Shown: in pieces, positions 1 through 64,000 of the stretch
Layout of the letters: every line of letters starts with the position of its first letter
How positions within the stretch are numbered: the stretch's first letter is position 1
Assembly: GCA_947457465.1 (NCBI GenBank)
Contig: CANGWB010000002.1
Location: forward strand, 1-64,000
Length of the DNA: 64,000 nt
Reading direction: 5' to 3'
DNA from: Chitinophagaceae bacterium
GTDB lineage: Bacteria; Bacteroidota; Bacteroidia; Chitinophagales; Chitinophagaceae
Notes under the pieces: model-generated
Database searches by the model: none
Told to the model about the DNA's origin: nothing
The model's input: the letters and a program-made list of their open reading frames with translations, nothing else
Translations under genes and position numbers: made by a program

Positions 1-7
1 GGTTTAC

Positions 8-580
8 TCAAAGGGTGGCCTTCATTTCGAGAAAGAATTGGCGGATCTGTTTGAGGGACTGGATCGCCGCCATGCGTTGTTCGGCCTTATCACCTTTTTT
101 CAAAAAGTCACGGGCGCCATCGATGGTGAATTTGCGACGGCGAAGCAGGTCATAAATGAGGACCAGATTCTTCACATCGACGGGTCGGAAGAAGCGATCC
201 CCTTTGCGATTCTTTCTTGGTTGCAGTACATCGAATTCAGTGGCCCAGTAGCGGATCAGGGATTGCTTTTCGCGGAACATGCGGGCCACTTCTCCGATCG
301 AGTAGTATTGTTTTTTGAACAGCTCTTCATCGGCTGGGATCTCAATGCGGTCGACGTTGGCTGCATTTTCCTGCAGGGAGCGACGACCTCTTTTCCCGGT
401 CGATGCAGTTTGTTGTATGCCCAAACGGGGACTGTTCATTTCGATACGTTCTTCCTGTATCACCTGAACAGGAGCCGGCTTCTTCGGTCGAACCGCCTTC
501 AGTTTGGTAACCTGAGGTGGCGAGATCAAGGTATCCTCGTCTCCGAATGAAAAGGTGATCTGGGTGAGGGGTTTGGCCAT
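8..580 (-). CDS. MerR-family transcriptional regulator
   Basis: The protein (190 aa) has a MerR-type winged-helix DNA-binding segment at about residues 90-165. It begins at YYSIGEVARMF and continues through IRYWATEF and a wing with KGDRFFRPVDV. The first 85 residues are low-complexity and basic, with a KRGRR patch, and are probably unstructured. No Cys-rich or ligand-binding C-terminal effector domain is present, unlike classical metal or drug sensors, so this is a short MerR-like protein of the kind common in Bacteroidota. The ATG start is supported by an upstream TACCTTTA box on the same strand. The M23 peptidase gene lies upstream on the same strand and could be co-transcribed. The target is unknown. 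Confidence 0.88.
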   Translation of the reverse strand: MAKPLTQITFSFGDEDTLISPPQVTKLKAVRPKKPAPVQVIQEERIEMNSPRLGIQQTASTGKRGRRSLQENAANVDRIEIPADEELFKKQYYSIGEVARMFREKQSLIRYWATEFDVLQPRKNRKGDRFFRPVDVKNLVLIYDLLRRRKFTIDGARDFLKKGDKAEQRMAAIQSLKQIRQFFLEMKATL

Positions 581-598
581 ATCCGATTTTTATCCTGG

Positions 599-606
599 TA
601 AAGGTA
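599..606 (-). promoter_or_regulatory. -7 box of the MerR-type gene (TACCTTTA)
   Basis: Read on the minus strand this is TACCTTTA, one base from the Bacteroidota -7 consensus TAnnTTTG. It lies 18 nt before the ATG of the MerR-type gene. Confidence 0.5.
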
Positions 607-670
607 TCGGGGGAAGGGCCTTTTCTGTGGTAACGAAACGCGGGTGTGGAAAAGTATGTGTGAGCGTGAA

Positions 671-1642
671 TTAGTCCAGACTCTGGTTGCTGGCAGCTGC
701 TCTTTTCAACAGTTGATCAAATTGTTCCGGTGTCAGATCGTTGTAAAAGAAATAGACCGGATCGATCTTTTGGTTGAACTTAACAACTTCGTAATGGCAG
801 TGTGGTCCAGTTGACTTACCAGTGCTGCCTACCCAACCAATAATCTCACCACGTTTTACTTTTTGTCCCGTTACTGCTTTGGTACGAACCATATGACCAT
901 AGATGGTTTGATAACCGAAGCCGTGGTCAATTATGACATAATTGCCAAAACCATTTCCTCTATTACCTGAAAAATTGACGGTGCCATTGGCAGTAGCATA
1001 GATGGGGGTTCCCTGTGGTGCTGTAAAATCGAGCCCCTGATGCATTTTTTGGGTTTTGTAAATCGGATCAATTCGTATCCCGAATCCGCTTGCTATCCGA
1101 GTCAGGTCGCGGTTGTGTACAGGTTGAATGGCTGGCGTATGTGCAAGTAAAGTTTCTTTATCCTTTATGAGGTCTTCAACCTCTTTATAGGATCGTTCCT
1201 GTGTTTTCATTCGAGCCAATAACGCTTCGAGGGTTTTTTGGATGGAGGGCACTAACTGATCGGAGGGCATGCGCTGGATTTTGGCGATCTCCAGGGCCTC
1301 GGCCTCCAGTTGAGCCCTGGCGCTATCAGGAATAGGGTCTGCTTCAAAAATGGAACGATAGACCTCGTTGTCACGTTTTTCCAGATCGGCCAGTTTAATC
1401 TCAATCTCGTTTAGTTTCTCTGCGAGGCCCTCATACTGATCGAGTAAATAACGGTTTTGTGATTGCAAGATCTTCTCCTGCGGGGAACCGATGAAACGAA
1501 AAGCTGCGAAGGCGATGAGTCCGGCCGTTACCAAGGAAGCTGCCAGAAAGCCGAAAAGGCGTAGCAAGCGTACATGGAGAGGCGTATTCAGTTTTTCATA
1601 CTGAAGCGTCTGGGTGTTGAATATGTATTTGATGCGCTTCAT
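671..1642 (-). CDS. M23 (LytM) family peptidoglycan endopeptidase, membrane-anchored
   Basis: The protein (323 aa) has an N-terminal cytoplasmic stretch, one membrane helix at about 28-50, a coiled coil at about 55-170 and a C-terminal LytM/M23 zinc peptidase domain from about 180. The metal-binding motifs are visible: HQGLDF (HxxxD) near 200 and HCHYE (HxH) near 280. The predicted role is cleavage of peptide cross-links in periplasmic murein, or activation of an amidase, during growth or division. Both key motifs are intact, so a catalytically dead EnvC-type paralogue is less likely. The gene is divergent from alaS, and its own -7 box sits directly beside that of alaS. Confidence 0.92.
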   Translation of the reverse strand: MKRIKYIFNTQTLQYEKLNTPLHVRLLRLFGFLAASLVTAGLIAFAAFRFIGSPQEKILQSQNRYLLDQYEGLAEKLNEIEIKLADLEKRDNEVYRSIFEADPIPDSARAQLEAEALEIAKIQRMPSDQLVPSIQKTLEALLARMKTQERSYKEVEDLIKDKETLLAHTPAIQPVHNRDLTRIASGFGIRIDPIYKTQKMHQGLDFTAPQGTPIYATANGTVNFSGNRGNGFGNYVIIDHGFGYQTIYGHMVRTKAVTGQKVKRGEIIGWVGSTGKSTGPHCHYEVVKFNQKIDPVYFFYNDLTPEQFDQLLKRAAASNQSLD

Positions 1643-1682
1643 AGACCGGGAATCCGCAAGGGAAGAAAAGCCTTGTTTCGCT

Positions 1683-1690
1683 TACCTTTG
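1683..1690 (+). promoter_or_regulatory. -7 box of alaS (TACCTTTG)
   Basis: TACCTTTG is a perfect match to the Bacteroidota TAnnTTTG box, 39 nt before the alaS ATG at 1730. It predicts a transcription start near 1695, inside the longer ORF of the track, which argues against the upstream start at 1574. Confidence 0.75.
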
Positions 1691-1696
1691 CGTCGA

Positions 1697-1704
1697 CAAA
1701 TATA
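1697..1704 (-). promoter_or_regulatory. -7 box of the M23 peptidase gene (TATATTTG)
   Basis: On the minus strand this reads TATATTTG, a perfect TAnnTTTG match 54 nt before the M23 peptidase ATG. It lies only 6 bp from the opposing alaS box, so the two promoters must overlap. Confidence 0.65.
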
Positions 1705-1729
1705 CCCGGTAAACCGGAATAAAACGACC

Positions 1730-4339
1730 ATGACTGCTGCTCAGATCCGACAGGCTTTTTTAGACTTTTTCGCGTCGAAAGGACATGCCATTGTTCCTTC
1801 CGCCCCGATCGTGGTGAAGAACGATCCCACGCTGCTGTTCACCAATGCAGGCATGAATCAGTTCAAGGATTTCTTTCTGGGAAACAAAGCGCCGGAACAC
1901 CGACGCGTAGCGGATACACAAAAGTGTTTGCGCGTGAGCGGTAAGCATAATGATCTGGAAGAGGTAGGCGTCGATACCTATCACCACACGATGTTCGAGA
2001 TGCTGGGCAACTGGAGCTTTGGCGACTATTTCAAGAATGAAGCCATCTCCTGGAGCTGGGAGTTGCTGACCAAAGTGTACAAGATCCCCAAGGATCGCTT
2101 GTATGCAACGGTATTCGAAGGTGATGCGAAAGAAGGCATTCCGGCATCCTCTGTTGCCTTGGCCAAGTGGAAGGAGTTGATTCCTGAAGATCACATCGTA
2201 TACGGAAACAAGAAAGATAATTTCTGGGAGATGGGCGATACCGGTCCCTGCGGTCCCTGCAGCGAGATCCATGTCGATTGTCGATCAGAAGAAGAAAGAA
2301 AGAAAACGCCCGGAAGGGATCTGGTGAATAAAGACCACCCGCAGGTGATCGAGATCTGGAACAATGTATTCATCCAGTTCAACCGAAAAAAAGACGGGAC
2401 GCTTGAGCCTTTGCCTTCTACGCATGTGGATACCGGCATGGGATTAGAGCGATTGGTACGCGTGATGCAAGGCAAGGCGTCGAACTACGACACGGATATT
2501 TTCTCCGGTACGATCAAAGCAACTGAATCCATCACCGGTGTCATCTACGATGGAACGGATACCCGACAGGCGGTTGCTTTTCGGGTGATCGCCGATCATA
2601 TCCGTGCGATCGGTTTCACGATCGCCGACGGTCAGCTTCCTTCGAATACAGGTGCCGGTTATGTGATCCGCCGCATTCTTCGTCGCGCTGTCCGCTATTA
2701 CTATTCCTATCTGAATTATCATCAGCCGCTGCTGACTCAATTGATACCCTTGTTGGCTACTCAATTCGAACAGGTATTCCCTGAATTACATCAGCAGGTG
2801 GATTTTGTGAGTAAGGTAGTACGAGAGGAAGAGGAGTCTTTCCTGCGTACGTTGGAAAAAGGATTGAAGCGGATGGACGATATCATCGGATCCGTGAAAA
2901 ATAAAACCGTAGCCGGTAAGGATGCATTTGAATTGTACGACACCTACGGGTTCCCGATCGATCTGACTCGTCTCATCGCGCAGGAGAATCAACTGCAGGT
3001 GGATGAAAATGGATTTGAGCTAGAGATGAAGCAGCAGAAGGACCGCAGTCGTGCAGCCGGTGCCATCGATGCGGAAGATTGGGTGGTGCTATCCGAGGGA
3101 AATGCTGTTTTTGTTGGATATGAGGAGTTGTCTTGCCCGGCAAAAATCCTCAAGTACCGAAAGGTGACCGCCAAAGGCAAAACGGCGTATCAGGTCGTGC
3201 TGGACAGAACCCCTTTTTATGCGGAGAGTGGCGGACAGGTAGGCGATCAGGGATGGCTCATCAGTGGCGATCAGCGCTGGGAGGTGATCGATACAAAAAA
3301 GGACAACGATCTGTTCATTCATTTTCTGACGGCACTTCCTAGCGATCCGTCTATTTCACTGATCGCTCAAGTAAACTCGGAGCTCCGTGCTTTTACAACT
3401 GTACACCACTCCGCTACGCATTTGTTGCACAGTGCCCTTCGTCAGGTCTTGGGCGCGCACGTGGCGCAGAAAGGATCGCTGGTGAATGCAGAACAATTAC
3501 GTTTCGACTTTTCACACTTTTCAAAAGTGACGGATGAAGAGGTTGAGCAGATCGAGCAGATCGTCAATCAAAAAATACGAGCTAACATTCCCGTCGTGAT
3601 CAAGTCAATGCCGAAGGAAGAAGCGCTGAAACTGGGTGCGATGGCTTTGTTCGGTGAGAAATACGGCGACGTGGTGCGGGTGGTGGTGATGGATCCGAAT
3701 TATTCTGTTGAGTTGTGCGGCGGAACCCATGTGGGATCGACCGGTGAACTGGGTCTATTCAAGCTGGTTTCCGAATCAGCGGTTGCGGCCGGTGTTCGTC
3801 GTGTTGAAGCTGTATGTGGTGCAGCGGCGATCTTGTGGATGCAGGAGCAAACACGTGCCATGCGCGCTGTCAAGGAGGCATTAAAAACCCCGACGCCTCC
3901 GGTTAAAGCTATCGAGCAATTGCAAGAAGATCTTAGTCAGACGAGAAAGCAATTGGAAGGGTTGGAGGCAAAGCAATTGCAGGGTATGGCTGCTGCATTG
4001 GAGAAATCAATTATCATTGAGAAAGGACGCTCGTTCATCGGGTCGATGGTGGAGGTCTCTTCGGCAGACGGATTGAAAAAATTATGCCATGATCTTCGAA
4101 CGGGTGGGGAAGATCGTTTGGTGATATTAGTCGCTTCGATACAGGGAAAAGCATCCGTTGCCGTCGGTATCAGTGAGGCATTGGTGAAGTCGGGTGGACT
4201 GAACGCCGGCAAGATCATCAAGGAAACGATCGCTCCGATCATCAAAGGTGGCGGCGGTGGTCAGCCTGGTTTAGCGACTGCAGGCGGCCAAGATGTAACC
4301 CAATTGGCTTCTGTGATTGAGGCCATTCGAGTGCTATAA
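1730..4339 (+). CDS. alaS: Alanyl-tRNA synthetase
   Basis: This class II aminoacyl-tRNA synthetase (869 aa from the chosen start) charges tRNA-Ala in the cytoplasm. The catalytic domain begins at MTAAQIRQAFLDFF, the usual N-terminus of the family. The editing domain carries the zinc-site motifs HHSATHLLH and CGGTHV. The C-terminal DHHA1 domain ends in the glycine run KGGGGGQPG. The ORF track starts at 1574, but those extra 52 residues overlap the divergent peptidase gene, cover the TACCTTTG promoter box and match nothing expected of AlaS. ATG 1730 is therefore used. The length is normal for the family. Confidence 0.97.
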   Translation: MTAAQIRQAFLDFFASKGHAIVPSAPIVVKNDPTLLFTNAGMNQFKDFFLGNKAPEHRRVADTQKCLRVSGKHNDLEEVGVDTYHHTMFEMLGNWSFGDYFKNEAISWSWELLTKVYKIPKDRLYATVFEGDAKEGIPASSVALAKWKELIPEDHIVYGNKKDNFWEMGDTGPCGPCSEIHVDCRSEEERKKTPGRDLVNKDHPQVIEIWNNVFIQFNRKKDGTLEPLPSTHVDTGMGLERLVRVMQGKASNYDTDIFSGTIKATESITGVIYDGTDTRQAVAFRVIADHIRAIGFTIADGQLPSNTGAGYVIRRILRRAVRYYYSYLNYHQPLLTQLIPLLATQFEQVFPELHQQVDFVSKVVREEEESFLRTLEKGLKRMDDIIGSVKNKTVAGKDAFELYDTYGFPIDLTRLIAQENQLQVDENGFELEMKQQKDRSRAAGAIDAEDWVVLSEGNAVFVGYEELSCPAKILKYRKVTAKGKTAYQVVLDRTPFYAESGGQVGDQGWLISGDQRWEVIDTKKDNDLFIHFLTALPSDPSISLIAQVNSELRAFTTVHHSATHLLHSALRQVLGAHVAQKGSLVNAEQLRFDFSHFSKVTDEEVEQIEQIVNQKIRANIPVVIKSMPKEEALKLGAMALFGEKYGDVVRVVVMDPNYSVELCGGTHVGSTGELGLFKLVSESAVAAGVRRVEAVCGAAAILWMQEQTRAMRAVKEALKTPTPPVKAIEQLQEDLSQTRKQLEGLEAKQLQGMAAALEKSIIIEKGRSFIGSMVEVSSADGLKKLCHDLRTGGEDRLVILVASIQGKASVAVGISEALVKSGGLNAGKIIKETIAPIIKGGGGGQPGLATAGGQDVTQLASVIEAIRVL

Positions 4340-4423
4340 GTTCATTTCTTTAACAATTTATAGGGTGTGGCATGCCTGCTCGCTCGTTAGTTTCGTTGCA
4401 TTATTCATGTAAACAACTGCTAT

Positions 4424-5680
4424 ATGCGTTCGACATTTTTTCTGACCGCTTCCTTGGTATTCGGTTTGATGGCAGCCGCTCAAAAACCGGTGGAGCAAAA
4501 AACAGAAACACGGGTGATTATCCGGGATGGTTCATTCAACGGTGAAAAACCCTTGGTTTTGGTGGATGGGAAAGTAGTGGCGGATATAAATTCCGTTACG
4601 CCCGACCGAATTGCCTCTATGGATGTATTGAAAGGTAGCTCTGCTACGGCCCTTTATGGAACAGAGGGTAAGAATGGTGTAATTGTCATCACCACGAAAT
4701 CGGCTGGAAAAGCAGATACGGTTACACCCGGCACACGTAAGGTGGAGCGCAGGGTGATGGTGAATACATTCAGAACCAGCGACGGTTCCAAGGATACGAC
4801 CATTATTCGCGCTGATTCTGTGACGATGAAAGTGGAGGTAGATGGAGGAAAGATCATGATCGAAGGAATGCCTCTGGAGGAGTTCCGTGATCGAGGTGGA
4901 AAGGAAATGGATGTGCGAGTATTTCGGATGGGGCAAGGACCCAACGAAGAGCGTCGTGAAATCCGGATCGAGAACGATCGCCGTGCATTCCTGGGCGTAG
5001 CTACCGAAAAATCTGAAACCGGAGCGTTAGTGAAGGAAGTGGTGTCGGGTTCACCGGCAGAAAAAGCAGGATTGCTTGCTGAGGATCGGATCGTTAGTGT
5101 AGACGGACAAAAAGTAGATGGACCGGAATCGTTGATCAAGATCATCGGGGCACATCAGCCAGGTGATAAAGTTGTTGTTGCCTGGACACGCGGTAAGAAG
5201 TCGATGAAATCAACAATCGAGCTGGACAAGCCACAAGCACCAAAAATCGTGGAAGGATTCAGACTGCCCAACATGCCAGATATGCCCGAAGGAGAACTCC
5301 GGGAGTTCGAACTCGCAATGCCTCGTATAATGATGGACGCAGCCGATAATCGAAAAGTATTTTTATTCAAGAATGATGAATCAAGTCCTTTTGGAAAATC
5401 CGCTCCGAAGATAGGATTGTCGGTGCAGGATACAGAAGAAGGAAAGGGCGTACAGGTTTTATCAGTGCTGCCAACGAGTGCTGCTGCGAAGGCGGGCATT
5501 CAGGCCAACGACCGAATCGTTTCGCTCGATCAGACGGCCGTGAACGATGTGGATGGATTGAAGCGGGCGATTGAAAATACAAGCAGCAAGCGTTCCGTGA
5601 TGGTACATGTTCAGCGCGAGAAAAAGGAGATGCACATCGAGCTGGTCTATCCGCGTGAATTAAAGAAAGCAGATCTCTGA
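4424..5680 (+). CDS. Secreted TonB-plug-like/double-PDZ protein
   Basis: The protein (418 aa) has a signal peptide (about 1-19, ending LMAAAQ). Next comes a segment like the plug of SusC-type TonB receptors, with PLVLVDGKVV and LKGSSATALYGTEGKNGVIV at about 45-90. Two PDZ domains follow: about 187-270 (FLGVATEK...SPAEKAGLLAEDRIVSVDG) and about 325-412 (IGLSVQDT...SAAAKAGIQANDRIVSLD). No beta-barrel and no protease catalytic domain is present. It should be periplasmic or envelope-associated. The plug-like segment may bind a partner in the outer membrane while the PDZ domains bind peptides, but its function is not known. It sits alone between alaS and a shared convergent terminator. Confidence 0.85.
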   Translation: MRSTFFLTASLVFGLMAAAQKPVEQKTETRVIIRDGSFNGEKPLVLVDGKVVADINSVTPDRIASMDVLKGSSATALYGTEGKNGVIVITTKSAGKADTVTPGTRKVERRVMVNTFRTSDGSKDTTIIRADSVTMKVEVDGGKIMIEGMPLEEFRDRGGKEMDVRVFRMGQGPNEERREIRIENDRRAFLGVATEKSETGALVKEVVSGSPAEKAGLLAEDRIVSVDGQKVDGPESLIKIIGAHQPGDKVVVAWTRGKKSMKSTIELDKPQAPKIVEGFRLPNMPDMPEGELREFELAMPRIMMDAADNRKVFLFKNDESSPFGKSAPKIGLSVQDTEEGKGVQVLSVLPTSAAAKAGIQANDRIVSLDQTAVNDVDGLKRAIENTSSKRSVMVHVQREKKEMHIELVYPRELKKADL

Positions 5681-5699
5681 TTTGTTTTTGGGTGTATAG

Positions 5700-5728
5700 A
5701 AAAGCCCCGATCTAGATCGGGGCTTTTT
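5700..5728. terminator. Bidirectional intrinsic terminator
   Basis: AAAAGCCCCGATC-TA-GATCGGGGCTTTT is a near-perfect inverted repeat with A and T runs at the two ends. It lies between the convergent PDZ protein and TlpA-like genes and can end transcription from both sides. Confidence 0.92.
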
Positions 5729-5746
5729 CATTTTAAAGCGGTGCCA

Positions 5747-6919
5747 TTATTTCAGCACGGCTTGTAATTTTTTGGCCAGATCCGGACCACGTAGATTTTC
5801 AGCTACGATCTTTCCTTGCGGATCTACAAGTACGTTGTAGGGGATACCTTCAATATTGTACATCGGAACAACGATGCTGTTCCAGAATTTGAGTTCACTG
5901 ACCTGTGTCCACTCTAGCCGGTCGTCCTTGATCGCCTTGATCCAATCTTCTTTTCCGTCCTCTCGATCGAGTGAAACACCCAACACAGTAAAGTTTTTGT
6001 TTTTGAATTGTTGATAGGCGGCTACTACGTTCGGATTTTCCATGCGACAGGGTCGGCACCAGCTGGCCCAGAAATCGACTAGTACCCATTTGCCCCGGAA
6101 TGAATTCAAGGAGACGGCCTTCCCATTTACATCGGGAAGTGTGAACTCTGGCGCGGTTTGTCCCATCAGTCCTTTACTCTTCACCATATCGGCTTTGATC
6201 TGTTCGCGGATCTGCGTCAGTCCTACATGCTTGGGAAACTTGATGGCCAGTTTATCCAAGTTGGCGGCGATCTCTTCTAAGGTAAATGCAGTCAGGCGAT
6301 AGCTGGGATCGGATGCGATGCTTTGATAGAAGCCTAGTAATAGTAAATAGGTGCTGGGCGTGATGGCTGCATTGAGGGTTGAATCGGTGCGGCTGAGTAA
6401 TTCTTTTGATTGACGGCTGATGCGTTGTTGCAAGCTATCTACGACAGCTGTTGTTCCGGATTTTTTGGAGAGTGTATCTGCAGCGATGAGGTCACTCACA
6501 TAGCTCATCATCCATTTGTTCAGATCGTTGGTGTAGTTCCGTACCTGTGCGGAGGCAGGAGAGCCGTTCACGGTGTAGGCCGGTATGGTTCTTCCTTGTA
6601 GTTGTTCGAAGCGGATATCCAGTTCGATCGACTTGGTATCGTTGATCAGTAGACAAAGTGGATAGCCTTGTTTGTCGGAGCGCAGGTAGTAGACGTGGTC
6701 ATCCGTTGCGGGTGCTTTCAGGGTAAAGCGTCCGTTTTTGTCGGGCTGAGTAGAATCAACCACGAAGGGTTGATTGTCTGTTGTGCGAACTTCTTCCAGG
6801 TATAAGATGGAGAAGGTGGTATCGGATAATGTACCCGTCACTGTAAAGTCGGCTGTTTTATTGCTTTTACAGGATTGCAGAAGGAAAGCGAGCAGGAGCA
6901 GTTGCAGGATTTTTTTCAT
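5747..6919 (-). CDS. TlpA-family thiol-disulfide lipoprotein with N-terminal DUF4369
   Basis: The protein (390 aa) has a lipoprotein signal peptide (LLLLAFLLQSC, lipidated Cys at about 17). A DUF4369-like N-terminal domain follows at about 22-130 (VTGTLSDTTFSILYLEEV), then a helical middle, then a thioredoxin/AhpC-TSA domain from about 250 with the redox motif WCRPC. It is predicted to sit in the periplasm, attached to a membrane, and to reduce or oxidise protein thiols. It lies downstream of the SusC/SusD pair on the same strand, but a strong terminator separates them and the gene has its own TACCTTTA box. Such proteins often lie near SusCD loci; the client is unknown. Confidence 0.92.
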   Translation of the reverse strand: MKKILQLLLLAFLLQSCKSNKTADFTVTGTLSDTTFSILYLEEVRTTDNQPFVVDSTQPDKNGRFTLKAPATDDHVYYLRSDKQGYPLCLLINDTKSIELDIRFEQLQGRTIPAYTVNGSPASAQVRNYTNDLNKWMMSYVSDLIAADTLSKKSGTTAVVDSLQQRISRQSKELLSRTDSTLNAAITPSTYLLLLGFYQSIASDPSYRLTAFTLEEIAANLDKLAIKFPKHVGLTQIREQIKADMVKSKGLMGQTAPEFTLPDVNGKAVSLNSFRGKWVLVDFWASWCRPCRMENPNVVAAYQQFKNKNFTVLGVSLDREDGKEDWIKAIKDDRLEWTQVSELKFWNSIVVPMYNIEGIPYNVLVDPQGKIVAENLRGPDLAKKLQAVLK

Positions 6920-6938
6920 GTATCGTTTTTAGGCGTGG

Positions 6939-6946
6939 TAAAGGTA
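6939..6946 (-). promoter_or_regulatory. -7 box of the TlpA-like gene (TACCTTTA)
   Basis: On the minus strand this is TACCTTTA, one base from TAnnTTTG, 19 nt before the ATG and just downstream of the susCD terminator. Confidence 0.5.
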
Positions 6947-6952
6947 GCAAAG

Positions 6953-6979
6953 AAAAACCCCGGCAATTGCCGGGGTTTT
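6953..6979 (-). terminator. Intrinsic terminator of the susC-susD operon
   Basis: On the minus strand AAAACCCCGGC-AATT-GCCGGGGTTTTT forms an 11-bp GC-rich stem followed by a T run. It lies 27 bp after the susD stop codon. Confidence 0.9.
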
Positions 6980-7005
6980 AGTTCAATGTCTAAAGTTCGA
7001 ACTCC

Positions 7006-8607
7006 TTAATATCCGGGGTTCTGCGTGATGATCGGATTCTGGATGACCTCATTTGCAGGGATCGGCCAGATGAAACGATAATCACCATAAGGGATACCGG
7101 CTTGACCGGGAGTATAAGGTGTACCACAACCATACATGGCAAGACCTTGCGCACCATTGATGGCTTTGGCAGGGATACCGCTAGTTGTATAATCAGGTTC
7201 TACAGCCAAACGGGAAATATCTGCCCAACGCTTACCCTCGCAGAGGAACTCGATACGACGCTCCAGGAGGATGGCTCTTACCAGGTCAACATTGGTAGCG
7301 AAGTTGGCTGCTACGTATTGGTTAGTAGCCGGTGTGGGGATTGAGCGGTTACGTACGGTATTCAGCAGATCGATCGCGCGCTGTGAAACACCAGAGGCAA
7401 TACGAGCTTCTGCTTCGGCTTGCATGAGCAATACTTCTGCATAACGGATCTGCGGAGCGAAGTCGGAACGACCCACATAATCACGGTATTTATTGGTGAA
7501 GATGCTCTGACCATTGTTAGCATTGGTTCCGGAAACATAGAGCAGGGTGCGGCGAAGGTCATCGCAGCGCCAGTTGGAATTGTTCCAGAGGATCGGAGAG
7601 ATCGCAACCAGACCGCGCGCACCGAGGTTCGCAGCGCCGAGCATGGCAGGAAGGGCTCCATTCACACCGGTATTGTCGATCGCATCGTTACGAACAGAGA
7701 AGATACTTTCAGTAGAGCTGTTATTCGAAAACGGACCATCAGGAGAACCGGTAAGTGCCCAAGAACCGATCGGAGCAACAACAGTGGTTGGTGCGAGCGG
7801 GTTGATGGTAGCAGGGATCAGTTTGTTTCCCTCTGTAATCACGGCTGGCCAGTTGCCCATGTGCATATAGATCCGCATTTTCAGCGCGATCGCAGCGGCT
7901 CTGGTGGCACGAATGGTACGAGCTGAACCAGTCAGGGTCGCTGCCAGGTTGGTTTCAGCAAAATCCAAATCGCGAAGCATACGGCGATAAACCGTATCGC
8001 TTACGGCACGAGGCAGGTTACGAACCAGGTCTACCGTTGAAGGCAGGTTCACCGCAAAGTCGCGGTAGGGAACACCCACTTGTGAACCGTTACCGTCGCG
8101 GTAAGGGCGAGCCCAGTGGATCATCAATTCATGATGGGAAAGGGCGCGGAGGAAGCGACATTCTGCTTCATACTGCAAGGCAGTAGCAGCAGTCAGTACA
8201 CCACGAGAGCCGGCACCACGGAATCCATCGATACAAACATTGGCTTTGTTGATCAGTGAATACAGTGAGTTCCAGTGACCCTCGCAGTTTGCTGCTGTGG
8301 CATTGTAGGTGGCCTGGTAGGTGATCTGGTAGAAGGCAGCGATGTTGATCACGTCCTCACCACGAGCATCACCTTGTTCGATGTTGGCCGCTCCGAATGG
8401 ATATCCACGTCCAGCGCCTCCAAGATAATCGCCGCTTTGTGCAGCATCATAAACCCCGTAAAGGGATACAAAACATTTGTCGGCCGTACTGAAGGCAACC
8501 TCATCCGATACGGATGTGTAGGGCTGCAGCTCCAGGGCTTTCTTACATCCGGTCATGAGCAAGGAGCCCAGGGCCAGGACAATCAGCAGGTTCAATTTAT
8601 TTTTCAT
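7006..8607 (-). CDS. SusD/RagB-family outer-membrane nutrient-binding lipoprotein
   Basis: The protein (533 aa) has a lipoprotein signal peptide (MKNKLNLLIV...LMTGC). The mature protein starts like SusD (LELQPYTSVSDEVAFSTADKC), contains the TPR-like region around ALSHHELMIHWARPY and ends with the typical YCGTPYTPG/WPIPANEVIQNPIITQNPGY-like tail. SusD proteins sit on the cell surface as the lid of the SusC channel and capture oligosaccharides, peptides or other ligands. The track starts at 8646, but those 13 extra residues run into the end of susC; ATG 8607 gives a clean lipoprotein signal. It follows susC by 25 bp and is surely co-transcribed. No glycosidase or peptidase neighbour reveals the substrate. 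Confidence 0.95.
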   Translation of the reverse strand: MKNKLNLLIVLALGSLLMTGCKKALELQPYTSVSDEVAFSTADKCFVSLYGVYDAAQSGDYLGGAGRGYPFGAANIEQGDARGEDVINIAAFYQITYQATYNATAANCEGHWNSLYSLINKANVCIDGFRGAGSRGVLTAATALQYEAECRFLRALSHHELMIHWARPYRDGNGSQVGVPYRDFAVNLPSTVDLVRNLPRAVSDTVYRRMLRDLDFAETNLAATLTGSARTIRATRAAAIALKMRIYMHMGNWPAVITEGNKLIPATINPLAPTTVVAPIGSWALTGSPDGPFSNNSSTESIFSVRNDAIDNTGVNGALPAMLGAANLGARGLVAISPILWNNSNWRCDDLRRTLLYVSGTNANNGQSIFTNKYRDYVGRSDFAPQIRYAEVLLMQAEAEARIASGVSQRAIDLLNTVRNRSIPTPATNQYVAANFATNVDLVRAILLERRIEFLCEGKRWADISRLAVEPDYTTSGIPAKAINGAQGLAMYGCGTPYTPGQAGIPYGDYRFIWPIPANEVIQNPIITQNPGY

Positions 8608-8632
8608 ATTCGTTCGTTTATTGGGTGTTGAA

Positions 8633-11600
8633 TTAGAAACCAACATTCATACCAAAGGAGATCGTGCGGATCTGAGGAGATACGCTTTGGTCGATACCGC
8701 CGGCTGTGATGTTGTCCGGATCGGCACCGCTATAGTCGCTCCATACGAACAGGTTCTGTCCCTGCACATAGAAACGTACACTCTCTACATATCCTTTACC
8801 GATGCGGCTGATCAGATCACGATCCATGTTATAGCTGATCACCAAGTTCTGCAGACGAACATAGTTTCCGCTCTCCACGAAACGAGATACGGCGATGCTG
8901 TTCTGGTTCACCTGGTTGCTAAGACCCCAGAATACACGAGGAACATCGGTCACGTCACCTGGCTTGGTCCAACGGCGAAGGATTGCCTTACCGTTGTTGT
9001 GGAAGCTCTGGCTGAACAAGGCTTCCTGCGCAGTGGTGTTCATGATCTGGTTTCCACCGGAGTAGCGCAACATGATCTCCAGGTCGAATTGCTTGTAGCG
9101 GAAGTTGTTGGTCCAGGCACCGAAATAAGTCGGAACGCCTTGTCCCAGTTTCACACGGTCAGCAAACCCCATGGTAGTAGCATTAGCAGGCAACAAGTTG
9201 CCATCGTTTGGTCCGGTTACGAAATAGAACAAACCGTTGGTGACGTTGTGCGTAACCAAGCGACCATCGCCCTTCAAATACATCGGGAATCCGTTGGCGG
9301 TGTTTACACCGGCAGACTGATAACCATGGATGATGTTGATGGGGTCTCCAACACGGATCAGGTTGTATGCGCCATTCTGAAGGAATGGAACAGGGTTGCC
9401 ATTGATCGAGTAGAGTTTAGAGATCTTGTTCTGGATCTTCGAGTAGTTGAAGTTCATATCCCAACCGAAATCTTTCTGGCGAACAACGGAGAGGTCGATT
9501 GAAAACTCAAATCCGCGATTGCTCAGCGTACCGATGTTCTGAGAAATAGAATTTCCGGGGATACCGGCACTGGGAGGCGTTGGTACGTTCAGTACCAGGT
9601 TGTCTACATCGTTCAGGAACCAGTCCATCGTCATGTTGACACGACCCTTGAACATGCCGATCTCCATACCGAAATCATATTTCGTACTCGTTTCCCACTG
9701 CAGGGCAGGGTTTCCGATGCTATTCAGGGCGATACCGTTCAGGTTTCCGTAAGGAGCTGGTCCGAAGGTGGCTGCCAAGAAGGGGAAACCTCCGAGGGTG
9801 TTACCAACTTTAGCATACGAGTATTTCAGTTTCACATCGGTGAAAAACTTGGTCAAGAAAGCACTGTTTTTCCAAATCGCTTCCTCGGAAGGGCGCCATC
9901 CCACGGATACACCGGGGAAGTTACCATAACGCTTATCCTTTGCCAGTGAACTCTGTCCGTCGCGACGGATAGAAGCTTGCAGGAAGTATCGGTTCTTGTA
10001 GTCGTAATTGATACGGCCGAAATAAGATTCAAAACCGGATTTACTGAAGCTACCCCCTACAGACTGGTTCGAAGCAGAACCGGAGATCAGGTTTTCTTTC
10101 AGGAAGAACAGATCCGCTACGTTCGAACCGTTCACGGAGATGAACTTGTTGGTTTGCTTCTGTACTTCATGACCGGCCGTCAGGTAGAAGGTATGACGCT
10201 TCACGCTGAAGTTGTAGTTGAAGTAGTTCTGCCAAACAGTACGCAAGAAGTTCTGGTTGGCGTTGTATGCGATACCATTGGAACTGTATCCGTCACCGTG
10301 GCGGGGATCCAAGCCCTGGAAGCTGTAGTCATTGAACCAGTCAGCAGAAAGTACCGTGCGGAATTTGAAACGCTTGGTGAAGGAAAGTTCCGCGAACGAG
10401 TTGTTGATGATGCGCATCTTTTCAGAGGCATAACGATTCTGCGTGAGCGTGAAGGCAACGTTCGTGTAGTTATCATCTACCCCTTGTGAGTTTGGTCCAA
10501 CCGGGATGGAATTCGCGAGGGGGAAGTTGATGTTGAATCCACCGTTACCGTTCACATTGTAAGGGTTCACGTTCGGCAACAAGCGAAGGGCAGAAGCGAT
10601 CGATCCGCTCAGTGCGTTCGATCCGTTGTTCTGGTCACCATCGTCTTGGCGGCTTACGGAAAGGTTGTTACCGAGCTTCAGGAAGCTGTTCACTTCGTGC
10701 TCGATGTTGGTACGAAGGCGGAAAGTTTTGTTGAAGTTGCTGATCACCACCCCTTGCTGCTTGCTGTAGTTGGCAGAGAAGAAGAAGCTGGTCTTCGCCG
10801 TACCACCCTGATAGCTCAGGTTGTGGTTTTGAACGAGTGCATTGTTGATCAGGGCAACAGACTGCCAATCGGTATTGACTCCACCGGGATTCACACCGGC
10901 ACGAGGGGCCAAACCACGGTTGGCGAATTTTTCATTGGAGATCTGTACAAACTCATCGGCGTTCAACAGGTCGAAACGCTTCAGGGTATTGCTGAATCCC
11001 ATGGTCATGTCGTAGCTGACCTTGGCTTTGCCTTTTGAACCTTTCTTAGTCGTGATCATCACCACCCCGGCTGCTGCACGAGATCCGAAGATCGCTGTAG
11101 CAGAACCATCTTTCAACACCTCGATGTTCTCGATGTCGGAAGGGTTGATATCACCCAATGCGTTTGAGTTTGTTGTGGCAGCCAGGTTACCCGTGATGAT
11201 GGGTACACCGTCCACTACGAACAGCGGACCAGTAGATTGGCTGATGGAGTTGACACCGCGGATGAAGATTCGGGCGGGTTGGTTTACCAGACCGCTGGAG
11301 TTAGTCACCTGCACACCCGTTGCACGGCCGGCCAATTGTTTGTCCACCGAAGGCGTGATCAGGTTCGCGAACTCTTTTGCATCGATCTTGGAAGCGGAAC
11401 CGGTAAACGCTTTTTTCTGCTGAGTACCATATCCGACTACTACCACTTCCTCCATGATCTTATCCTCGCTCTTCAGCGTGGCATTGATCACAGAAAGGGA
11501 TCCGATGTTGAACTCCTGCGCGATCATGTCGACGGAGGAGATCACCAACACCTGCGCGTTTGCCGGCAGGGTCAGGCTATACGTTCCATCGGTTTTGGTT

Positions 11601-11752
11601 GTGGTACCGGATTGTGTTCCTTTCACCACTACAGATGCATTAGCAACTGCGTTGCCTTTGTCATCAGTCACCTTACCGGTAAGGGTTCGCTGGGCCAATG
11701 CAGGTGCCACGGCGAACACAACTCCCAATAGGAGCAGATACAGTTTTCTCAT
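8633..11752 (-). CDS. SusC/RagA-family TonB-linked outer-membrane transporter
   Basis: The protein (1039 aa) has a signal peptide (about 1-20, ending APALAQ). A carboxypeptidase-like regulatory domain follows (RTLTGKVTDDKGNAVANASV...), then the SusC signature EEVVVVGYGTQQKKAFTGS, a plug domain (LKDGSATAIFGSRAAAGVVMITTKKG) and a long 22-strand barrel ending in Phe (SFGMNVGF). It imports a ligand across the outer membrane using TonB energy, with SusD as the lid. No FecI/FecR or hybrid sensor lies beside it. A terminator-like hairpin sits 27 nt upstream of the ATG. The substrate cannot be told from sequence. Confidence 0.96.
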   Translation of the reverse strand: MRKLYLLLLGVVFAVAPALAQRTLTGKVTDDKGNAVANASVVVKGTQSGTTTKTDGTYSLTLPANAQVLVISSVDMIAQEFNIGSLSVINATLKSEDKIMEEVVVVGYGTQQKKAFTGSASKIDAKEFANLITPSVDKQLAGRATGVQVTNSSGLVNQPARIFIRGVNSISQSTGPLFVVDGVPIITGNLAATTNSNALGDINPSDIENIEVLKDGSATAIFGSRAAAGVVMITTKKGSKGKAKVSYDMTMGFSNTLKRFDLLNADEFVQISNEKFANRGLAPRAGVNPGGVNTDWQSVALINNALVQNHNLSYQGGTAKTSFFFSANYSKQQGVVISNFNKTFRLRTNIEHEVNSFLKLGNNLSVSRQDDGDQNNGSNALSGSIASALRLLPNVNPYNVNGNGGFNINFPLANSIPVGPNSQGVDDNYTNVAFTLTQNRYASEKMRIINNSFAELSFTKRFKFRTVLSADWFNDYSFQGLDPRHGDGYSSNGIAYNANQNFLRTVWQNYFNYNFSVKRHTFYLTAGHEVQKQTNKFISVNGSNVADLFFLKENLISGSASNQSVGGSFSKSGFESYFGRINYDYKNRYFLQASIRRDGQSSLAKDKRYGNFPGVSVGWRPSEEAIWKNSAFLTKFFTDVKLKYSYAKVGNTLGGFPFLAATFGPAPYGNLNGIALNSIGNPALQWETSTKYDFGMEIGMFKGRVNMTMDWFLNDVDNLVLNVPTPPSAGIPGNSISQNIGTLSNRGFEFSIDLSVVRQKDFGWDMNFNYSKIQNKISKLYSINGNPVPFLQNGAYNLIRVGDPINIIHGYQSAGVNTANGFPMYLKGDGRLVTHNVTNGLFYFVTGPNDGNLLPANATTMGFADRVKLGQGVPTYFGAWTNNFRYKQFDLEIMLRYSGGNQIMNTTAQEALFSQSFHNNGKAILRRWTKPGDVTDVPRVFWGLSNQVNQNSIAVSRFVESGNYVRLQNLVISYNMDRDLISRIGKGYVESVRFYVQGQNLFVWSDYSGADPDNITAGGIDQSVSPQIRTISFGMNVGF

Positions 11753-11778
11753 GTTCTTGTTAGTTTTTGAAGATTTCG

Positions 11779-11799
11779 AAAAAGCCCGTGTTTACGGGC
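11779..11799 (-). terminator. Intrinsic terminator or attenuator just upstream of susC
   Basis: On the minus strand GCCCGT-AAAC-ACGGGC-TTTTT is a perfect 6-bp GC-rich stem with a tetraloop and a T run. It lies in the 187-bp gap between the RND gene and susC, only 27 nt before the susC start codon. It could end the upstream RND transcript or act as an attenuator in a susC leader. I see no TAnnTTTG box between this hairpin and susC. Confidence 0.75.
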
Positions 11800-11939
11800 G
11801 GTTGAAATTACTCAGTATCGAGGTAAAATCAACTAAAAATGGGCGATTTTTTGAGAGGGAAAAGGGCCTTTTTCAAAGGACGATTCAAATCCCCCTTTTT
11901 TTGCCCCCCAAAAAACAAAAAACCACCCCCTTTGGGTCC

Positions 11940-14336
11940 CTATTTCTTAGGATTTCTGTCCAGGCTGATCAGGATCGCCGGCAGGAGTACCAGGTTGGTC
12001 AATGTTGCCGTTACCAAGGTCAGTGAGGTAAGCCAACCTAAGGCCAAGGTGCCACCGAACTCGCTGAGGCAGAATACGATAAATCCTGCAATGAGTACCA
12101 TCGAAGTGTAAAGGATACTGATGCCTGTATGGTGGATCGTCTCAATCACGGTCTTCAACCTATCCCCTCCCTGCATGGGTAGTTCCTGCTTGTAATTTAC
12201 CAGAAATCGGATGGTCACGTCGATCGCAATGCCCAGTGCCACGCTGAATACCAACACGGTAGAGGGTTTGAGCGGAACACCCACCCAGCCCATCACCCCG
12301 GCCGTGATCAAGAGCGGAATCAGGTTCGGGATCAGGGATGCTAGCAGGATTCGAACCGAACGGAACAGATACAGCATGCACACGGCGATCAGGAGGAAGG
12401 CCCAAAAAATACTTTCTTTTAATCCGTTGATAATGAATCGACTACCTTCCAAGAAAGTCACACTCGTACCGGTAAGCTCGATCGAGTGGGTGCGCTTGCC
12501 CCAGGTGGAGTCGCCTGATTTTTCAGCCCGGGTGGACGAATCGGCGCTCAGCGCCAACAAACTATCGCGGTTGAATAATTCTTCCGCCCGATTCTGGATA
12601 CTGTCCAGCAGTCCCGGTAGTCGACGGCTTCCGATATCCGCCATGTTGACGCTGATCCGGGCCTGTGAACGGGTACTGTCCATGAAACTGCCGACCAATT
12701 TTCCTAAAGAAGACTTGCCGGTGGATGAATCACCTCGAAAATTCAGATACTGCATGAGTGCGGGCAGGTCATAGGAGGAAGGTAGCGCATAGCTGCCGGG
12801 GTCGCCATCAAAGAAAGCCTGTCGGGCGAACTTGAGTCCCTCTGCAATACTGAGCGGACGAGCAATGTCCGGAACGGATTGCAGGTATTGCGCCAGTGAA
12901 TCAATGTTCTCCAGGTTGCGAAGATTACGAGTCACACCCTGTTTCTTTTTGGTGTCAACCACGATCTCCAGTGGCATCACCCCTTTGAAGTTTTTTTCAA
13001 AAAACTTGAGGTCGGTAAATATTTTGGATGTTTTGGGAAGGTCATCCACGATGAATGCTTCACTGCGTAATCGGAGTGTACCCAGGATGGACAATATGAC
13101 GATAACAGCCGTGATCCCGTAGATGAGTTTACGATGATTGAGTGACCAGTATTCAAGTCGATCCAGCCAGCGACGCATCCAGGGATTTTCCAAGTAGCGG
13201 GTGTGGCGTGATTTCGGTGCCGGTAAATAACTCAGTGCAGCCGGAATGAAAATGAGGGAGATGAAGAATAATAAAAAAATATTGGTTCCTGCCACCAATC
13301 CGAACTCTTTCAATAATGCACTTTCTGTGAGGGCAAAGACCGCAAAACCGATCGCGGCCGTGATGTTACAGAATAACGTGACGATCCCCATCTTCTCGAC
13401 CATGGTCACCAATGCCTTTTCGCGATTGCCCGTTTCATTGTACGCAACATGGTACTTGTTCAAAAAGTAGATGCAGTTCGGAATACCGATCACTACCACC
13501 AATGGTGGAATCAACGCGGTCAGCAAACTGATCTTGTAACCCAAAAGATGCAGAAATCCCACACTCCAAACGACACCGATACCCACCACGATGAGGGAGA
13601 GGATCATCGCACTGACGGAACGGAAGAATAGCAACAGGATCAATGCCGATAACGCCACGGAAGCGATCAGGAATAATTTCATCTCCTGCTGGATCATTAC
13701 GGCTACCTGCGTGCGGATCAGGGGCAGTCCGCTTATGTGCATCTCGATCTTTTGTGCCCGTCCGAACGACTCCACCACATCCAAAATGGAAGAAATGACT
13801 TTTTCCCGCTCTTTCGTCGCCATCACTTCCTTGTTGATCCGAAGGCCGGTGAGATAGGCCTTCGTTTCCGGATTATACAGCAGTCCCTGATAAAATGGGA
13901 ATGATTCAAATTGTGACCGCAAACTGTCGAGCTCCGCCTGCCCCGATACTTTTTCCGGAAATAGTGGAATGGCATTCAATTTTTCTGCCACTGAATCCCG
14001 ATACAATCCGATCGTACCCGGTATCGATAAAACATCTTCCACACCACGGATGGTTTTCAACTCCCGGCAGAGGCGGGCATATTCGTTGAATACCGTATCG
14101 ACAAACAGCCGATCGGTCTGAATACCGATGACCAGCAGATTACCATCTTCACCAAATTTTGCCTTGAAGGCCTGATAGCTTTTGTATTTGGGGTTATCGG
14201 TGGGGATGGCCCGTGTGAACTCATAACTCAGTTGTACCTGACTGGCTTCATATCCCATCCAGCCCGTGAGCGCGGTTAAAACGATCAACAAGGAGATACG
14301 ATACCGTAGAATGAATTGTCCGAGCCGATGCCACAT
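11940..14336 (-). CDS. RND superfamily (MMPL-type) exporter
   Basis: The protein (798 aa from ATG 14336) is an inner-membrane RND transporter with two repeats. Each has one helix, a large periplasmic loop and a five-helix bundle. The first bundle contains IPPLVVVIGIPNCIYFLNKYH and the second VFSVALGIAIDVTIRFLVNYK, matching the conserved helix 4 of hopanoid/lipid exporters and SecDF-like proteins. It is shorter than AcrB-type drug pumps (about 1050 aa), and no membrane-fusion or TolC partner is adjacent, so a lipid or hydrophobic substrate is plausible. The track starts at a GTG (14354); the ATG six codons later is equally good. The gene is divergent from porZ. Confidence 0.9.
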   Translation of the reverse strand: MWHRLGQFILRYRISLLIVLTALTGWMGYEASQVQLSYEFTRAIPTDNPKYKSYQAFKAKFGEDGNLLVIGIQTDRLFVDTVFNEYARLCRELKTIRGVEDVLSIPGTIGLYRDSVAEKLNAIPLFPEKVSGQAELDSLRSQFESFPFYQGLLYNPETKAYLTGLRINKEVMATKEREKVISSILDVVESFGRAQKIEMHISGLPLIRTQVAVMIQQEMKLFLIASVALSALILLLFFRSVSAMILSLIVVGIGVVWSVGFLHLLGYKISLLTALIPPLVVVIGIPNCIYFLNKYHVAYNETGNREKALVTMVEKMGIVTLFCNITAAIGFAVFALTESALLKEFGLVAGTNIFLLFFISLIFIPAALSYLPAPKSRHTRYLENPWMRRWLDRLEYWSLNHRKLIYGITAVIVILSILGTLRLRSEAFIVDDLPKTSKIFTDLKFFEKNFKGVMPLEIVVDTKKKQGVTRNLRNLENIDSLAQYLQSVPDIARPLSIAEGLKFARQAFFDGDPGSYALPSSYDLPALMQYLNFRGDSSTGKSSLGKLVGSFMDSTRSQARISVNMADIGSRRLPGLLDSIQNRAEELFNRDSLLALSADSSTRAEKSGDSTWGKRTHSIELTGTSVTFLEGSRFIINGLKESIFWAFLLIAVCMLYLFRSVRILLASLIPNLIPLLITAGVMGWVGVPLKPSTVLVFSVALGIAIDVTIRFLVNYKQELPMQGGDRLKTVIETIHHTGISILYTSMVLIAGFIVFCLSEFGGTLALGWLTSLTLVTATLTNLVLLPAILISLDRNPKK

Positions 14337-14395
14337 GCGTTTGAATTGAGGCACAAAGAAACGAAAAGCCCTCCGCGTAACGTAAGAATTCGAAC

Positions 14396-14403
14396 TACTT
14401 TTG
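14396..14403 (+). promoter_or_regulatory. -7 box of porZ (TACTTTTG), leaderless geometry
   Basis: TACTTTTG is a perfect TAnnTTTG match ending exactly 4 nt before the ATG at 14408, so transcription should start at or within a base or two of the start codon. Confidence 0.75.
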
Positions 14404-14407
14404 ATTC

Positions 14408-16696
14408 ATGCGCTGGTCGATCCCATTAATGTTGCTTTTTCTGTTCCCGATCGGTTTGCGGTCCCAAGCCATCGGCAGCTGGCGCGAGCATCTGCCCTAT
14501 AACAGTGCCATCGATGTGGTGGAAGCAACTGACCGGATTTTTGCCGCTACCCCTTACAGTCTCTTCTCCATTCAAAAAACGAGTAGTCAGATCGATCAGT
14601 ACAGTAAGGTGAACGGGTTGACTGAAACCGGTATCCAGCGGATCTTTTTCGAACCGGTATCCGAACAATTACTGATCGCATACAGCAACAGCAATATCGA
14701 TCTGCTGACGCCCGACGATCGCTTCAACATTCCTGATCTCAAACGCGCAACGGGGGTGGGTGATAAGACCATTCATTCGATCACCTATTTCAATGGACGT
14801 TATTATTTATCAACCGGACTAGGCATCGTTCTGCTGGATCCCATCCGCAAACTCATTCCCGATACCTGGCGTTTGGGGGCCGGTGGTCGCTCTATTCCTG
14901 TTAAACAATTCGCCTTCGATGCAGGCTTTTTTTATGCTGCCACAGACGAGGGATTGAAATCCATCGCTCGATCCGGAAGCAATCCCGCCAATTCGAATAA
15001 TTGGCAATTGCTCAGCGGCACCAATGCACTTCCATCAGGTGCTTGTTCATTTGTGCAAACACTTGGGACGGACCTGATCGCAGCTGTACGGGATACGATC
15101 TATCGTCGTTCCGGTAATCAGTGGACGATCCTTCACGGATCCGACTGGCCCTTGATCAGTGCCCGTGTTTCTGAGGGAAAGCTGTTGCTCTGTCAACGCA
15201 AAGCAAACGGACAAAGTCGTGTACTCATACTCAATACCGATGGCAGCATCCAACGAACACTTTCTCAACCGGTAACCGTTTCTTTTCCGAACCAAGCTTT
15301 ATTGATGAATGGTGAGGCTTGGTTGGCGGATCTCTTCGGTGGACTTTCACGCTTTCCGGTCAGCGGCGCTGCTCAAACATTTACAGTGAACAGTCCGCAA
15401 GGTCTTGCAGCCGGACAACTCCTCACGGCCAATGGCCATTTCTTCGCTACTGCAGGATCCGTCAATGCAGCGTGGAATTATCAATACAATGGCGATGGGC
15501 TATATGCTTTACGGGAAGGGGAATGGGCCAACTACAACCGATATCGACTTCCAATTATGGATTCAGTGCTGGATCTGATCACGCTCGCAAACGATACACG
15601 TGATGGATCGCTTTGGGTTGGGTCTTATGGGGGTGGATTGATGCAGCTGCAAAAAGAAAATCAAATACGTCTTTTCAAGCAAGGGTTTTTATTTCCCGCC
15701 ATCGGTGATCCGACCAGTTATCGGGTTTCTGGTTTGGCATTTGACAAGGATCAAAATCTTTGGATATCGAATTATGGAACGGATCGGCCGCTACTTGTTC
15801 GTACGCGCGACAGTAACTGGTATCGGTTCAATACCCCGTTTCCTATTCCTGAAAATGCGTTGGCGCAGATCGGTGTCGATCCGTTCGGTTTCGTTTGGAT
15901 TGTTTCACCTAAGGGAGGTGGATTAATTGTATACGATCCCGGTGCATCGATTTCTTCTACGGCCGATGATCGCTGGAGACGTTTTCGCAGCGGTGCTGCC
16001 AATGGAAATCTTCCAAGCGATCAGGTGAATGGCATCGCCATCGATCGAGATGGCGTAGTGTGGGTAGCAACGGATAATGGGATCGCGTTGATCGATTGTA
16101 TGGAATCGCCTTTTGATGCCACGAATTGTGAAGCGTTTCGTCCCGTCGTGGCGAACGGTCCATTCGCCGGCTTTCTGTTCAATGGACAGAACATAAAACA
16201 AATAGCGGTTGATGGCGCGAATCGTAAATGGATCGCTACTTCGAGCGGTGCTTTTTTGATCGATGCCAGCGGTGAAAAAGTACTGCAGCATTTTACAGCG
16301 GAGAATAGTCCGCTGCTCAGCAACGATGTGCTGAAGCTTGCGGTAGATGGAAAATATGGTGAGGTGTATTTTGCAACAGACAAAGGGATCTGTTCCTATC
16401 GAGCCGATGCAACGGCTGCAGAGGAATCAGATGCGGAATTGTTGGTCTACCCCAATCCCGTACCACCTGGCTATACCGGAACGATCGGTATTCGGGGGTT
16501 GCCGGATCGTTCGCTGGTGAAGATCACGGAACTTGACGGACGTCTGGTATATCAGACAAAAGCAAACGGCGGACAAGCCACTTGGAATGGAACCGATTAC
16601 ACAGGCAGAAGAGTATCGACCGGTGCGTATCTGGTACTGGTGACCGATTCAAAAGGGAAATCCAAAAAAACAGGCCGCATCTTTTTCATTGAGTAA
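14408..16696 (+). CDS. porZ: PorZ-like type IX secretion beta-propeller protein
   Basis: The protein (762 aa) has a signal peptide (about 1-19, ending GLRSQ). The N-terminus IGSWREHLPYNSAIDV is typical of PorZ. Repeated propeller blades follow (AATPYSLFSI, LWVGSYGGGLMQL, VWVATDNGIALI), then a C-terminal domain starting ELLVYPNPVPPGYTG and ending TGRIFFIE, which resembles a type IX sorting domain. In Porphyromonas PorZ is a surface component of the type IX attachment complex that handles A-LPS. The propeller blades also resemble those of hybrid two-component sensors, but there is no kinase. It is 1 nt from recO, indicating an operon. Its presence implies that this organism has type IX secretion. 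Confidence 0.85.
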   Translation: MRWSIPLMLLFLFPIGLRSQAIGSWREHLPYNSAIDVVEATDRIFAATPYSLFSIQKTSSQIDQYSKVNGLTETGIQRIFFEPVSEQLLIAYSNSNIDLLTPDDRFNIPDLKRATGVGDKTIHSITYFNGRYYLSTGLGIVLLDPIRKLIPDTWRLGAGGRSIPVKQFAFDAGFFYAATDEGLKSIARSGSNPANSNNWQLLSGTNALPSGACSFVQTLGTDLIAAVRDTIYRRSGNQWTILHGSDWPLISARVSEGKLLLCQRKANGQSRVLILNTDGSIQRTLSQPVTVSFPNQALLMNGEAWLADLFGGLSRFPVSGAAQTFTVNSPQGLAAGQLLTANGHFFATAGSVNAAWNYQYNGDGLYALREGEWANYNRYRLPIMDSVLDLITLANDTRDGSLWVGSYGGGLMQLQKENQIRLFKQGFLFPAIGDPTSYRVSGLAFDKDQNLWISNYGTDRPLLVRTRDSNWYRFNTPFPIPENALAQIGVDPFGFVWIVSPKGGGLIVYDPGASISSTADDRWRRFRSGAANGNLPSDQVNGIAIDRDGVVWVATDNGIALIDCMESPFDATNCEAFRPVVANGPFAGFLFNGQNIKQIAVDGANRKWIATSSGAFLIDASGEKVLQHFTAENSPLLSNDVLKLAVDGKYGEVYFATDKGICSYRADATAAEESDAELLVYPNPVPPGYTGTIGIRGLPDRSLVKITELDGRLVYQTKANGGQATWNGTDYTGRRVSTGAYLVLVTDSKGKSKKTGRIFFIE

Positions 16697-16697
16697 C

Positions 16698-17444
16698 ATG
16701 GCTACGCCGCTACATAAAACAAAGGGACTGGTCTTGCGCGCCGTGAAATATGGTGATACGAGTCTGATCGTGACAGTTTTCACGGAGCTGTTCGGGTTGC
16801 AGTCGTATATCGTCAGCGGCGTTCGAAAATCAACCAAGAAGGGTAGTGGTCAGGCCAATCTCCTACAGCCGGGTGCCTTGCTCGATCTGGTAGTATATAA
16901 CCATTCTTCTTCCTCCCTTCAACGCATCAAAGAATTGCAGTGGCATGTATGGTATAATGAATTATTCACCTCGGTACCCAAACACAGTGTGAGTTTGTTC
17001 ATGATCGAGTTGCTGCATCGTTGTTTGAAACAGCCCGAACCCAACCCGGATCTGTTTCAGTTTTTTGAGGATTGTTTACTGGAACTCGACGCCGCTTCTG
17101 ATACGGTTGCTGCTAATATGCCGTTGTTCTTTGCCGTTCACCTTTCCTATTTTTTCGGATTTCGGCTGATGGATGATCGGGTGGAAGATAATTGCTGGTT
17201 GGATCTTCGGGAAGGAAGGTTTGTTGCTGAGCAACCGATCCACCCCGATCATTTATCACCTGCAGATGCAGCGGTCATCTTGCAATTGTTACGGGTGATG
17301 CATCCGCGTGAGTTGGCCGAATTGCGTTTGAATCGGGACGTTCGACGTCGATTGCTCCAATCGATGGAGGGTTATTATCAATTACATCAATCGGATTTCG
17401 GAAGCCTGCGCAGTTTGCCCGTATTGCGTTCGATATTAGAGTAG
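16698..17444 (+). CDS. recO: DNA repair protein RecO
   Basis: The protein (248 aa) has an N-terminal OB fold (MATPLHKTKGLVLRAVKYGD...) and a helical C-terminal domain. RecO works with RecR to load RecA on SSB-coated single-stranded DNA during recombinational repair. No C-terminal Cys cluster is visible, so the zinc finger seen in some RecO proteins seems absent. The track starts at TTG 16689; ATG 16698 lies 2 nt after the porZ stop, is a normal start and removes only three residues. The gene overlaps the convergent amidohydrolase gene by 9 bp. Confidence 0.93.
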   Translation: MATPLHKTKGLVLRAVKYGDTSLIVTVFTELFGLQSYIVSGVRKSTKKGSGQANLLQPGALLDLVVYNHSSSSLQRIKELQWHVWYNELFTSVPKHSVSLFMIELLHRCLKQPEPNPDLFQFFEDCLLELDAASDTVAANMPLFFAVHLSYFFGFRLMDDRVEDNCWLDLREGRFVAEQPIHPDHLSPADAAVILQLLRVMHPRELAELRLNRDVRRRLLQSMEGYYQLHQSDFGSLRSLPVLRSILE

Positions 17445-18611
17445 TCGTTGGCTTGTTTCCCAATTTTCGGATAAAAGAACAATGCCCGGCTTTCTGCCTT
17501 TTTGGAAATGTCCGAGTGCATCATCCCATCGTAGTGCGGATGCGCCGGAGGAGGTAGCCCATTGTAAAATGCTGACCGGATCGACCGATGGGAAATGGGT
17601 GCGGATGGACTGCATTTCTTTTGCGATACTGAGTTGCCAGTTACTGCTGTAACTATCGGTACCCAGTGCGATGTGACAACCATGTTTGATCAGGTTTTCG
17701 ATTGGAGGCACTTTATTCTCGATGTACAAGTTGGCATTGATGCAAATGCACCAGACGAGTGTCAAGCCGTTTTGTTTGGCATGCGTCTCTGCCCAAAGAA
17801 TATCTTCTTCCGGAGTGCTGGTATTGTGTACGAGAAAGATGGTTTGTCCCTTCGTGAAAGACGGCAGTACGGAACGCAGGGCCGATTTGCCGGTGATGGG
17901 GAATGGAGAGGTATCGATTCCAAAAATATGAAACAGACGCAGGTATTCGCTTTGTCCGGTTTTGTAGAGATCGTCCTCTGCCGGATGTTCCTGATTATGC
18001 AGTGAGATCACCTCGCCCGCTGTGGCCTCGTTGATCAATTCGAAGGTTCTGGGAGAGATCGAGTAAGGTGCATGCGGTACGATAGAGGTGCGGTGTTCGA
18101 TCGATGATGTTTGAAGGGATGCTTTGAGTTCGTTCGCCACTTGCAGATAATGTGCTACGGAGGCATCTGCCTTTTCATCGGTGAAGCTCAGTACTTCGGT
18201 GAAATTCTGCCAGCGGATCCGGCTATTGCTTTTCACAGCGGCGGTATCCGCGGTATTACCGATGTCGCCGACTGCTACGATTCCGTTCTCGTACATCTCT
18301 TTTTCAGCGAGTCGGATCTTTTCTTGAATGACGGCGGGATCAAATCCTCTTTTGGTGACAACGGAACAGAGAAATTCGATGAGTCCAGTATGAGGGGGAA
18401 TCACATCTTTCAGGTGACTCAGCTCTAGGTGACAATGTGCGTTTATGAGTCCGGGTACCAGCGTTCCTTTATGCATCGATACGTCCGGTCCGGCATCCAT
18501 TGCCTCTACCACATCGATTATCGTTCCTGATTCGTCGGTGATCAGGGCTTTGTTGCGGTGTAGTGTTTTACCGTCGAACAGTTCGTCGGCCTGGAATTTG
18601 CGTAGGTTCAT
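17436..18611 (-). CDS. Amidohydrolase-family deaminase
   Basis: The protein (391 aa) is a metal-dependent hydrolase of the cytosine deaminase/TRZ-ATZ/MqnX type. The metal ligands are visible: NAHCHLELSH (HxH), SLHNQEHP, FLVHNTST and LGTDSYSSN (the conserved Asp). The NAHCHLELS start of the barrel resembles aminodeoxyfutalosine deaminases of the futalosine menaquinone route, but no other mqn gene is nearby, so a general aminohydrolase role is safer. The track starts at TTG 18623, which lies inside the TACCTTTG promoter box and is impossible as a start for that transcript. ATG 18611 is chosen. Confidence 0.85.
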   Translation of the reverse strand: MNLRKFQADELFDGKTLHRNKALITDESGTIIDVVEAMDAGPDVSMHKGTLVPGLINAHCHLELSHLKDVIPPHTGLIEFLCSVVTKRGFDPAVIQEKIRLAEKEMYENGIVAVGDIGNTADTAAVKSNSRIRWQNFTEVLSFTDEKADASVAHYLQVANELKASLQTSSIEHRTSIVPHAPYSISPRTFELINEATAGEVISLHNQEHPAEDDLYKTGQSEYLRLFHIFGIDTSPFPITGKSALRSVLPSFTKGQTIFLVHNTSTPEEDILWAETHAKQNGLTLVWCICINANLYIENKVPPIENLIKHGCHIALGTDSYSSNWQLSIAKEMQSIRTHFPSVDPVSILQWATSSGASALRWDDALGHFQKGRKPGIVLLSENWETSQRLL

Positions 18612-18620
18612 TGTAGTCAG

Positions 18621-18628
18621 CAAAGGTA
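18621..18628 (-). promoter_or_regulatory. -7 box of the amidohydrolase gene (TACCTTTG)
   Basis: On the minus strand this is TACCTTTG, 9 nt before ATG 18611. It lies back to back with the prfA box, with 7 bp between the two. Confidence 0.75.
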
Positions 18629-18635
18629 ATCTTCA

Positions 18636-18643
18636 TAGTTTTG
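18636..18643 (+). promoter_or_regulatory. -7 box of prfA (TAGTTTTG)
   Basis: TAGTTTTG is a perfect TAnnTTTG match, 10 nt before the prfA ATG and 7 bp from the opposing box of the amidohydrolase gene. Confidence 0.7.
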
Positions 18644-18653
18644 CCCGCCTTAC

Positions 18654-19718
18654 ATGTTAGACCGTTTAGAAGCCATACAAGCCCGATTTGATCAATTGGG
18701 AGTTGCCCTCACGAACCCTGAGATCGTTAGTAACAACCAGAAATTCACTGCCACCAGTAAAGAATACCGGGGTTTGGAGAAGATCGTCGTCGCCTATCGG
18801 TCGTATAAAAAGACGCTTGAAGATGTTGCTTTGTATAAGGAAGCCCTGAGCGGGGAGGATGAAGAGCTTCGGGAGCTGGCCAAGATGGAGTTGCCCGATT
18901 TGGAGCAAAAGCAAACCACACAGGAGGCGCAGATCCGACAGCTACTGATACCCAAGGATCCGCAGGATGATAAGAATGCCATTCTGGAGATACGGGCCGG
19001 AACAGGTGGCGATGAAGCCAGTTTGTTTGCGGGCGATCTGCTCCGGATGTACATGCGTTATTGTGAGGCCAGGGGGTGGAAGATTGCTGTGCTCAGTGAG
19101 AATGAGGGTACGGTGGGTGGATACAAGGAAGTGCAATTGGAGGTGATCGGAGATGAGGTATATGGTACGATGAAATTTGAAAGCGGAGTGCACCGGGTGC
19201 AGCGGGTGCCGGCTACGGAAGCAAGCGGACGGGTACATACTTCTGCTGCCACGGTGGCCGTGATGCCGGAAGCGGAGGAGGTGGATGTAGAAGTGAATCC
19301 GGCGGATGTGAAAATGGAGACCGCCCGAAGTGGTGGAGCAGGCGGACAGAACGTGAACAAGGTAGAGACCAAGGTGATGCTCACGCACATCCCGACCGGG
19401 ACGGTGGTGATCTGTCAAACTGAACGCACCCAGTTAGGCAACCGCGAAAAGGCCATGCAGATGTTGCGTACCAAATTATATGAAGAGCAAGTACGCAAGC
19501 AAGAAGAGGAGATTTCCCGACATCGAAAAAGTTTGGTCAGCTCCGGCGATCGGAGTGCCAAGATCCGTACCTATAACTTTCCGCAGGGACGAGTAACCGA
19601 TCACCGAATCGGGCTTACCTTATACAATCTAGATGCCGTACTGAACGGTGAAGTGCAAGAACTGATCGATGCATTGCAGTTCGCGGAAAACGCAGAGAAA
19701 CTGACCAAGAACGTTTAA
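18654..19718 (+). CDS. prfA: Peptide chain release factor 1
   Basis: The protein (354 aa) ends translation at UAA and UAG codons. The peptidyl-tRNA hydrolysis loop [11 protein letters not shown] has GGQ at 230-232. The codon-reading tripeptide PAT (186-188, within [10 protein letters not shown]) identifies RF1 rather than RF2, which carries SPF. There is no programmed frameshift. The length and both domains are complete. The ATG is 10 nt after a TAGTTTTG box, and a strong terminator follows downstream. Confidence 0.97.
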
Positions 19719-19883
19719 TTCACCCGGTTCTGTCAGTATTTCCCACATTCGTAAATGTTTTCTTTACGTAAGTAAGCTCAATTATAGAATCGTTAACAAC
19801 GGAAGGCAACTTTTCAATGTACTTTCACGTTATAAGAAAAAAGCACATAACTCTTTTCTCATAAGCAGTTAGTTTTGGTTGCG

Positions 19884-19913
19884 ACCCCTGTTTCTACAGG
19901 GGTTTATTTTTTT
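19884..19913 (+). terminator. Intrinsic terminator downstream of prfA
   Basis: ACCCCTGT-TTCT-ACAGGGGT followed by TTATTTTTTT is an 8-bp stem with a T run on the plus strand. It lies 165 bp after prfA, and its T run overlaps the stop codon of the convergent VanZ-like gene. The preceding 150 bp are AT-rich and hold no gene I can support. Confidence 0.85.
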
Positions 19914-20299
19914 CGGAAACGCCAAAGCGAGAACCATCCGCCCATAACAGCACCGGCTGCATCGGCCCATATATCTCCTAGATCGAACGACCGATTCGGA
20001 ATCAATCCATCTTGTACATATTCCATACCGATCCCGTAGGCAGTAGCCAGTCCAGCAAACAGGGCAAAGGGCGTGGAGAATCTTGATCCCATTTTGGAGC
20101 GACTCCAGTATCCCCAGCACAGCATGACCACCAGGATGCTGAAGAGTCCGATATGAACCCACTTATCGAACTGAATCTGAGACAGCCAGTTGAATTTGGG
20201 AAATCTGGATCCGGGTAGGCAAAGTAAAACGGTACAGAGCGTAAACCAGCCGATAGCCGGTCCATAACCCGGACGGTATTTAGTCAGAAACGCGAACAT
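19904..20299 (-). CDS. VanZ-family membrane protein
   Basis: The protein (131 aa) has four hydrophobic segments. The conserved VanZ features are FDKWVHIGLFSIL in the middle and MEYVQDGLIPNRSFDLGDIWADAAGA near the end. VanZ-like proteins are inner-membrane proteins of mostly unknown role; the name comes from teicoplanin resistance, which should not be assumed here. The gene begins 5 bp after gcvH on the same strand and is probably translated from the same mRNA. Confidence 0.85.
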   Translation of the reverse strand: MFAFLTKYRPGYGPAIGWFTLCTVLLCLPGSRFPKFNWLSQIQFDKWVHIGLFSILVVMLCWGYWSRSKMGSRFSTPFALFAGLATAYGIGMEYVQDGLIPNRSFDLGDIWADAAGAVMGGWFSLWRFRKK

Positions 20300-20304
20300 C
20301 TGAT

Positions 20305-20682
20305 TTAGCCGACCAGCGACGTGTAGGCAGCTGCATCCATCAGTCCATCCAGTTGTGACGGATCGCTGAAGGTCATTTTCACCATCCAGCCTTCTCCATA
20401 CGGATCGGAATTCACCAACTCGGGTGATCCGTTCAGTGCGGGATTCAATTCGGTGATGGTACCACTTACAGGGATGAACAGATCGGATACGGTTTTCACG
20501 GCCTCAACGGTTCCGAAAACAGCACCGCTTTCCAGTTCTTTTCCGATGGTGTCCACTTCCACAAACACGATATCACCCAATTCGCGCTGGGCGTATTCGG
20601 TGATGCCGACGGTAGCATTGTTTCCGTCGATCAGGATCCATTCATGGTCTTTGGTGTAGCGCAGGTGCTCGGGGAAGTTCAT
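20305..20682 (-). CDS. gcvH: Glycine cleavage system H protein
   Basis: This small lipoyl carrier (125 aa) shuttles the aminomethyl group between the P, T and L proteins of the glycine cleavage system. The lipoylated lysine is K63 in [13 protein letters not shown], and the N-terminus ([11 protein letters not shown]) is typical. No gcvP or gcvT is in the window. A TATTTTTG box lies 17 nt upstream of the ATG, and the VanZ-like gene follows after 5 bp. Confidence 0.96.
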
Positions 20683-20699
20683 GTGGTTGTATTGAGGGG

Positions 20700-20707
20700 C
20701 AAAAATA
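20700..20707 (-). promoter_or_regulatory. -7 box of gcvH (TATTTTTG)
   Basis: On the minus strand this is TATTTTTG, matching TAnnTTTG, 17 nt before the gcvH ATG in the 36-bp gap after the cyclophilin gene. Confidence 0.55.
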
Positions 20708-20718
20708 AGGATTGATCG

Positions 20719-21420
20719 TTACCTCCGTCGCTTGATCAGTTCTGCTTTCAGGATTCGGCAATCGCTGAGGGGGCGGTCACGGGCAGCACCTTTGCTGGTG
20801 GGAGTACTGGCGATGGCATCCAACACCTCAAATCCTTTTACCAGTTCGCCGAATACAGTATAGTTCTGATCAAGGTGAGGAGCTCCGCCCAAGGTTTTAT
20901 ATACTTCCCGCTGTTCGATCGGGATCTTTCGTCCCTCTAGACGATAGGTTTCGGTAGAGTCAAGCCCTCCGTCCGTGAAAACCTTTCCGTGCACGATATA
21001 AAACTGACTGCCGCTGCTGGCTTTGGCCGGATTGTTATCTCGTGCAGCAGCCAGCGTGCCGCGTTTGTGAAAGAGGCTGGGGTTGAATTCAGCCGGAATG
21101 CGTTCAGTCGGACCGCCATTTCCTAAGGCCTGACCGGCAACCGCATTTTTTGAATTGGGGTCGCCTCCCTGGATCATGAAATTTTTGATGACCCGATGAA
21201 ACAGGGTGCTGTCGTAGTAGCCGGTTTTGACCAGTTTCAGAAAATTATCGCGATGCAAGGGGGTAGAGTCTGACAAACGCAGCACCATCACGCCCTGCGT
21301 AGTGGTCAGTTTCACATCTCTTTTTCGATCTTTCTTACGAAGCGTCGTATCCGATTGAGCGAACAATCCGGAAGTGGCGAGTAATAGTAAGAGTAGGAGG
21401 TGGATTCGGATCGATTTCAT
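20719..21420 (-). CDS. Secreted cyclophilin-type peptidyl-prolyl isomerase
   Basis: The protein (233 aa) has a signal peptide (LLLLLLLATSGLFAQ, about 1-22) and a complete cyclophilin domain. Recognisable segments are YYDSTLFHRVIKNFMIQGGD (active-site Arg), SSGSQFYIVHG and YTVFGELVKGFEVLDAI. It should catalyse proline cis-trans isomerisation of envelope proteins in the periplasm. Its start codon overlaps the stop of the upstream 115-aa gene (TAATG), so the two are translationally coupled. Confidence 0.94.
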   Translation of the reverse strand: MKSIRIHLLLLLLLATSGLFAQSDTTLRKKDRKRDVKLTTTQGVMVLRLSDSTPLHRDNFLKLVKTGYYDSTLFHRVIKNFMIQGGDPNSKNAVAGQALGNGGPTERIPAEFNPSLFHKRGTLAAARDNNPAKASSGSQFYIVHGKVFTDGGLDSTETYRLEGRKIPIEQREVYKTLGGAPHLDQNYTVFGELVKGFEVLDAIASTPTSKGAARDRPLSDCRILKAELIKRRR

Positions 21421-21767
21421 TATAACGCAGATTGATTTTCAAAATACAGAAGAACATGGTCTTTGATGAAATTCTCCTGTTCTGCCGGGTTCATAGCCGG
21501 CATGGGTTTGAGTTGACGGAAATGGGGCCATCCATCAGTATCCACCTGTTCCATTTCATAATAACCGCTGGCCGATAATAGGCTGCAAACGGCCACATGC
21601 ATCAGGTCCTGTTTTTCTTCCTTATTGAATTTTTCCCGGATCTGTCCGAATTCCTGGATTCCGATCAGAAACAGGATGGCTTCCAGGTCCGGTTTCTTGC
21701 CAAATCGTTCTACTAATGCTGCTTCCAGATTCCACCATCGTTGTTGCAGGTCGTCGTTTCTAAGCAT
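21420..21767 (-). CDS. Conserved small protein of unknown function
   Basis: The protein (115 aa) is soluble, acidic and helical, without signal peptide or membrane segment. I do not recognise a named family. The region VERFGKKPDLEAILFLIGIQEFG followed by FNKEEKQDLMHVAVCSLLS looks like a compact helical fold. It is translationally coupled to the downstream cyclophilin gene. Its TATCTTTG box ends 4 nt before the ATG, so the mRNA should be leaderless. It is divergent from serS and shares the promoter region. Confidence 0.8.
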   Translation of the reverse strand: MLRNDDLQQRWWNLEAALVERFGKKPDLEAILFLIGIQEFGQIREKFNKEEKQDLMHVAVCSLLSASGYYEMEQVDTDGWPHFRQLKPMPAMNPAEQENFIKDHVLLYFENQSAL

Positions 21768-21771
21768 GACG

Positions 21772-21779
21772 CAAAGATA
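21772..21779 (-). promoter_or_regulatory. -7 box of the 115-aa gene (TATCTTTG), leaderless geometry
   Basis: On the minus strand this is TATCTTTG, exactly 4 nt before the ATG at 21767 and 7 bp from the opposing serS box. Confidence 0.75.
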
Positions 21780-21786
21780 GATGCGT

Positions 21787-21794
21787 TACCTTTG
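21787..21794 (+). promoter_or_regulatory. -7 box of serS (TACCTTTG)
   Basis: TACCTTTG is a perfect match, 17 nt before ATG 21812. Its last base is the first base of the GTG that the ORF track uses as start, which rules that start out. Confidence 0.75.
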
Positions 21795-21811
21795 TGCCAA
21801 ATCGCATTTGC

Positions 21812-23077
21812 ATGCTGACCATGGCTATGTTGCGGCAAGATCCGGGTGGAGTCAAACAAAAGCTCCACAAAAAGCATTTTGCTCCTGTTGAGATCGTTGA
21901 CTATATCATCCGGATGGATGATCAGCGTAAAAAGCTGCAGTTGGATTGCGACAACCTGCTGGCTCAGATCAATGCGGCTTCCAAGGAGATCGGTCAGCTC
22001 ATGGCCAAAGGACTCAAGGATGAAGCCGAGGCTAAAAAACAAGCTGTAACACTGCTTAAGGATCAGTTGCAACCGCTGCAAAACGATCAGGCCCAGTTAG
22101 AGAAAGAATTGATGGATGAACTGGTAAAGGTTCCGAACCTCCCGGCGGATATCGTTCCGGAAGGAAAAGCGGCGGCGGACAATGTGGTGATCAAAGAGGG
22201 TGGCGTTAAGCCAACGCTCACGCAGAAAGTTCCGCATTGGGATCTGATCAAGCAATATGATCTCATCGATTTTGAGACCGGTGCCAAACTCACCGGAAGC
22301 GGGTTTCCGCTATACAAAGGAAAAGGGGCTAAGCTGCAGCGTGCCCTGATCCAGTATTTTCTAGATTACAATACAGAGGCCGGATACCTGGAGTATATAC
22401 CGCCCTATATGGTGAATCAGGCATCAGCCTATGCGACCGGACAATTGCCGGACAAAGAAGGCCAGATGTATCACATGACGGCCGATAATTTTTATCTCAT
22501 TCCTACCGCAGAAGTTCCGGTTACGAATATTTACCGCGATACCATCCTCAAGCAAGCCCAATTGCCGGTGAAAATGACCGCCTATACACCTTGTTTCCGT
22601 CGTGAAGCGGGGAGTTTTGGAGCGGATGTGCGCGGATTGAACCGGGTGCATCAGTTCGATAAAGTGGAGATTGTTCAATTAGTAGATCCGACCATCAGCT
22701 ATCAGGTGTTGGATGAGATGGTGGCTCATGTAGAAAAATTATTGATCGACCTGGAGTTGCCTTATCGCATTTTGCGTCTCTGTGGCGGCGACATGAGTTT
22801 CAACTCGGCACTTACCTATGATTTCGAGGTATTCAGTGCGGCGCAGGAAAAATGGCTGGAGGTGAGTTCCGTCAGCAACTTCGAAACCTTCCAGGCCAAC
22901 CGCATGAAGCTGCGTTATAAAGACGAGCAGGGCAAGATCCACATGATGCACACGCTGAATGGTAGTTCACTAGCCTTACCTCGTATCGTGGCGGCTTTGC
23001 TAGAGAATAATCAAACCCCTGAAGGCATACGATTACCGAAAGTCTTGCATCGGTATTTCGGTGCGGAGAGTATCTAA
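21812..23077 (+). CDS. serS: Seryl-tRNA synthetase
   Basis: The protein (421 aa) is a class II synthetase that charges tRNA-Ser. It has the N-terminal coiled-coil tRNA-binding arm (about 35-105, rich in K/Q/E/L). The catalytic domain carries motif 2 (TPCFRREAGSFGADVRGLNRVHQF) and motif 3 (NGSSLALPRIVAALLENNQ). The track begins at GTG 21794, inside the promoter box. ATG 21812 is used; ATG 21821 is also possible. A strong bidirectional terminator follows the stop codon. Confidence 0.96.
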   Translation: MLTMAMLRQDPGGVKQKLHKKHFAPVEIVDYIIRMDDQRKKLQLDCDNLLAQINAASKEIGQLMAKGLKDEAEAKKQAVTLLKDQLQPLQNDQAQLEKELMDELVKVPNLPADIVPEGKAAADNVVIKEGGVKPTLTQKVPHWDLIKQYDLIDFETGAKLTGSGFPLYKGKGAKLQRALIQYFLDYNTEAGYLEYIPPYMVNQASAYATGQLPDKEGQMYHMTADNFYLIPTAEVPVTNIYRDTILKQAQLPVKMTAYTPCFRREAGSFGADVRGLNRVHQFDKVEIVQLVDPTISYQVLDEMVAHVEKLLIDLELPYRILRLCGGDMSFNSALTYDFEVFSAAQEKWLEVSSVSNFETFQANRMKLRYKDEQGKIHMMHTLNGSSLALPRIVAALLENNQTPEGIRLPKVLHRYFGAESI

Positions 23078-23078
23078 T

Positions 23079-23110
23079 AGAAAAATCCCGGCTGAGGCCG
23101 GGATTTTTCT
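23079..23110. terminator. Bidirectional intrinsic terminator after serS
   Basis: AGAAAAATCCCGGC-TGAG-GCCGGGATTTTTCT is a perfect 14-bp inverted repeat with A and T runs on both sides, between convergent serS and the alkB-side genes. Confidence 0.93.
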
Positions 23111-23136
23111 ATAATTCAGGGTTTAAAGTTCAGGGT

Positions 23137-23190
23137 TCAGCCTCCTACGAACTGCGTGATGCCGGCAAATAGGGCAAGAATTCTTTTCAT
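23137..23190 (-). CDS. Possible 17-residue hydrophobic peptide
   Basis: An ATG-to-TGA frame encodes MKRILALFAGITQFVGG, a short peptide with a positively charged start and a hydrophobic core. It lies 58 bp downstream of the AlkB-like gene on the same strand, in a gap that otherwise holds nothing. It is far below the ORF-track cutoff. There is no promoter box close in front, so it would need the alkB mRNA. It may be chance; only conservation in related genomes would settle this. Confidence 0.25.
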   Translation of the reverse strand: MKRILALFAGITQFVGG

Positions 23191-23248
23191 TTCTGATCAG
23201 TTGGTTTGGGTGAGCGGTGATTGTAGAAATTTTTCTACGCTTGTTGAC

Positions 23249-24295
23249 CTACGCGGCCATTTTTTTGACGCGCGGGTTCATGACCGCGAACCAGGCCGGA
23301 GGCAGTAGACTTAATAACATCATACCGGGATAGCCCGTCGGCATCTGTGGCGCCTCGTCGTGATGCCTGAGAATCTGATACTTACGACTGGCCAGGTAAT
23401 GATGGTCGGAGTGGCGACTCAGTTCAAAAAGAAATAACCGGCCGATCATGTGATCGCTGTTCCAACTATGTTCAGGCATGGCCCGCTCATATTTTCCTTC
23501 TCCGGTCGCCTTCCGCTGCAGACCATAGTGCTCGATGTAGTTGACGGTTTCCAAGAGCAAAATGCCCATCCCGGCGGCAGCCATAAAGTATAGTAAAACC
23601 CATCCGCCAAATGCCCAATAGATCAGCGCTATCAGTGACAATTGGATCAACTGAAAACGGATCATTTCATTGTGAATGCTCAGGGCGGAGCGGCCTTTTT
23701 TGATGCATTCTTCATTCGCGATATGCCAGGCACTCAGATAACCCATGATCACCGTACGGAACCAAAACGTATAGATCATTTCTCCATAACGAGCACTGCT
23801 TGGATCCTCTGGAGTGGCGACACGCTTGTGATGACCTTTATTATGTTCGGTGAAAAAGTGCATGTACAGCGACGTGAGCAGCAGACTTTTCGCCAGAAAT
23901 TGTTCGAAGCGATTCACCCGGTGTCCAAGTTCATGTGCCACGTTGATTCCGAAACTTCCGCATAAAATTCCCATCGCGCCAATGCGACCGGCTCGGTCCC
24001 ACACACTGAGATCGGTTTGTTGCATAGAGATCAAAAACTGATAGAGCATGAAAAATTGCATCGGCACGGAGAGGTACAGCAGGTAATCGTACATCTTGTC
24101 TTGCCGGGCCATTTCTTCCTCTGCAGCAGAAAGATTTTCAGCACGTGGCGCGATCAATAATTCCAGCGAAGGGATCATTACCCAAACCAAGAGCATAGGA
24201 ATCCACACTTGCCACCCCGTCACTTGAAAGGCATAGCCTGCAGCCAGGAACAAAATAAATGGGAGTCCGTATTTGAGGGTCCGTAGTGGTCGCAT
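23249..24295 (-). CDS. AlkB-like membrane di-iron alkane monooxygenase
   Basis: The protein (348 aa) is an integral-membrane non-haem di-iron enzyme with about six helices. The histidine boxes of AlkB are all visible: NVAHELGHR, FTEHNKGHHKRV, NYIEHYGL and SRHSDHHYLASRKYQ. The family hydroxylates terminal carbons of medium-chain alkanes or fatty-acyl chains using rubredoxin, but no rubredoxin gene is adjacent. It is somewhat shorter than Pseudomonas AlkB (about 400 aa). The TAAGTTTG box ends 4 nt before the ATG. Alkane use and membrane-lipid modification are both possible roles. Confidence 0.88.
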   Translation of the reverse strand: MRPLRTLKYGLPFILFLAAGYAFQVTGWQVWIPMLLVWVMIPSLELLIAPRAENLSAAEEEMARQDKMYDYLLYLSVPMQFFMLYQFLISMQQTDLSVWDRAGRIGAMGILCGSFGINVAHELGHRVNRFEQFLAKSLLLTSLYMHFFTEHNKGHHKRVATPEDPSSARYGEMIYTFWFRTVIMGYLSAWHIANEECIKKGRSALSIHNEMIRFQLIQLSLIALIYWAFGGWVLLYFMAAAGMGILLLETVNYIEHYGLQRKATGEGKYERAMPEHSWNSDHMIGRLFLFELSRHSDHHYLASRKYQILRHHDEAPQMPTGYPGMMLLSLLPPAWFAVMNPRVKKMAA

Positions 24296-24299
24296 ACAC

Positions 24300-24307
24300 C
24301 AAACTTA
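24300..24307 (-). promoter_or_regulatory. -7 box of the alkB-like gene (TAAGTTTG), leaderless geometry
   Basis: On the minus strand this is TAAGTTTG, exactly 4 nt before the ATG at 24295. Confidence 0.7.
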
Positions 24308-24400
24308 CCCAAATGATCGGAATGCAAAAAAATGTAAGAATCAATACGCCAAAAGGCGTTCTTGGATTAAACGATTTACCTTTCTTTCCATCTATCAACC

Positions 24401-25822
24401 ATGCCCGATCCACAAAAAAATCTGCATCTGCTCTGGCGAGCGGGATTTGGTCCCGCCGTTGAGCAATGGAACGATCTCGACCGTTACAAGCCTGATCAAT
24501 TCTGGCAGGCACTGAAGCAATCCTCCCAAAAGAGTCCCGATCCGATCGAAGTGGCGAGCAATGCGATAGACGGACTCGTCATGGGTGTTCGAACCTTTGC
24601 CGAACTCAGCAAAAAAGAACTCGATGCCGATCAGCGAAAAGAACTCCAACAACGAAATCGAAACGGCATCCGGGATCTGAATACGATCTGGATGCGCAAA
24701 ATGGTCAACTCGGCTGCCCAGCTAAGAGAAAAGATGGCTTTCTTCTGGCACGGACATTTTGCCTGCCGCAACCTGAATGTCCTCTATCAGCAACAACTGC
24801 TCGACATCCTCCGGCAAAACGCCTTGGGCAATTTCGGGACGATGCTGAAGCAAGTCTCCCGCTCGGCCGCCATGCTGAACTTTCTGAATAATCAACAAAA
24901 TCGGAAAGACCGACCCAATGAAAATTTTGCTCGCGAGGTGATGGAGCTCTTCACGATGGGGCGAGGGAATTATTCAGAAAAGGATATCAAGGAAGCGGCT
25001 CGTGCATTCACCGGTTGGGCCTCTAATTTTCAAGGCGAATTCGTGTTTCGTCGGTTTCAGCATGATTTCGGGAGCAAGACCATACTCGGCCGCGCCGGAA
25101 ATTTTGAAGGAGAAGATGTGTTGAACATGCTGCTGGAACAAAAGCAAACGGCCCTATACATCACCACCAAACTCTATCGATTTCTGGTGAATGAAACACC
25201 GGACAATAAACACATCGAATGGTTATCCGAACGATTTTATAAAAACGGCTATGAGATCCTTCCCCTATTGGAAGATTTTTTTACCAGTGATTGGTTTTAT
25301 GAAACTAAAAACATCGGTACACGGATCAAATCGCCGGTAGAGTTGATCGTGGGACTGCAACGGATGTTGCCGATGCAGTTTGAGGATGCTAGCGGAATCA
25401 TGCAATTGCAACGCGGACTCGGGCAAGTATTATTTTATCCACCCAATGTGGCCGGTTGGCCCGGCGGAAAAAATTGGATCGACAGTTCGTCGCTGATGTT
25501 GCGAATGCGTATACCTCGATTACTATTAGGAGAAGATGATTGGAATCTGCAAGCTAAATCGGACGATGACGTACAGATGGGCATGATGCAGAGCATGCAG
25601 AAAAGATTCGAGGGGAAAACGGATTGGTCGCCCCTGATCAAGGCCTGCGAAAAAATTCCCAATGAAAAATTATCCGAACGATTGGCTGCCATATTCTTGC
25701 AGACCCAAAAGTCGAGCACGACTCTTTTACTCAAGAACTATATCGATCCGGCCGATCGGGAGAATAGCCTTCGTTCGCTGACGGCTCATGTGCTCAGTAC
25801 ACCCGAATATCAACTCTGTTAA
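24401..25822 (+). CDS. DUF1800 family protein
   Basis: The protein (473 aa) belongs to DUF1800. Conserved stretches are LREKMAFFWHGHFACRN, NFAREVMELFTMGRGNYSEKDIKEAARAFTGW and the C-terminal YPPNVAGWPGGKNWIDSS. The N-terminus lacks a clear signal peptide, yet its partner DUF1501 protein has a Tat-like signal, so it may be exported by another route or start differently. The biochemical role is unknown. It is 9 bp upstream of the DUF1501 gene, and the two families are widely paired. TACCTTTC, one base off the -7 consensus, lies about 22 nt before the ATG. Confidence 0.88.
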   Translation: MPDPQKNLHLLWRAGFGPAVEQWNDLDRYKPDQFWQALKQSSQKSPDPIEVASNAIDGLVMGVRTFAELSKKELDADQRKELQQRNRNGIRDLNTIWMRKMVNSAAQLREKMAFFWHGHFACRNLNVLYQQQLLDILRQNALGNFGTMLKQVSRSAAMLNFLNNQQNRKDRPNENFAREVMELFTMGRGNYSEKDIKEAARAFTGWASNFQGEFVFRRFQHDFGSKTILGRAGNFEGEDVLNMLLEQKQTALYITTKLYRFLVNETPDNKHIEWLSERFYKNGYEILPLLEDFFTSDWFYETKNIGTRIKSPVELIVGLQRMLPMQFEDASGIMQLQRGLGQVLFYPPNVAGWPGGKNWIDSSSLMLRMRIPRLLLGEDDWNLQAKSDDDVQMGMMQSMQKRFEGKTDWSPLIKACEKIPNEKLSERLAAIFLQTQKSSTTLLLKNYIDPADRENSLRSLTAHVLSTPEYQLC

Positions 25823-25831
25823 TCCGTTACC

Positions 25832-27031
25832 ATGACCATCCGTCGAAAGGAATTTTTACAAATGGGATCTCTGGCTACAGCCTCTTTGTTTGTGCCTAAT
25901 TTTTTGAAGGCAATGGAAACGCCCGGATGGGTTCCGCCCGGTAATAAGATCGTCGTGATCCTTCAACTCAGCGGAGGCAATGATGGATTGAATACCGTGA
26001 TTCCTGTTCGCAATGATATTTACTATCGATCCAGACCACTACTTGGCATCGCCAAAGACAAGGCTTTATCCCTAACCGATGAGGCCGGCTTGCATCCTGC
26101 ACTTACCCATTTCAAGAGTTTGTATGATCAGGGGCAATTGGCCATCCTGAACAATGTCGGTTATCCCAATCCGGATCGTTCGCATTTCCGCAGCATGGAT
26201 ATCTGGCATACGGGCAGTCGGTCTGATCAATACTGGAACTCCGGTTGGTTGGGTCGGTATCTGGATGCCCAATGTTGCGGAACCGATGCGCTGACAAGAG
26301 CCATTGAACTGGATGATATACTGAGCTTATCGATGAAAGGAGAGCAGTTAAAGGCGATGGCCGTCAAAGACCCGAGACGTTTATATGGTACCGCGAATGA
26401 ACAGTTCTTTCGTTCATTGAATGCGACCCCAACACCTGAACATAGCGAAGCGCCAGTCGATTATCTGTATAAAACACTGGCGGAGACGATGTCTTCTGCC
26501 GATCATATTTTCAAGCAGAGTAGACTTCGTCCGTCACGCAGCACTTATCCGAATACGGACTTAGGTAAAAGCTTTCAGACCATCGCCTCATTGGCATATT
26601 CAGATATTCAGACGAAAGTGTATTATCTGTCGCTGGGAAGTTTTGATACGCATGTGCGCCAACAGGCACAACAGGAACGTCTATTCAAAGAAATGAATGA
26701 TGCGGTGGGGGCCTTCACAGAGGATCTGAAGAAACAGGGGCGATTCAATGACCTGTTACTCTTCACCTTCTCTGAATTCGGTCGCCGGGTGAGTCAGAAT
26801 GCCAGTGGCGGAACGGATCACGGAACAGCGAACAACATGTTCCTGATCGGAGGGGGATTGAAGCGAGCAGGGTTATTGAATGAATTACCTGACTTGTCAG
26901 ACCTCAATGAAGGCGACCTGAAGCATAAGGTCGATTTTCAACGAGTATATGCAACCGTGCTAAGAAAATGGTTGCAGGTAGATGATCGTACTATTTTAAA
27001 AGGAGATTACACACCCTTGGATTTCATTTAG
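25832..27031 (+). CDS. DUF1501 (sulfatase-like fold) secreted protein
   Basis: The protein (399 aa) starts with a twin-arginine-like signal (IRRKEFLQMGSLATASLF). The DUF1501 hallmarks follow: VVILQLSGGNDGLNTVIPV, NPDRSHFRSMDIWHTGS, YLSLGSFDTHVRQQAQQ, TFSEFGRRVSQNASGGTDHGTANNMFLIGGG. The family has an alkaline-phosphatase/sulfatase-like core with metal-ligand Asp/His residues but no proven substrate. It forms an operon with the DUF1800 gene. A convergent hairpin follows before the POT transporter gene. Confidence 0.9.
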   Translation: MTIRRKEFLQMGSLATASLFVPNFLKAMETPGWVPPGNKIVVILQLSGGNDGLNTVIPVRNDIYYRSRPLLGIAKDKALSLTDEAGLHPALTHFKSLYDQGQLAILNNVGYPNPDRSHFRSMDIWHTGSRSDQYWNSGWLGRYLDAQCCGTDALTRAIELDDILSLSMKGEQLKAMAVKDPRRLYGTANEQFFRSLNATPTPEHSEAPVDYLYKTLAETMSSADHIFKQSRLRPSRSTYPNTDLGKSFQTIASLAYSDIQTKVYYLSLGSFDTHVRQQAQQERLFKEMNDAVGAFTEDLKKQGRFNDLLLFTFSEFGRRVSQNASGGTDHGTANNMFLIGGGLKRAGLLNELPDLSDLNEGDLKHKVDFQRVYATVLRKWLQVDDRTILKGDYTPLDFI

Positions 27032-27071
27032 GATCAGATTTTGAGATGATGAATAGAATAGCTTAAAAGAC

Positions 27072-27124
27072 GAAGGGTGAAAGATGAAACTCATTCACCC
27101 TTCACCCTTCACCTTTCATCCTTC
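27072..27124. repeat. Imperfect hairpin of CCTTCA-type repeats between convergent genes
   Basis: GAAGGGTGAAAGATGAA (27072-27088) pairs with TTCACCTTTCATCCTTC (27108-27124) except for one G-U pair and one mismatch. The loop holds two more CACCCTT copies. It may act as a termination or 3'-end-protecting hairpin for the convergent DUF1501 and POT genes. Related CT-rich sequence occurs at 30227-30271. Confidence 0.6.
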
Positions 27125-27127
27125 AAC

Positions 27128-28840
27128 TCAGCTCACACCCTTCTCTCTCATTACTCGATTTAACCACTTCAGCAATAGGAACAGCGCGATGGCGGGAACA
27201 ATTACGATGAAGAAGTTGGTGAGGAAGAAATCAGATTTATCTGGGTATTGCTCCCAGAGTCCGGAAAGGATACCTGACAGTTTATTTCCGATACTCACCG
27301 CCAGGAACCAGCCACCCATCATTAAGGAAGTAAGGCGGGGGGGACTCAATTTCGATACCAGCGAAAGTCCCATCGGAGACAAACAGAGCTCACCGATCGT
27401 AATCACTCCGTAACTAGCCCAGAGCCAAAGTGCAGATGCTTTGTCTGTAGACGAGTTGACTGACTTCGCGGCGGCTACCATTACAAATGCTGACAATGCA
27501 GTGATCAGCAACCCGATTGCGATCTTGGCGGGTGTAGAGGGTTCGCTGTTACGGCGGCGAAGGAAACCGAATACGCCTACGACTAGTGGGGTGAGAACAA
27601 TCACCCAAAATGGATTGATTGACTGGAATAATTCGGCCGATACGAGTTTCAGGTCACTGCCTGCGGCAGGTCTTTTGTTCTCAGGAAGATTCCGGAAATA
27701 CTCATGTGATGTAGTTCTTATCGTGATCTCGTTGGAAAGCTCTTTTGCAAGTTCCATATTTCCAGCCGCCTTCAATGAGTCACGGCGGGCCACTAATCCT
27801 TTTTTATACTCCTCAAATTGATCGGGTGGATAGTTTACGGATTCATGGTAGTTCACGGTTTGTGCCAGATCGAAATTCGCGGCGGCGTTTGAAATGCTTT
27901 CCGAAGGAGCACGGTCAGTGTACTCCTCCGCCCAAACAGTCAACGCATCCCCGTTCTGATGGAAGATCGCCCAGAATACAATCACACATGCCATGACGGT
28001 AAGCAGCGCTGCTATGGGACTTTTATCTTGCTTGCTGGCTTTCCACCAAAGCGAGATGTAATAAACGATAACGGGTAAACATCCGATCAGGAACGCATCA
28101 TTTCCGTCTGTTCCAAAGATGTTACCGGGAATCATCCAGCCAAGAATTCCAAATACGAAAACAGGGATGAAAACAGTGGCAATGATCCGACCCATCGGCA
28201 TATCCTCTGCTGTCGTGGGTTTGATCACGTCTACATCTTTTACATGTTTCATGCCGTTTATGAACCAGATCAATCCGATGATCATTCCTACGCCGGCAGC
28301 TGCAAAGGCATATCCCCATCCGTAATTAATCCGCATGTAGGCGGCAACGAAATTGCAGATGAACGCTCCTATGTTGATCCCCATATAAAAGATGTTGTAT
28401 CCCGCATCTTTCATGTGCTGGTTTTCCGGCTTATTGTACAGATTTCCGACTAGCGTGGAAATGTTCGGTTTGAAAAAGCCATTACCCACAATGATCAAGA
28501 GTAGTGCAATGTAGAAAGTCGTTTCACCGGGCATGGCCAAGCCAAAATATCCGGCTGCCATCAGGATCGCACCGATGATGATGCTTTTTCGATATCCTAG
28601 AACACGGTCGGCCAGTAATCCTCCAAGAAACGGTGTCAGGTATACCAAGCCCAGATACGTGCCGTATATATCAGATTTTTTTGTGGCACTGAATCCCATA
28701 CCCCCGTTATCAGCACTGTCCATCATATACAGGGAGAAAATTCCCAACATCAAGTAGTATCCAAATCGTTCCCACATTTCAGTGAAGAATAGAACGTAGA
28801 GTCCTTTCGGGTGACTCGTAGAGGTTTTTACGTCGCTCAT
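27128..28840 (-). CDS. POT/PTR family proton-coupled oligopeptide transporter
   Basis: The protein (570 aa) is an inner-membrane MFS transporter of the POT family. The proton-site motif EMWERFGYY (ExxERF) is in helix 1, and GGLLADRVLGYR and FYMGINIGAF follow. It imports di- and tripeptides with protons. An unusually long hydrophilic segment at about 290-400 (EEYTDRAPSESIS... SHEYFRNLPENK) separates the central helices, as in other Bacteroidota POT proteins. The gene is divergent from purD and convergent with the DUF1501 gene. Confidence 0.94.
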   Translation of the reverse strand: MSDVKTSTSHPKGLYVLFFTEMWERFGYYLMLGIFSLYMMDSADNGGMGFSATKKSDIYGTYLGLVYLTPFLGGLLADRVLGYRKSIIIGAILMAAGYFGLAMPGETTFYIALLLIIVGNGFFKPNISTLVGNLYNKPENQHMKDAGYNIFYMGINIGAFICNFVAAYMRINYGWGYAFAAAGVGMIIGLIWFINGMKHVKDVDVIKPTTAEDMPMGRIIATVFIPVFVFGILGWMIPGNIFGTDGNDAFLIGCLPVIVYYISLWWKASKQDKSPIAALLTVMACVIVFWAIFHQNGDALTVWAEEYTDRAPSESISNAAANFDLAQTVNYHESVNYPPDQFEEYKKGLVARRDSLKAAGNMELAKELSNEITIRTTSHEYFRNLPENKRPAAGSDLKLVSAELFQSINPFWVIVLTPLVVGVFGFLRRRNSEPSTPAKIAIGLLITALSAFVMVAAAKSVNSSTDKASALWLWASYGVITIGELCLSPMGLSLVSKLSPPRLTSLMMGGWFLAVSIGNKLSGILSGLWEQYPDKSDFFLTNFFIVIVPAIALFLLLKWLNRVMREKGVS

Positions 28841-28900
28841 CTAATTGATTTTAATTGTTCGACAAAATAGTAAAAAATGAATGAAACGTTCATTTCAGAG

Positions 28901-28908
28901 TATCTTTA
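28901..28908 (+). promoter_or_regulatory. -7 box of purD (TATCTTTA)
   Basis: TATCTTTA is one base from TAnnTTTG and lies 23 nt before the ATG at 28932. It falls inside the longer ORF of the track and supports the shorter start. Confidence 0.55.
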
Positions 28909-28931
28909 GCGCGTTCCTTCAGCGTGTTATT

Positions 28932-30209
28932 ATGAATGTATTGATACTCGGTTCCGGCGGACGGGAACATGCCCTGGCCTGGAAGATGAAGCAGAGTCCG
29001 CTTTGTCAGCAACTTTTTATCGTGCCCGGTAACCCTGGTACCGAGGCCCTCGGCACGAATCTGCCCCTCTCTGTATCTGATTTCCCTTCGATCCGAAAGG
29101 CTTGTGCTGATCATCAGATCGGGTTGGTGTTGGTCGGACCGGAAGATCCGTTGGTACACGGACTTACTGATTTTTTGGAATCGGCCGATGAGCTCGGTGA
29201 TCTGATCGTGATCGGTCCATCCAAAGAAGGGGCCCAACTCGAGGGAAGTAAAGCATTCGCTAAGTCCTTCATGATCCGTCACGGTATTCCAACCGCCGGC
29301 TATCGAGAATTCAACGCCGAAAATTTCGAGGAAGGATTGCAATATTTGTCGGCCCACACCTTGCCGATTGTTTTGAAAGCAGATGGACTGGCTGCCGGAA
29401 AGGGCGTGGTGATAGCAACGGATCATGACGCTGCCAAGCAGACGTTCACTGAAATGATCCGCGAAGCTAAATTCGGTACGGCGGGTGCCAAAGTGGTGAT
29501 CGAACAATTTCTACAAGGCATCGAGATGTCGGTATTCGTGCTCACCGATGGAAATGATTATTTGATATTACCCGAAGCGAAAGACTACAAGCGGATCGGA
29601 GAAGGCGATACAGGGCTCAATACAGGTGGAATGGGAGCGGTCAGTCCCGTACCATTTGCCACGCCTGCGTTGATGAAGAATATTGAAGAGCAGATTGTCA
29701 AGCCTACGATCCGCGGGTTGCAACAGGAATCGATACGATATCGGGGCTTTGTCTTTATTGGGTTGATGATCGATAGCGACAAGCCCTATGTCATCGAATA
29801 TAATTGTCGCATGGGCGATCCGGAGACGGAAGTGGTGATGCCGCGCTTAGAATCCGACCTGTTGGAGCTGCTGATGGCAACGGCTGTGGGCATGTTAGCT
29901 GGTAAGCGAGTGGAGACCGATCCAAGAGCTGCAGCTACCATCGTAGCGGTCAGCGGCGGATACCCGGAGTCCTATGCAAAAGGATTTCCGATCACGGGGG
30001 TTGAATCGCTCGATCCGGATGCGCTTTTGTTTCACATGGGCACGACACAAAAAAATGGCGAGCTCGTCACGCAAGGCGGACGGGTACTGGCTGTTACCGC
30101 ATTCGGAAAGTCCATCACTGAAGCCGCCGCCAACGCACAATCACAACAGGCCAACATACAGTTCGAAGGAAAATACCTGCGGCGCGACATCGGCTACGAG
30201 TTCCCCTAA
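28932..30209 (+). CDS. purD: Phosphoribosylamine-glycine ligase (GAR synthetase)
   Basis: The protein (425 aa) is the ATP-grasp enzyme that joins phosphoribosylamine and glycine in step 2 of purine synthesis. It starts with the family N-terminus MNVLILGSGGREHALAWK. It contains the ATP-grasp segments LPIVLKADGLAAGKGVVIA and VIEYNCRMGDPETEVVMPRL. The track begins 17 codons earlier at 28881, but those residues are not part of PurD and cover the promoter box. No other pur genes are nearby. Confidence 0.96.
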   Translation: MNVLILGSGGREHALAWKMKQSPLCQQLFIVPGNPGTEALGTNLPLSVSDFPSIRKACADHQIGLVLVGPEDPLVHGLTDFLESADELGDLIVIGPSKEGAQLEGSKAFAKSFMIRHGIPTAGYREFNAENFEEGLQYLSAHTLPIVLKADGLAAGKGVVIATDHDAAKQTFTEMIREAKFGTAGAKVVIEQFLQGIEMSVFVLTDGNDYLILPEAKDYKRIGEGDTGLNTGGMGAVSPVPFATPALMKNIEEQIVKPTIRGLQQESIRYRGFVFIGLMIDSDKPYVIEYNCRMGDPETEVVMPRLESDLLELLMATAVGMLAGKRVETDPRAAATIVAVSGGYPESYAKGFPITGVESLDPDALLFHMGTTQKNGELVTQGGRVLAVTAFGKSITEAAANAQSQQANIQFEGKYLRRDIGYEFP

Positions 30210-30226
30210 CATTCAACCCTAAACTA

Positions 30227-30271
30227 CTTCATCTTTCATCCTTCACCTTTCACCCTTCATCCTTAACCCTT
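30227..30271. repeat. CT-rich intergenic repeat between purD and the dioxygenase gene
   Basis: A run of imperfect 6-8 bp units (CTTCATCTTTCATCCTTCAC...CATCCTTAACCCTTC) fills most of the gap before the dioxygenase ATG. It resembles the right arm of the hairpin at 27072-27124. It holds no promoter box. Confidence 0.55.
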
Positions 30272-30272
30272 C

Positions 30273-31259
30273 ATGCATTACGACGATTATCTCCAACTCG
30301 ATAAGATCCTGAATGCGCAGGATCCGGAAAGTGTCAAAAAGGGAAAACCCGCTCACGATGAATCTCTCTTCATAGTGATCCACCAGGCCTATGAACTTTG
30401 GTTCAAGCAGCTTCATACCGAAGTGGATTCGGCGCTTCAGTTGTTGAAGAATCCTGCGTTGAATGATAATTCACCGGAGTTGCAGACGCTGGTGCATCGG
30501 CTCGATCGTTGTACGATCATCCTGCGGGTATTGGTGAATCAGATCGATATCATGGAAACCATGACGCCTTCTGATTTTCTGGAATTCAGAGATCTGCTTC
30601 GCCCTGCGAGTGGATTTCAGAGCTGGCAATTCAAGGAGTTGGAAGCCAAACTGGGACTGAAATATGCACACCGGCACGGACAGGAATATTATACCTCACA
30701 ACTTCGTCCCGAACAAGTGGAGCTGATCCGAAAAGCTGAATCCGAGCAATCCATCTTGCAATTATTGAATGCCTGGCTTGAACGGATGCCTTTTCTTGAT
30801 GAGGAGGCCGCTGATTTTTGGCCGCTCTACACGGCTGCCTACAAAAGCAGTTTATCACCCGAAGAACAATCTGCCGCAGCAGCTTTCGATCAGATCTTTT
30901 TAGAGGAAAATACCGAGCGTACGCTCTCGCCCCGGGCCTGTCGCGCGGCACTGTTCATTATGCTGCATCGGGGATACCCGCTATTGCACTTACCCTTCCG
31001 CTTGCTGAATGTGTTATTGGAGATCGACAGTCAGTTGAGTTTGTGGCGCTACCGGCACATGAATATGGTGCAACGCATTATCGGTATTCGGATGGGTACG
31101 GGTGGAAGTACCGGCAAAGACTACTTGAAAGGAGCAGCGGATAAGCATTATATCTTCCGGGAGATCGCGGGGCTGACTAGTTTTCTGGTCGCCTCCGAAA
31201 AAATTCCGCCGATCTCATCCGATGCACAGCAATTACTGGGTTTTCGATTTCATAAATAG
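30273..31259 (+). CDS. kynA: Tryptophan 2,3-dioxygenase family protein
   Basis: The protein (328 aa) matches haem-dependent tryptophan 2,3-dioxygenase, the first step of kynurenine formation. Visible features are the N-terminal MHYDDYLQLDKILNAQ, HDESLFIVIHQAYELWFKQLHTE in the active site, the haem-ligand region RHMNMVQRIIGIRMGTGGSTG, and DYLKGAADKHYIFREI. It is slightly longer than the compact bacterial enzyme (about 280 aa). No kynureninase or other pathway gene is in the window. The gene overlaps the convergent MFS gene by 27 bp. Confidence 0.9.
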   Translation: MHYDDYLQLDKILNAQDPESVKKGKPAHDESLFIVIHQAYELWFKQLHTEVDSALQLLKNPALNDNSPELQTLVHRLDRCTIILRVLVNQIDIMETMTPSDFLEFRDLLRPASGFQSWQFKELEAKLGLKYAHRHGQEYYTSQLRPEQVELIRKAESEQSILQLLNAWLERMPFLDEEAADFWPLYTAAYKSSLSPEEQSAAAAFDQIFLEENTERTLSPRACRAALFIMLHRGYPLLHLPFRLLNVLLEIDSQLSLWRYRHMNMVQRIIGIRMGTGGSTGKDYLKGAADKHYIFREIAGLTSFLVASEKIPPISSDAQQLLGFRFHK

Positions 31260-32435
31260 GCCCAGATAGACAGCTACCAACAAGGCGACGAGCGCACTTG
31301 TAAAAAAAGGTAGTGAAGGGTAGCCAACCGTCCAGAGTGTGCCGGCAACTCCGCTGGCCAGCCAGATCGATATACTTTCCATCGAAGTATAAAAGCCGAG
31401 TGCCGTACCGGTTTCTTTCGGATCAACTCGTTCTGTGATCCACGCTTTGATCATGCCTTCGGTGGCGGCTGCATAAATACCATACAGACAAAAAAGAAGG
31501 AGAATGACCTGATCGCCCGGGCGAAAGCCGAAACCTAAGTAAACAATGGAAAAGAGCAGAAATCCGATCGTGATCATGCGCTGGGTTCCGATCTTCTGTG
31601 CCCACTTGCCCAATGGGTAGGCTGTCAGGGCGTAAACGGCATTGTATAAAATGTAGGCCCCGATGACCCAGGCATCCGGGGGGATGACTTGGTCCCAAAG
31701 TTTGATCGGGTCCGCTCCGATGCTCTCCCTAGCCATCAATAGTAAAAAGATATCCGCGCTGTTGAAGAGTGCAAATAGCAACAGGGCGGGGATCATTCTT
31801 CGAAACGCAGGATGGGCATCCTTCCAGTAATGCAGGTAGCTGAAGAACCCACCACGGGTAGATTTTGATACCGATCTTTTGCCCTCCTTTAACGTGAAAA
31901 GTAGAAGAACGGATAAAATTCCCGGAAGGAAGGCGAGCAGGAACAGGGTGGCATAGTCGCCCGGATGAAACAACAGATAACAAAGGGCCAATAGCGGACC
32001 GATCGCGGCGCCCCAGGTATCCATGCTGCGGTGAAAACCGAAAACCGTGGCCTTGTTGGGACCGGCTTCTTGTGCCAGCCAGGCATCTCGGGGGGCCGTC
32101 CGCATCCCTTTGCCTAGTCGATCCATTCCCCGTACGCCCAGGATCCAGATCGGATTAGACAGCCAGCCCATCAGGGGTTTTGAAAGGGCACTAAGCGTAT
32201 AGCCCCATTGAATGAAGGGGAGTCGGCGACCGATCTCGTCGCTTCTTTTTCCGAAGTAGCCTTTGCTGATGCCGGCCAGCAATTGAACCGAGCCTTCGAG
32301 CCATCCGATCCCAGCCACAGAAAATCCGATCTGTTGGAGGTAAAGCGGTACGATCGGGTAGAGCATTTCACTGGCCATGTCGGTCAGCAAACTGACCCAG
32401 GCCAGCACCCAGATGATGCGGCTGAATGTGGGCAT
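31233..32435 (-). CDS. MFS transporter
   Basis: The protein (400 aa) has about 12 membrane helices and MFS features: DMASEMLYPIVPLYLQQ in helix 1, a loop 2-3 motif YFGKRSDEIGRRLP, and RLGKGMRTAPRDAWLAQEAG in helix 4-5. These last motifs recur in bacterial MFS proteins of unknown substrate. The substrate cannot be inferred and no partner gene is adjacent. Its end overlaps the dioxygenase gene by 27 bp tail to tail. It is divergent from mreB. Confidence 0.88.
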   Translation of the reverse strand: MPTFSRIIWVLAWVSLLTDMASEMLYPIVPLYLQQIGFSVAGIGWLEGSVQLLAGISKGYFGKRSDEIGRRLPFIQWGYTLSALSKPLMGWLSNPIWILGVRGMDRLGKGMRTAPRDAWLAQEAGPNKATVFGFHRSMDTWGAAIGPLLALCYLLFHPGDYATLFLLAFLPGILSVLLLFTLKEGKRSVSKSTRGGFFSYLHYWKDAHPAFRRMIPALLLFALFNSADIFLLLMARESIGADPIKLWDQVIPPDAWVIGAYILYNAVYALTAYPLGKWAQKIGTQRMITIGFLLFSIVYLGFGFRPGDQVILLLFCLYGIYAAATEGMIKAWITERVDPKETGTALGFYTSMESISIWLASGVAGTLWTVGYPSLPFFTSALVALLVAVYLGLFMKSKTQ

Positions 32436-32554
32436 GGACCAATTTACTGATTCCGATTTTTTGAATTTGGATTTTCCCTCGGAAATCCGCTTTTCCTCCT
32501 TGAAAATTCAGATTATTTGCCAACCTTTGTCTTCATTAATCTTCAGCAATTTTC

Positions 32555-33580
32555 ATGGGCATTTTCAATTGGTTTACACAGGAGATCGCGATCGATCTGG
32601 GCACCGCGAACACCTTGATCATTCACAACGACGAAGTTGTCGTGAATGAACCCAGTATCGTGGCATTGAATCGCAACAATCCCAAAGAGGTATTGGCGGT
32701 TGGACGCAAAGCCTTGATGATGCATGAAAAAACGCACGAGAGCATTCGTACGGTGCGTCCCTTGAAAGATGGTGTGATCGCGGATTTCAATGCAGCTGAG
32801 CTGATGATCCGTGAATTGATCAAGTTGGTATATCCGAAAAAACCATTGTTCCCACCCAGCTGGCGTATGATGATCTGCATTCCGTCTTCCATCACGGAAG
32901 TAGAGAAGCGTGCCGTGCGCGATAGTGCTGAGCAAGCCGGTGCGAAAGAAGTGTATCTCATTCACGAACCGATGGCTGCTGCCTTGGGTATCGGTATTGA
33001 TGTAAGTGAACCTGTTGGTAATATGATCATCGACATCGGTGGCGGTACAACCGGTATCACGATCATTGCGCTCGCCGGTATAGTATGTGATCAATCCATT
33101 CGTGTGGCCGGTGATGAATTCACAGCCGACATCATGGAAGCACTTCGTCGTTATCACAGTTTATTGATCGGTGAGCGTTCCGCTGAACAGATCAAGATCC
33201 ATGTGGGTGCAGCTATGAAAGAGTTGGAAAATCCACCGCCTGATTTTGCCGTGAATGGTCGTGACCTTGTAACCGGTATTCCGAAGCAGATCATGGTGAG
33301 TTATCAGGAGATCGCTGAAGCATTGGACAAGAGCGTATTCAAAATAGAAGAAGCTATTCTAAAAGCCCTGGAGCAAACCCCACCTGAGTTGGCGGCGGAC
33401 ATCTATCGTCGTGGCTTGTATCTGACTGGTGGTGGTGCCTTGCTGCGCGGATTGGATAAGCGTCTCAGTGCCAAGATCAAGTTGCCCGTTCATATTGCAG
33501 ATGATCCGCTGAAGAGTGTGGTCACCGGTACGGGCATCGCGCTGAAAAATTATAGTCAGTATCCCTTCGTGATGCGATAG
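32555..33580 (+). CDS. mreB: Rod shape-determining actin homologue MreB
   Basis: The protein (341 aa) is a bacterial actin that polymerises on the inner membrane and guides side-wall peptidoglycan synthesis. The N-terminus MGIFNWFTQEIAIDLGTANTLI contains phosphate loop 1; DIGGGTTGITIIAL is phosphate loop 2 and LTGGGALLRGL the adenosine motif. It is first in the operon mreB-mreC-mreD-PBP2-rodA. AACCTTTG (32522-32529), one base off the -7 box, has a TTG 19 bp further upstream and is a candidate promoter. Confidence 0.97.
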   Translation: MGIFNWFTQEIAIDLGTANTLIIHNDEVVVNEPSIVALNRNNPKEVLAVGRKALMMHEKTHESIRTVRPLKDGVIADFNAAELMIRELIKLVYPKKPLFPPSWRMMICIPSSITEVEKRAVRDSAEQAGAKEVYLIHEPMAAALGIGIDVSEPVGNMIIDIGGGTTGITIIALAGIVCDQSIRVAGDEFTADIMEALRRYHSLLIGERSAEQIKIHVGAAMKELENPPPDFAVNGRDLVTGIPKQIMVSYQEIAEALDKSVFKIEEAILKALEQTPPELAADIYRRGLYLTGGGALLRGLDKRLSAKIKLPVHIADDPLKSVVTGTGIALKNYSQYPFVMR

Positions 33581-33585
33581 TATCC

Positions 33586-34461
33586 ATGCGGAACGTTCTT
33601 CTTTTCATCCGGCGTTATCACACCTTTCTGTTGTTTCTGCTTTTGCAGATCATCTCTTGGTGGTTTCTGGCCAGCTTCAATCGGTTTCATGAAGCTCGTT
33701 TCCTTACAGCCGCTCAAGAGGTCACCGGCTCGATCAATAGTCGATACGATCGGGTAGAGGATTTTTTTCAATTACGTGCCGAGAATGAACGCGTGCATCA
33801 ACTCAACGACTCACTTTTGCAACTGCTTCCTGCTAACACCTTGTTGGTAGATACCCAGCAGATCGAAAAAGAGGAGATCACTTTAGATAGTGTAAAGCGC
33901 CTGCGTCGATATGTGTATCGACCTGCTACTGTCATCTACAACACTGTTAATGAGGAGAAGAATTATTTTCAGATCGATCGAGGTTCGGCGCAGGGCATTC
34001 GGGAAAATATGGCTGTGCTGAATTCAGATGGTTCTGCCGTGGGTGTGATCGTATTCGTCAGTCCGAATTTCGCCCAGGCCATGAGTCTGTTGCACGTGCA
34101 GCAACGTGTAAATGCCGCCCTGAAAAAGACAGGGGATTTCGGCACATTGGAATGGGATGGCGCGCATCCCGATCGACTGATCCTGAAAGGCATTCCGAAA
34201 AGTTTATTTCTGAAGATCGGCGATACGGTTGTCACCAGTACCTATTCATTCAATTTCCCTCCGGGAAAGATGTTGGGTACGGTCAGCGCCCTTTCGACCG
34301 ACAAGCGCACGAATTTCCATGTGATCGAAGTAAAGCCTGCCGCTAATTTCCGGAACCTGCAACAAGTGTTTGTGGTGGAGAACCTGCAAATGGATGAGCA
34401 GGTGAATCTGAATCGGGAAGCCCGCAAGCGGATCGAGGACCCCAAAAATCGTAAACCATGA
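33586..34461 (+). CDS. mreC: Rod shape-determining protein MreC
   Basis: The protein (291 aa) has an N-terminal membrane helix (about 12-32), a coiled coil (about 45-90) and the periplasmic double-barrel domain of MreC (FQIDRGSAQGIRENMAVL, GDTVVTSTYSFNFPPGKMLGTV). MreC links MreB to PBP2 and stimulates the elongation complex. It starts 5 bp after mreB and overlaps mreD by 4 bp (ATGA), so it is translationally coupled to it. Confidence 0.95.
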   Translation: MRNVLLFIRRYHTFLLFLLLQIISWWFLASFNRFHEARFLTAAQEVTGSINSRYDRVEDFFQLRAENERVHQLNDSLLQLLPANTLLVDTQQIEKEEITLDSVKRLRRYVYRPATVIYNTVNEEKNYFQIDRGSAQGIRENMAVLNSDGSAVGVIVFVSPNFAQAMSLLHVQQRVNAALKKTGDFGTLEWDGAHPDRLILKGIPKSLFLKIGDTVVTSTYSFNFPPGKMLGTVSALSTDKRTNFHVIEVKPAANFRNLQQVFVVENLQMDEQVNLNREARKRIEDPKNRKP

Positions 34462-34991
34462 CCGGCTTCATCCGATATTTTTTCCGGGCCCTGTTGCTGG
34501 TGGCGGTTCAGGTTTACCTCCTGAATAAAGTACCTCATCTGCATCGATTGGTGTTGCCTTCCCTCTACTTTGTGTTTGTATTGTGGCTTCCCTTTTCCAT
34601 GAGCCGAACGGGGTTGTTGTTCACGAGCTTTTTACTTGGGCTCTCGGTTGATTATTTCAGCCTCACACCCGGTCTGCATGCAGCCGCCTGTGTGCTGATC
34701 GCCTATCTGCGCCCCTACCTGATCACGATACTCATGCCCCGCGATACGCAGGAGTTTCAGTATCCCGAACCCGCCGTCAAGGCCATGCAGTGGGCGCCCT
34801 ATGTGGTGTACATACTCATCTTATCCTTCGTTCACCATTTTTACCTCACCTTTCTTCAGTGGCTCAGCGTAGGGTCGTTCTGGTCCTTCCTGGGGAAGAC
34901 ACTTCTGGGCACCCTGATCAGTTTTTTGCTCATCCTCACGGCCGATCTGCTCTTCCCACGTCAACAATCTTACCGAACCAATACGGCCTGA
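34458..34991 (+). CDS. mreD: Rod shape-determining protein MreD
   Basis: The protein (177 aa) is a small polytopic inner-membrane protein with five or six hydrophobic segments (YFVFVLWLPFSMSR, FLLGLSVDYFSLTPGLHAAA). MreD is a poorly conserved part of the Rod elongation complex, and the operon position is the best evidence. It overlaps mreC by 4 bp. Confidence 0.9.
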   Translation: MTGFIRYFFRALLLVAVQVYLLNKVPHLHRLVLPSLYFVFVLWLPFSMSRTGLLFTSFLLGLSVDYFSLTPGLHAAACVLIAYLRPYLITILMPRDTQEFQYPEPAVKAMQWAPYVVYILILSFVHHFYLTFLQWLSVGSFWSFLGKTLLGTLISFLLILTADLLFPRQQSYRTNTA

Positions 34992-35057
34992 TCAGTATTT
35001 GATTTGGAGCACGCGCCTCCGCATGCGTAATTTGTACCGCGATTCCCTTCGCTTACT

Positions 35058-37139
35058 ATGTCCGTTTATCACCAAGCCCGCAGCCGCAGCATCCAGCTTC
35101 TTGTACTGGTTGTATTTCTGATCATCCTGCTTCGTCTTTTCTATTTGCAGGTGATCGATGAACGTTATCGTCAATTGGCGATGGACAATGCCGTCTACGC
35201 CAAAGTCATTTATCCGGAACGCGGGATCATCTATGATCGTAAAGGGAAAGCCATTCTCAACAACACCATCATTTATGATTTGATGGTGACACCCGCTGAA
35301 GTGAAAGGGATCGATACGCTGGAGTTATGTCGCTTGCTCGAGATGGACACGGCTGAATTCCGAAAGCGAATGATCGATGCGATCGTCAAGAATACCGCTG
35401 TTCGTCCCTCTGTCTTTCGCGGACTGTTGACTAAAGAGTTACAGGCAAGGTTCGAAGAGAATGGATGGAAATTTCCGGGCTTCAATCTGGTCGAGCGTCC
35501 GCTTCGCTATTATCCCTTCGGTGCCGGTGCGCACATCCTTGGCTATGTACGGGAGGTGGATGGCAAAGACATTGATCGTTCTCGTAACTTTTATCGGCAG
35601 GGTGATTATATCGGTAAGACAGGCCTAGAATCCTTCTATGAAAATGTGTTGATGGGACAACGAGGGGTTCAGTACATGATCAAGGATAATAAAAATCGGT
35701 TGGTGGGGCATTATGAGAATGGTGATTTCGATACAGCTTCCTCAGCCGGTAGAAGTTTACGTACCTATATCGACATCGAACTGCAACAGCTGGCGGAAAA
35801 GTTGATGAGTAATAAGGTGGGCGGATTGGTTGCACTCGATCCAAAGACCGGCGGGATATTGGCGATGGTATCCGGGCCGAATTACAATCCCAATGATTTG
35901 ACGGGCACAAGTGGAAGCGCCAATTACAGTCGGATGGTATTGGATGTGACGGGGCCGATGCTCAACCGCGCCATTGCCGGACGCTATGAACCCGGATCGA
36001 CGTTCAAACCCTTGGGCGGACTGGTCGCACTGGGTGAAGGCGTGATCAACCCGGGATTTGGTTATCCCTGCGGTGGCCGTTACAATGCTTGCGGTCATGG
36101 TAAACCAGCCTGTACACACGCCGGCGGCGGACACGCGGCGAATCTTCGTCTCGCGATCGCGAACTCTTGCAACTCCTATTTTTCCCACATCTACCGGATG
36201 ACGGTCGACCAACCCAAATACGGCTCTGTAAAAAAAGGGTATTTGCATTGGCGTGAATACATGAATGCTTTCGGATTGGGTGTGAAGCTGGGCGTGGACC
36301 TGCCGGGTGAGAGTAGTGGTAATATTGCGGATACCTCGGTCTACAACCGGGAGAATGACAATCGATGGACCTCCTGCACCAATCTGACCTTGGGCATCGG
36401 CCAGGATAAAATGCTGACCACACCCTTGCAAATGGCCAATGCCATGGCCATCATCTGCAATCGCGGGTATTACTATGCACCCCATTTTGTAGAGAAGATC
36501 GAAGGAGAAACAGAACTGGATTCCGCACTGGTGAATCCTTATCGACGTAAACACGAAGTACTCACCGGTATTCCCGATACCGCTTATCGCGCGGTGATCG
36601 AGGGAATGAGTGATGTGGTTAAAATGGGAACGGCCCGTGTGGCACAGATCCCAGGGATAGAAGTTTGTGCCAAGACCGGTACGGCGGAGAACTATACCAT
36701 TCTCGACGGACGAAAGATCAAGCTCCCGAACAACTCCATGTTCGTTTGCTTCGCACCCAAAGAAAATCCGAAGATCGCCATCGCTGTGTTCGTGCAGAAT
36801 GCAGGATTTGGAGCTACTTGGGCTGGACCAATCTCTCGCATCCTCATAGAGAAATACTTGAATGACACCATCAGCACCCGAAGCAAAGCCGACTCGGCAC
36901 GTATCTCCGCGGCCAACCTCATGCCTGCCTATTTCAAACGCCTGCAGGTGAAAGAGGATTCACTTCGTGCACGTCAATGGTTCAAGCTCACGAAAGACAG
37001 TTCTTACTTGAAACGCATCACACGTCGATCTATCCCGGCAACGCCTGCACGCAATAAAAAAGATCAGACTGAGCGAGCGGTAGCCTGGATACCTGAAAAC
37101 AGAAAAACCATCGGCACGGAGGTTGCCTTAAGCAGATGA
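35058..37139 (+). CDS. mrdA: Penicillin-binding protein 2 (elongation transpeptidase)
   Basis: The protein (693 aa) has an N-terminal membrane anchor (about 10-30), a pedestal domain and a transpeptidase domain. The catalytic motifs are all present: STFK in YEPGSTFKPLGG, SCN in IANSCNSYF, and KTGTAEN. It is the monofunctional class B PBP that cross-links peptidoglycan together with RodA in the Rod complex and is a beta-lactam target. A Cys-rich insert (GRYNACGHGKPACTHAGGG) may bind zinc, as in some PBP2 proteins. It overlaps rodA by 4 bp. Confidence 0.95.
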   Translation: MSVYHQARSRSIQLLVLVVFLIILLRLFYLQVIDERYRQLAMDNAVYAKVIYPERGIIYDRKGKAILNNTIIYDLMVTPAEVKGIDTLELCRLLEMDTAEFRKRMIDAIVKNTAVRPSVFRGLLTKELQARFEENGWKFPGFNLVERPLRYYPFGAGAHILGYVREVDGKDIDRSRNFYRQGDYIGKTGLESFYENVLMGQRGVQYMIKDNKNRLVGHYENGDFDTASSAGRSLRTYIDIELQQLAEKLMSNKVGGLVALDPKTGGILAMVSGPNYNPNDLTGTSGSANYSRMVLDVTGPMLNRAIAGRYEPGSTFKPLGGLVALGEGVINPGFGYPCGGRYNACGHGKPACTHAGGGHAANLRLAIANSCNSYFSHIYRMTVDQPKYGSVKKGYLHWREYMNAFGLGVKLGVDLPGESSGNIADTSVYNRENDNRWTSCTNLTLGIGQDKMLTTPLQMANAMAIICNRGYYYAPHFVEKIEGETELDSALVNPYRRKHEVLTGIPDTAYRAVIEGMSDVVKMGTARVAQIPGIEVCAKTGTAENYTILDGRKIKLPNNSMFVCFAPKENPKIAIAVFVQNAGFGATWAGPISRILIEKYLNDTISTRSKADSARISAANLMPAYFKRLQVKEDSLRARQWFKLTKDSSYLKRITRRSIPATPARNKKDQTERAVAWIPENRKTIGTEVALSR

Positions 37140-38476
37140 GACAACAACAGGGAACCATATCAAAAGGGGTAGACTGGAGTATCTGCTGGATCCTGATCGC
37201 TTTGTCAACCATCGGTATGCTTGCCATTTTCGCGGCTACCTACCGGGAAGGCGATCCGATGCTAGCCAGCTGGGTCGGTTTCAAAACGGATTACAGTAAA
37301 CAGTTCTATTTTTTCCTGTTCAGTATTCTATTGGGATTTGTGATCTTACTCGCCGATAGTAAGTTTTTCCCGGCCACCGCCAACCTGGGTTATGCGATCG
37401 GGATTCTCTTTCTGTTATTGGTATTCCCTTTTCACTCGCGCATCAAGGGAACGGAATCGATCATTCGCATCGGCGCATTCAATTTTCAACCGGCCGAGTT
37501 TGTGAAGATCTTTGTGGCACTGGCACTGGCCAAGTATCTGAGTCTGCCCGACATTGATTTTCGTCGAACCGGCTCCCAGCTACGAGCGGCAGCCTTGGTT
37601 CTATTTCCAGCGATCCTTTGTATAGCACAAAGTGAAACCGGATTGGCGCTTGTATATACCTCCTTCTTTTTAGTCATGTATCGAGAGGGATTGCCCGCCA
37701 GCATACCATTGATCGCCATCCTCGGCGTGATTTTGGTAGTGGCTTCCATTCTATTGCCTCCGAACCTGTTGGCTATTCTGTTGACTGCCGGTGCACTGAT
37801 CGCCCTCTACCTGCTACGACGTACCATCAAGCGCCACCGGGGAGTACTCACCAGTATCATCCTGATCTGGTTTGTAGCGGTGGGCATTCAGCGTTTTGCC
37901 GTTCCATTTCTTTTTAAGAATGTGTTGCAGAAGCATCAGGTAGAACGTATCTATGATCTGTTTGGAAAGGATAATCCCTATCGTCAGGGGACCGACACGC
38001 TAGCTCCGGCTGTTTCATTGAAGAAAAAGGAGACGGGCAGCAGTTACAATGTTCGTCAATCCAAGATCGCGATCGGCAGCGGTCGATTTTTGGGTAAAGG
38101 ATTGCTCAGTGCCACCCAAACACGTTATGAATTCGTACCCGAACAGCGAACGGATTTCATTTTCTGTACTGTGGGAGAAGGATTCGGTTTTATGGGCAGT
38201 TTGATTCTGCTGGGACTTTACCTACTTCTCTTGTTCCGCATCGTTACCATCGCCGAGCGACAGCGAAGTACCTTCAGCAGAGCCTATGCCTATGGGGTGA
38301 TGGCCGTACTGTTCTTTCATATTGTGGTGAACATCGGCATGACCATCGGTTTGATGCCGGTGATCGGTATTCCCCTTCCATTCATCAGTTATGGAGGCAC
38401 CTCCCTGATGACGTTCTCTATTTTATTATTCATCCTCATGCGCCTGGATGCCGATCGGCAAATGGTACTACGATAA
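37136..38476 (+). CDS. rodA: Rod shape-determining glycan polymerase RodA
   Basis: The protein (446 aa) belongs to the SEDS family of peptidoglycan glycosyltransferases and has about ten membrane helices. The conserved segments FNFQPAEFVKIFVALALAKY, GSGRFLGKGLL and the C-terminal GIPLPFISYGGTSLM are present. The loop between helices 7 and 8, with PEQRTDFIFCTVGEGFGF, contains the catalytic region. It works with PBP2, whose gene it overlaps (ATGA). Confidence 0.95.
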   Translation: MRQQQGTISKGVDWSICWILIALSTIGMLAIFAATYREGDPMLASWVGFKTDYSKQFYFFLFSILLGFVILLADSKFFPATANLGYAIGILFLLLVFPFHSRIKGTESIIRIGAFNFQPAEFVKIFVALALAKYLSLPDIDFRRTGSQLRAAALVLFPAILCIAQSETGLALVYTSFFLVMYREGLPASIPLIAILGVILVVASILLPPNLLAILLTAGALIALYLLRRTIKRHRGVLTSIILIWFVAVGIQRFAVPFLFKNVLQKHQVERIYDLFGKDNPYRQGTDTLAPAVSLKKKETGSSYNVRQSKIAIGSGRFLGKGLLSATQTRYEFVPEQRTDFIFCTVGEGFGFMGSLILLGLYLLLLFRIVTIAERQRSTFSRAYAYGVMAVLFFHIVVNIGMTIGLMPVIGIPLPFISYGGTSLMTFSILLFILMRLDADRQMVLR

Positions 38477-38481
38477 ATACA

Positions 38482-39216
38482 ATGATCTTTCATCCATTAT
38501 CCGAAGGCAGTTTCACCATCGATCAGACAAAGGAGTTTGTTCCTTTTGATACAGAACGTGATCAACTTCAGGAAAGACCTACCGGTAGTTTGCTTGTCGA
38601 GATCCAACCTTTCGTGGTTAAAACCGCTACGGATTTGTTGTTGTTGGACACAGGTCTGGGATTTTCGGTTGATGGCGAACTCCAGATTCATCGCAACCTG
38701 CGGGCATTGGGTTATGCACCTGAAGAGGTGACTAAAGTCCTTCTTTCCCATTTACACAAGGATCATGCAGGTGGCATCGCATACGGCGAAGGGGCTGATC
38801 GGAAACTATCATTCCCTCAGGCAACTTATTATTTGTCAGCGCAGGAACTACAGTTTGCTTTTGAGAAGGGAATGCCGTCATATCCGGCAGATGAACTTCA
38901 AATTTTGGTTGATCACACCCAGGTACGCTTTGTGTCGGATGGAGATCGGATCGATGGATCGATTCAAGTGATGCATAGTGGTGGACATTGTCCGCACCAT
39001 CAGGTATTTCTGATCCGGGAAGGAGAGCAGGTATTATTTTTCGGCGGAGATGAAGCACCTCAGCTGCAGCAAATGAAACATCGCTTCGTGGCTAAATACG
39101 ATCATGATGGTAAGAAAGCGCAGCAGTTACGACAGCAGTGGTGGGAGCAGGGAGCCAAGGAGCACTGGACGATATTATTCTACCACGACATCCGGCAGCC
39201 GCATTGGTCTTGCTAG
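38482..39216 (+). CDS. Metallo-beta-lactamase-fold hydrolase
   Basis: The protein (244 aa) has the metal-binding motif HLHKDHAGG (HxHxDH) near residue 90, later HSGGHCPHH near 160, an Asp in FFGGDEAP and a final His in FYHDIRQPH. It is a soluble cytoplasmic hydrolase of the MBL superfamily (glyoxalase II, lactonase and similar); the substrate is unknown. It starts 5 bp after rodA and is likely co-transcribed. It lies 7 bp from the convergent 147-aa gene without a visible terminator. Confidence 0.88.
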   Translation: MIFHPLSEGSFTIDQTKEFVPFDTERDQLQERPTGSLLVEIQPFVVKTATDLLLLDTGLGFSVDGELQIHRNLRALGYAPEEVTKVLLSHLHKDHAGGIAYGEGADRKLSFPQATYYLSAQELQFAFEKGMPSYPADELQILVDHTQVRFVSDGDRIDGSIQVMHSGGHCPHHQVFLIREGEQVLFFGGDEAPQLQQMKHRFVAKYDHDGKKAQQLRQQWWEQGAKEHWTILFYHDIRQPHWSC

Positions 39217-39223
39217 GGGGCCT

Positions 39224-39667
39224 TTATCTAAAACGGCGTCGGCCACCCGGTGGTGGAGGCGGTCCGCCCCGATCTCTCCGACGCTCGCGGATCAAGCGAA
39301 GCACTTCACCTCGGAAACGTTCTTCTTCCAGGAAGATCCGATCGCCTCTTTTATCGCCGAACCATTGACGGAAATCTTTTCGGTACCGAAGCCGAAGCTC
39401 GATCATCTGTTGTTGCATCACTAGTCGGTCGCCTCGGTTTTCCCGATGCACCTTGGCAAAATCTTTCATGTACTTCTTGAAGGCCGGATCGAATTTTTCT
39501 CTTTCTGCTGCGGTCATCTCCAGATTATTCTGAATAAACAGACTCATTCGCTCGGGTAATTTAGGGTCGGGCGGACCGACTTCTTCCGGTGGCGGGCCGG
39601 GGGGTTGCGACCAAGCTAATTGGGCAACAAGCAGGAGTGATAATATGATCGAGATCCGTCGCATCAT
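39224..39667 (-). CDS. Periplasmic LTXXQ/CpxP-like protein, third gene of an ECF sigma operon
   Basis: The protein (147 aa) has a signal peptide (about 2-21, ending LAWSQ). A helical core follows with NLEMTAAEREKFDPAFKKYM, like the Spy/CpxP and heavy-metal-sensor (CnrX-like) families, and then a very basic, proline- and arginine-rich tail (RERRRDRGGPPPPPGGRRRFR). It overlaps the anti-sigma candidate by 4 bp. The operon position suggests a periplasmic stress or metal sensor for the sigma/anti-sigma pair. The basic tail may bind nucleic acid or LPS, but this is only a guess. Confidence 0.75.
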   Translation of the reverse strand: MMRRISIILSLLLVAQLAWSQPPGPPPEEVGPPDPKLPERMSLFIQNNLEMTAAEREKFDPAFKKYMKDFAKVHRENRGDRLVMQQQMIELRLRYRKDFRQWFGDKRGDRIFLEEERFRGEVLRLIRERRRDRGGPPPPPGGRRRFR

Positions 39668-40251
39668 TCATTTGTTTCAGTGGACGTGATGAATTCAGAT
39701 TGCTCCAAGAATTCATTCAATTCTTGTTCAGACACATCAGCCAAAAGGGTCTTATCCGCAGCTCTTTCCTGAATATCGATCTGTGCCGTTTCCTGTCCCG
39801 TCATACCGGCCGAAACGAATTCTTGCAGCAGACTCTCCTCTTTCTCGTTCAGTTGCTGAATATCCTGTTTCACCTCAATTATCACATTCTTGGCGTTGCC
39901 GGTTGGCTGCTCAGCTCGTCCCATCCACAAAAAAATACCGGCTGCAATCACAGAGGCGGCTACAGCGTACCGAATCCACGTTCGGCTGAAAAGTGAACGA
40001 ACGGGTGCCTGTTCGGAGGCCGGTAAATTCACCGGAAAATCAAAATAGCCGACCGGGGTGGAATAAGGTTGTTTTTTGGAAAGTTGCTGCAGCAGGGGAG
40101 ACAGGGTGCCGAGCTCTTCCTTCGCCTCTTCCTGTCGGATCCGGGTCAATACCTGTTCGGCCAGTCCCTCGAAATATCCTAGGGGTACGGAGTAGGGCAT
40201 CCTAGGGTCCTTCAGTTCGTTATTTATGGTTTGACGGTCGGTCATGTTCAA
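39664..40251 (-). CDS. Membrane-anchored anti-sigma factor candidate
   Basis: The protein (195 aa) has a cytoplasmic N-terminal half, one membrane helix at about 93-110 (YAVAASVIAAGIFLWMG) and an acidic, Gln/Glu-rich periplasmic C-terminus. Two copies of a short motif, PYSVPLGYFEGL (about 19-30) and PYSTPVGYFDFP (about 62-73), lie in the cytoplasmic part and may hold the sigma factor. It follows the ECF sigma gene by 34 bp on the same strand. There is no classical zinc-binding HxxxCxxC motif, so it would be a non-ZAS anti-sigma. Confidence 0.72.
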   Translation of the reverse strand: MNMTDRQTINNELKDPRMPYSVPLGYFEGLAEQVLTRIRQEEAKEELGTLSPLLQQLSKKQPYSTPVGYFDFPVNLPASEQAPVRSLFSRTWIRYAVAASVIAAGIFLWMGRAEQPTGNAKNVIIEVKQDIQQLNEKEESLLQEFVSAGMTGQETAQIDIQERAADKTLLADVSEQELNEFLEQSEFITSTETNE

Positions 40252-40285
40252 TTCAGCTTCTAAGATAGATACAGGCAGGTAAGGT

Positions 40286-40837
40286 TTAACGGTTCAGGAG
40301 GTAGTCCTCCACTTTTTTAACGGCATGGTGATAGCTGGCTTTCAGGGCGCCCTCGCTGGTCTCCAACACCCGGCTCATTTCCTCATACGGCATCTCGTCG
40401 TAGTACCTCAGGGTGAAAACTAGTTTTTGTTTCTCGGGCAATGCCTGAATGGCGAGTTGGAGTTTCCATTCGGCTTTATCTGCATCGAAATACTGCTCGG
40501 CCCGAACTTGTTCAGAAAGGTTCACGCCACCTTCCTGATCCAGCGATACAGCTCCTTTTCGTTTTTGCTGATCCAGAAAACTCAGGCATTCATTGGTGGC
40601 GATGCGGTAGAGCCAGGTGTAGAGTTGACTGTCGGAACGGAAATTCTCTAACCCTTTCCAAACGCGGATCCACACGTTTTGAATCACATCGTTGGCGTCA
40701 TCATGCACAACCACCATGCGTCGCACATGCCAATAAAGTCGCTCCTGGTACTTGCGTACCAGTTGGGTAAAGGCAGACTCCTTTTTTGCCGGTTCTTGAA
40801 AAGCCAGCAGGATCTCAGCATCTGAATGCAGTGGCAT
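40286..40837 (-). CDS. ECF sigma factor (RpoE type)
   Basis: The protein (183 aa) is an extracytoplasmic-function sigma-70 factor. Region 2 is ERLYWHVRRMVVVHDDANDVIQNVWIRVWKGLENFR, with FLYRIATNE-type helix 2.4 (YTWLYRIATNECLSFL). Region 4 is LPEKQKLVFTLRYYDEMPYEEMSRVLETSEGALKASYHHAVKK. It would direct RNA polymerase to stress promoters when released by the membrane protein encoded next. The three-gene order sigma, anti-sigma, periplasmic sensor is clear. Confidence 0.93.
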   Translation of the reverse strand: MPLHSDAEILLAFQEPAKKESAFTQLVRKYQERLYWHVRRMVVVHDDANDVIQNVWIRVWKGLENFRSDSQLYTWLYRIATNECLSFLDQQKRKGAVSLDQEGGVNLSEQVRAEQYFDADKAEWKLQLAIQALPEKQKLVFTLRYYDEMPYEEMSRVLETSEGALKASYHHAVKKVEDYLLNR

Positions 40838-40847
40838 GGATCGGTAA

Positions 40848-40867
40848 GACGAATTAAGTTTCGTCTC
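40848..40867. terminator. Small inverted repeat between the transketolase and sigma factor genes
   Basis: AGACGAA-TTAAGT-TTCGTCT is a perfect 7-bp inverted repeat without a T run in the 42-bp gap. It could be a weak terminator for the transketolase transcript or an operator for the sigma gene. Confidence 0.35.
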
Positions 40868-40879
40868 GTTTAACGAATG

Positions 40880-41839
40880 TCAGCTCTTTTTTCTTGCCAA
40901 GGCACGTTTGGCAGCCGCTACGATATCCGGCACATCCAATCCGTATTTCTTGAGCAATTGGGCGGGAGTGCCGCTTTCTCCGAACGTATCGTTGGTGCCT
41001 ACGTATTCGATGGGCGTGGGGCAGTGTTTGGCTGCCACTTGTGCAACGGCATCACCCATGCCGCCGATGATGTTGTGTTCTTCGGCGGTAACGGCGCAAC
41101 CGGTTTTTTTCAAGGTTCGGATAATGCTTTCCTCATCGAGGGGTTTGATGGTATGCAGGTTGACAATCTCCACGGAGATGCCTTCTGCTTCCAATTCGAC
41201 ACCGGCTTGGATTGCATTCCAGACAAGGTGACCGCAAGCGAAAATCGATACGTCGGTTCCTTCAGAAAAGTATTGCGCCTTACCTAATACGAAATCGGAT
41301 TCTTGTGTGAACATGGGCCAGGCGGGTCTGCCGAATCGGAGATAAACCGGTCCATCTGTTTCCGCGATGGCTTCGGTGGCGGCTTTGGTTTGCGCATAAT
41401 CGCAAGGAACAACGACCGTCATACCCGGCAGCATTTTCATCAGTCCGATGTCTTCAAGAATTTGGTGCGTGGCTCCATCCTCTCCGAGGGTGAGTCCGGC
41501 ATGCGACGCACAGATCTTCACGTTCTTTCCGCTGTAGGCGACGGATTGACGAATTTGATCATACACTCGTCCAGTCGAGAAATTTGCAAACGTAGTGGTA
41601 AAGGGGATCTTTCCGCCAATGGTCATCCCCGCTGCTACGCCGATCATGTTGGCTTCCGCGATGCCGCATTGAAAAAAACGCTCGGGAAACTCTTTCATGA
41701 ATTGATTGAGTTTCAGTGAACCCGCTAGGTCTGCCGTAAGGGCTACGATGTTTGGATTCTTGCGAGCAGCGGCTACGATGCCGTCGCCAAAGCCACTTCG
41801 TGTGTCTTTGTTGCCTGTGGAAACGATGTCTTTGAGCAT
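40880..41839 (-). CDS. Transketolase, C-terminal subunit
   Basis: The protein (319 aa) holds only the PYR and C-terminal domains of transketolase: NKDTRSGFGDGIVAAARK, FFQCGIAEANMIGVAAGMTIGG (catalytic Glu), HAGLTLGEDGATHQ, then a C-terminal domain with VEIVNLHTIKPLD. The thiamine-pyrophosphate-binding N-terminal half (GDG...N motif) must come from a second gene, which is not in this window. In many bacteria the two halves are adjacent. It has its own TACATTTG box 16 nt before the ATG. It acts in the non-oxidative pentose phosphate pathway. Confidence 0.93.
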   Translation of the reverse strand: MLKDIVSTGNKDTRSGFGDGIVAAARKNPNIVALTADLAGSLKLNQFMKEFPERFFQCGIAEANMIGVAAGMTIGGKIPFTTTFANFSTGRVYDQIRQSVAYSGKNVKICASHAGLTLGEDGATHQILEDIGLMKMLPGMTVVVPCDYAQTKAATEAIAETDGPVYLRFGRPAWPMFTQESDFVLGKAQYFSEGTDVSIFACGHLVWNAIQAGVELEAEGISVEIVNLHTIKPLDEESIIRTLKKTGCAVTAEEHNIIGGMGDAVAQVAAKHCPTPIEYVGTNDTFGESGTPAQLLKKYGLDVPDIVAAAKRALARKKS

Positions 41840-41855
41840 GGGGGGAAGATTGACG

Positions 41856-41863
41856 CAAATGTA
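41856..41863 (-). promoter_or_regulatory. -7 box of the transketolase gene (TACATTTG)
   Basis: On the minus strand this is TACATTTG, a perfect TAnnTTTG match 16 nt before the ATG, in the gap after galE. Confidence 0.65.
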
Positions 41864-41924
41864 GTTTCATTCGGTGCGCGAAAAAACGAATGAGGAAAAG
41901 TCAATAATTCCGTGGAAAAAAGGA

Positions 41925-42962
41925 TCAGCGGGAAAGCACCGTTTCTCCGTTGCGGTAGCGTTGTTCCCAGGCCCAGGCAGTGGCCATGATGGCTTCTACA
42001 TCATACGCTGCACGCCAGCCCAATCGGCTTGTGGCTTTTTCGTTGTTGGCATAGATGGCCATGACGTCGCCGGGGCGTCGGGGGCCGGCGGTCCATTCCA
42101 GTGTTCGTCCAGATGCTTTTTCAAAGGCCCGAATCGCTTCGAGTACCGTGACGCCCGTTCCGCTGCCCAGGTTGATGGCTTCGCAGGCATGGGTTTTATT
42201 TTCTTTCTCCAGCAACTGAAGGGCTTGTGTATGTGCGCGGGCCAGGTCGCATACGTGAATGTAGTCGCGTACGCAGGATCCATCCCGTGTGGGGTAATCG
42301 GTTCCATGCACGGTAAGGGCATCGATCACGCCTAGCGCGCTTTGGGTGATGGCGGGCACTAAATTTTGTGGTTTCCCAATGGGCAGTTCACCAATTTGAG
42401 CCGAGGGGTGTGCGCCGGCGGGATTGAAATAGCGCAGCAATAGGGCGGAGCAATCGGTTGCTTTGACAAAATCTTGGAGCAGCTGTTCGCCGATCTGTTT
42501 GGTGAGTCCGTATGGAGAAGCAGCGGGCCGAAGTGGCGTTTCTTCCGTGACAGGAATCGATTCGGGCTCGCCGTAAACGGTGCAGGAGGAAGAGAAAACA
42601 AAATAGGGGACCTTGTATTCCTGCACACAATGCAACAGGTTCAGCAGGGACTGAATATTATTCTCGAAATATAAGAGGGGTTGTTCTACAGATTCGCCGA
42701 CGGCTTTGTAGGCGGCAAAGTGGATGATACCGGAGAGGTCCGGATTTTCCTCGAATATCTTTCGAGTGTCGGTCAGCGAACAGAGATCGGTCGCGTAATT
42801 CTTGACTTTTTTGCCGGTGATGGTTTCGATGCCCTGCAGCATGCGTGCATCGGAGCGGCTGTAATTGTCGGCCGAGATCACGTTATAGCCCTGCTCGAGG
42901 AGGTCGACAAGGGTATGGGAGCCGATGTATCCGGTACCGCCGGTGACAAGAATCTTTTTCAT
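41925..42962 (-). CDS. galE: UDP-glucose 4-epimerase
   Basis: The protein (345 aa) is an extended SDR epimerase interconverting UDP-glucose and UDP-galactose. The NAD-binding GGTGYIGSHT is at the N-terminus. The catalytic Ser region is VFSSSCTVYGEP and the YxxxK motif is YGLTK. LLRYFNPAGAHPSAQIGE and GTDYPTRDGSCVRDYIHV are typical of GalE. It supplies sugars for surface glycans. A small hairpin lies just upstream of the start codon. Confidence 0.95.
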   Translation of the reverse strand: MKKILVTGGTGYIGSHTLVDLLEQGYNVISADNYSRSDARMLQGIETITGKKVKNYATDLCSLTDTRKIFEENPDLSGIIHFAAYKAVGESVEQPLLYFENNIQSLLNLLHCVQEYKVPYFVFSSSCTVYGEPESIPVTEETPLRPAASPYGLTKQIGEQLLQDFVKATDCSALLLRYFNPAGAHPSAQIGELPIGKPQNLVPAITQSALGVIDALTVHGTDYPTRDGSCVRDYIHVCDLARAHTQALQLLEKENKTHACEAINLGSGTGVTVLEAIRAFEKASGRTLEWTAGPRRPGDVMAIYANNEKATSRLGWRAAYDVEAIMATAWAWEQRYRNGETVLSR

Positions 42963-42967
42963 GTGTT

Positions 42968-42986
42968 ATCCCGCAAAAATCGGGAT
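42968..42986. other. Inverted repeat directly upstream of the galE start codon
   Basis: ATCCCG-CAAAAAT-CGGGAT is a 6-bp inverted repeat that begins 5 nt before the galE ATG, between galE and the phosphate transporter gene. In mRNA it would form a hairpin at the ribosome-binding region. It may also be a weak terminator for the upstream gene. Confidence 0.45.
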
Positions 42987-43006
42987 ATAAATCCATCAAA
43001 AGGCGA

Positions 43007-44218
43007 TCAGAATAGACGAACCAATGCGTAGATACCGCCGGCCAGCAGGGCACTGATCGGAATGGTCAGTATCCAGGCCCAGACCAGATTGAGTGTTACG
43101 CCCCAGCGCACGGCTGATAAACGCTTGGTGGCTCCTACACCCATGATGGAACCGGTGATGGTATGCGTGGTGGAGACGGGGATTTTCATCGCCTCCGTAA
43201 TGAAGAGTGTGAGTGCACCCGCTGTTTCTGCAGCAACCCCTTCAAAGGGAGTTACTTTGGTGATTCGGGTACCCATGGTTTTTACGATCTTCCATCCGCC
43301 GCTCATGGTACCCAGGCCGATCGCCAAGTAACAGGCAACGGGCACCCAATTAGGCATTTGATCGAATTCAGTTATACTACCACCGGCGATGAGTGCTGCG
43401 GTGATGATCCCCATTACTTTTTGAGCATCGTTTCCGCCGTGACCAATACTGAAGGCTGCAGAGGAGACCAGCTGTAATTTTTTGAACCATTGATTAGCCC
43501 GGTGGGTGTTCAGCCTGCTGAGATAAAGTGAAAACACGGCCATCACAGTGAGGATGAATGCCAGCAAGATCCACTTGAAATTCTTTGCATAGAACAACAC
43601 CTGAAGTGCGTAAGTTTTATAGTGTATACGCTTGCTGATCACATCTTGATCAGTTTCAAGATTGTTGTACAGGAAGATGGCAACAAAGATCAGGATGCCG
43701 ATCGGTAACAGTTTGGATGTCCAACCTTTCTTGAACGAGTTCAGAAACCAAAGCGACATCATGAACGCCATGATCATACCGATCAGAGGTGCCAACACGA
43801 TAAAACTGGCAGTTTTAAGGATCACAGGGGAATTGACGGCGTTCCAGCCCCCTGCCGCAATGGCTGCACCGGCAAACCCGCCGATCAGCGTATGCGACGA
43901 CGACGAGGGGATACCATACCACCACGTGAGCAGGTTCCAGGCAATGGCCGCGGTGAGTCCGGATAGGATTACCCAAAGCATTTCAGGTTTTGGAATATCG
44001 TTCGGATGAACGGTCTTAGCAACCGTATCTGCTACGCCATGATCTTTAAAAATGAAAAAGGCGACGGAGTTGAAGATCGCGGCCCACAAAACAGCTTGAA
44101 AAGGTGTGAGCACCTTCGTTGACACAACGGTGGCGATAGAATTGGCCGCATCATGAAAGCCGTTGATGTAATCGAATATAAGGGCCAGCGCAATGATGGC
44201 GATCAGCAGCGTGGTCAT
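43007..44218 (-). CDS. PiT-family inorganic phosphate transporter
   Basis: The protein (403 aa) is an inner-membrane phosphate permease with about ten helices. The two inverted PiT signature repeats are visible: DYINGFHDAANSIATVVSTK at the N-terminus and FSIGHGGNDAQKVMGI in the second half, each followed by GIPSSSSHTLIGG and KIPVSTTHTITGSIMG. It imports phosphate (or metal-phosphate) with protons. It lies 5 bp after the DUF47 gene in one operon, the usual partner. It starts the phosphate-related island. Confidence 0.95.
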   Translation of the reverse strand: MTTLLIAIIALALIFDYINGFHDAANSIATVVSTKVLTPFQAVLWAAIFNSVAFFIFKDHGVADTVAKTVHPNDIPKPEMLWVILSGLTAAIAWNLLTWWYGIPSSSSHTLIGGFAGAAIAAGGWNAVNSPVILKTASFIVLAPLIGMIMAFMMSLWFLNSFKKGWTSKLLPIGILIFVAIFLYNNLETDQDVISKRIHYKTYALQVLFYAKNFKWILLAFILTVMAVFSLYLSRLNTHRANQWFKKLQLVSSAAFSIGHGGNDAQKVMGIITAALIAGGSITEFDQMPNWVPVACYLAIGLGTMSGGWKIVKTMGTRITKVTPFEGVAAETAGALTLFITEAMKIPVSTTHTITGSIMGVGATKRLSAVRWGVTLNLVWAWILTIPISALLAGGIYALVRLF

Positions 44219-44223
44219 GTTCC

Positions 44224-44874
44224 TCAGGCGTATTTAATGATGATGGACTCGATCACATTGGCAACATCCTCACATTTATCTGTGGCGATCTCCATTACCT
44301 GATAGATCTCTCTTTTTTTGATTACTTCCTTTGCATCCTCCTCTGTTTCGAACAAGCGCTCAATGCTCATGTCAAAAACATCATCGGCCTGGTTTTCAAT
44401 GCTGTTGATGCGAACCAATGCCTCCGTGATGGAACGCATGTTTTTCATATCGCGTAACTCGATCACCGCCTTGTGGACCTGTTGGCATCCCTGCTCGATG
44501 AGCTCCGAAAACTTATGAATACCTGTTTCATTCGGGTTAACCCGATAGAAATTCATTTTTTTGGCAGATGCGTAAATATAGTCCGCGATATCATCAAGTG
44601 ATGTGGCGAGGTAATGGATATCCTCTCGGTCGAACGGCGTGATAAAATTCCGCCCCAGTTCGGTGAACAGCTGATGGGTCAGGTCGTCGTTTGCATGCTC
44701 CATGTTTTCAATCTGAAGTAAGATGGCAGCTCGCTTATCATAATCCGGTTCTGCAACGAACGTTCTCAATTGCCCCCCCATGGTGAGCACGTTGCTTGCG
44801 ACTTGCTCGAAGAGCTCGTAAAAAATGACGTTTTTGGGAAGAAAGATCTTGAGGATCGATTGTAGGGCAGACAT
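44224..44874 (-). CDS. DUF47 (PhoU-like) regulator of PiT
   Basis: The protein (216 aa) is all-helical and belongs to DUF47/TIGR00153, related to PhoU. Characteristic features are the acidic metal-binding helices ENMEHANDDLTHQLFTELGRNF and FDREDIHYLATSLDDIADYI. These proteins bind metal clusters and are thought to control the PiT transporter encoded beside them. A TACATTTG box lies 19 nt before the ATG. It is divergent from the TonB receptor gene across a long regulatory gap. Confidence 0.92.
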   Translation of the reverse strand: MSALQSILKIFLPKNVIFYELFEQVASNVLTMGGQLRTFVAEPDYDKRAAILLQIENMEHANDDLTHQLFTELGRNFITPFDREDIHYLATSLDDIADYIYASAKKMNFYRVNPNETGIHKFSELIEQGCQQVHKAVIELRDMKNMRSITEALVRINSIENQADDVFDMSIERLFETEEDAKEVIKKREIYQVMEIATDKCEDVANVIESIIIKYA

Positions 44875-44893
44875 GTCTAATATTTGAAGAGAC

Positions 44894-44901
44894 CAAATGT
44901 A
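44894..44901 (-). promoter_or_regulatory. -7 box of the DUF47-PiT operon (TACATTTG)
   Basis: On the minus strand this is TACATTTG, a perfect match 19 nt before the DUF47 ATG. The 6-bp inverted repeat TGTAGC-GTTAGG-GCTACA (44904-44921) begins 2 bp upstream of it and could be an operator. Confidence 0.65.
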
Positions 44902-45117
44902 CTTGTAGCGTTAGGGCTACAGAGAGTAAAAGGCAAACTTAATGATTTGGTAACACGGCTCCGGTGCATTGCTTGCTGACCCACTTTCAATATGTAAACA
45001 CCTGTAAATCATTAAATTATTATCAACACTTCCGCCGTGAGTCTAGCTGATTACAGTTGACTAAGTGGGATTTAAAGAGCCTTTGGATAGCCATTCTCTC
45101 AGGTCCTTGATCGCCGA

Positions 45118-45136
45118 TCATTCCCCGGCGGAATGA
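45118..45136. promoter_or_regulatory. Perfect inverted repeat TCATTCC-N5-GGAATGA
   Basis: TCATTCC-CCGGC-GGAATGA is a 7-bp perfect inverted repeat 20 bp upstream of the 11-bp repeat array. No T run follows and no gene ends nearby on the plus strand, so it looks more like an operator than a terminator. Confidence 0.45.
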
Positions 45137-45156
45137 GTATCCAATTCCAGCCGTGA

Positions 45157-45218
45157 TAACATTGCGGTAACATTTACTTCACGACTACTTAATATTGGCA
45201 TAACACAGCCGTTACACA
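45157..45218 (+). promoter_or_regulatory. Array of 11-bp-spaced direct repeats (Pho-box-like)
   Basis: 7-bp elements start at 45157 (TAACATT), 45168 (TAACATT), 45190 (TAATATT), 45201 (TAACACA) and 45212 (TTACACA), all in one 11-bp register. The missing position 45179 (TCACGAC) is weak. The last element ends 7 bp before CACTTTTG (45226-45233), a -7 box with one mismatch. The array thus covers the -33 region, where PhoB-type activators bind. PhoB and PhoP sites in other phyla are 11-bp direct repeats; assignment here is inferred. Confidence 0.6.
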
Positions 45219-45248
45219 CCAAGCCCACTTTTGTCAAAAGTTGCGAAC

Positions 45249-48035
45249 ATGAAGTGCGGACGGCTACTCGCCATATTGGTTTTATTGTTCTCGACCACTT
45301 TGAGTTTTGGTCAAAATCTCAAACTGGCGGGAAAGATCACCAACTCCAAAAACGAACCCCTCAGTGGCGTATCGATCAAAATTTTGGGATCCAATACCGG
45401 TACTATTACTGACGTTGAGGGTCGTTTTACCCTCAGCCTTTCAATCGGACAAAAATATACCCTGACCCTTTCAGCGGTCGGCTATGAAAACAAAACCATC
45501 GGCGAGGTGGAGGTAAAGGCCGGGCAATACAACGAGCTGAATGTGGTGATGGAAGTAAAAGAGAAAGTGGGCGAAGGAGTGACGATCACCACCAAAGGTT
45601 CCACCGCCCGAAAAGAATCCGTTAATGCCCTGATCACTTTTCAGCGCAACACGAACACCGTTGCTTCGGTTATTGCTGCCGAGACGGTTCGCCGTTCGCC
45701 CGACCGCAACACCGGTGAGGTACTGAAACGTACACCCGGCGCCAGTGTTCAGGAAGGAAAATTCATCATTATCCGCGGACTGGCGGATCGATACAATCAG
45801 GCCATGCTGAACGGTATCCTGCTCACCAGTACCGAACCCGATCGCAAAACCTTCTCCTTCGATCTGATCCCCGCCAACATGATCGATAACCTGATCATCA
45901 ACAAAGCCTTCGTTCCTGAGTATCCGGGTGAGTGGGCAGGCGGACTGATCCAGGTGAACACCAAAGACATTCCTTCCACCAACTCATTCAATGTGCAGGT
46001 AGGAACCGGCTTCAACTCACAGACCATCGGCAATACTTTTTATCGCGATCCAGGTGGTCGATTCGATTGGTTGGGTATCGATGATGGTACACGTAGCCTG
46101 CCTGCCGGTTATACCCGCAAAGCAGAATTTGATACTTCTTCACAAATGACCAAAACTGCTATCGGCAAAACCATGCGTAATGCCTGGGCACCGATCGCCG
46201 GATCAGCTCCTATGAACGTATCCTTCCAAAGCAGCGGAAGTTTTTCTTCGAATGTTTTCGGTAAGCGCATCGGGGGTATCATCGGTGTCAACTATAACAA
46301 AACCAATCGTCGGGTTCTATTGCTCAACCGATCCAACTCGATCTCTAATAATGTTGCTTCGATCAACTCCAACTTTAACGATACCCGCTATCAGCAGGAA
46401 GTTTCAGTGGGTGCCATCGGAAGTCTCGCGTTGCAATTGAACAGCCAAAACCGCATCTCTGTAAAGTCACTCATCAATGTCAACTCCAACAATGCCGTAA
46501 CTCAACGTGAAGGAGATGAATTCAATCGCGATGAGCAGATCCAAGGCTCTGACCTCACCTTCAAGCAAAATACATTCTTCACGACTCAGCTCACGGGTGA
46601 TCACACCATTACCAATCCGCTTAAGTTCCGTTGGTATGGTTCATTTACCATCCTCGATGGATATATTCCTGATCAACGTCGGATCGCCTACTCTCGTCTG
46701 GCCGGAACCTCCGATCCCTACCGACTCCTGATCTCCAACGTACTTTCTCAGCAAAGCGGCAGCCGCATCTTCCAGACCCTGAGTGATTATATCTACACGG
46801 CCGGTGGCGACCTCAGTTACAATTTTGACTGGTTGGGACAAAAACAAACCCTGAAAGGCGGATACATGCTTCAGATCAAGGATCGGTTGTATGATGCCAA
46901 CCTGTTTGCTAATTACCTGACCATCGATAATCCCGGACTCCGTCTATTGCCTGCCGATCGAGTATTCGATCCGATCCACTTCGGAAACGGAACCGATAAT
47001 CTATTTGGATTCGATGCGATTAAAGGACGTACGTTCCGCTACATGGCCAACACCATTCTAAATGGCGGGTTTCTCCAACTCGATAATCAATTCACCAAGA
47101 AGTTGCGGGTGGTATGGGGACTGCGCGTAGAACATTACGACCAATTGGTCGGCAGTGTGAAAACCTGGGACCCACGTCACACTTACTCTAAAGTATTGGA
47201 CTTCCTGCCAGGTTTGAATGCCACGTATAAAGCAAACACCAAGACCAACATCCGTCTCTCTGCCTCACAAACCGTGATCCGTCCCGAGTTACGTGAACTA
47301 GCCTTCCTGAATCTCTATGATTTTGAATTGAATGCCTCTGTTCAAGGGAATCCAAACTTGCTTCGTACGAAGATCGGAAACCTTGATCTGCGGTACGAAC
47401 TCTATCCCCGTGCAGGTGAGGTGTTGACAGTAGGTGCTTTCTTCAAGCGGTTTGATAATCCCATCGAGCAATTGTTCAATGAAGGAGTGGGCGGATCCAG
47501 TACGTTTAGTTATCAAAATGCCAAACGGGCTACCGTTTTCGGAGTTGAGGCTGAATTCAGAAAGAAACTTGACGCTGTTGATGTCTTGAAAAACTTCACC
47601 CTGCAGGCTAACGGTTCCTTGATCAAGAGTCAGGTGAAGGATCTTTCATTGGGTATCGATCGTACGCTGCAGGGCCAATCACCGTATATGATCAACCTGG
47701 GATTGTTATACGATCTCGAGAAAGCTGGATTGACCGCAACGCTTCTTTATAATCGGATCGGTGAGCGGATCTACTTGGTGGGCGATATCAGTGCCGGTTC
47801 CGGATCGCCGGACATCCTGGAAGCGCCTCGTCATCTGGTGGATTTTCAAATGAGCAAAAAAGTATTGAAGAAAAAAGGCGAGTTCCGTTTCAATATCTCT
47901 GATGTATTCAATACTGTTCAATACTTCTACCAGAACGTTGGCACTAAGTACAGTTTCCAAAAAACCACTGATGCCTATCGATTCACGCGTCAAACCGGTA
48001 CCACGTTCAGCTTAACCTTCAACTACACACTCTAA
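45249..48035 (+). CDS. TonB-dependent outer-membrane receptor, candidate phosphate-starvation transporter
   Basis: The protein (928 aa) has a signal peptide (MKCGRLLAILVLLFSTTLSFG), a carboxypeptidase-like regulatory domain (LAGKITNSKNEPLSGVSIKILG...), a plug (TGEVLKRTPGASVQEGKFIIIRGLADRYNQAMLNG) and a beta-barrel ending in Leu (TFSLTFNYTL). It lacks the long SusC signature and no SusD follows. Instead, a beta-helix-type lipoprotein is encoded 29 bp downstream. The track starts at TTG 45231; ATG 45249 gives the proper signal peptide. The Pho-box-like array upstream and the neighbours suggest uptake of phosphate or phosphorylated compounds; this is inferred. Confidence 0.9.
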   Translation: MKCGRLLAILVLLFSTTLSFGQNLKLAGKITNSKNEPLSGVSIKILGSNTGTITDVEGRFTLSLSIGQKYTLTLSAVGYENKTIGEVEVKAGQYNELNVVMEVKEKVGEGVTITTKGSTARKESVNALITFQRNTNTVASVIAAETVRRSPDRNTGEVLKRTPGASVQEGKFIIIRGLADRYNQAMLNGILLTSTEPDRKTFSFDLIPANMIDNLIINKAFVPEYPGEWAGGLIQVNTKDIPSTNSFNVQVGTGFNSQTIGNTFYRDPGGRFDWLGIDDGTRSLPAGYTRKAEFDTSSQMTKTAIGKTMRNAWAPIAGSAPMNVSFQSSGSFSSNVFGKRIGGIIGVNYNKTNRRVLLLNRSNSISNNVASINSNFNDTRYQQEVSVGAIGSLALQLNSQNRISVKSLINVNSNNAVTQREGDEFNRDEQIQGSDLTFKQNTFFTTQLTGDHTITNPLKFRWYGSFTILDGYIPDQRRIAYSRLAGTSDPYRLLISNVLSQQSGSRIFQTLSDYIYTAGGDLSYNFDWLGQKQTLKGGYMLQIKDRLYDANLFANYLTIDNPGLRLLPADRVFDPIHFGNGTDNLFGFDAIKGRTFRYMANTILNGGFLQLDNQFTKKLRVVWGLRVEHYDQLVGSVKTWDPRHTYSKVLDFLPGLNATYKANTKTNIRLSASQTVIRPELRELAFLNLYDFELNASVQGNPNLLRTKIGNLDLRYELYPRAGEVLTVGAFFKRFDNPIEQLFNEGVGGSSTFSYQNAKRATVFGVEAEFRKKLDAVDVLKNFTLQANGSLIKSQVKDLSLGIDRTLQGQSPYMINLGLLYDLEKAGLTATLLYNRIGERIYLVGDISAGSGSPDILEAPRHLVDFQMSKKVLKKKGEFRFNISDVFNTVQYFYQNVGTKYSFQKTTDAYRFTRQTGTTFSLTFNYTL

Positions 48036-48064
48036 TCAACCTTTTTATTGTTAAACACCCCGTT

Positions 48065-49501
48065 ATGAAAAAAACCCTTATTCTGTTATCAGCACTGGCT
48101 ACCCTGGCTTGGACCGGTTGCCGTAAGATCGAGTCGGATGGAGAGATCCAGGTAGTTGTCGTCAGCGGAGGCGGTGGCGGTACAGCTCAAGGAGAGACCA
48201 TCACGCTTCAAGGACGCATCAGCAAGGATACCCTTCTGAAAAAACAAAACACCTACATCCTGAAAGGCTTGGTGTATATGGTGAACAATGCCACCATGAC
48301 CATCGAACCTGGTACTGTTATCAAAGGATCATTCAGTGGCGCAGACGTAGCTGCGTTGGTGATCACACGCGGCGCCAAGATCCAGGCAAATGGTACTGCT
48401 ACTGATCCCATCGTATTTACATCTGCTTCTCCCAATCCTCAATCGGGTGACTGGGGTGGTATCGTCATCTGTGGAAAAGCACCGGTTAATACTAGCTTCA
48501 ACGGTGCTGCGAACACATTCCAAGTGGAAGGTGGTATCGATAATGGCAATGGAGATGGTCTCGCTGGCGGTACAGACGCAGCAGACAATTCCGGTTCTCT
48601 CAAATTTGTGCGCATTGAGTATGCCGGATATGCCTTTCAGCCCGATAAGGAGATTAACAGTTTGACCATGGCTGCCGTAGGAAGCGGAACGACCATTGAA
48701 AACATCCAGGTTTCTTATGCTAAGGATGATGCATATGAGTGGTTCGGCGGTACGGTCAATTGCAAATTCCTGATCGCGTATAAAACCCTGGATGATGATT
48801 TCGATACCGATAATGGGTATAACGGTAAAGTACAATTCGGTCTTGTGATCCGCGATTCACTCTTGGCCGATATCTCTCGCTCCGAAGCCTTCGAAAGTGA
48901 TAACAACTCGGGCGGTACTACTGCTACTCCTAAAACCGCACCGATCTTCAGTAATATCACTGCGATCGGTCCGCGTGCCACACTCACCAATGTAGGAAAT
49001 ACCTTGTTCCGCGGTGGTGCACACATCCGTCGTAATACAGCCATGTCCCTTTTCAATTCGATCATCATGGGATGGCCCATCGGCCTTGAGCTGGATGCCA
49101 CTACAGGTTCATCGGTTGCCCTCAACATGGAAGACAGCTCACTGCGCTTACGCAACGTCACCCTGGCCGGTAACACCGTTGCCATCCGTTTTGCTGGAAC
49201 AGCCGGTGCGACCATCACGAATGATGCCGCCTTTGCCACTTGGTTCAATACTCCATTCTATAATAATGATATCTTGGTGAATGTAGGTGACGCTCGTTTG
49301 ATCCAGCCCTTCAACTACGCTGCCCCAGACCCTACTCCATTTGCCGGTTCGAACGGAAATGCCAGGATCAATACTGGTGGCGGATTTACGGATCCCAAGT
49401 TCAACGGTGATACGTTCTTCGACAAGACCATCACGTTCCGCGGCGGTATCGCTCCGGCCGGTCCGTTGACCAGCTGGTGGAAAGGTTGGACTAAATTCTG
49501 A
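48065..49501 (+). CDS. Outer-membrane lipoprotein with beta-helix-like repeats, partner of the TonB receptor
   Basis: The protein (478 aa) has a lipoprotein signal (LATLAWTGC, Cys at about 19), a glycine-rich linker (VSGGGGGTAQGE) and a body that looks like a right-handed beta-helix. Recurrent segments are MTIEPGTVIKGSFSG, ALVITRGAKIQANGTATDPIVFTS, WGGIVICGKAP, and FVRIEYAGYAF. It carries many Asp/Asn residues (NSGSLKF, DDDFDTDNGYNGKV) that could bind calcium. It ends with WWKGWTKF. It is surely co-transcribed with the receptor and may sit on the cell surface as its ligand-capturing partner in place of SusD. No enzymatic motif is seen. Confidence 0.82.
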   Translation: MKKTLILLSALATLAWTGCRKIESDGEIQVVVVSGGGGGTAQGETITLQGRISKDTLLKKQNTYILKGLVYMVNNATMTIEPGTVIKGSFSGADVAALVITRGAKIQANGTATDPIVFTSASPNPQSGDWGGIVICGKAPVNTSFNGAANTFQVEGGIDNGNGDGLAGGTDAADNSGSLKFVRIEYAGYAFQPDKEINSLTMAAVGSGTTIENIQVSYAKDDAYEWFGGTVNCKFLIAYKTLDDDFDTDNGYNGKVQFGLVIRDSLLADISRSEAFESDNNSGGTTATPKTAPIFSNITAIGPRATLTNVGNTLFRGGAHIRRNTAMSLFNSIIMGWPIGLELDATTGSSVALNMEDSSLRLRNVTLAGNTVAIRFAGTAGATITNDAAFATWFNTPFYNNDILVNVGDARLIQPFNYAAPDPTPFAGSNGNARINTGGGFTDPKFNGDTFFDKTITFRGGIAPAGPLTSWWKGWTKF

Positions 49502-49523
49502 TTTTTCTCCTCTGATAATTGAT

Positions 49524-49556
49524 ACATCGCCTCCGCAAGGAGGCGATGTTGTTTTT
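49524..49556 (+). terminator. Intrinsic terminator between the lipoprotein gene and ppk
   Basis: ACATCGCCTCC-GCAA-GGAGGCGATGT followed by TGTTTTT is an 11-bp stem with a T run. The -7 box of ppk starts at the last T of this run, so one operon ends exactly where the next promoter begins. Confidence 0.88.
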
Positions 49557-49563
49557 ACCTTTG
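49556..49563 (+). promoter_or_regulatory. -7 box of ppk-ppx (TACCTTTG)
   Basis: TACCTTTG is a perfect match, 11 nt before the ppk ATG, fused to the T run of the preceding terminator. No 11-bp repeats are visible here, so ppk-ppx may not be in the same regulon. Confidence 0.7.
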
Positions 49564-49574
49564 CTACTGACTAT

Positions 49575-51638
49575 ATGAAAGCTAAATTCCTCGCACGAGA
49601 TATCAGTTGGTTAAGTTTCAATGCCCGCGTATTGCAAGAAGCGAATGATCCAAGCATTTCGCTGCAGGATCGTATCCGTTTCATGGGTATCTTCTCCAAC
49701 AACATGGATGAATTCTTTCGCGTTCGAGTGGCTACGTTGAAGCGCATGGTGGAGTGGACCCAGTTGAAAAAAAAGGCTTCATTTGACCGCATCGAGTCGC
49801 CGCAGCAGATATTGGATGAGATTCAGCAGGTTGTTCTTCGTCAGCAAAATGAATTCAATCGGATTTGGGAAAATGTATACCGCGAACTACGTAAGCAGGG
49901 CGTATTTCTGGTTGATGAGAAAAAAATCAATGCTGAACAACGTCGTTTTGTCCGTACATATTTTGAGGATGTGGTCCGTCCGTACATCATTCCGCTCATG
50001 ATCGAAAACATTCCGCAATTTCCTTACCTGCGGGATAAAAGTCTGTATCTCGGCGTGGTGCTTTCCAATAAAAAAGACTCGTACCAGGAGCGATTCTCTG
50101 TCATTGAGATCCCAGCTCGTTCGGTCGGACGTTTCGTGCAATTGCCCTCCAAGCCTGGAACACATTCTATCATGTTGCTGGAAGACTTGATCCGTTCGAA
50201 TCTGCCGGTTTTGTTCACCCACACCAAATATGACCAGTTCGAGGCGAGTGTATTCAAGATCACCAAGGATGCCGAGATCGACATGGATCAGGAGGTAGGT
50301 TTGAATCTGGTAGAAAAATTACAGAAGGGGTTAAAAAGCAGACGTAAAGGAAAACCGGTTCGTTTTATTTACGAGCGGACAATGAATCCTCGTTTGTTAC
50401 AATACCTGATCGACAAACTACAACTCAGTCGAAAGAGCAATATCATCCCGGGCGGACACATCCATCATTTCCGGCATTTCATGGATTTCCCCAAAGTACT
50501 GGCCAACCCGACCCCCCGTCCGTCTCCCTTTCGCCATCCGGCATTAAAAAAGTCACAACTGGTTTCCGAGGTGATTCAGCAGCGCGACGTGATGCTTCAT
50601 TTTCCCTACCACAGTTTCGATCCGGTGATCGATCTGCTTCGGGAAGCGGCCATGGATGACGATGTTTTATCGATTCAGATCACGGCGTATCGACTTGCCT
50701 CTAATTCCAAGGTCATCAATGCGTTGATCAACGCCTCTCGAAATGGGAAGAAAGTGGTTGTTTGTCTGGAACTGAAAGCCCGTTTCGATGAAGAAGCCAA
50801 TCTCGAATGGAAATCCACATTGGAAGAAGAAGGCGTACAAGTATTGGTCGGTATTCCGAATAAAAAGGTGCATGCCAAGCTTTGTTGTATCCGAAAGAGA
50901 AAAGGTAAAAAGGTTATCGCCTATGGTTTTATCTCCACCGGAAACCTGAATGAAAAAACAGCGACGGTTTATGCCGACCATTGTTTGCTGACCGCCTCGC
51001 CTGTTTTGATGGCAGAAGTTGAAAAAGTATTTACCTATCTCGCAGAATGGAGAAACGGGATTGCGCCATTACGTAGTCTGAAGCATTTACTGGCAGCGCC
51101 GACCAATATGCGCCGGAGAATACTCGATCATATTCAGGCGGAGATCCGGCTGGCAAGGAAAGGAAAGCCCGCTGAAATCATCGTGAAACTGAATTCATTG
51201 AGTGATGGGGTGCTGCTGGAAGCGCTGTATAAAGCTGCGCGAGCAGGTGTGCAGGTACACCTGATCATACGGGGGATATTCTGTCAGCAAATCAACGGGG
51301 ATGATATAGACGCACAAGTTCATGCGATCAGCATTGTTGATCAATATTTGGAGCATGCCCGGGTTATGATCTTTTCAAGAGGAGGCGATCCGCTGGTATA
51401 TATCAGCAGTGCAGATTGGATGGTGCGCAACCTGGATCATCGCGTGGAGGTGGCTACACCTGTTTATGATGATCGGATCAAACAGGAACTGATCGACCTC
51501 ATTCGCATTCAGTTGGTCGATAATCAAAAGGCGCGTATTTTGGAGCCCGGTTTAACCAATCGATATGTTTCAGCCGGACGTAAAAAGATACGATCACAGG
51601 AGCAGACCTATGTATTCCTTCGTTCCAAACTTCGCTAA
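49575..51638 (+). CDS. ppk1: Polyphosphate kinase 1
   Basis: The protein (687 aa) makes polyphosphate from ATP reversibly. The N-terminal domain begins ARDISWLSFNARVLQEA and contains FMGIFSNNMDEFFRVRVA. The two catalytic histidines of the phospholipase-D-like domains are visible: H433 in KKVHAKLC (autophosphorylated in the family) and H594 in YLEHARVMIFS. SITAYRLASNSKVINALINA and GFISTGNLNEKTA are also typical. The length is normal. ppx follows without any gap. Confidence 0.97.
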   Translation: MKAKFLARDISWLSFNARVLQEANDPSISLQDRIRFMGIFSNNMDEFFRVRVATLKRMVEWTQLKKKASFDRIESPQQILDEIQQVVLRQQNEFNRIWENVYRELRKQGVFLVDEKKINAEQRRFVRTYFEDVVRPYIIPLMIENIPQFPYLRDKSLYLGVVLSNKKDSYQERFSVIEIPARSVGRFVQLPSKPGTHSIMLLEDLIRSNLPVLFTHTKYDQFEASVFKITKDAEIDMDQEVGLNLVEKLQKGLKSRRKGKPVRFIYERTMNPRLLQYLIDKLQLSRKSNIIPGGHIHHFRHFMDFPKVLANPTPRPSPFRHPALKKSQLVSEVIQQRDVMLHFPYHSFDPVIDLLREAAMDDDVLSIQITAYRLASNSKVINALINASRNGKKVVVCLELKARFDEEANLEWKSTLEEEGVQVLVGIPNKKVHAKLCCIRKRKGKKVIAYGFISTGNLNEKTATVYADHCLLTASPVLMAEVEKVFTYLAEWRNGIAPLRSLKHLLAAPTNMRRRILDHIQAEIRLARKGKPAEIIVKLNSLSDGVLLEALYKAARAGVQVHLIIRGIFCQQINGDDIDAQVHAISIVDQYLEHARVMIFSRGGDPLVYISSADWMVRNLDHRVEVATPVYDDRIKQELIDLIRIQLVDNQKARILEPGLTNRYVSAGRKKIRSQEQTYVFLRSKLR

Positions 51639-52529
51639 ATGATCCTGGCGGCCATTGATATCGGCAGCAATGCTGCTCGTTTACTGATTTCAGAGGTAAC
51701 ATCTATCGGAAAAGAATCTCGCGTCGATCGATTGAATTTTCTTCGTATTCCGCTTCGTTTGGGATTTGACGTATTTGAAAAGGGATACATTGGTGCTCGT
51801 CGTAAGAAAATGCTTATTGACACCATCGATGTGTTCGCTCGTCTGATCAGTATGCACGAAGTGGATCATTATATAGCCTGTGCCACCAGTGCGATGCGCG
51901 ATGCCTCCAACTCGAAGGAGATCATTCGGGAAATACGTCAGCAGACCGGTATCGGCATCGATATCATTTCCGGCGACTTGGAAGCAGAAATAATTTATGA
52001 GAATCATATTGCGGAGCTGCTTGATCCTGGCCATAGCTATCTCTATATCGACGTAGGGGGTGGTAGTACTGAGCTCACCTTCTATCATCAGTCTGAAGTC
52101 GTTTTTCAGCGTTCGTTCAATGTAGGAACGATCCGAATGCTCACCAAGCAGATGGATGATGCGGTTTGGCAAGAGATGAAACAATTTCTTCGAGACTTTG
52201 CCAAGAGCTACAATCAGGTCACGGCCATCGGTTCAGGTGGGAACATCAACAAATTGGCTTCGCTGGTTAATGGTAAATCCGGTAAATCCATTTCAGCTGA
52301 AACCGTACGGGAGATGCACCGAGAGTTGAGTGATCTGACCGTCGAGGAGCGTATGCTTCGATACAAATTGAAACGCGATCGTGCAGACGTCATCGTTCCG
52401 GCCTTGCTGATCTATACCCATCTGATGAAATGGGGCGGTATCGAGGAGATCTATGTACCCAAGATCGGTTTGGCTGATGGGCTGATCCACCATCTTCGTG
52501 AACAGTTGTTGGAAACAGCTAAGCGATGA
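51639..52529 (+). CDS. ppx: Exopolyphosphatase/pppGpp phosphohydrolase family protein
   Basis: The protein (296 aa) is of the Ppx/GppA family, with an actin-like fold. The start ILAAIDIGSNAARLLI and the second phosphate loop YLYIDVGGGSTELTFY are clear, as is ATSAMRDASNSKEI. It has only the two core domains, without the C-terminal HD domains of E. coli Ppx. It should release phosphate from polyphosphate ends or hydrolyse pppGpp. Its ATG follows the ppk TAA directly, so both are coupled. It overlaps the convergent glycosyltransferase gene by 11 bp. Confidence 0.93.
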   Translation: MILAAIDIGSNAARLLISEVTSIGKESRVDRLNFLRIPLRLGFDVFEKGYIGARRKKMLIDTIDVFARLISMHEVDHYIACATSAMRDASNSKEIIREIRQQTGIGIDIISGDLEAEIIYENHIAELLDPGHSYLYIDVGGGSTELTFYHQSEVVFQRSFNVGTIRMLTKQMDDAVWQEMKQFLRDFAKSYNQVTAIGSGGNINKLASLVNGKSGKSISAETVREMHRELSDLTVEERMLRYKLKRDRADVIVPALLIYTHLMKWGGIEEIYVPKIGLADGLIHHLREQLLETAKR

Positions 52530-53568
52530 CACCCACGCCTGTATTGGCGAAGGGATCTTCACCCCTAGTCCTTTGCTGAATTTTGTTACCCTCCGTCATC
52601 ACTTTTCGTATCACAGGCGTAATGCAATCCGAATAATCGCGTTGCACATATTCACCTTGCTGTAACCAATTCAATAACGCGGGTCTTTCTTTTTCACTTA
52701 GTCTGTTCAGGCAACGTACACCCAGCCCTTTCAAGGCAGCCGCGTTGCAGACCTGTTCGTATTGACCTTGTATCGGTACGGCCAGGATCTTCTTTCCTAA
52801 GTGTATGGCTTCGGCAGGCGTCTCAAAACCCGCTCCGCAAATGATGCCATCTGCATGGATCAGGCTTTCATCGAATCGCTTCCGGTCGATCGGAAGAAAA
52901 GTGACGTTGCCGTTCTGTCTGAATGTATTCGTGCTTTTGGAAAAAACTTCGAACCGAGTGCCGGGTAGCGTTCGGAACAGTTGCTCGAGAAAGCTCTCCT
53001 CGTAGGCGGGCAGGTACACGGTGATGTGACCGGATCGGGTAGGCACAGCCTGTATGACCTCTGGCTTGATCACCGGCATGAAAATGTTGGGATGGTAGGA
53101 ATCGAAATGCAGACCGATGTGTTTAGAGGCTTGTACAAAGTGTCGCAATAAAGCCTCCCCATGCCAGGATCGGTTGCGTGGACGGGGGGTCTGCGAATAT
53201 TGGAAACTTGCCTGATGTCCGAAATGAATAGAGGGGGCGCCTTGTAGCTTACAAGCCAATGAAGTGATGAAGTCAAAGTCATTTATGATCAGGTCGTACT
53301 TTTTTACGGGTAACTGTTTGGCATCTCGAATCACCTGTGCGGGATGGGTTTTTCGGATCAGTTGCCAGTAATTCAATCCCCCTTTGTTATTGTAAAATAA
53401 ACTGAGGCCCTTACTTCTGTAAGCGACCGGTCCATCAAAAGGTAAATGACTATTCGATCCGCTGAGGAACACATCCACCTTCCCGTATAATTCCAAGTAA
53501 GGCAGTAGTGTTTGTGCCCGACTTACATGTCCGTTACCGGTCGCCTGTACGGCATATAGGATCTTCAT
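52519..53568 (-). CDS. GT28-like glycosyltransferase (MJ1255-type)
   Basis: The protein (349 aa) has a GT-B fold. The N-terminus MKILYAVQATGNGHVSRAQTLLPYL resembles MurG and MGDG synthases (GT28). The C-terminal nucleotide-sugar site has GIICGAGFETPAEAIHLGKKILAVPIQGQYEQVCNA. No membrane helix is present, so it would act at the inner face of the membrane. It overlaps the upstream phosphoesterase gene by 4 bp, so the two are coupled. Together with that gene it could make a glycolipid from diacylglycerol; alternatively it acts in LPS or another glycan. Confidence 0.82.
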   Translation of the reverse strand: MKILYAVQATGNGHVSRAQTLLPYLELYGKVDVFLSGSNSHLPFDGPVAYRSKGLSLFYNNKGGLNYWQLIRKTHPAQVIRDAKQLPVKKYDLIINDFDFITSLACKLQGAPSIHFGHQASFQYSQTPRPRNRSWHGEALLRHFVQASKHIGLHFDSYHPNIFMPVIKPEVIQAVPTRSGHITVYLPAYEESFLEQLFRTLPGTRFEVFSKSTNTFRQNGNVTFLPIDRKRFDESLIHADGIICGAGFETPAEAIHLGKKILAVPIQGQYEQVCNAAALKGLGVRCLNRLSEKERPALLNWLQQGEYVQRDYSDCITPVIRKVMTEGNKIQQRTRGEDPFANTGVGVIA

Positions 53569-54416
53569 GATGGTATGGGTAATGAGTGAATGTGCATGGA
53601 AACTTCTTCGGTGACGACTTCCACCTCTTTCAATCGGACCGGAAGGGAAACGACGGGCGCGGAGGCAAAATCCTGTTCTTGGTAATGGTACAGACTCCAG
53701 CTACCGTTGGAGTATTCCAACGAGGTGAGGTTCTCGATCCAGTCGCCGCTGTTCATGTAAATGACACTTCCTTTTTCGGTCTCGATCACGCGTTTCTGGG
53801 GCTGGTGGATATGTCCACAGATCACGTATTTATATCCTTTCTCGATCGCTAGTTCAGCTGCCGTTTGTTCAAAATTGTCGATCCAGGCAACCGCTTTCTT
53901 GACGCCGTTCTTCACCTTTTTACTCAAGCTCATTTTAGGTCGGTTGCATTTGACAAGCACCCAGTTGATCAGCCGGTTCAGTAAAATCAACCAGTCATAT
54001 CCGATACCTCCCCATTTGGCGATGAACTTGGCGCTGCCTTTGGTCGTCGCATCGAATACATCGCCGTGAAAGATCCAAGTCATCTGTCCATCGATCTCTA
54101 ATACCAATTTATCCGTCAGCTGAAAGTGACTCAATTGCCAGCCACTGTACCGTCTTAACATTTCATCGTGGTTGCCGGTAATGTATACCACACGTGTTCC
54201 TAACTCAGTCAGGTTCAGAATCTCTTTGATCACCTGCAGATGCGAAGCCGGGAAATAACGTTTACTGAATTGCCAGCCATCGATGATATCCCCGTTCAGG
54301 ATAAGCCATTTGGGACGGATGTGACGCAGGTATTGTACGATCTCTTTTGCATGGCAACCGTAGGTGCCTAAATGCAGATCGGAGAGGACTACTATATCGG
54401 CCTCGCGGTAATTCAT
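53565..54416 (-). CDS. PlcP/LpxH-like metallophosphoesterase
   Basis: The protein (283 aa) is a calcineurin-like phosphoesterase of the group of UDP-2,3-diacylglucosamine hydrolase and PlcP phospholipase C. The two-metal ligands are visible: DLHLG, NGDIIDGW, GNHDE, FHGDVFD and CGHIHQP. The amphipathic stretch LSKKVKNGVKKAVAWIDNFEQTAAELA before the last motif resembles PlcP-type proteins, which degrade phospholipids in phosphate starvation. The start is supported by the 11-bp repeat array upstream and by 4-bp coupling to the glycosyltransferase. LpxH in lipid A synthesis is the main alternative. Confidence 0.82.
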   Translation of the reverse strand: MNYREADIVVLSDLHLGTYGCHAKEIVQYLRHIRPKWLILNGDIIDGWQFSKRYFPASHLQVIKEILNLTELGTRVVYITGNHDEMLRRYSGWQLSHFQLTDKLVLEIDGQMTWIFHGDVFDATTKGSAKFIAKWGGIGYDWLILLNRLINWVLVKCNRPKMSLSKKVKNGVKKAVAWIDNFEQTAAELAIEKGYKYVICGHIHQPQKRVIETEKGSVIYMNSGDWIENLTSLEYSNGSWSLYHYQEQDFASAPVVSLPVRLKEVEVVTEEVSMHIHSLPIPS

Positions 54417-54445
54417 CGGCGGGTGTTTGTCTAAATTCCCAACCG

Positions 54446-54474
54446 AACGTTAAGTGAACGCTACCGAAATCTTA
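54446..54474 (-). promoter_or_regulatory. 11-bp-spaced direct repeats (Pho-box-like) upstream of the PlcP-like gene
   Basis: On the minus strand the 7-bp elements TAAGATT (54474-54468), TAGCGTT (54463-54457) and TAACGTT (54452-54446) follow each other with an exact 11-bp period. A weaker TGGGAAT follows in the same register. They match the TAACATT elements upstream of the TonB receptor. GAATTTAG (54438-54431), a poor -7-like sequence, lies at the same distance (7 bp) as the box at the TonB gene. Confidence 0.58.
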
Positions 54475-54495
54475 TTTTCCTGTTATCAGTACGTA

Positions 54496-55545
54496 TTAAT
54501 CGGGTTTGGCCTCCAGCGTAAATCCAAATGTCGTACCCACTTGTTCCGTACTACGAACATGTATGCTTTGGCCGTGTGCTTCCAATATGTGTTTGCAGAT
54601 GGCCAGCCCGAGTCCACTTCCGGTCAGGTCCATACTGCGCCCCACTTCGGTCCGATAAAACCGCTCAAACACCCTTGGTAATTCTGCTTCCGGTATACCA
54701 ACGCCATCGTCTGTGATCTCGATCAGTATACGCTTACCATCCGTCCGATACACACTGGCCACTACTTCCCCTTCTTGTTTACCATACTTGATGGCATTGG
54801 ATACAAGATTGTTCAGGACTTGTCGGACCTTCTCCCGGTCGGCAAATACGATCACCGGCGCTTCTGATTCTTTTTTCAGTCGGCACCCGATCTGTTTAGC
54901 ATCAGCCTTCGTTTGTTTGCTTTCAAAAACCTCCTGGATCATTTCCTGTATCACAAAGGCCTCCTTGGTTAACACGATCTCTCCTCTCTCCAACTTGGCG
55001 ATCTGATCGAGGTCGTTCAGTAAATGCGTCAAGCGCTCTACATTCTTCGAGGTCCGTTGTAAAAAGCGCTTGGCGGTTTCAGGATCTTGCATGGCTCCAT
55101 CCAGTAGCGTATCTACATAGCCCTGTATGGCAAATACCGGCGTTTTGAATTCGTGTGACAGGTTCTGAAGAAACTCACGGCGGAATTGTTCGTTGTGACG
55201 AAGGAGTTCCAGTTCGCTCTCGTTGTCGGCGGCCCACTGCTCCACATCCAATCCTACCTCCTGTATTGTTTTTTTGGGGATCAGGTACTTATAATAAGTT
55301 TCTTCCCGTTTCGTGGCCTTGGTCTTGTAAATGAACTTATAGATCAGTTTGATCTGGCGGTATACAAACCGATTCAACATGAAAGAGATCAACAAGTAGC
55401 TAAGCAGAAAAACAGATAGGAAACAAATGACAGCCAGTCCGATCTTTTTCTCCGCCAACCAAAGGATCAGGGTTTCCGGTATGGCCAATAGGAAAGCAGT
55501 AAGCAGTGCGATCTGGCGGGGCGTACTGTTCCGTAATGAAAACAT
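54496..55545 (-). CDS. PhoR-like sensor histidine kinase
   Basis: The protein (349 aa) has two N-terminal membrane helices (about 12-50) with almost no periplasmic loop. A short linker follows, then a HisKA domain with the phospho-acceptor His in LSHEFKTPVFAIQGYVDTL, and an HATPase domain (VLNNLVSNAIKYG, DDGVGIPEAELPRVFERFYR, GSGLGLAICKHILEAHGQ). The lack of a sensing loop fits PhoR, which reads its signal through transport proteins. It follows the response regulator gene by 24 bp, in which a TAGCTTTG box lies 4 nt before the ATG. It may therefore also be transcribed separately. Confidence 0.88.
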   Translation of the reverse strand: MFSLRNSTPRQIALLTAFLLAIPETLILWLAEKKIGLAVICFLSVFLLSYLLISFMLNRFVYRQIKLIYKFIYKTKATKREETYYKYLIPKKTIQEVGLDVEQWAADNESELELLRHNEQFRREFLQNLSHEFKTPVFAIQGYVDTLLDGAMQDPETAKRFLQRTSKNVERLTHLLNDLDQIAKLERGEIVLTKEAFVIQEMIQEVFESKQTKADAKQIGCRLKKESEAPVIVFADREKVRQVLNNLVSNAIKYGKQEGEVVASVYRTDGKRILIEITDDGVGIPEAELPRVFERFYRTEVGRSMDLTGSGLGLAICKHILEAHGQSIHVRSTEQVGTTFGFTLEAKPD

Positions 55546-55549
55546 GATG

Positions 55550-55557
55550 CAAAGCTA
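55550..55557 (-). promoter_or_regulatory. -7 box in front of the histidine kinase gene (TAGCTTTG), leaderless geometry
   Basis: On the minus strand this is TAGCTTTG, exactly 4 nt before the ATG at 55545, in the short gap after the response regulator gene. Confidence 0.6.
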
Positions 55558-55569
55558 GGGGAGGGAGGA

Positions 55570-56253
55570 CTAGTCCCACTCAAACTTATATCCCACACCT
55601 TTCACGGTGGTGATGCAATCGACTCCCATTTTCTGTCGGATCTTGCGAATGTGTACATCGATGGTGCGGTCGCCCACGATCACTTCATTGCCCCAGACCT
55701 GGTTCATGATCTCCTGACGGAGAAAAACACGACCCGGTTTCTGCGCGAGCAAATACAAAAGCTCAAATTCTTTTTTAGCCAGACTGATCTCCTGACTGTC
55801 TATCTCCACGACAAATCGGTCGGGATCGATAGAGAGGTTATTGAAGCGAAGTGCTCGTTCATCGGTTGAAGCCGGCAAACGGCGAAACAGCGCCTGTATG
55901 CGGGTGAGAAAAACTTTTGGGCTGAGCGGTTTGGTCAGGTAATCATCGGCCCCGGTCTCCAATCCCTTGATCTGCGCCAGATCATCACTTATGGCCGTCA
56001 GAAAAATGATCAATGTTTTTTGAAAGGCCGTTTGTGCCCGCAGCCATTGACAGACCTCCACGCCCGTTTTACGCGGCATCATCACATCCAAAACAATCAG
56101 TTCAGGTTGATGCTTGCGTGCTTTCTCCAGTGCTTCATCTCCGTCCTTGGCCGTGATCACTTCATACCCCTCCTGCGTCAGATTATAACGGAGGATCTCC
56201 AGGATATCCGGATCATCGTCGGCGATCAATACTTTTCGGAGCGAAGCGGGCAT
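55570..56253 (-). CDS. PhoB-like OmpR-family response regulator
   Basis: The protein (227 aa) has an N-terminal receiver domain (ADDDPDILEIL, phospho-acceptor Asp in LIVLDVMMPRKTG, Lys in DDYLTKPLSP) and a C-terminal winged helix (SLAKKEFELLYLLAQKPGRVFLRQ, VIVGDRTIDVHIRKIRQKMG). The recognition helix and wing are like those of PhoB/PhoP regulators. Its place in the phosphate island, next to a kinase without a sensing loop, supports PhoB. A TAGGTTTG box lies 13 nt before the ATG. It is the obvious candidate to bind the 11-bp repeats. Confidence 0.88.
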   Translation of the reverse strand: MPASLRKVLIADDDPDILEILRYNLTQEGYEVITAKDGDEALEKARKHQPELIVLDVMMPRKTGVEVCQWLRAQTAFQKTLIIFLTAISDDLAQIKGLETGADDYLTKPLSPKVFLTRIQALFRRLPASTDERALRFNNLSIDPDRFVVEIDSQEISLAKKEFELLYLLAQKPGRVFLRQEIMNQVWGNEVIVGDRTIDVHIRKIRQKMGVDCITTVKGVGYKFEWD

Positions 56254-56266
56254 GCCAATGTTTTCA

Positions 56267-56274
56267 CAAACCTA
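56267..56274 (-). promoter_or_regulatory. -7 box of the response regulator gene (TAGGTTTG)
   Basis: On the minus strand this is TAGGTTTG, a perfect match 13 nt before the ATG. Confidence 0.6.
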
Positions 56275-56329
56275 CTTCGATTCTGGCGCACCTGCCGCCA
56301 GTTAATGATTAATTAATATCGATGCTAAT

Positions 56330-56337
56330 TACCTTTG
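56330..56337 (+). promoter_or_regulatory. -7 box of the 743-aa protein gene (TACCTTTG), leaderless geometry
   Basis: TACCTTTG ends 5 nt before ATG 56343. The ATG at 56322 used by the track lies upstream of the box and would not be in the transcript. Confidence 0.72.
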
Positions 56338-56342
56338 GGCAC

Positions 56343-58574
56343 ATGGTCCGCTGTTTATTACCCGCCCTGATCCTGCTCTCCGCTATGGCCGTACAAGGGC
56401 AGGGGGCAGAGAAACCTGTGGCGGACAGTTTTGCCATTCCTACCGGATATAAGCCCGAGTTCAGAAGGGAGCGGAACCATGAGCTGGTCGACCAGGAACA
56501 AGCTCTTTTGCTGACTTCCGATGGCAGCAATGACGGATCATTCGATCCGCTGCGCGATCCGCTCTCACGTGGTTGGCTAACAAAGGCATTCACCCGTCAA
56601 GTTGACTGGATCCAATACCGCATCGAGACGGATCCAATGCTCGAGCACCGGCAAAAGATGAATCAGCTGTTCGGCCTTGAACACCTGATCCGTCAATACC
56701 GCAATCAGTGGATGCTCCGGGAAGGAATCCCGCCTGCAGAAGGTGTATCACTGATCTCGACCTATTATTCCCTCCTTTCGGTTGAACGGCAACGAGCTTC
56801 AATCCGTCCTGCTTTTTATATCCATAGCTATGAAGGTGGTATGGCCTTGCTGGGTACCGATCGGTTTACGCTGTTACCCGACTATTCGGCTACGCTCAAC
56901 GACCTCGTTTTGAAATATTGCAAGGCGAATCCGAATAAGATTCTTCCCAAACTGCAACGGCACCCCGACATTCTTTCTGCGGACAGTATCATTACGGACA
57001 TTGCCCGTAAGCAACCGCGATTGATCTATGATTATGCAGCTGCCGGTGACCGGCTCGGTGCCCGCATCCGAAACAACAAGGATCCGTTTGTCAATGTTAT
57101 CGCCGTCATGGCCGGCAGTAAGAACGGACAACAATATTTTCCTTTTCTTGATCAGATACAGCGAGGGCAGCTCAGTTTCCGGGACATCGATCAGGTGCGT
57201 GACGATACCATCGGTTACTATCGACTATTGGTCCGCACCCAACGAGCGTATTGGTCCCGTGCGCTCAATGGAGACACCGCGTTTGAGTATATGTCGCTCA
57301 CCCAGCGGCTGGAGAAAAAGGCCAAAGAGGATTTCGTTCATGTCATTAACGGCCTTCACAACGATCCCCCTGAAATCCGTTTTGCCTGCTTGCAAAAATT
57401 GACAGCAGCGGAATTGTATTACCTCGCCGTTTCTTCAGATGGCGTGATCTACACCAGCAGTTTCGTAAGGGGTATCTATCCGCTGCTGATGCAACGCATT
57501 GGTCGAAGAGGCGATTCGCTGCTCATGCAGGTGCAATTCGACCGGTATAGGAAATTCATTAAAATGGCAGCAGCCTTCAACACGCTGGGTGATTTTCTTT
57601 CCTCTTTTCCCGGTGCCGCATACGCCGATCAGCTTTCCGATGCAGAGGTATTGATGAAAGCGTTTGTGGGACGACTGGAACGAACACGCGGACTGGAAGA
57701 GGGTGTGGATGTAGCCGATTCTTATGCCAGCATACGAGAATTTCAAAAGCCGGTAGCCGATGAAATGCTGGTTCAGGTGAAGGGTAATCTGGATCGCAAT
57801 CGGATTGCACAGAACAAAAGAGGTCAAACCATTTATCGTATTCTGGAGACCTTGTTTCGTTCGGCAGATAGTTCACAGCGGGTCGATCTGACCAAAGAGC
57901 TGGGGATTCCGCCTGTTTATCAAGTGCCGCATCAGCGATTGGTGAACGACAGTGGGCAGGTGATCATTCAGGTATTTTTTTATGGGGATGAAGATGGCAA
58001 GAACATCTTTCAGGGATTTCTGCGCATGTTCAATCCGTCTTTGTGGCGTTTGGATGATTCAAACCCACAGTGGGTGACTTTTCGTTCCGTTAAAGGTCGG
58101 CCGGTGATCATATTTGCGAATCGTCCCCTCCCCGAGGAGACCGGCGACGACGATCGGGCACAGGATGCTCTTACACAATATCTGGAGGAGATCCGACTGC
58201 TTCCCACCATCACCATCCATCGCGGGCATAGTTATTATGCGCCCTCCACCATCAGCCGTATTTCTCCCAACTCACGGATCGTTTTCCTGGGATCCTGCGG
58301 AGGGTATCACCTGATACATGATGTACTTGAAAAAGCCGGTGATGCACACATCATCGCTTCCAAACAGATCGGCGCCACAGCCGTCAACCGCCCATTCTTG
58401 CAATTGCTAACTGAGAAATTGCGGACCGGACAAGATATCGACTGGATCCCATTCTGGAAAGAACTCGACAAACTCGTGGAAGCACGGGAGTTCGATGATT
58501 ACATTCCGCCTTATAAAAACCTGGGCGCCCTTTTCATCAAAGCCTATCAGCGGGAAATGGACAAGGGTGAGTAG
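56343..58574 (+). CDS. Large exported protein of unknown function with a possible His/Cys dyad
   Basis: The protein (743 aa) has a signal peptide (about 1-20, ending AMAVQGQ) and no other membrane helix. The first 500 residues are mostly helical without a domain I recognise. The last 170 residues form an alpha/beta part with VTFRSVKGRPVIIFANRPL, then IHRGHSYY (His at 629) and RIVFLGSCGGYHLI (Cys at 652). Strand-Gly-His and strand-Gly-Ser-Cys-Gly resemble clan CD cysteine peptidases such as caspase or CHAT domains, though the 23-residue spacing is short. ATG 56343 is chosen over 56322 because of the promoter box. It is divergent from the PhoB-like gene. Confidence 0.75.
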   Translation: MVRCLLPALILLSAMAVQGQGAEKPVADSFAIPTGYKPEFRRERNHELVDQEQALLLTSDGSNDGSFDPLRDPLSRGWLTKAFTRQVDWIQYRIETDPMLEHRQKMNQLFGLEHLIRQYRNQWMLREGIPPAEGVSLISTYYSLLSVERQRASIRPAFYIHSYEGGMALLGTDRFTLLPDYSATLNDLVLKYCKANPNKILPKLQRHPDILSADSIITDIARKQPRLIYDYAAAGDRLGARIRNNKDPFVNVIAVMAGSKNGQQYFPFLDQIQRGQLSFRDIDQVRDDTIGYYRLLVRTQRAYWSRALNGDTAFEYMSLTQRLEKKAKEDFVHVINGLHNDPPEIRFACLQKLTAAELYYLAVSSDGVIYTSSFVRGIYPLLMQRIGRRGDSLLMQVQFDRYRKFIKMAAAFNTLGDFLSSFPGAAYADQLSDAEVLMKAFVGRLERTRGLEEGVDVADSYASIREFQKPVADEMLVQVKGNLDRNRIAQNKRGQTIYRILETLFRSADSSQRVDLTKELGIPPVYQVPHQRLVNDSGQVIIQVFFYGDEDGKNIFQGFLRMFNPSLWRLDDSNPQWVTFRSVKGRPVIIFANRPLPEETGDDDRAQDALTQYLEEIRLLPTITIHRGHSYYAPSTISRISPNSRIVFLGSCGGYHLIHDVLEKAGDAHIIASKQIGATAVNRPFLQLLTEKLRTGQDIDWIPFWKELDKLVEAREFDDYIPPYKNLGALFIKAYQREMDKGE

Positions 58575-58579
58575 CTTTG
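58572..58579 (+). promoter_or_regulatory. -7 box of the ABC exporter gene (TAGCTTTG)
   Basis: TAGCTTTG is a perfect match overlapping the stop codon of the preceding gene (TAG 58572-58574) and lies 18 nt before the TTG start of the ABC transporter. Confidence 0.6.
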
Positions 58580-58597
58580 CGGATTCAATGAATCAAC

Positions 58598-60385
58598 TTG
58601 GCTGAACCGATCGCTTCCCAAAATCAGTGGGGATTACTCCGACGTTTGTACGGGTATGCCCGTCCCTACCGGAGACGATTTTTCGGCTCCCTGGCATTAG
58701 CGATCGGACTGGCTTTGCTGACGCCGATACGACCTTGGCTGATCCAGCAAACTGTCAATGTATACATCGCACAAGGACTCACTGATCTGTTGATCCGAGT
58801 AACGATCATTCAAGTCGGACTGCTGTTGATCGAGACCTTCATTCGATTTTTATTTTCCTTTCAAACAGCCTGGTTGGGGCAATCGGTGGTAAAAGATCTG
58901 CGGGTCAACGTATTTCGTCACATCACCCATCTCAACCTTCGTCAATTCGACCGCACACCGATCGGCACCCTCACCACCCGCACCATCAACGACTTGGAAT
59001 CGATCAATGATGTTTTTGCAGACGGACTCATTCCCATTCTGGCTGATCTGCTGTCGATCGCCTGCGTGCTCACCTACATGTTCTGGGCCGACTGGCAGTT
59101 GACCCTCATTGCGCTCATTCCTTTTCCGATCATGCTCATCGCTACCTATTTTTTCAAAGAGAGCACACGACGATCCTTTCAAAAAGTACGGAATGCGGTA
59201 TCGGACCTCAATGCCTTTGTGCAAGAACACCTGACGGGGATGGCATTGGTACAGGCCTTTGTTGCAGAAGATCGGGAGAAGAAAAAACTCGACCGGATCA
59301 ACAAGAACCATCGGGATGCGAACATCCAGGCCATCTTCGCTTATTCGGTTTTCTTTCCCGTGGTGGAGATCGTGCTTGCACTCTCGATCGGGGCCGTGGT
59401 TTGGTGGACATCCCACGAAGCCCTGACGCTGCAGGAGAGCAGGCAGGGTGTGGTGATCTCTTTTATTTTATGTCTGAATCTGTTGTTCCGTCCCTTAAGG
59501 ATGATCGCGGATAAATTCAACGTGCTGCAGATGGGGGTGATCGCCGGCGAGCGCGTATTCAAGGTGCTTGACAATGATGATCATCTGACCGACACCCTCG
59601 ATCCAGTTGTCATCACGACCCCGGTCACTGGTGACATAAAGTTTCAGTCGGTAAACTTTTCGTATCTGCCCGATCAACCGGTGCTTCGCGACATTTCATT
59701 CGACGTACGGCCCGGTCAGACACTTGCGATCGTAGGCGCCACAGGTAGCGGAAAATCAACCATCATCAATTTGCTCACCCGACTTTATCCGTTGGATTCA
59801 GGTCGGGTTTTACTGGATGATGTTCCCATCGAACGATACGACTGGCGCGTGCTGCGGGCCCAGATCGGTGTGGTGCTGCAGGATGTATTTCTTTTCTCCG
59901 GAACCATCAAGGATAACCTGACGCTTCACAACACGGATATTTCTCAGGAGAAGATCGAGGCTGCCGCCCGTCTGATCGGTATGCATGATTTCATCTGCAG
60001 CCTGCCGCTTGGATATGATCAGCCGGTCATGGAGCGTGGCAGTAACCTATCCCTGGGGCAGCGACAACTTCTCTCTTTTGTACGTGCGTTGCTTTACGAT
60101 CCTTCTGTATTGGTGTTGGATGAAGCCACCTCATCAGTCGACCCGGAAAGCGAAAAACTGATCCAACAGGCTACCGAGACCCTGATCCTGGATCGGACCA
60201 GCATCGTGGTGGCCCATCGGTTGAGTACGATTCAAAAAGCTGACCGGATCCTGGTGCTGGATAAGGGCCGGATCCTGGAGTCGGGTAATCATGAGGAGCT
60301 GATCCGGGCCGGAGGGGTTTATGCCGGGATGGTCAAAACAGCCGGTTCGGGGGACTTACTGCAGCAGGCCCTCCCCGCGAGCTGA
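58598..60385 (+). CDS. ABC exporter (MsbA/LmrA type, fused membrane and ATPase domains)
   Basis: The protein (595 aa) is a half-size ABC exporter with six membrane helices (about 25-310) and an ATPase domain. Walker A is GATGSGKST, the signature is LSLGQRQ, Walker B is VLVLDEATSSVD and the switch His is in VAHRLSTIQ. It probably flips lipids or exports drugs as a homodimer. The start appears to be TTG 58598: an in-frame TGA lies three codons upstream, the nearby ATG at 58588 leads to a stop after five codons, and the -7 box fits. Confidence 0.93.
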   Translation: MAEPIASQNQWGLLRRLYGYARPYRRRFFGSLALAIGLALLTPIRPWLIQQTVNVYIAQGLTDLLIRVTIIQVGLLLIETFIRFLFSFQTAWLGQSVVKDLRVNVFRHITHLNLRQFDRTPIGTLTTRTINDLESINDVFADGLIPILADLLSIACVLTYMFWADWQLTLIALIPFPIMLIATYFFKESTRRSFQKVRNAVSDLNAFVQEHLTGMALVQAFVAEDREKKKLDRINKNHRDANIQAIFAYSVFFPVVEIVLALSIGAVVWWTSHEALTLQESRQGVVISFILCLNLLFRPLRMIADKFNVLQMGVIAGERVFKVLDNDDHLTDTLDPVVITTPVTGDIKFQSVNFSYLPDQPVLRDISFDVRPGQTLAIVGATGSGKSTIINLLTRLYPLDSGRVLLDDVPIERYDWRVLRAQIGVVLQDVFLFSGTIKDNLTLHNTDISQEKIEAAARLIGMHDFICSLPLGYDQPVMERGSNLSLGQRQLLSFVRALLYDPSVLVLDEATSSVDPESEKLIQQATETLILDRTSIVVAHRLSTIQKADRILVLDKGRILESGNHEELIRAGGVYAGMVKTAGSGDLLQQALPAS

Positions 60386-60424
60386 ATTGACCCTGTTTTT
60401 CCTCGGTTTTTGTACCACCCCCCT

Positions 60425-60432
60425 TATCTTTG
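60425..60432 (+). promoter_or_regulatory. -7 box of the ATP synthase operon (TATCTTTG)
   Basis: TATCTTTG is a perfect match 20 nt before the atpB ATG at 60453. It shows that the track start at 60321, inside the ABC gene, is wrong. Confidence 0.7.
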
Positions 60433-60452
60433 CGGCAAATTTCGAGGAAGGT

Positions 60453-61589
60453 ATGGCAGCATGGCGTCTCAAATCCCTGATGGTAGCGGTTTTCAGCATT
60501 TTAGGAGGACTCGTATGGGCCTCTGAGCCTCCCGCTGGGGATGGTCATGCCGCACCCCAGAAGAAATTCAACGCCTCTGAGGTCATTTTCGGTCACGTAT
60601 TGAACGGACATGAGTTCCATTTCATGGACATCGACGGCCACCCGATCTCGATCCCTCTTCCCATCATCTTATACTCACCCGAGCGCGGATGGACCGGCTT
60701 CATGTCCTCTCATTTTGAGCACGGGCATAAGAACCACAATGGATACGCGATGCTGAACGAGCACAGCATCCACGAGATGAAACTCGACCCCAAGAAATTT
60801 TCCGTTGGCGACATCGTGGCGGTCAATGGCGAAGGTCATTATGATGCATCGGTGACGGTATATGATTTATCAATGACCCGCAATGTGGTGCAGATGCTGA
60901 TCGCCTTGATCCTCTTTGTATGGATCATGCTGAAAGTGGCAGCTCGTTACAAAAAAGGAGAGGGCGTGAAAACAGCTCCTTCCGGCATGCAGGGCATATT
61001 GGAGCCGGTGATCACGTTTGTACGGGATGAAGTGGCTCGTCCGAATCTCGGACACAAAGCAGAGAAGTATCTGCCTTATCTGTTGACTGTTTTCTTTTTC
61101 ATTCTGATCAATAATATTTTCGGATTGATACCCGGATCGGCCAACGTTACCGGTAACATCGCATTCACCGCTGTATTGGGGGTGATCTCGATGCTGGTGA
61201 TCCTGTTCAGTTCGAATGCGCATTTCTGGCAGCACATTTTCAATCCGCCCGGAGTGCCGTTTGCGGTGAAGTTCATTCTGGTGCCGGTTGAGTTTCTCGG
61301 TATTTTCATCAAGCCCTTTTCCTTGATCATCCGTTTGTTTGCGAACATGGTGGCGGGGCACATCATTATCATTTGTCTCATCTCACTCATTTTCATATTC
61401 GGTGAACTCAGTGCTGTTGCGGGTTGGGGCGCCTCCCCGCTGGCGATCGGATTCACTGTATTCATTTACCTGATCGAAGTGTTGGTTGCCTTCTTGCAGG
61501 CTTTCATTTTCACGATGCTGACCGCTGTATTCATCGGTCAGGCCTTCGAGGGCGAACACCACGACGAAGCACATGCGGCGCATCATTAA
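60453..61589 (+). CDS. atpB: ATP synthase F0 subunit a
   Basis: The protein (378 aa) is the proton-channel subunit of ATP synthase. The C-terminal core has five membrane helices, with the essential Arg in FSLIIRLFANMVAGH and the partner helix IYLIEVLVAFLQAFIFTMLTAVFIG. Unlike E. coli AtpB (271 aa), it has an added N-terminal signal-like helix and a His-rich extracytoplasmic part of about 130 residues (HEFHFMDIDGHPISIP, SHFEHGHKNHNGY), a Bacteroidota trait. The track start at 60321 overlaps the ABC gene; ATG 60453 follows the promoter. No atpI precedes it. Confidence 0.95.
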   Translation: MAAWRLKSLMVAVFSILGGLVWASEPPAGDGHAAPQKKFNASEVIFGHVLNGHEFHFMDIDGHPISIPLPIILYSPERGWTGFMSSHFEHGHKNHNGYAMLNEHSIHEMKLDPKKFSVGDIVAVNGEGHYDASVTVYDLSMTRNVVQMLIALILFVWIMLKVAARYKKGEGVKTAPSGMQGILEPVITFVRDEVARPNLGHKAEKYLPYLLTVFFFILINNIFGLIPGSANVTGNIAFTAVLGVISMLVILFSSNAHFWQHIFNPPGVPFAVKFILVPVEFLGIFIKPFSLIIRLFANMVAGHIIIICLISLIFIFGELSAVAGWGASPLAIGFTVFIYLIEVLVAFLQAFIFTMLTAVFIGQAFEGEHHDEAHAAHH

Positions 61590-61613
61590 TTTGTATTTTT
61601 TAACCATCAATAA

Positions 61614-61865
<252 letters not shown>

Positions 61866-61945
61866 GCCCACGCCAAACCTCGTACTGCATCCAACGCACA
61901 GGGCCGCGGATGCAGTTCTTTGAAAACTAAGAAATCGATATAGAC

Positions 61946-62440
61946 ATGAAATTGTTGACCCCCGAATTCGGTTTGCTGATCTGGACCCTGCTGGCGTTCC
62001 TGATCGTGTTCTTCATCCTGCGTAAACTGGCCTGGCCGGCGATCATTCAGGGATTGAAGGACCGCGAGAACAGCATCGCAGATTCATTGGCTTCCGCACA
62101 GCGTGTTAAAGAAGAAATGGCACAGCTGAAAGCAGAGAATGAAGAGTTGCTGGCGAAGGCCCGTGAAGAGCGTGCTCTATTGCTGAAAGAAGCGAGAGAG
62201 ACGAAGGACCGGATGATCAACGATGCCAAAGAGCAAGCTAAAGAAGAGGCCGGAAAGATCATCGCCGAAGCTCAAGCCGCCATCCAATCCCAAAAAATGG
62301 CTGCCCTCACCGAAGTGAAAAATCAAGTTGGCAAACTGGTGATCGAAGTGAGTGAAAAAGTATTGCGCAAGCAGTTGGACAATGCCACCGCACAGGAATC
62401 GCATATCCAAGGCCTTGTCAACGACGTGAAATTGAACTGA
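61946..62440 (+). CDS. atpF: ATP synthase F0 subunit b
   Basis: The protein (164 aa) has one N-terminal membrane helix (LLIWTLLAFLIVFFILRKLAW) followed by a long charged coiled coil (about 35-130) that forms the peripheral stalk. The length is typical. It lies 80 bp after atpE; the gap has no terminator or second promoter that I can see. Confidence 0.95.
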   Translation: MKLLTPEFGLLIWTLLAFLIVFFILRKLAWPAIIQGLKDRENSIADSLASAQRVKEEMAQLKAENEELLAKAREERALLLKEARETKDRMINDAKEQAKEEAGKIIAEAQAAIQSQKMAALTEVKNQVGKLVIEVSEKVLRKQLDNATAQESHIQGLVNDVKLN

Positions 62441-62465
62441 ACGAAACCGAACTAAAGATCTATTC

Positions 62466-63029
62466 ATGCCCAGTCCACGCATCGCCGCCCGCTACGCCAA
62501 ATCACTGATCGACCTGGCCCTGGAGCAAAATCAGCTCGAGACGGTCTATGATGACATGAAATGGCTGCAGGTTGTCTGCAAACAGAACCGCGATTTTGTG
62601 AACATGCTGCGTAGCCCCGTGATCAAGGCGGATGCCAAACAAAAGATCATGGCGGCCATCACAGAAAATAGCATTGGTACCCTCACTGCCGCATTCAATA
62701 AACTGGTCATCTCCAAGGGTCGGGAAAGTATTCTCCCGGAGATCGCATCCGCCTTCATCGATGCCTACAAGGCACACAAAGGCATTCACACCTTGCAGCT
62801 GACCACGGCGGCTCCCATTTCTGATTCTACTCGTCAGGCATTGGTAGAACAAGTGAAAAAGACAGCCGGATTCCAACACGTGGAACTGCAGGAGAAAGTG
62901 GATCCAGCGCTGATCGGCGGATTCGTATTGCAGGTGGGCGATAAACTGGTGGATGCCAGCATCGCGTACGACCTGAGGAACATCGCCAAACAATTCGAGA
63001 GCAACGACTTTATTTATAATATTCGATAA
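62466..63029 (+). CDS. atpH: ATP synthase F1 subunit delta
   Basis: The protein (187 aa) joins the peripheral stalk to the F1 head. The N-terminal helical domain begins RIAARYAKSLIDLALEQNQ. The C-terminal signature is VDPALIGGFVLQVGDKLVDASIAYDLRNIAKQF. It lies 25 bp after atpF and 21 bp before atpA. Confidence 0.95.
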   Translation: MPSPRIAARYAKSLIDLALEQNQLETVYDDMKWLQVVCKQNRDFVNMLRSPVIKADAKQKIMAAITENSIGTLTAAFNKLVISKGRESILPEIASAFIDAYKAHKGIHTLQLTTAAPISDSTRQALVEQVKKTAGFQHVELQEKVDPALIGGFVLQVGDKLVDASIAYDLRNIAKQFESNDFIYNIR

Positions 63030-63050
63030 CCGATTTAATCAAGCAAGTAT

Positions 63051-64000
63051 ATGTCAGCAATCAAGCCCGATGAGATCTCCGCGATTCTCCGCCAGCAGTT
63101 GAGCAATTTCAACGCCTCGGCGGACCTCGAAGAAGTAGGAACCGTATTGCAGGTGGGTGACGGTATCGCCCGCGTGTACGGTCTCGGCAACGTTCGCTAT
63201 GGTGAACTGGTCGAGTTCGAGAACGGTGTGCGCGCCATCGCCCTGAACCTGGAAGAAGACAATGTGGGTGTGGTATTGATGGGAGAGAGCGGAAACATCA
63301 AAGAAGGTGCCAAAGTAAAACGTACCGGTAAGATCGCTTCGATCAATGTTGGTGAAGGCATGGTTGGCCGCGTAGTGAATACACTCGGACAACCCATCGA
63401 TGGAAAAGGTCCGCTCACCGGCGAACTCTATGAGATGCCACTGGAGCGTAAAGCACCCGGTGTTATTTTCCGTGAGCCGGTAAAAGAACCACTCCAAACA
63501 GGTATCAAGGCGATCGATGCCATGATCCCCATCGGACGCGGACAGCGTGAGCTGGTGATCGGTGACCGTCAGACCGGAAAGACCGCGATCTGTATCGACA
63601 CCATCATCAATCAAAAAGAATTTTACAAAGCCGGCAAACCGGTTTATTGTATCTACGTAGCGATCGGACAAAAAGCATCCACCATCGCCGGTGTGATGAA
63701 GACCCTGCAAGACAATGGCGCGATGGATTACACCATCATCGTAGCTGCTTCTGCATCCGACCCCGCTCCGTTGCAGTTCTATGCACCCTTCGCCGGTGCT
63801 GCGATCGGTGAATTCTTCCGTGATACCGGTCGTCCTGCATTGATCATCTATGATGACCTCTCTAAACAAGCCGTGGCTTACCGTGAGGTATCGCTGTTGC
63901 TTCGTCGTCCGCCCGGTCGTGAGGCCTACCCTGGTGACGTATTCTACCTGCACAGCCGTTTGCTCGAGCGTGCAGCGAAAGTCATCAACGACGACAAGGT
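63051..64000 (+). CDS. atpA: ATP synthase F1 subunit alpha (partial, cut by the window end)
   Basis: The frame starting at ATG 63051 is open to the window end and encodes the first 316 residues of F1 alpha. It has the N-terminal [17 protein letters not shown], the beta-barrel with [11 protein letters not shown], the Walker A motif GDRQTGKTA, and the segments [18 protein letters not shown] and [33 protein letters not shown]. The ORF track omits it because it has no stop and instead lists the antisense frame 63054-63953. Alpha subunits carry the non-catalytic nucleotide sites. The full protein should be about 525 aa. Confidence 0.97.

Follow-up and report, generated by a model that had tools for sequence, protein, structure and literature searches.

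The PlcP–Agt pair of Pseudomonas aeruginosa was experimentally shown to make glycolipids (PMC8528852). In flavobacteria, PlcP is also known and is expressed at low phosphate in Dokdonia, and the non-phosphorus lipids of Dokdonia MED134 are aminolipids rather than glycolipids (PMC4796936). The phoBR operon of Flavobacterium johnsoniae includes a PF04101 glycosyltransferase (GT), Fjoh_0541, and the species also has an orphan PlcP, Fjoh_4577; both are strongly Pi-induced and were grouped under lipid remodelling (PMC8115612). Earlier work has thus already reported a flavobacterial PlcP and, from the phoBR operon of Flavobacterium, a Pi-induced GT, and the new part of the present analysis is a variant with a different partner enzyme. 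We consider it likely that the locus described here encodes a Pho-regulated module of PlcP and a diacylglycerol glycosyltransferase, as a Bacteroidota variant of PlcP–Agt remodelling.

The window, which is the whole stretch of 64,000 nucleotides that was analysed, lies on contig 2 of a Bacteroidota genome of 2.06 Mb in 46 contigs. It contains a phosphate island in which pit and a DUF47 gene (43007-44874, −) are followed by genes for a TonB receptor and a lipoprotein (45231-49501, +) and by ppk1 and ppx (49575-52529, +). On the strand opposite to ppk1-ppx are phoB, phoR, a plcP-type phosphoesterase gene and a GT gene, in that order, so that the plcP-GT pair is directly downstream of phoB-phoR on the same strand and has ppk1-ppx on its other side. 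The original prediction, which had proposed the phosphoesterase and the GT as a lipid-remodelling pair beside phoRB, was accurate on the arrangement of the genes: both open reading frames and their 4-bp overlap are present, and phoR and phoB are upstream on the same strand. The GT and ppx genes meet tail to tail with an 11-bp overlap of their 3′ ends (52519-52529). The features of the island are as follows.

43007-44218, −: Pit-type phosphate permease; best match PitA NF033774, below cut-off
44224-44874, −: DUF47 / TIGR00153 PhoU-like protein; TIGR00153 match below cut-off
45154-45197, +: array ahead of the TonB-receptor gene, predicted PhoB box, 34.1 bits
45231-48035, +: TonB-dependent receptor of the phosphate cluster; homologues near plcP in several related loci
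48065-49501, +: putative outer-membrane lipoprotein, downstream of the TonB receptor; in related loci its homologue adjoins plcP or phoRB
49575-51638, +: polyphosphate kinase 1 (ppk1); TIGR03705, 690 bits
51639-52529, +: exopolyphosphatase-type Ppx/GppA protein, from profile matches
52519-53568, −: PF13528 / MJ1255-like GT-B glycosyltransferase, 349 aa; PF13528, 94.4 bits; probable diacylglycerol glycosyltransferase
53565-53568, −: ATGA stop/start overlap of plcP and GT, 4 bp; plcP stop at 53565, GT start at 53568
53565-54416, −: plcP-type calcineurin-like phosphoesterase, 283 aa; Pfam Metallophos, tree and motifs; probable phospholipase C on membrane phospholipids
54445-54488, −: predicted PhoB box ahead of plcP, an array of four directly repeated 11-bp units, 20.7 bits
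54496-55545, −: PhoR-like sensor histidine kinase; HisKA and HATPase_c; best NCBIfam names PnpS/PhoR-type, below cut-offs
55570-56253, −: PhoB-like response regulator; best NCBIfam TIGR02154 (PhoB) 223.8 bits and NF053854 216.9 bits, below cut-offs

In a maximum-likelihood tree of 38 proteins, the window phosphoesterase formed one clade with PlcP of Sinorhizobium (S. meliloti) and Pseudomonas (P. aeruginosa) with a support of 100/100. The S. meliloti reference was the homologue whose neighbours are genes for acyl-homoserine-lactone synthase and LuxR, and the P. aeruginosa reference was the homologue preceding a glycosyltransferase, i.e., the PA3219-PA3218 arrangement of a PA3219-type PlcP followed by agt1. 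The genome also encodes a second relative (C1:1424-2143, 30% identity to the window phosphoesterase), which grouped with Bacteroidota LpxH and the long-branched Escherichia coli LpxH (100/100) and is a separate LpxH. The LpxH model TIGR01854 gave 93.7 bits for this protein versus 42.7 bits for the window phosphoesterase, and because neither reached its cut-off of 190, the cut-off alone is not decisive. The window protein resembles LpxH in its calcineurin-like fold and in the intact metal-site residues common to both families (D13, H15, D43, N82, H117, H202, and H204), whereas it is placed in a separate clade and carries the motifs CGHIH, HGDxFD, and GDWxE, which split PlcP from LpxH. In a survey of 198 genomes of the phylum, PlcP-type scores (at least 120 bits) and LpxH-type scores (~60 bits or less) were well apart, the single exception being a fragment of PlcP next to a contig gap.

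The predicted structure of the window PlcP was of moderate confidence (pLDDT 79) and its closest solved structures were LpxH, which is no surprise for a sister family that has no solved member among the listed matches. These structural matches, and the public annotation of its homologues as UDP-2,3-diacylglucosamine diphosphatase, would suit a phosphoesterase that serves as LpxH, alone or as a second copy, in a pair belonging to lipid A or envelope synthesis. Such an assignment is highly improbable in view of the separate LpxH in the genome, the clean 100/100 split of the two clades, the PlcP-specific motifs, and the Pho array and phosphate genes around the pair. On the tree, the motifs and the separate LpxH, we ruled out the LpxH reading of the phosphoesterase, which is, as judged from its sequence, PlcP-type. 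The two sequence-based checks proposed with the original prediction gave a true lpxH elsewhere in the genome and a placement with characterised PlcP outside LpxH; neither of the sequence-level outcomes named beforehand as speaking against it, a phosphoesterase that is the sole LpxH or one that groups within LpxH, was found.

The GT passed the PF13528 (Glyco_trans_1_3) model with 94.4 bits against a cut-off of 25. In this it resembles the MJ1255/VC2487 family: TIGR00661 was its best NCBIfam match and PF13528 was matched by all 48 aligned GT relatives, although its TIGR00661 score of 147.2 bits is below the cut-off of 195.9. The literature searched gave no function for the MJ1255/VC2487 family, with VC2487 mentioned once in passing, and no lipid substrate for any member of the family of the window GT. 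The AlphaFold model of the GT was confident (pLDDT 93.7), and almost all of the 50 best PDB matches shown were GT1-type enzymes, MurG among them, with a probability of 1.00. The TM-scores to these matches were only about 0.5, indicating that the protein is divergent or that its two domains are placed differently. On the basis of the model, the window GT is a GT-B enzyme of the GT1/GT28 type. Sequence searches of the PDB with the GT, as a single sequence or as a profile, gave no useful match, and its likeness to MurG was limited to 56 C-terminal columns (12.6% probability, E 0.0023).

The original prediction had called the enzyme GT28-like, with the fold of MGDG synthases. The first description holds only loosely; the GT28 C-terminal model PF04101 scored 19.6 bits, below its cut-off of 22, against the strong PF13528 match, and 22 of the 48 relatives matched it weakly, at E ≤ 0.01. 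The second is tenable at the level of the fold and no further, as the MGDG-synthase domain PF06925 had no match in the genome. An MGDG synthase of family GT28, with PF06925 and PF04101, was accordingly rejected as a candidate. An Agt homologue was likewise ruled out: homology of the GT to Agt was not detectable (hhalign probability 0.2%), and no Agt was found in the genome, where the best match to Agt1 was a 24.8-bit C-terminal piece elsewhere. That the partner would come from a family other than Agt had been correctly anticipated.

The GT gene was immediately downstream of plcP on the same strand in 45 of the 59 close PlcP matches in the 198 genomes and in 11 of the 16 more distant ones; these genomes are related, and the counts are not independent events. 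A named scan of 80 plcP loci, including Chitinophagaceae, Flavobacteriaceae, Sphingobacteriaceae, and Cytophagales, found this GT near plcP in 60. Culturable relatives with the pair include Sediminibacterium salmoneum (L138) and Flavobacterium micromati (L175). The two genes overlapped or were separated by 30 nt or less in 40 of 53 measured relatives, six of which had the same 4-bp overlap, and in related loci the pair was again found with ppk-ppx, phoB-phoR, pit-DUF47 or pst genes. As far as gene order tells, the plcP-GT pair is conserved and Pho-associated. A divergent pair with a 4-bp overlap (37% and 25% identity) was observed in Parabacteroides distasonis (L008) with no phosphate genes nearby. 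A clearly Bacteroidota pair was also observed on a contig deposited as a Klebsiella pneumoniae MAG (L151), a label that is probably wrong.

The co-occurrence is incomplete. The GT was missing in 10 of 57 genomes with a close PlcP match, and at least two genomes (G002 and G033) had the GT without PlcP. Among the marine flavobacteria tested, Leeuwenhoekiella, Aquimarina, Olleya, Mesonia, Flagellimonas, and Muricauda had an orphan PlcP and no GT, and the GT was unlinked to plcP in Chryseobacterium, Kaistella, Elizabethkingia, and Pedobacter. A GT homologue near uvrD and dxs was widespread in the survey family f16 (L083, L084 and others), which is Chlorobi-like by gene content. This neighbourhood disagrees with what we take to be the locus number of MgdA, the gene with which the homologue might be equated; a search by locus tag turned up nothing relevant, and the reading given here makes no use of the idea. 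MgdA is a galactolipid synthase that exists in Chlorobaculum tepidum (PMC5897459). No PlcP-type match was found in the f16 genomes of the survey, so the GT has other uses.

These homologues without PlcP, in the Chlorobi-like genomes and in G002 and G033, together with the distant relationship to MurG, a GT acting on a polyprenol lipid, would fit a GT whose product, needed during starvation, is a surface glycan or a sugar linked to polyprenol, and which shares nothing with PlcP except regulation. We regard this as improbable, since the stop/start overlaps and the immediate adjacency are kept across several families and the tested marine flavobacteria with orphan PlcP do not have the GT.

The repeats upstream of plcP were modelled by expectation-maximisation with four tandem units on 77 plcP upstream regions of relatives, leaving the window out. 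A period of 11 was clearly preferred, with the core TTAAYATT; it scored 850.8, and none of six alternative periods exceeded 413.9. In the window, the best independent site was the promoter of the TonB receptor and the second-best was the plcP promoter array (54445-54488, −). The Pho-like array of the original prediction is thus real, with four 11-bp units and a score of 20.7 bits, whereas 20 shuffled windows reached 16.8 at most. In a pattern scan of the whole genome, the TonB-receptor array (the best match) and the plcP array were among the four best distinct places; at its loosest setting the scan gave fewer matches than the reversed control, so that the best matches alone were used. From these features we infer that PhoB binds the array, and the TonB-receptor and lipoprotein genes are probably part of the Pho regulon. 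The third array of the scan (C1:310712-310747, L199) is upstream of a gene for a choice-of-anchor I lipoprotein, a homologue of which lies between phoBR and plcP inside the phoBR-plcP cluster of another member of Chitinophagaceae (L131).

Among GT genes that lie away from plcP or are transcribed separately, a strong array was found directly upstream of the operon in L086 (25.0 bits), L227 (22.6 bits, ahead of GH1-GT), and L234 (23.1 bits), and at none of the other such loci examined. In some lineages, then, attachment of the GT to the same regulon is independent of plcP.

In the proposed mechanism, scarcity of phosphate would cause PhoR-PhoB to act on the 11-bp-repeat array and switch on the plcP-GT operon. 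PlcP would then hydrolyse a membrane phospholipid, probably phosphatidylethanolamine, to diacylglycerol and a phosphorylated head group whose phosphate could be reused. The PF13528 GT would move a sugar from a nucleotide sugar onto diacylglycerol, and the resulting phosphorus-free glycolipid would replace the lost phospholipid. GT1 and GT28 enzymes are inverting, and by analogy the product is expected to be a beta-glycoside. We infer the phospholipase activity, the diacylglycerol acceptor and the identity of the sugar from the genes; on the gene context, the GT most likely makes a glycolipid from diacylglycerol.

The acceptor could also be ceramide, in which case PlcP would only free phosphate and diacylglycerol. 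Bacteroidota make sphingolipids, a ceramide galactosyltransferase has been described in Bacteroides (PMC9692976), and phosphate-starved Caulobacter makes glycosphingolipids under PhoB, with Sgt1 and Sgt2 of the PhoB regulon glycosylating ceramide and sparing diacylglycerol (PMC6445935). However, those enzymes belong to another family, GT4, and in most relatives the GT is translationally coupled to, or closely spaced from, an enzyme that releases diacylglycerol, which points to diacylglycerol as the acceptor, so that we consider a ceramide acceptor unlikely.

Remodelling by PlcP and a diacylglycerol-specific GT is favoured by the PlcP clade, the genome's own LpxH, the conserved adjacency of the GT, the period-11 array, the unlinked GTs with arrays of their own, the lack of an Agt or MGDG-synthase homologue in the genome, and the Pi-induction in F. 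johnsoniae. Counted against it are the failure to find a lipid substrate for the GT family, the incomplete co-occurrence of PlcP and GT, the Chlorobi-like GT, and the aminolipids of Dokdonia. The last weighs little, because the related marine flavobacteria tested, the six genera with orphan PlcP listed above, do not have the GT.

A gene for a GH1 protein that scores above the cut-off of TIGR03356, a curated beta-glucosidase model, recurs as a third gene. It directly follows the GT in L082, L086, L123, L128, L138, L181, L188, and L234 and comes before it in L227, and it adjoins the GT in 5 of 14 genomes with a close GH1 homologue (G033, G072, G122, G150, and G182). In some of the GH1-GT lineages the operon is preceded by a strong 11-bp array. 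At the threshold used, no GH1 of that kind was found in the window genome. Since GT1/GT28 enzymes invert, a beta-linked glycolipid and a sugar-removing beta-glucosidase would fit together. We tentatively suggest, as a possibility, a cycle of Bacteroidota's own in which PlcP acts with an inverting PF13528 GT making beta-glycosyl-diacylglycerol, and a GH1 that is co-transcribed in some lineages removes the sugar when phosphate returns. If true, the swap between phospholipid and glycolipid would be reversible, and the window genome would have the PlcP and GT parts of it.

Soils, plants, and oceans are rich in Bacteroidota, and little is known of phosphorus thrift in the membranes of these bacteria. 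The analysis describes a two-gene, promoter-defined module across much of the phylum and names a GT family with no function assigned in the literature searched, which searches by Agt alone would miss. If the reading is true, the public LpxH annotation of such phosphoesterases is wrong in many genomes.

Compared with the PlcP–Agt systems (P. aeruginosa PA3219-PA3218, SAR11, and Methylosinus; PMC8528852, PMC4796936, PMC9239053), the window locus has a phosphoesterase of the same PlcP clade, a downstream glycosyltransferase, and a Pho-box promoter (predicted here), and the 4-bp overlap is also found in the P. aeruginosa record. In contrast, its partner enzyme is of PF13528 and not of Agt/GT4 (hhalign 0.2%), its Pho box is an 11-bp-periodic array with another consensus, and its glycolipid product is predicted from the genes. 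The locus is similar to F. johnsoniae (PMC8115612) in having a GT beside phoBR and a PlcP, with Fjoh_0541 compared through its PF04101 annotation, while Fjoh_0541 and Fjoh_4577 are unlinked and the plcP and GT genes of the window adjoin.
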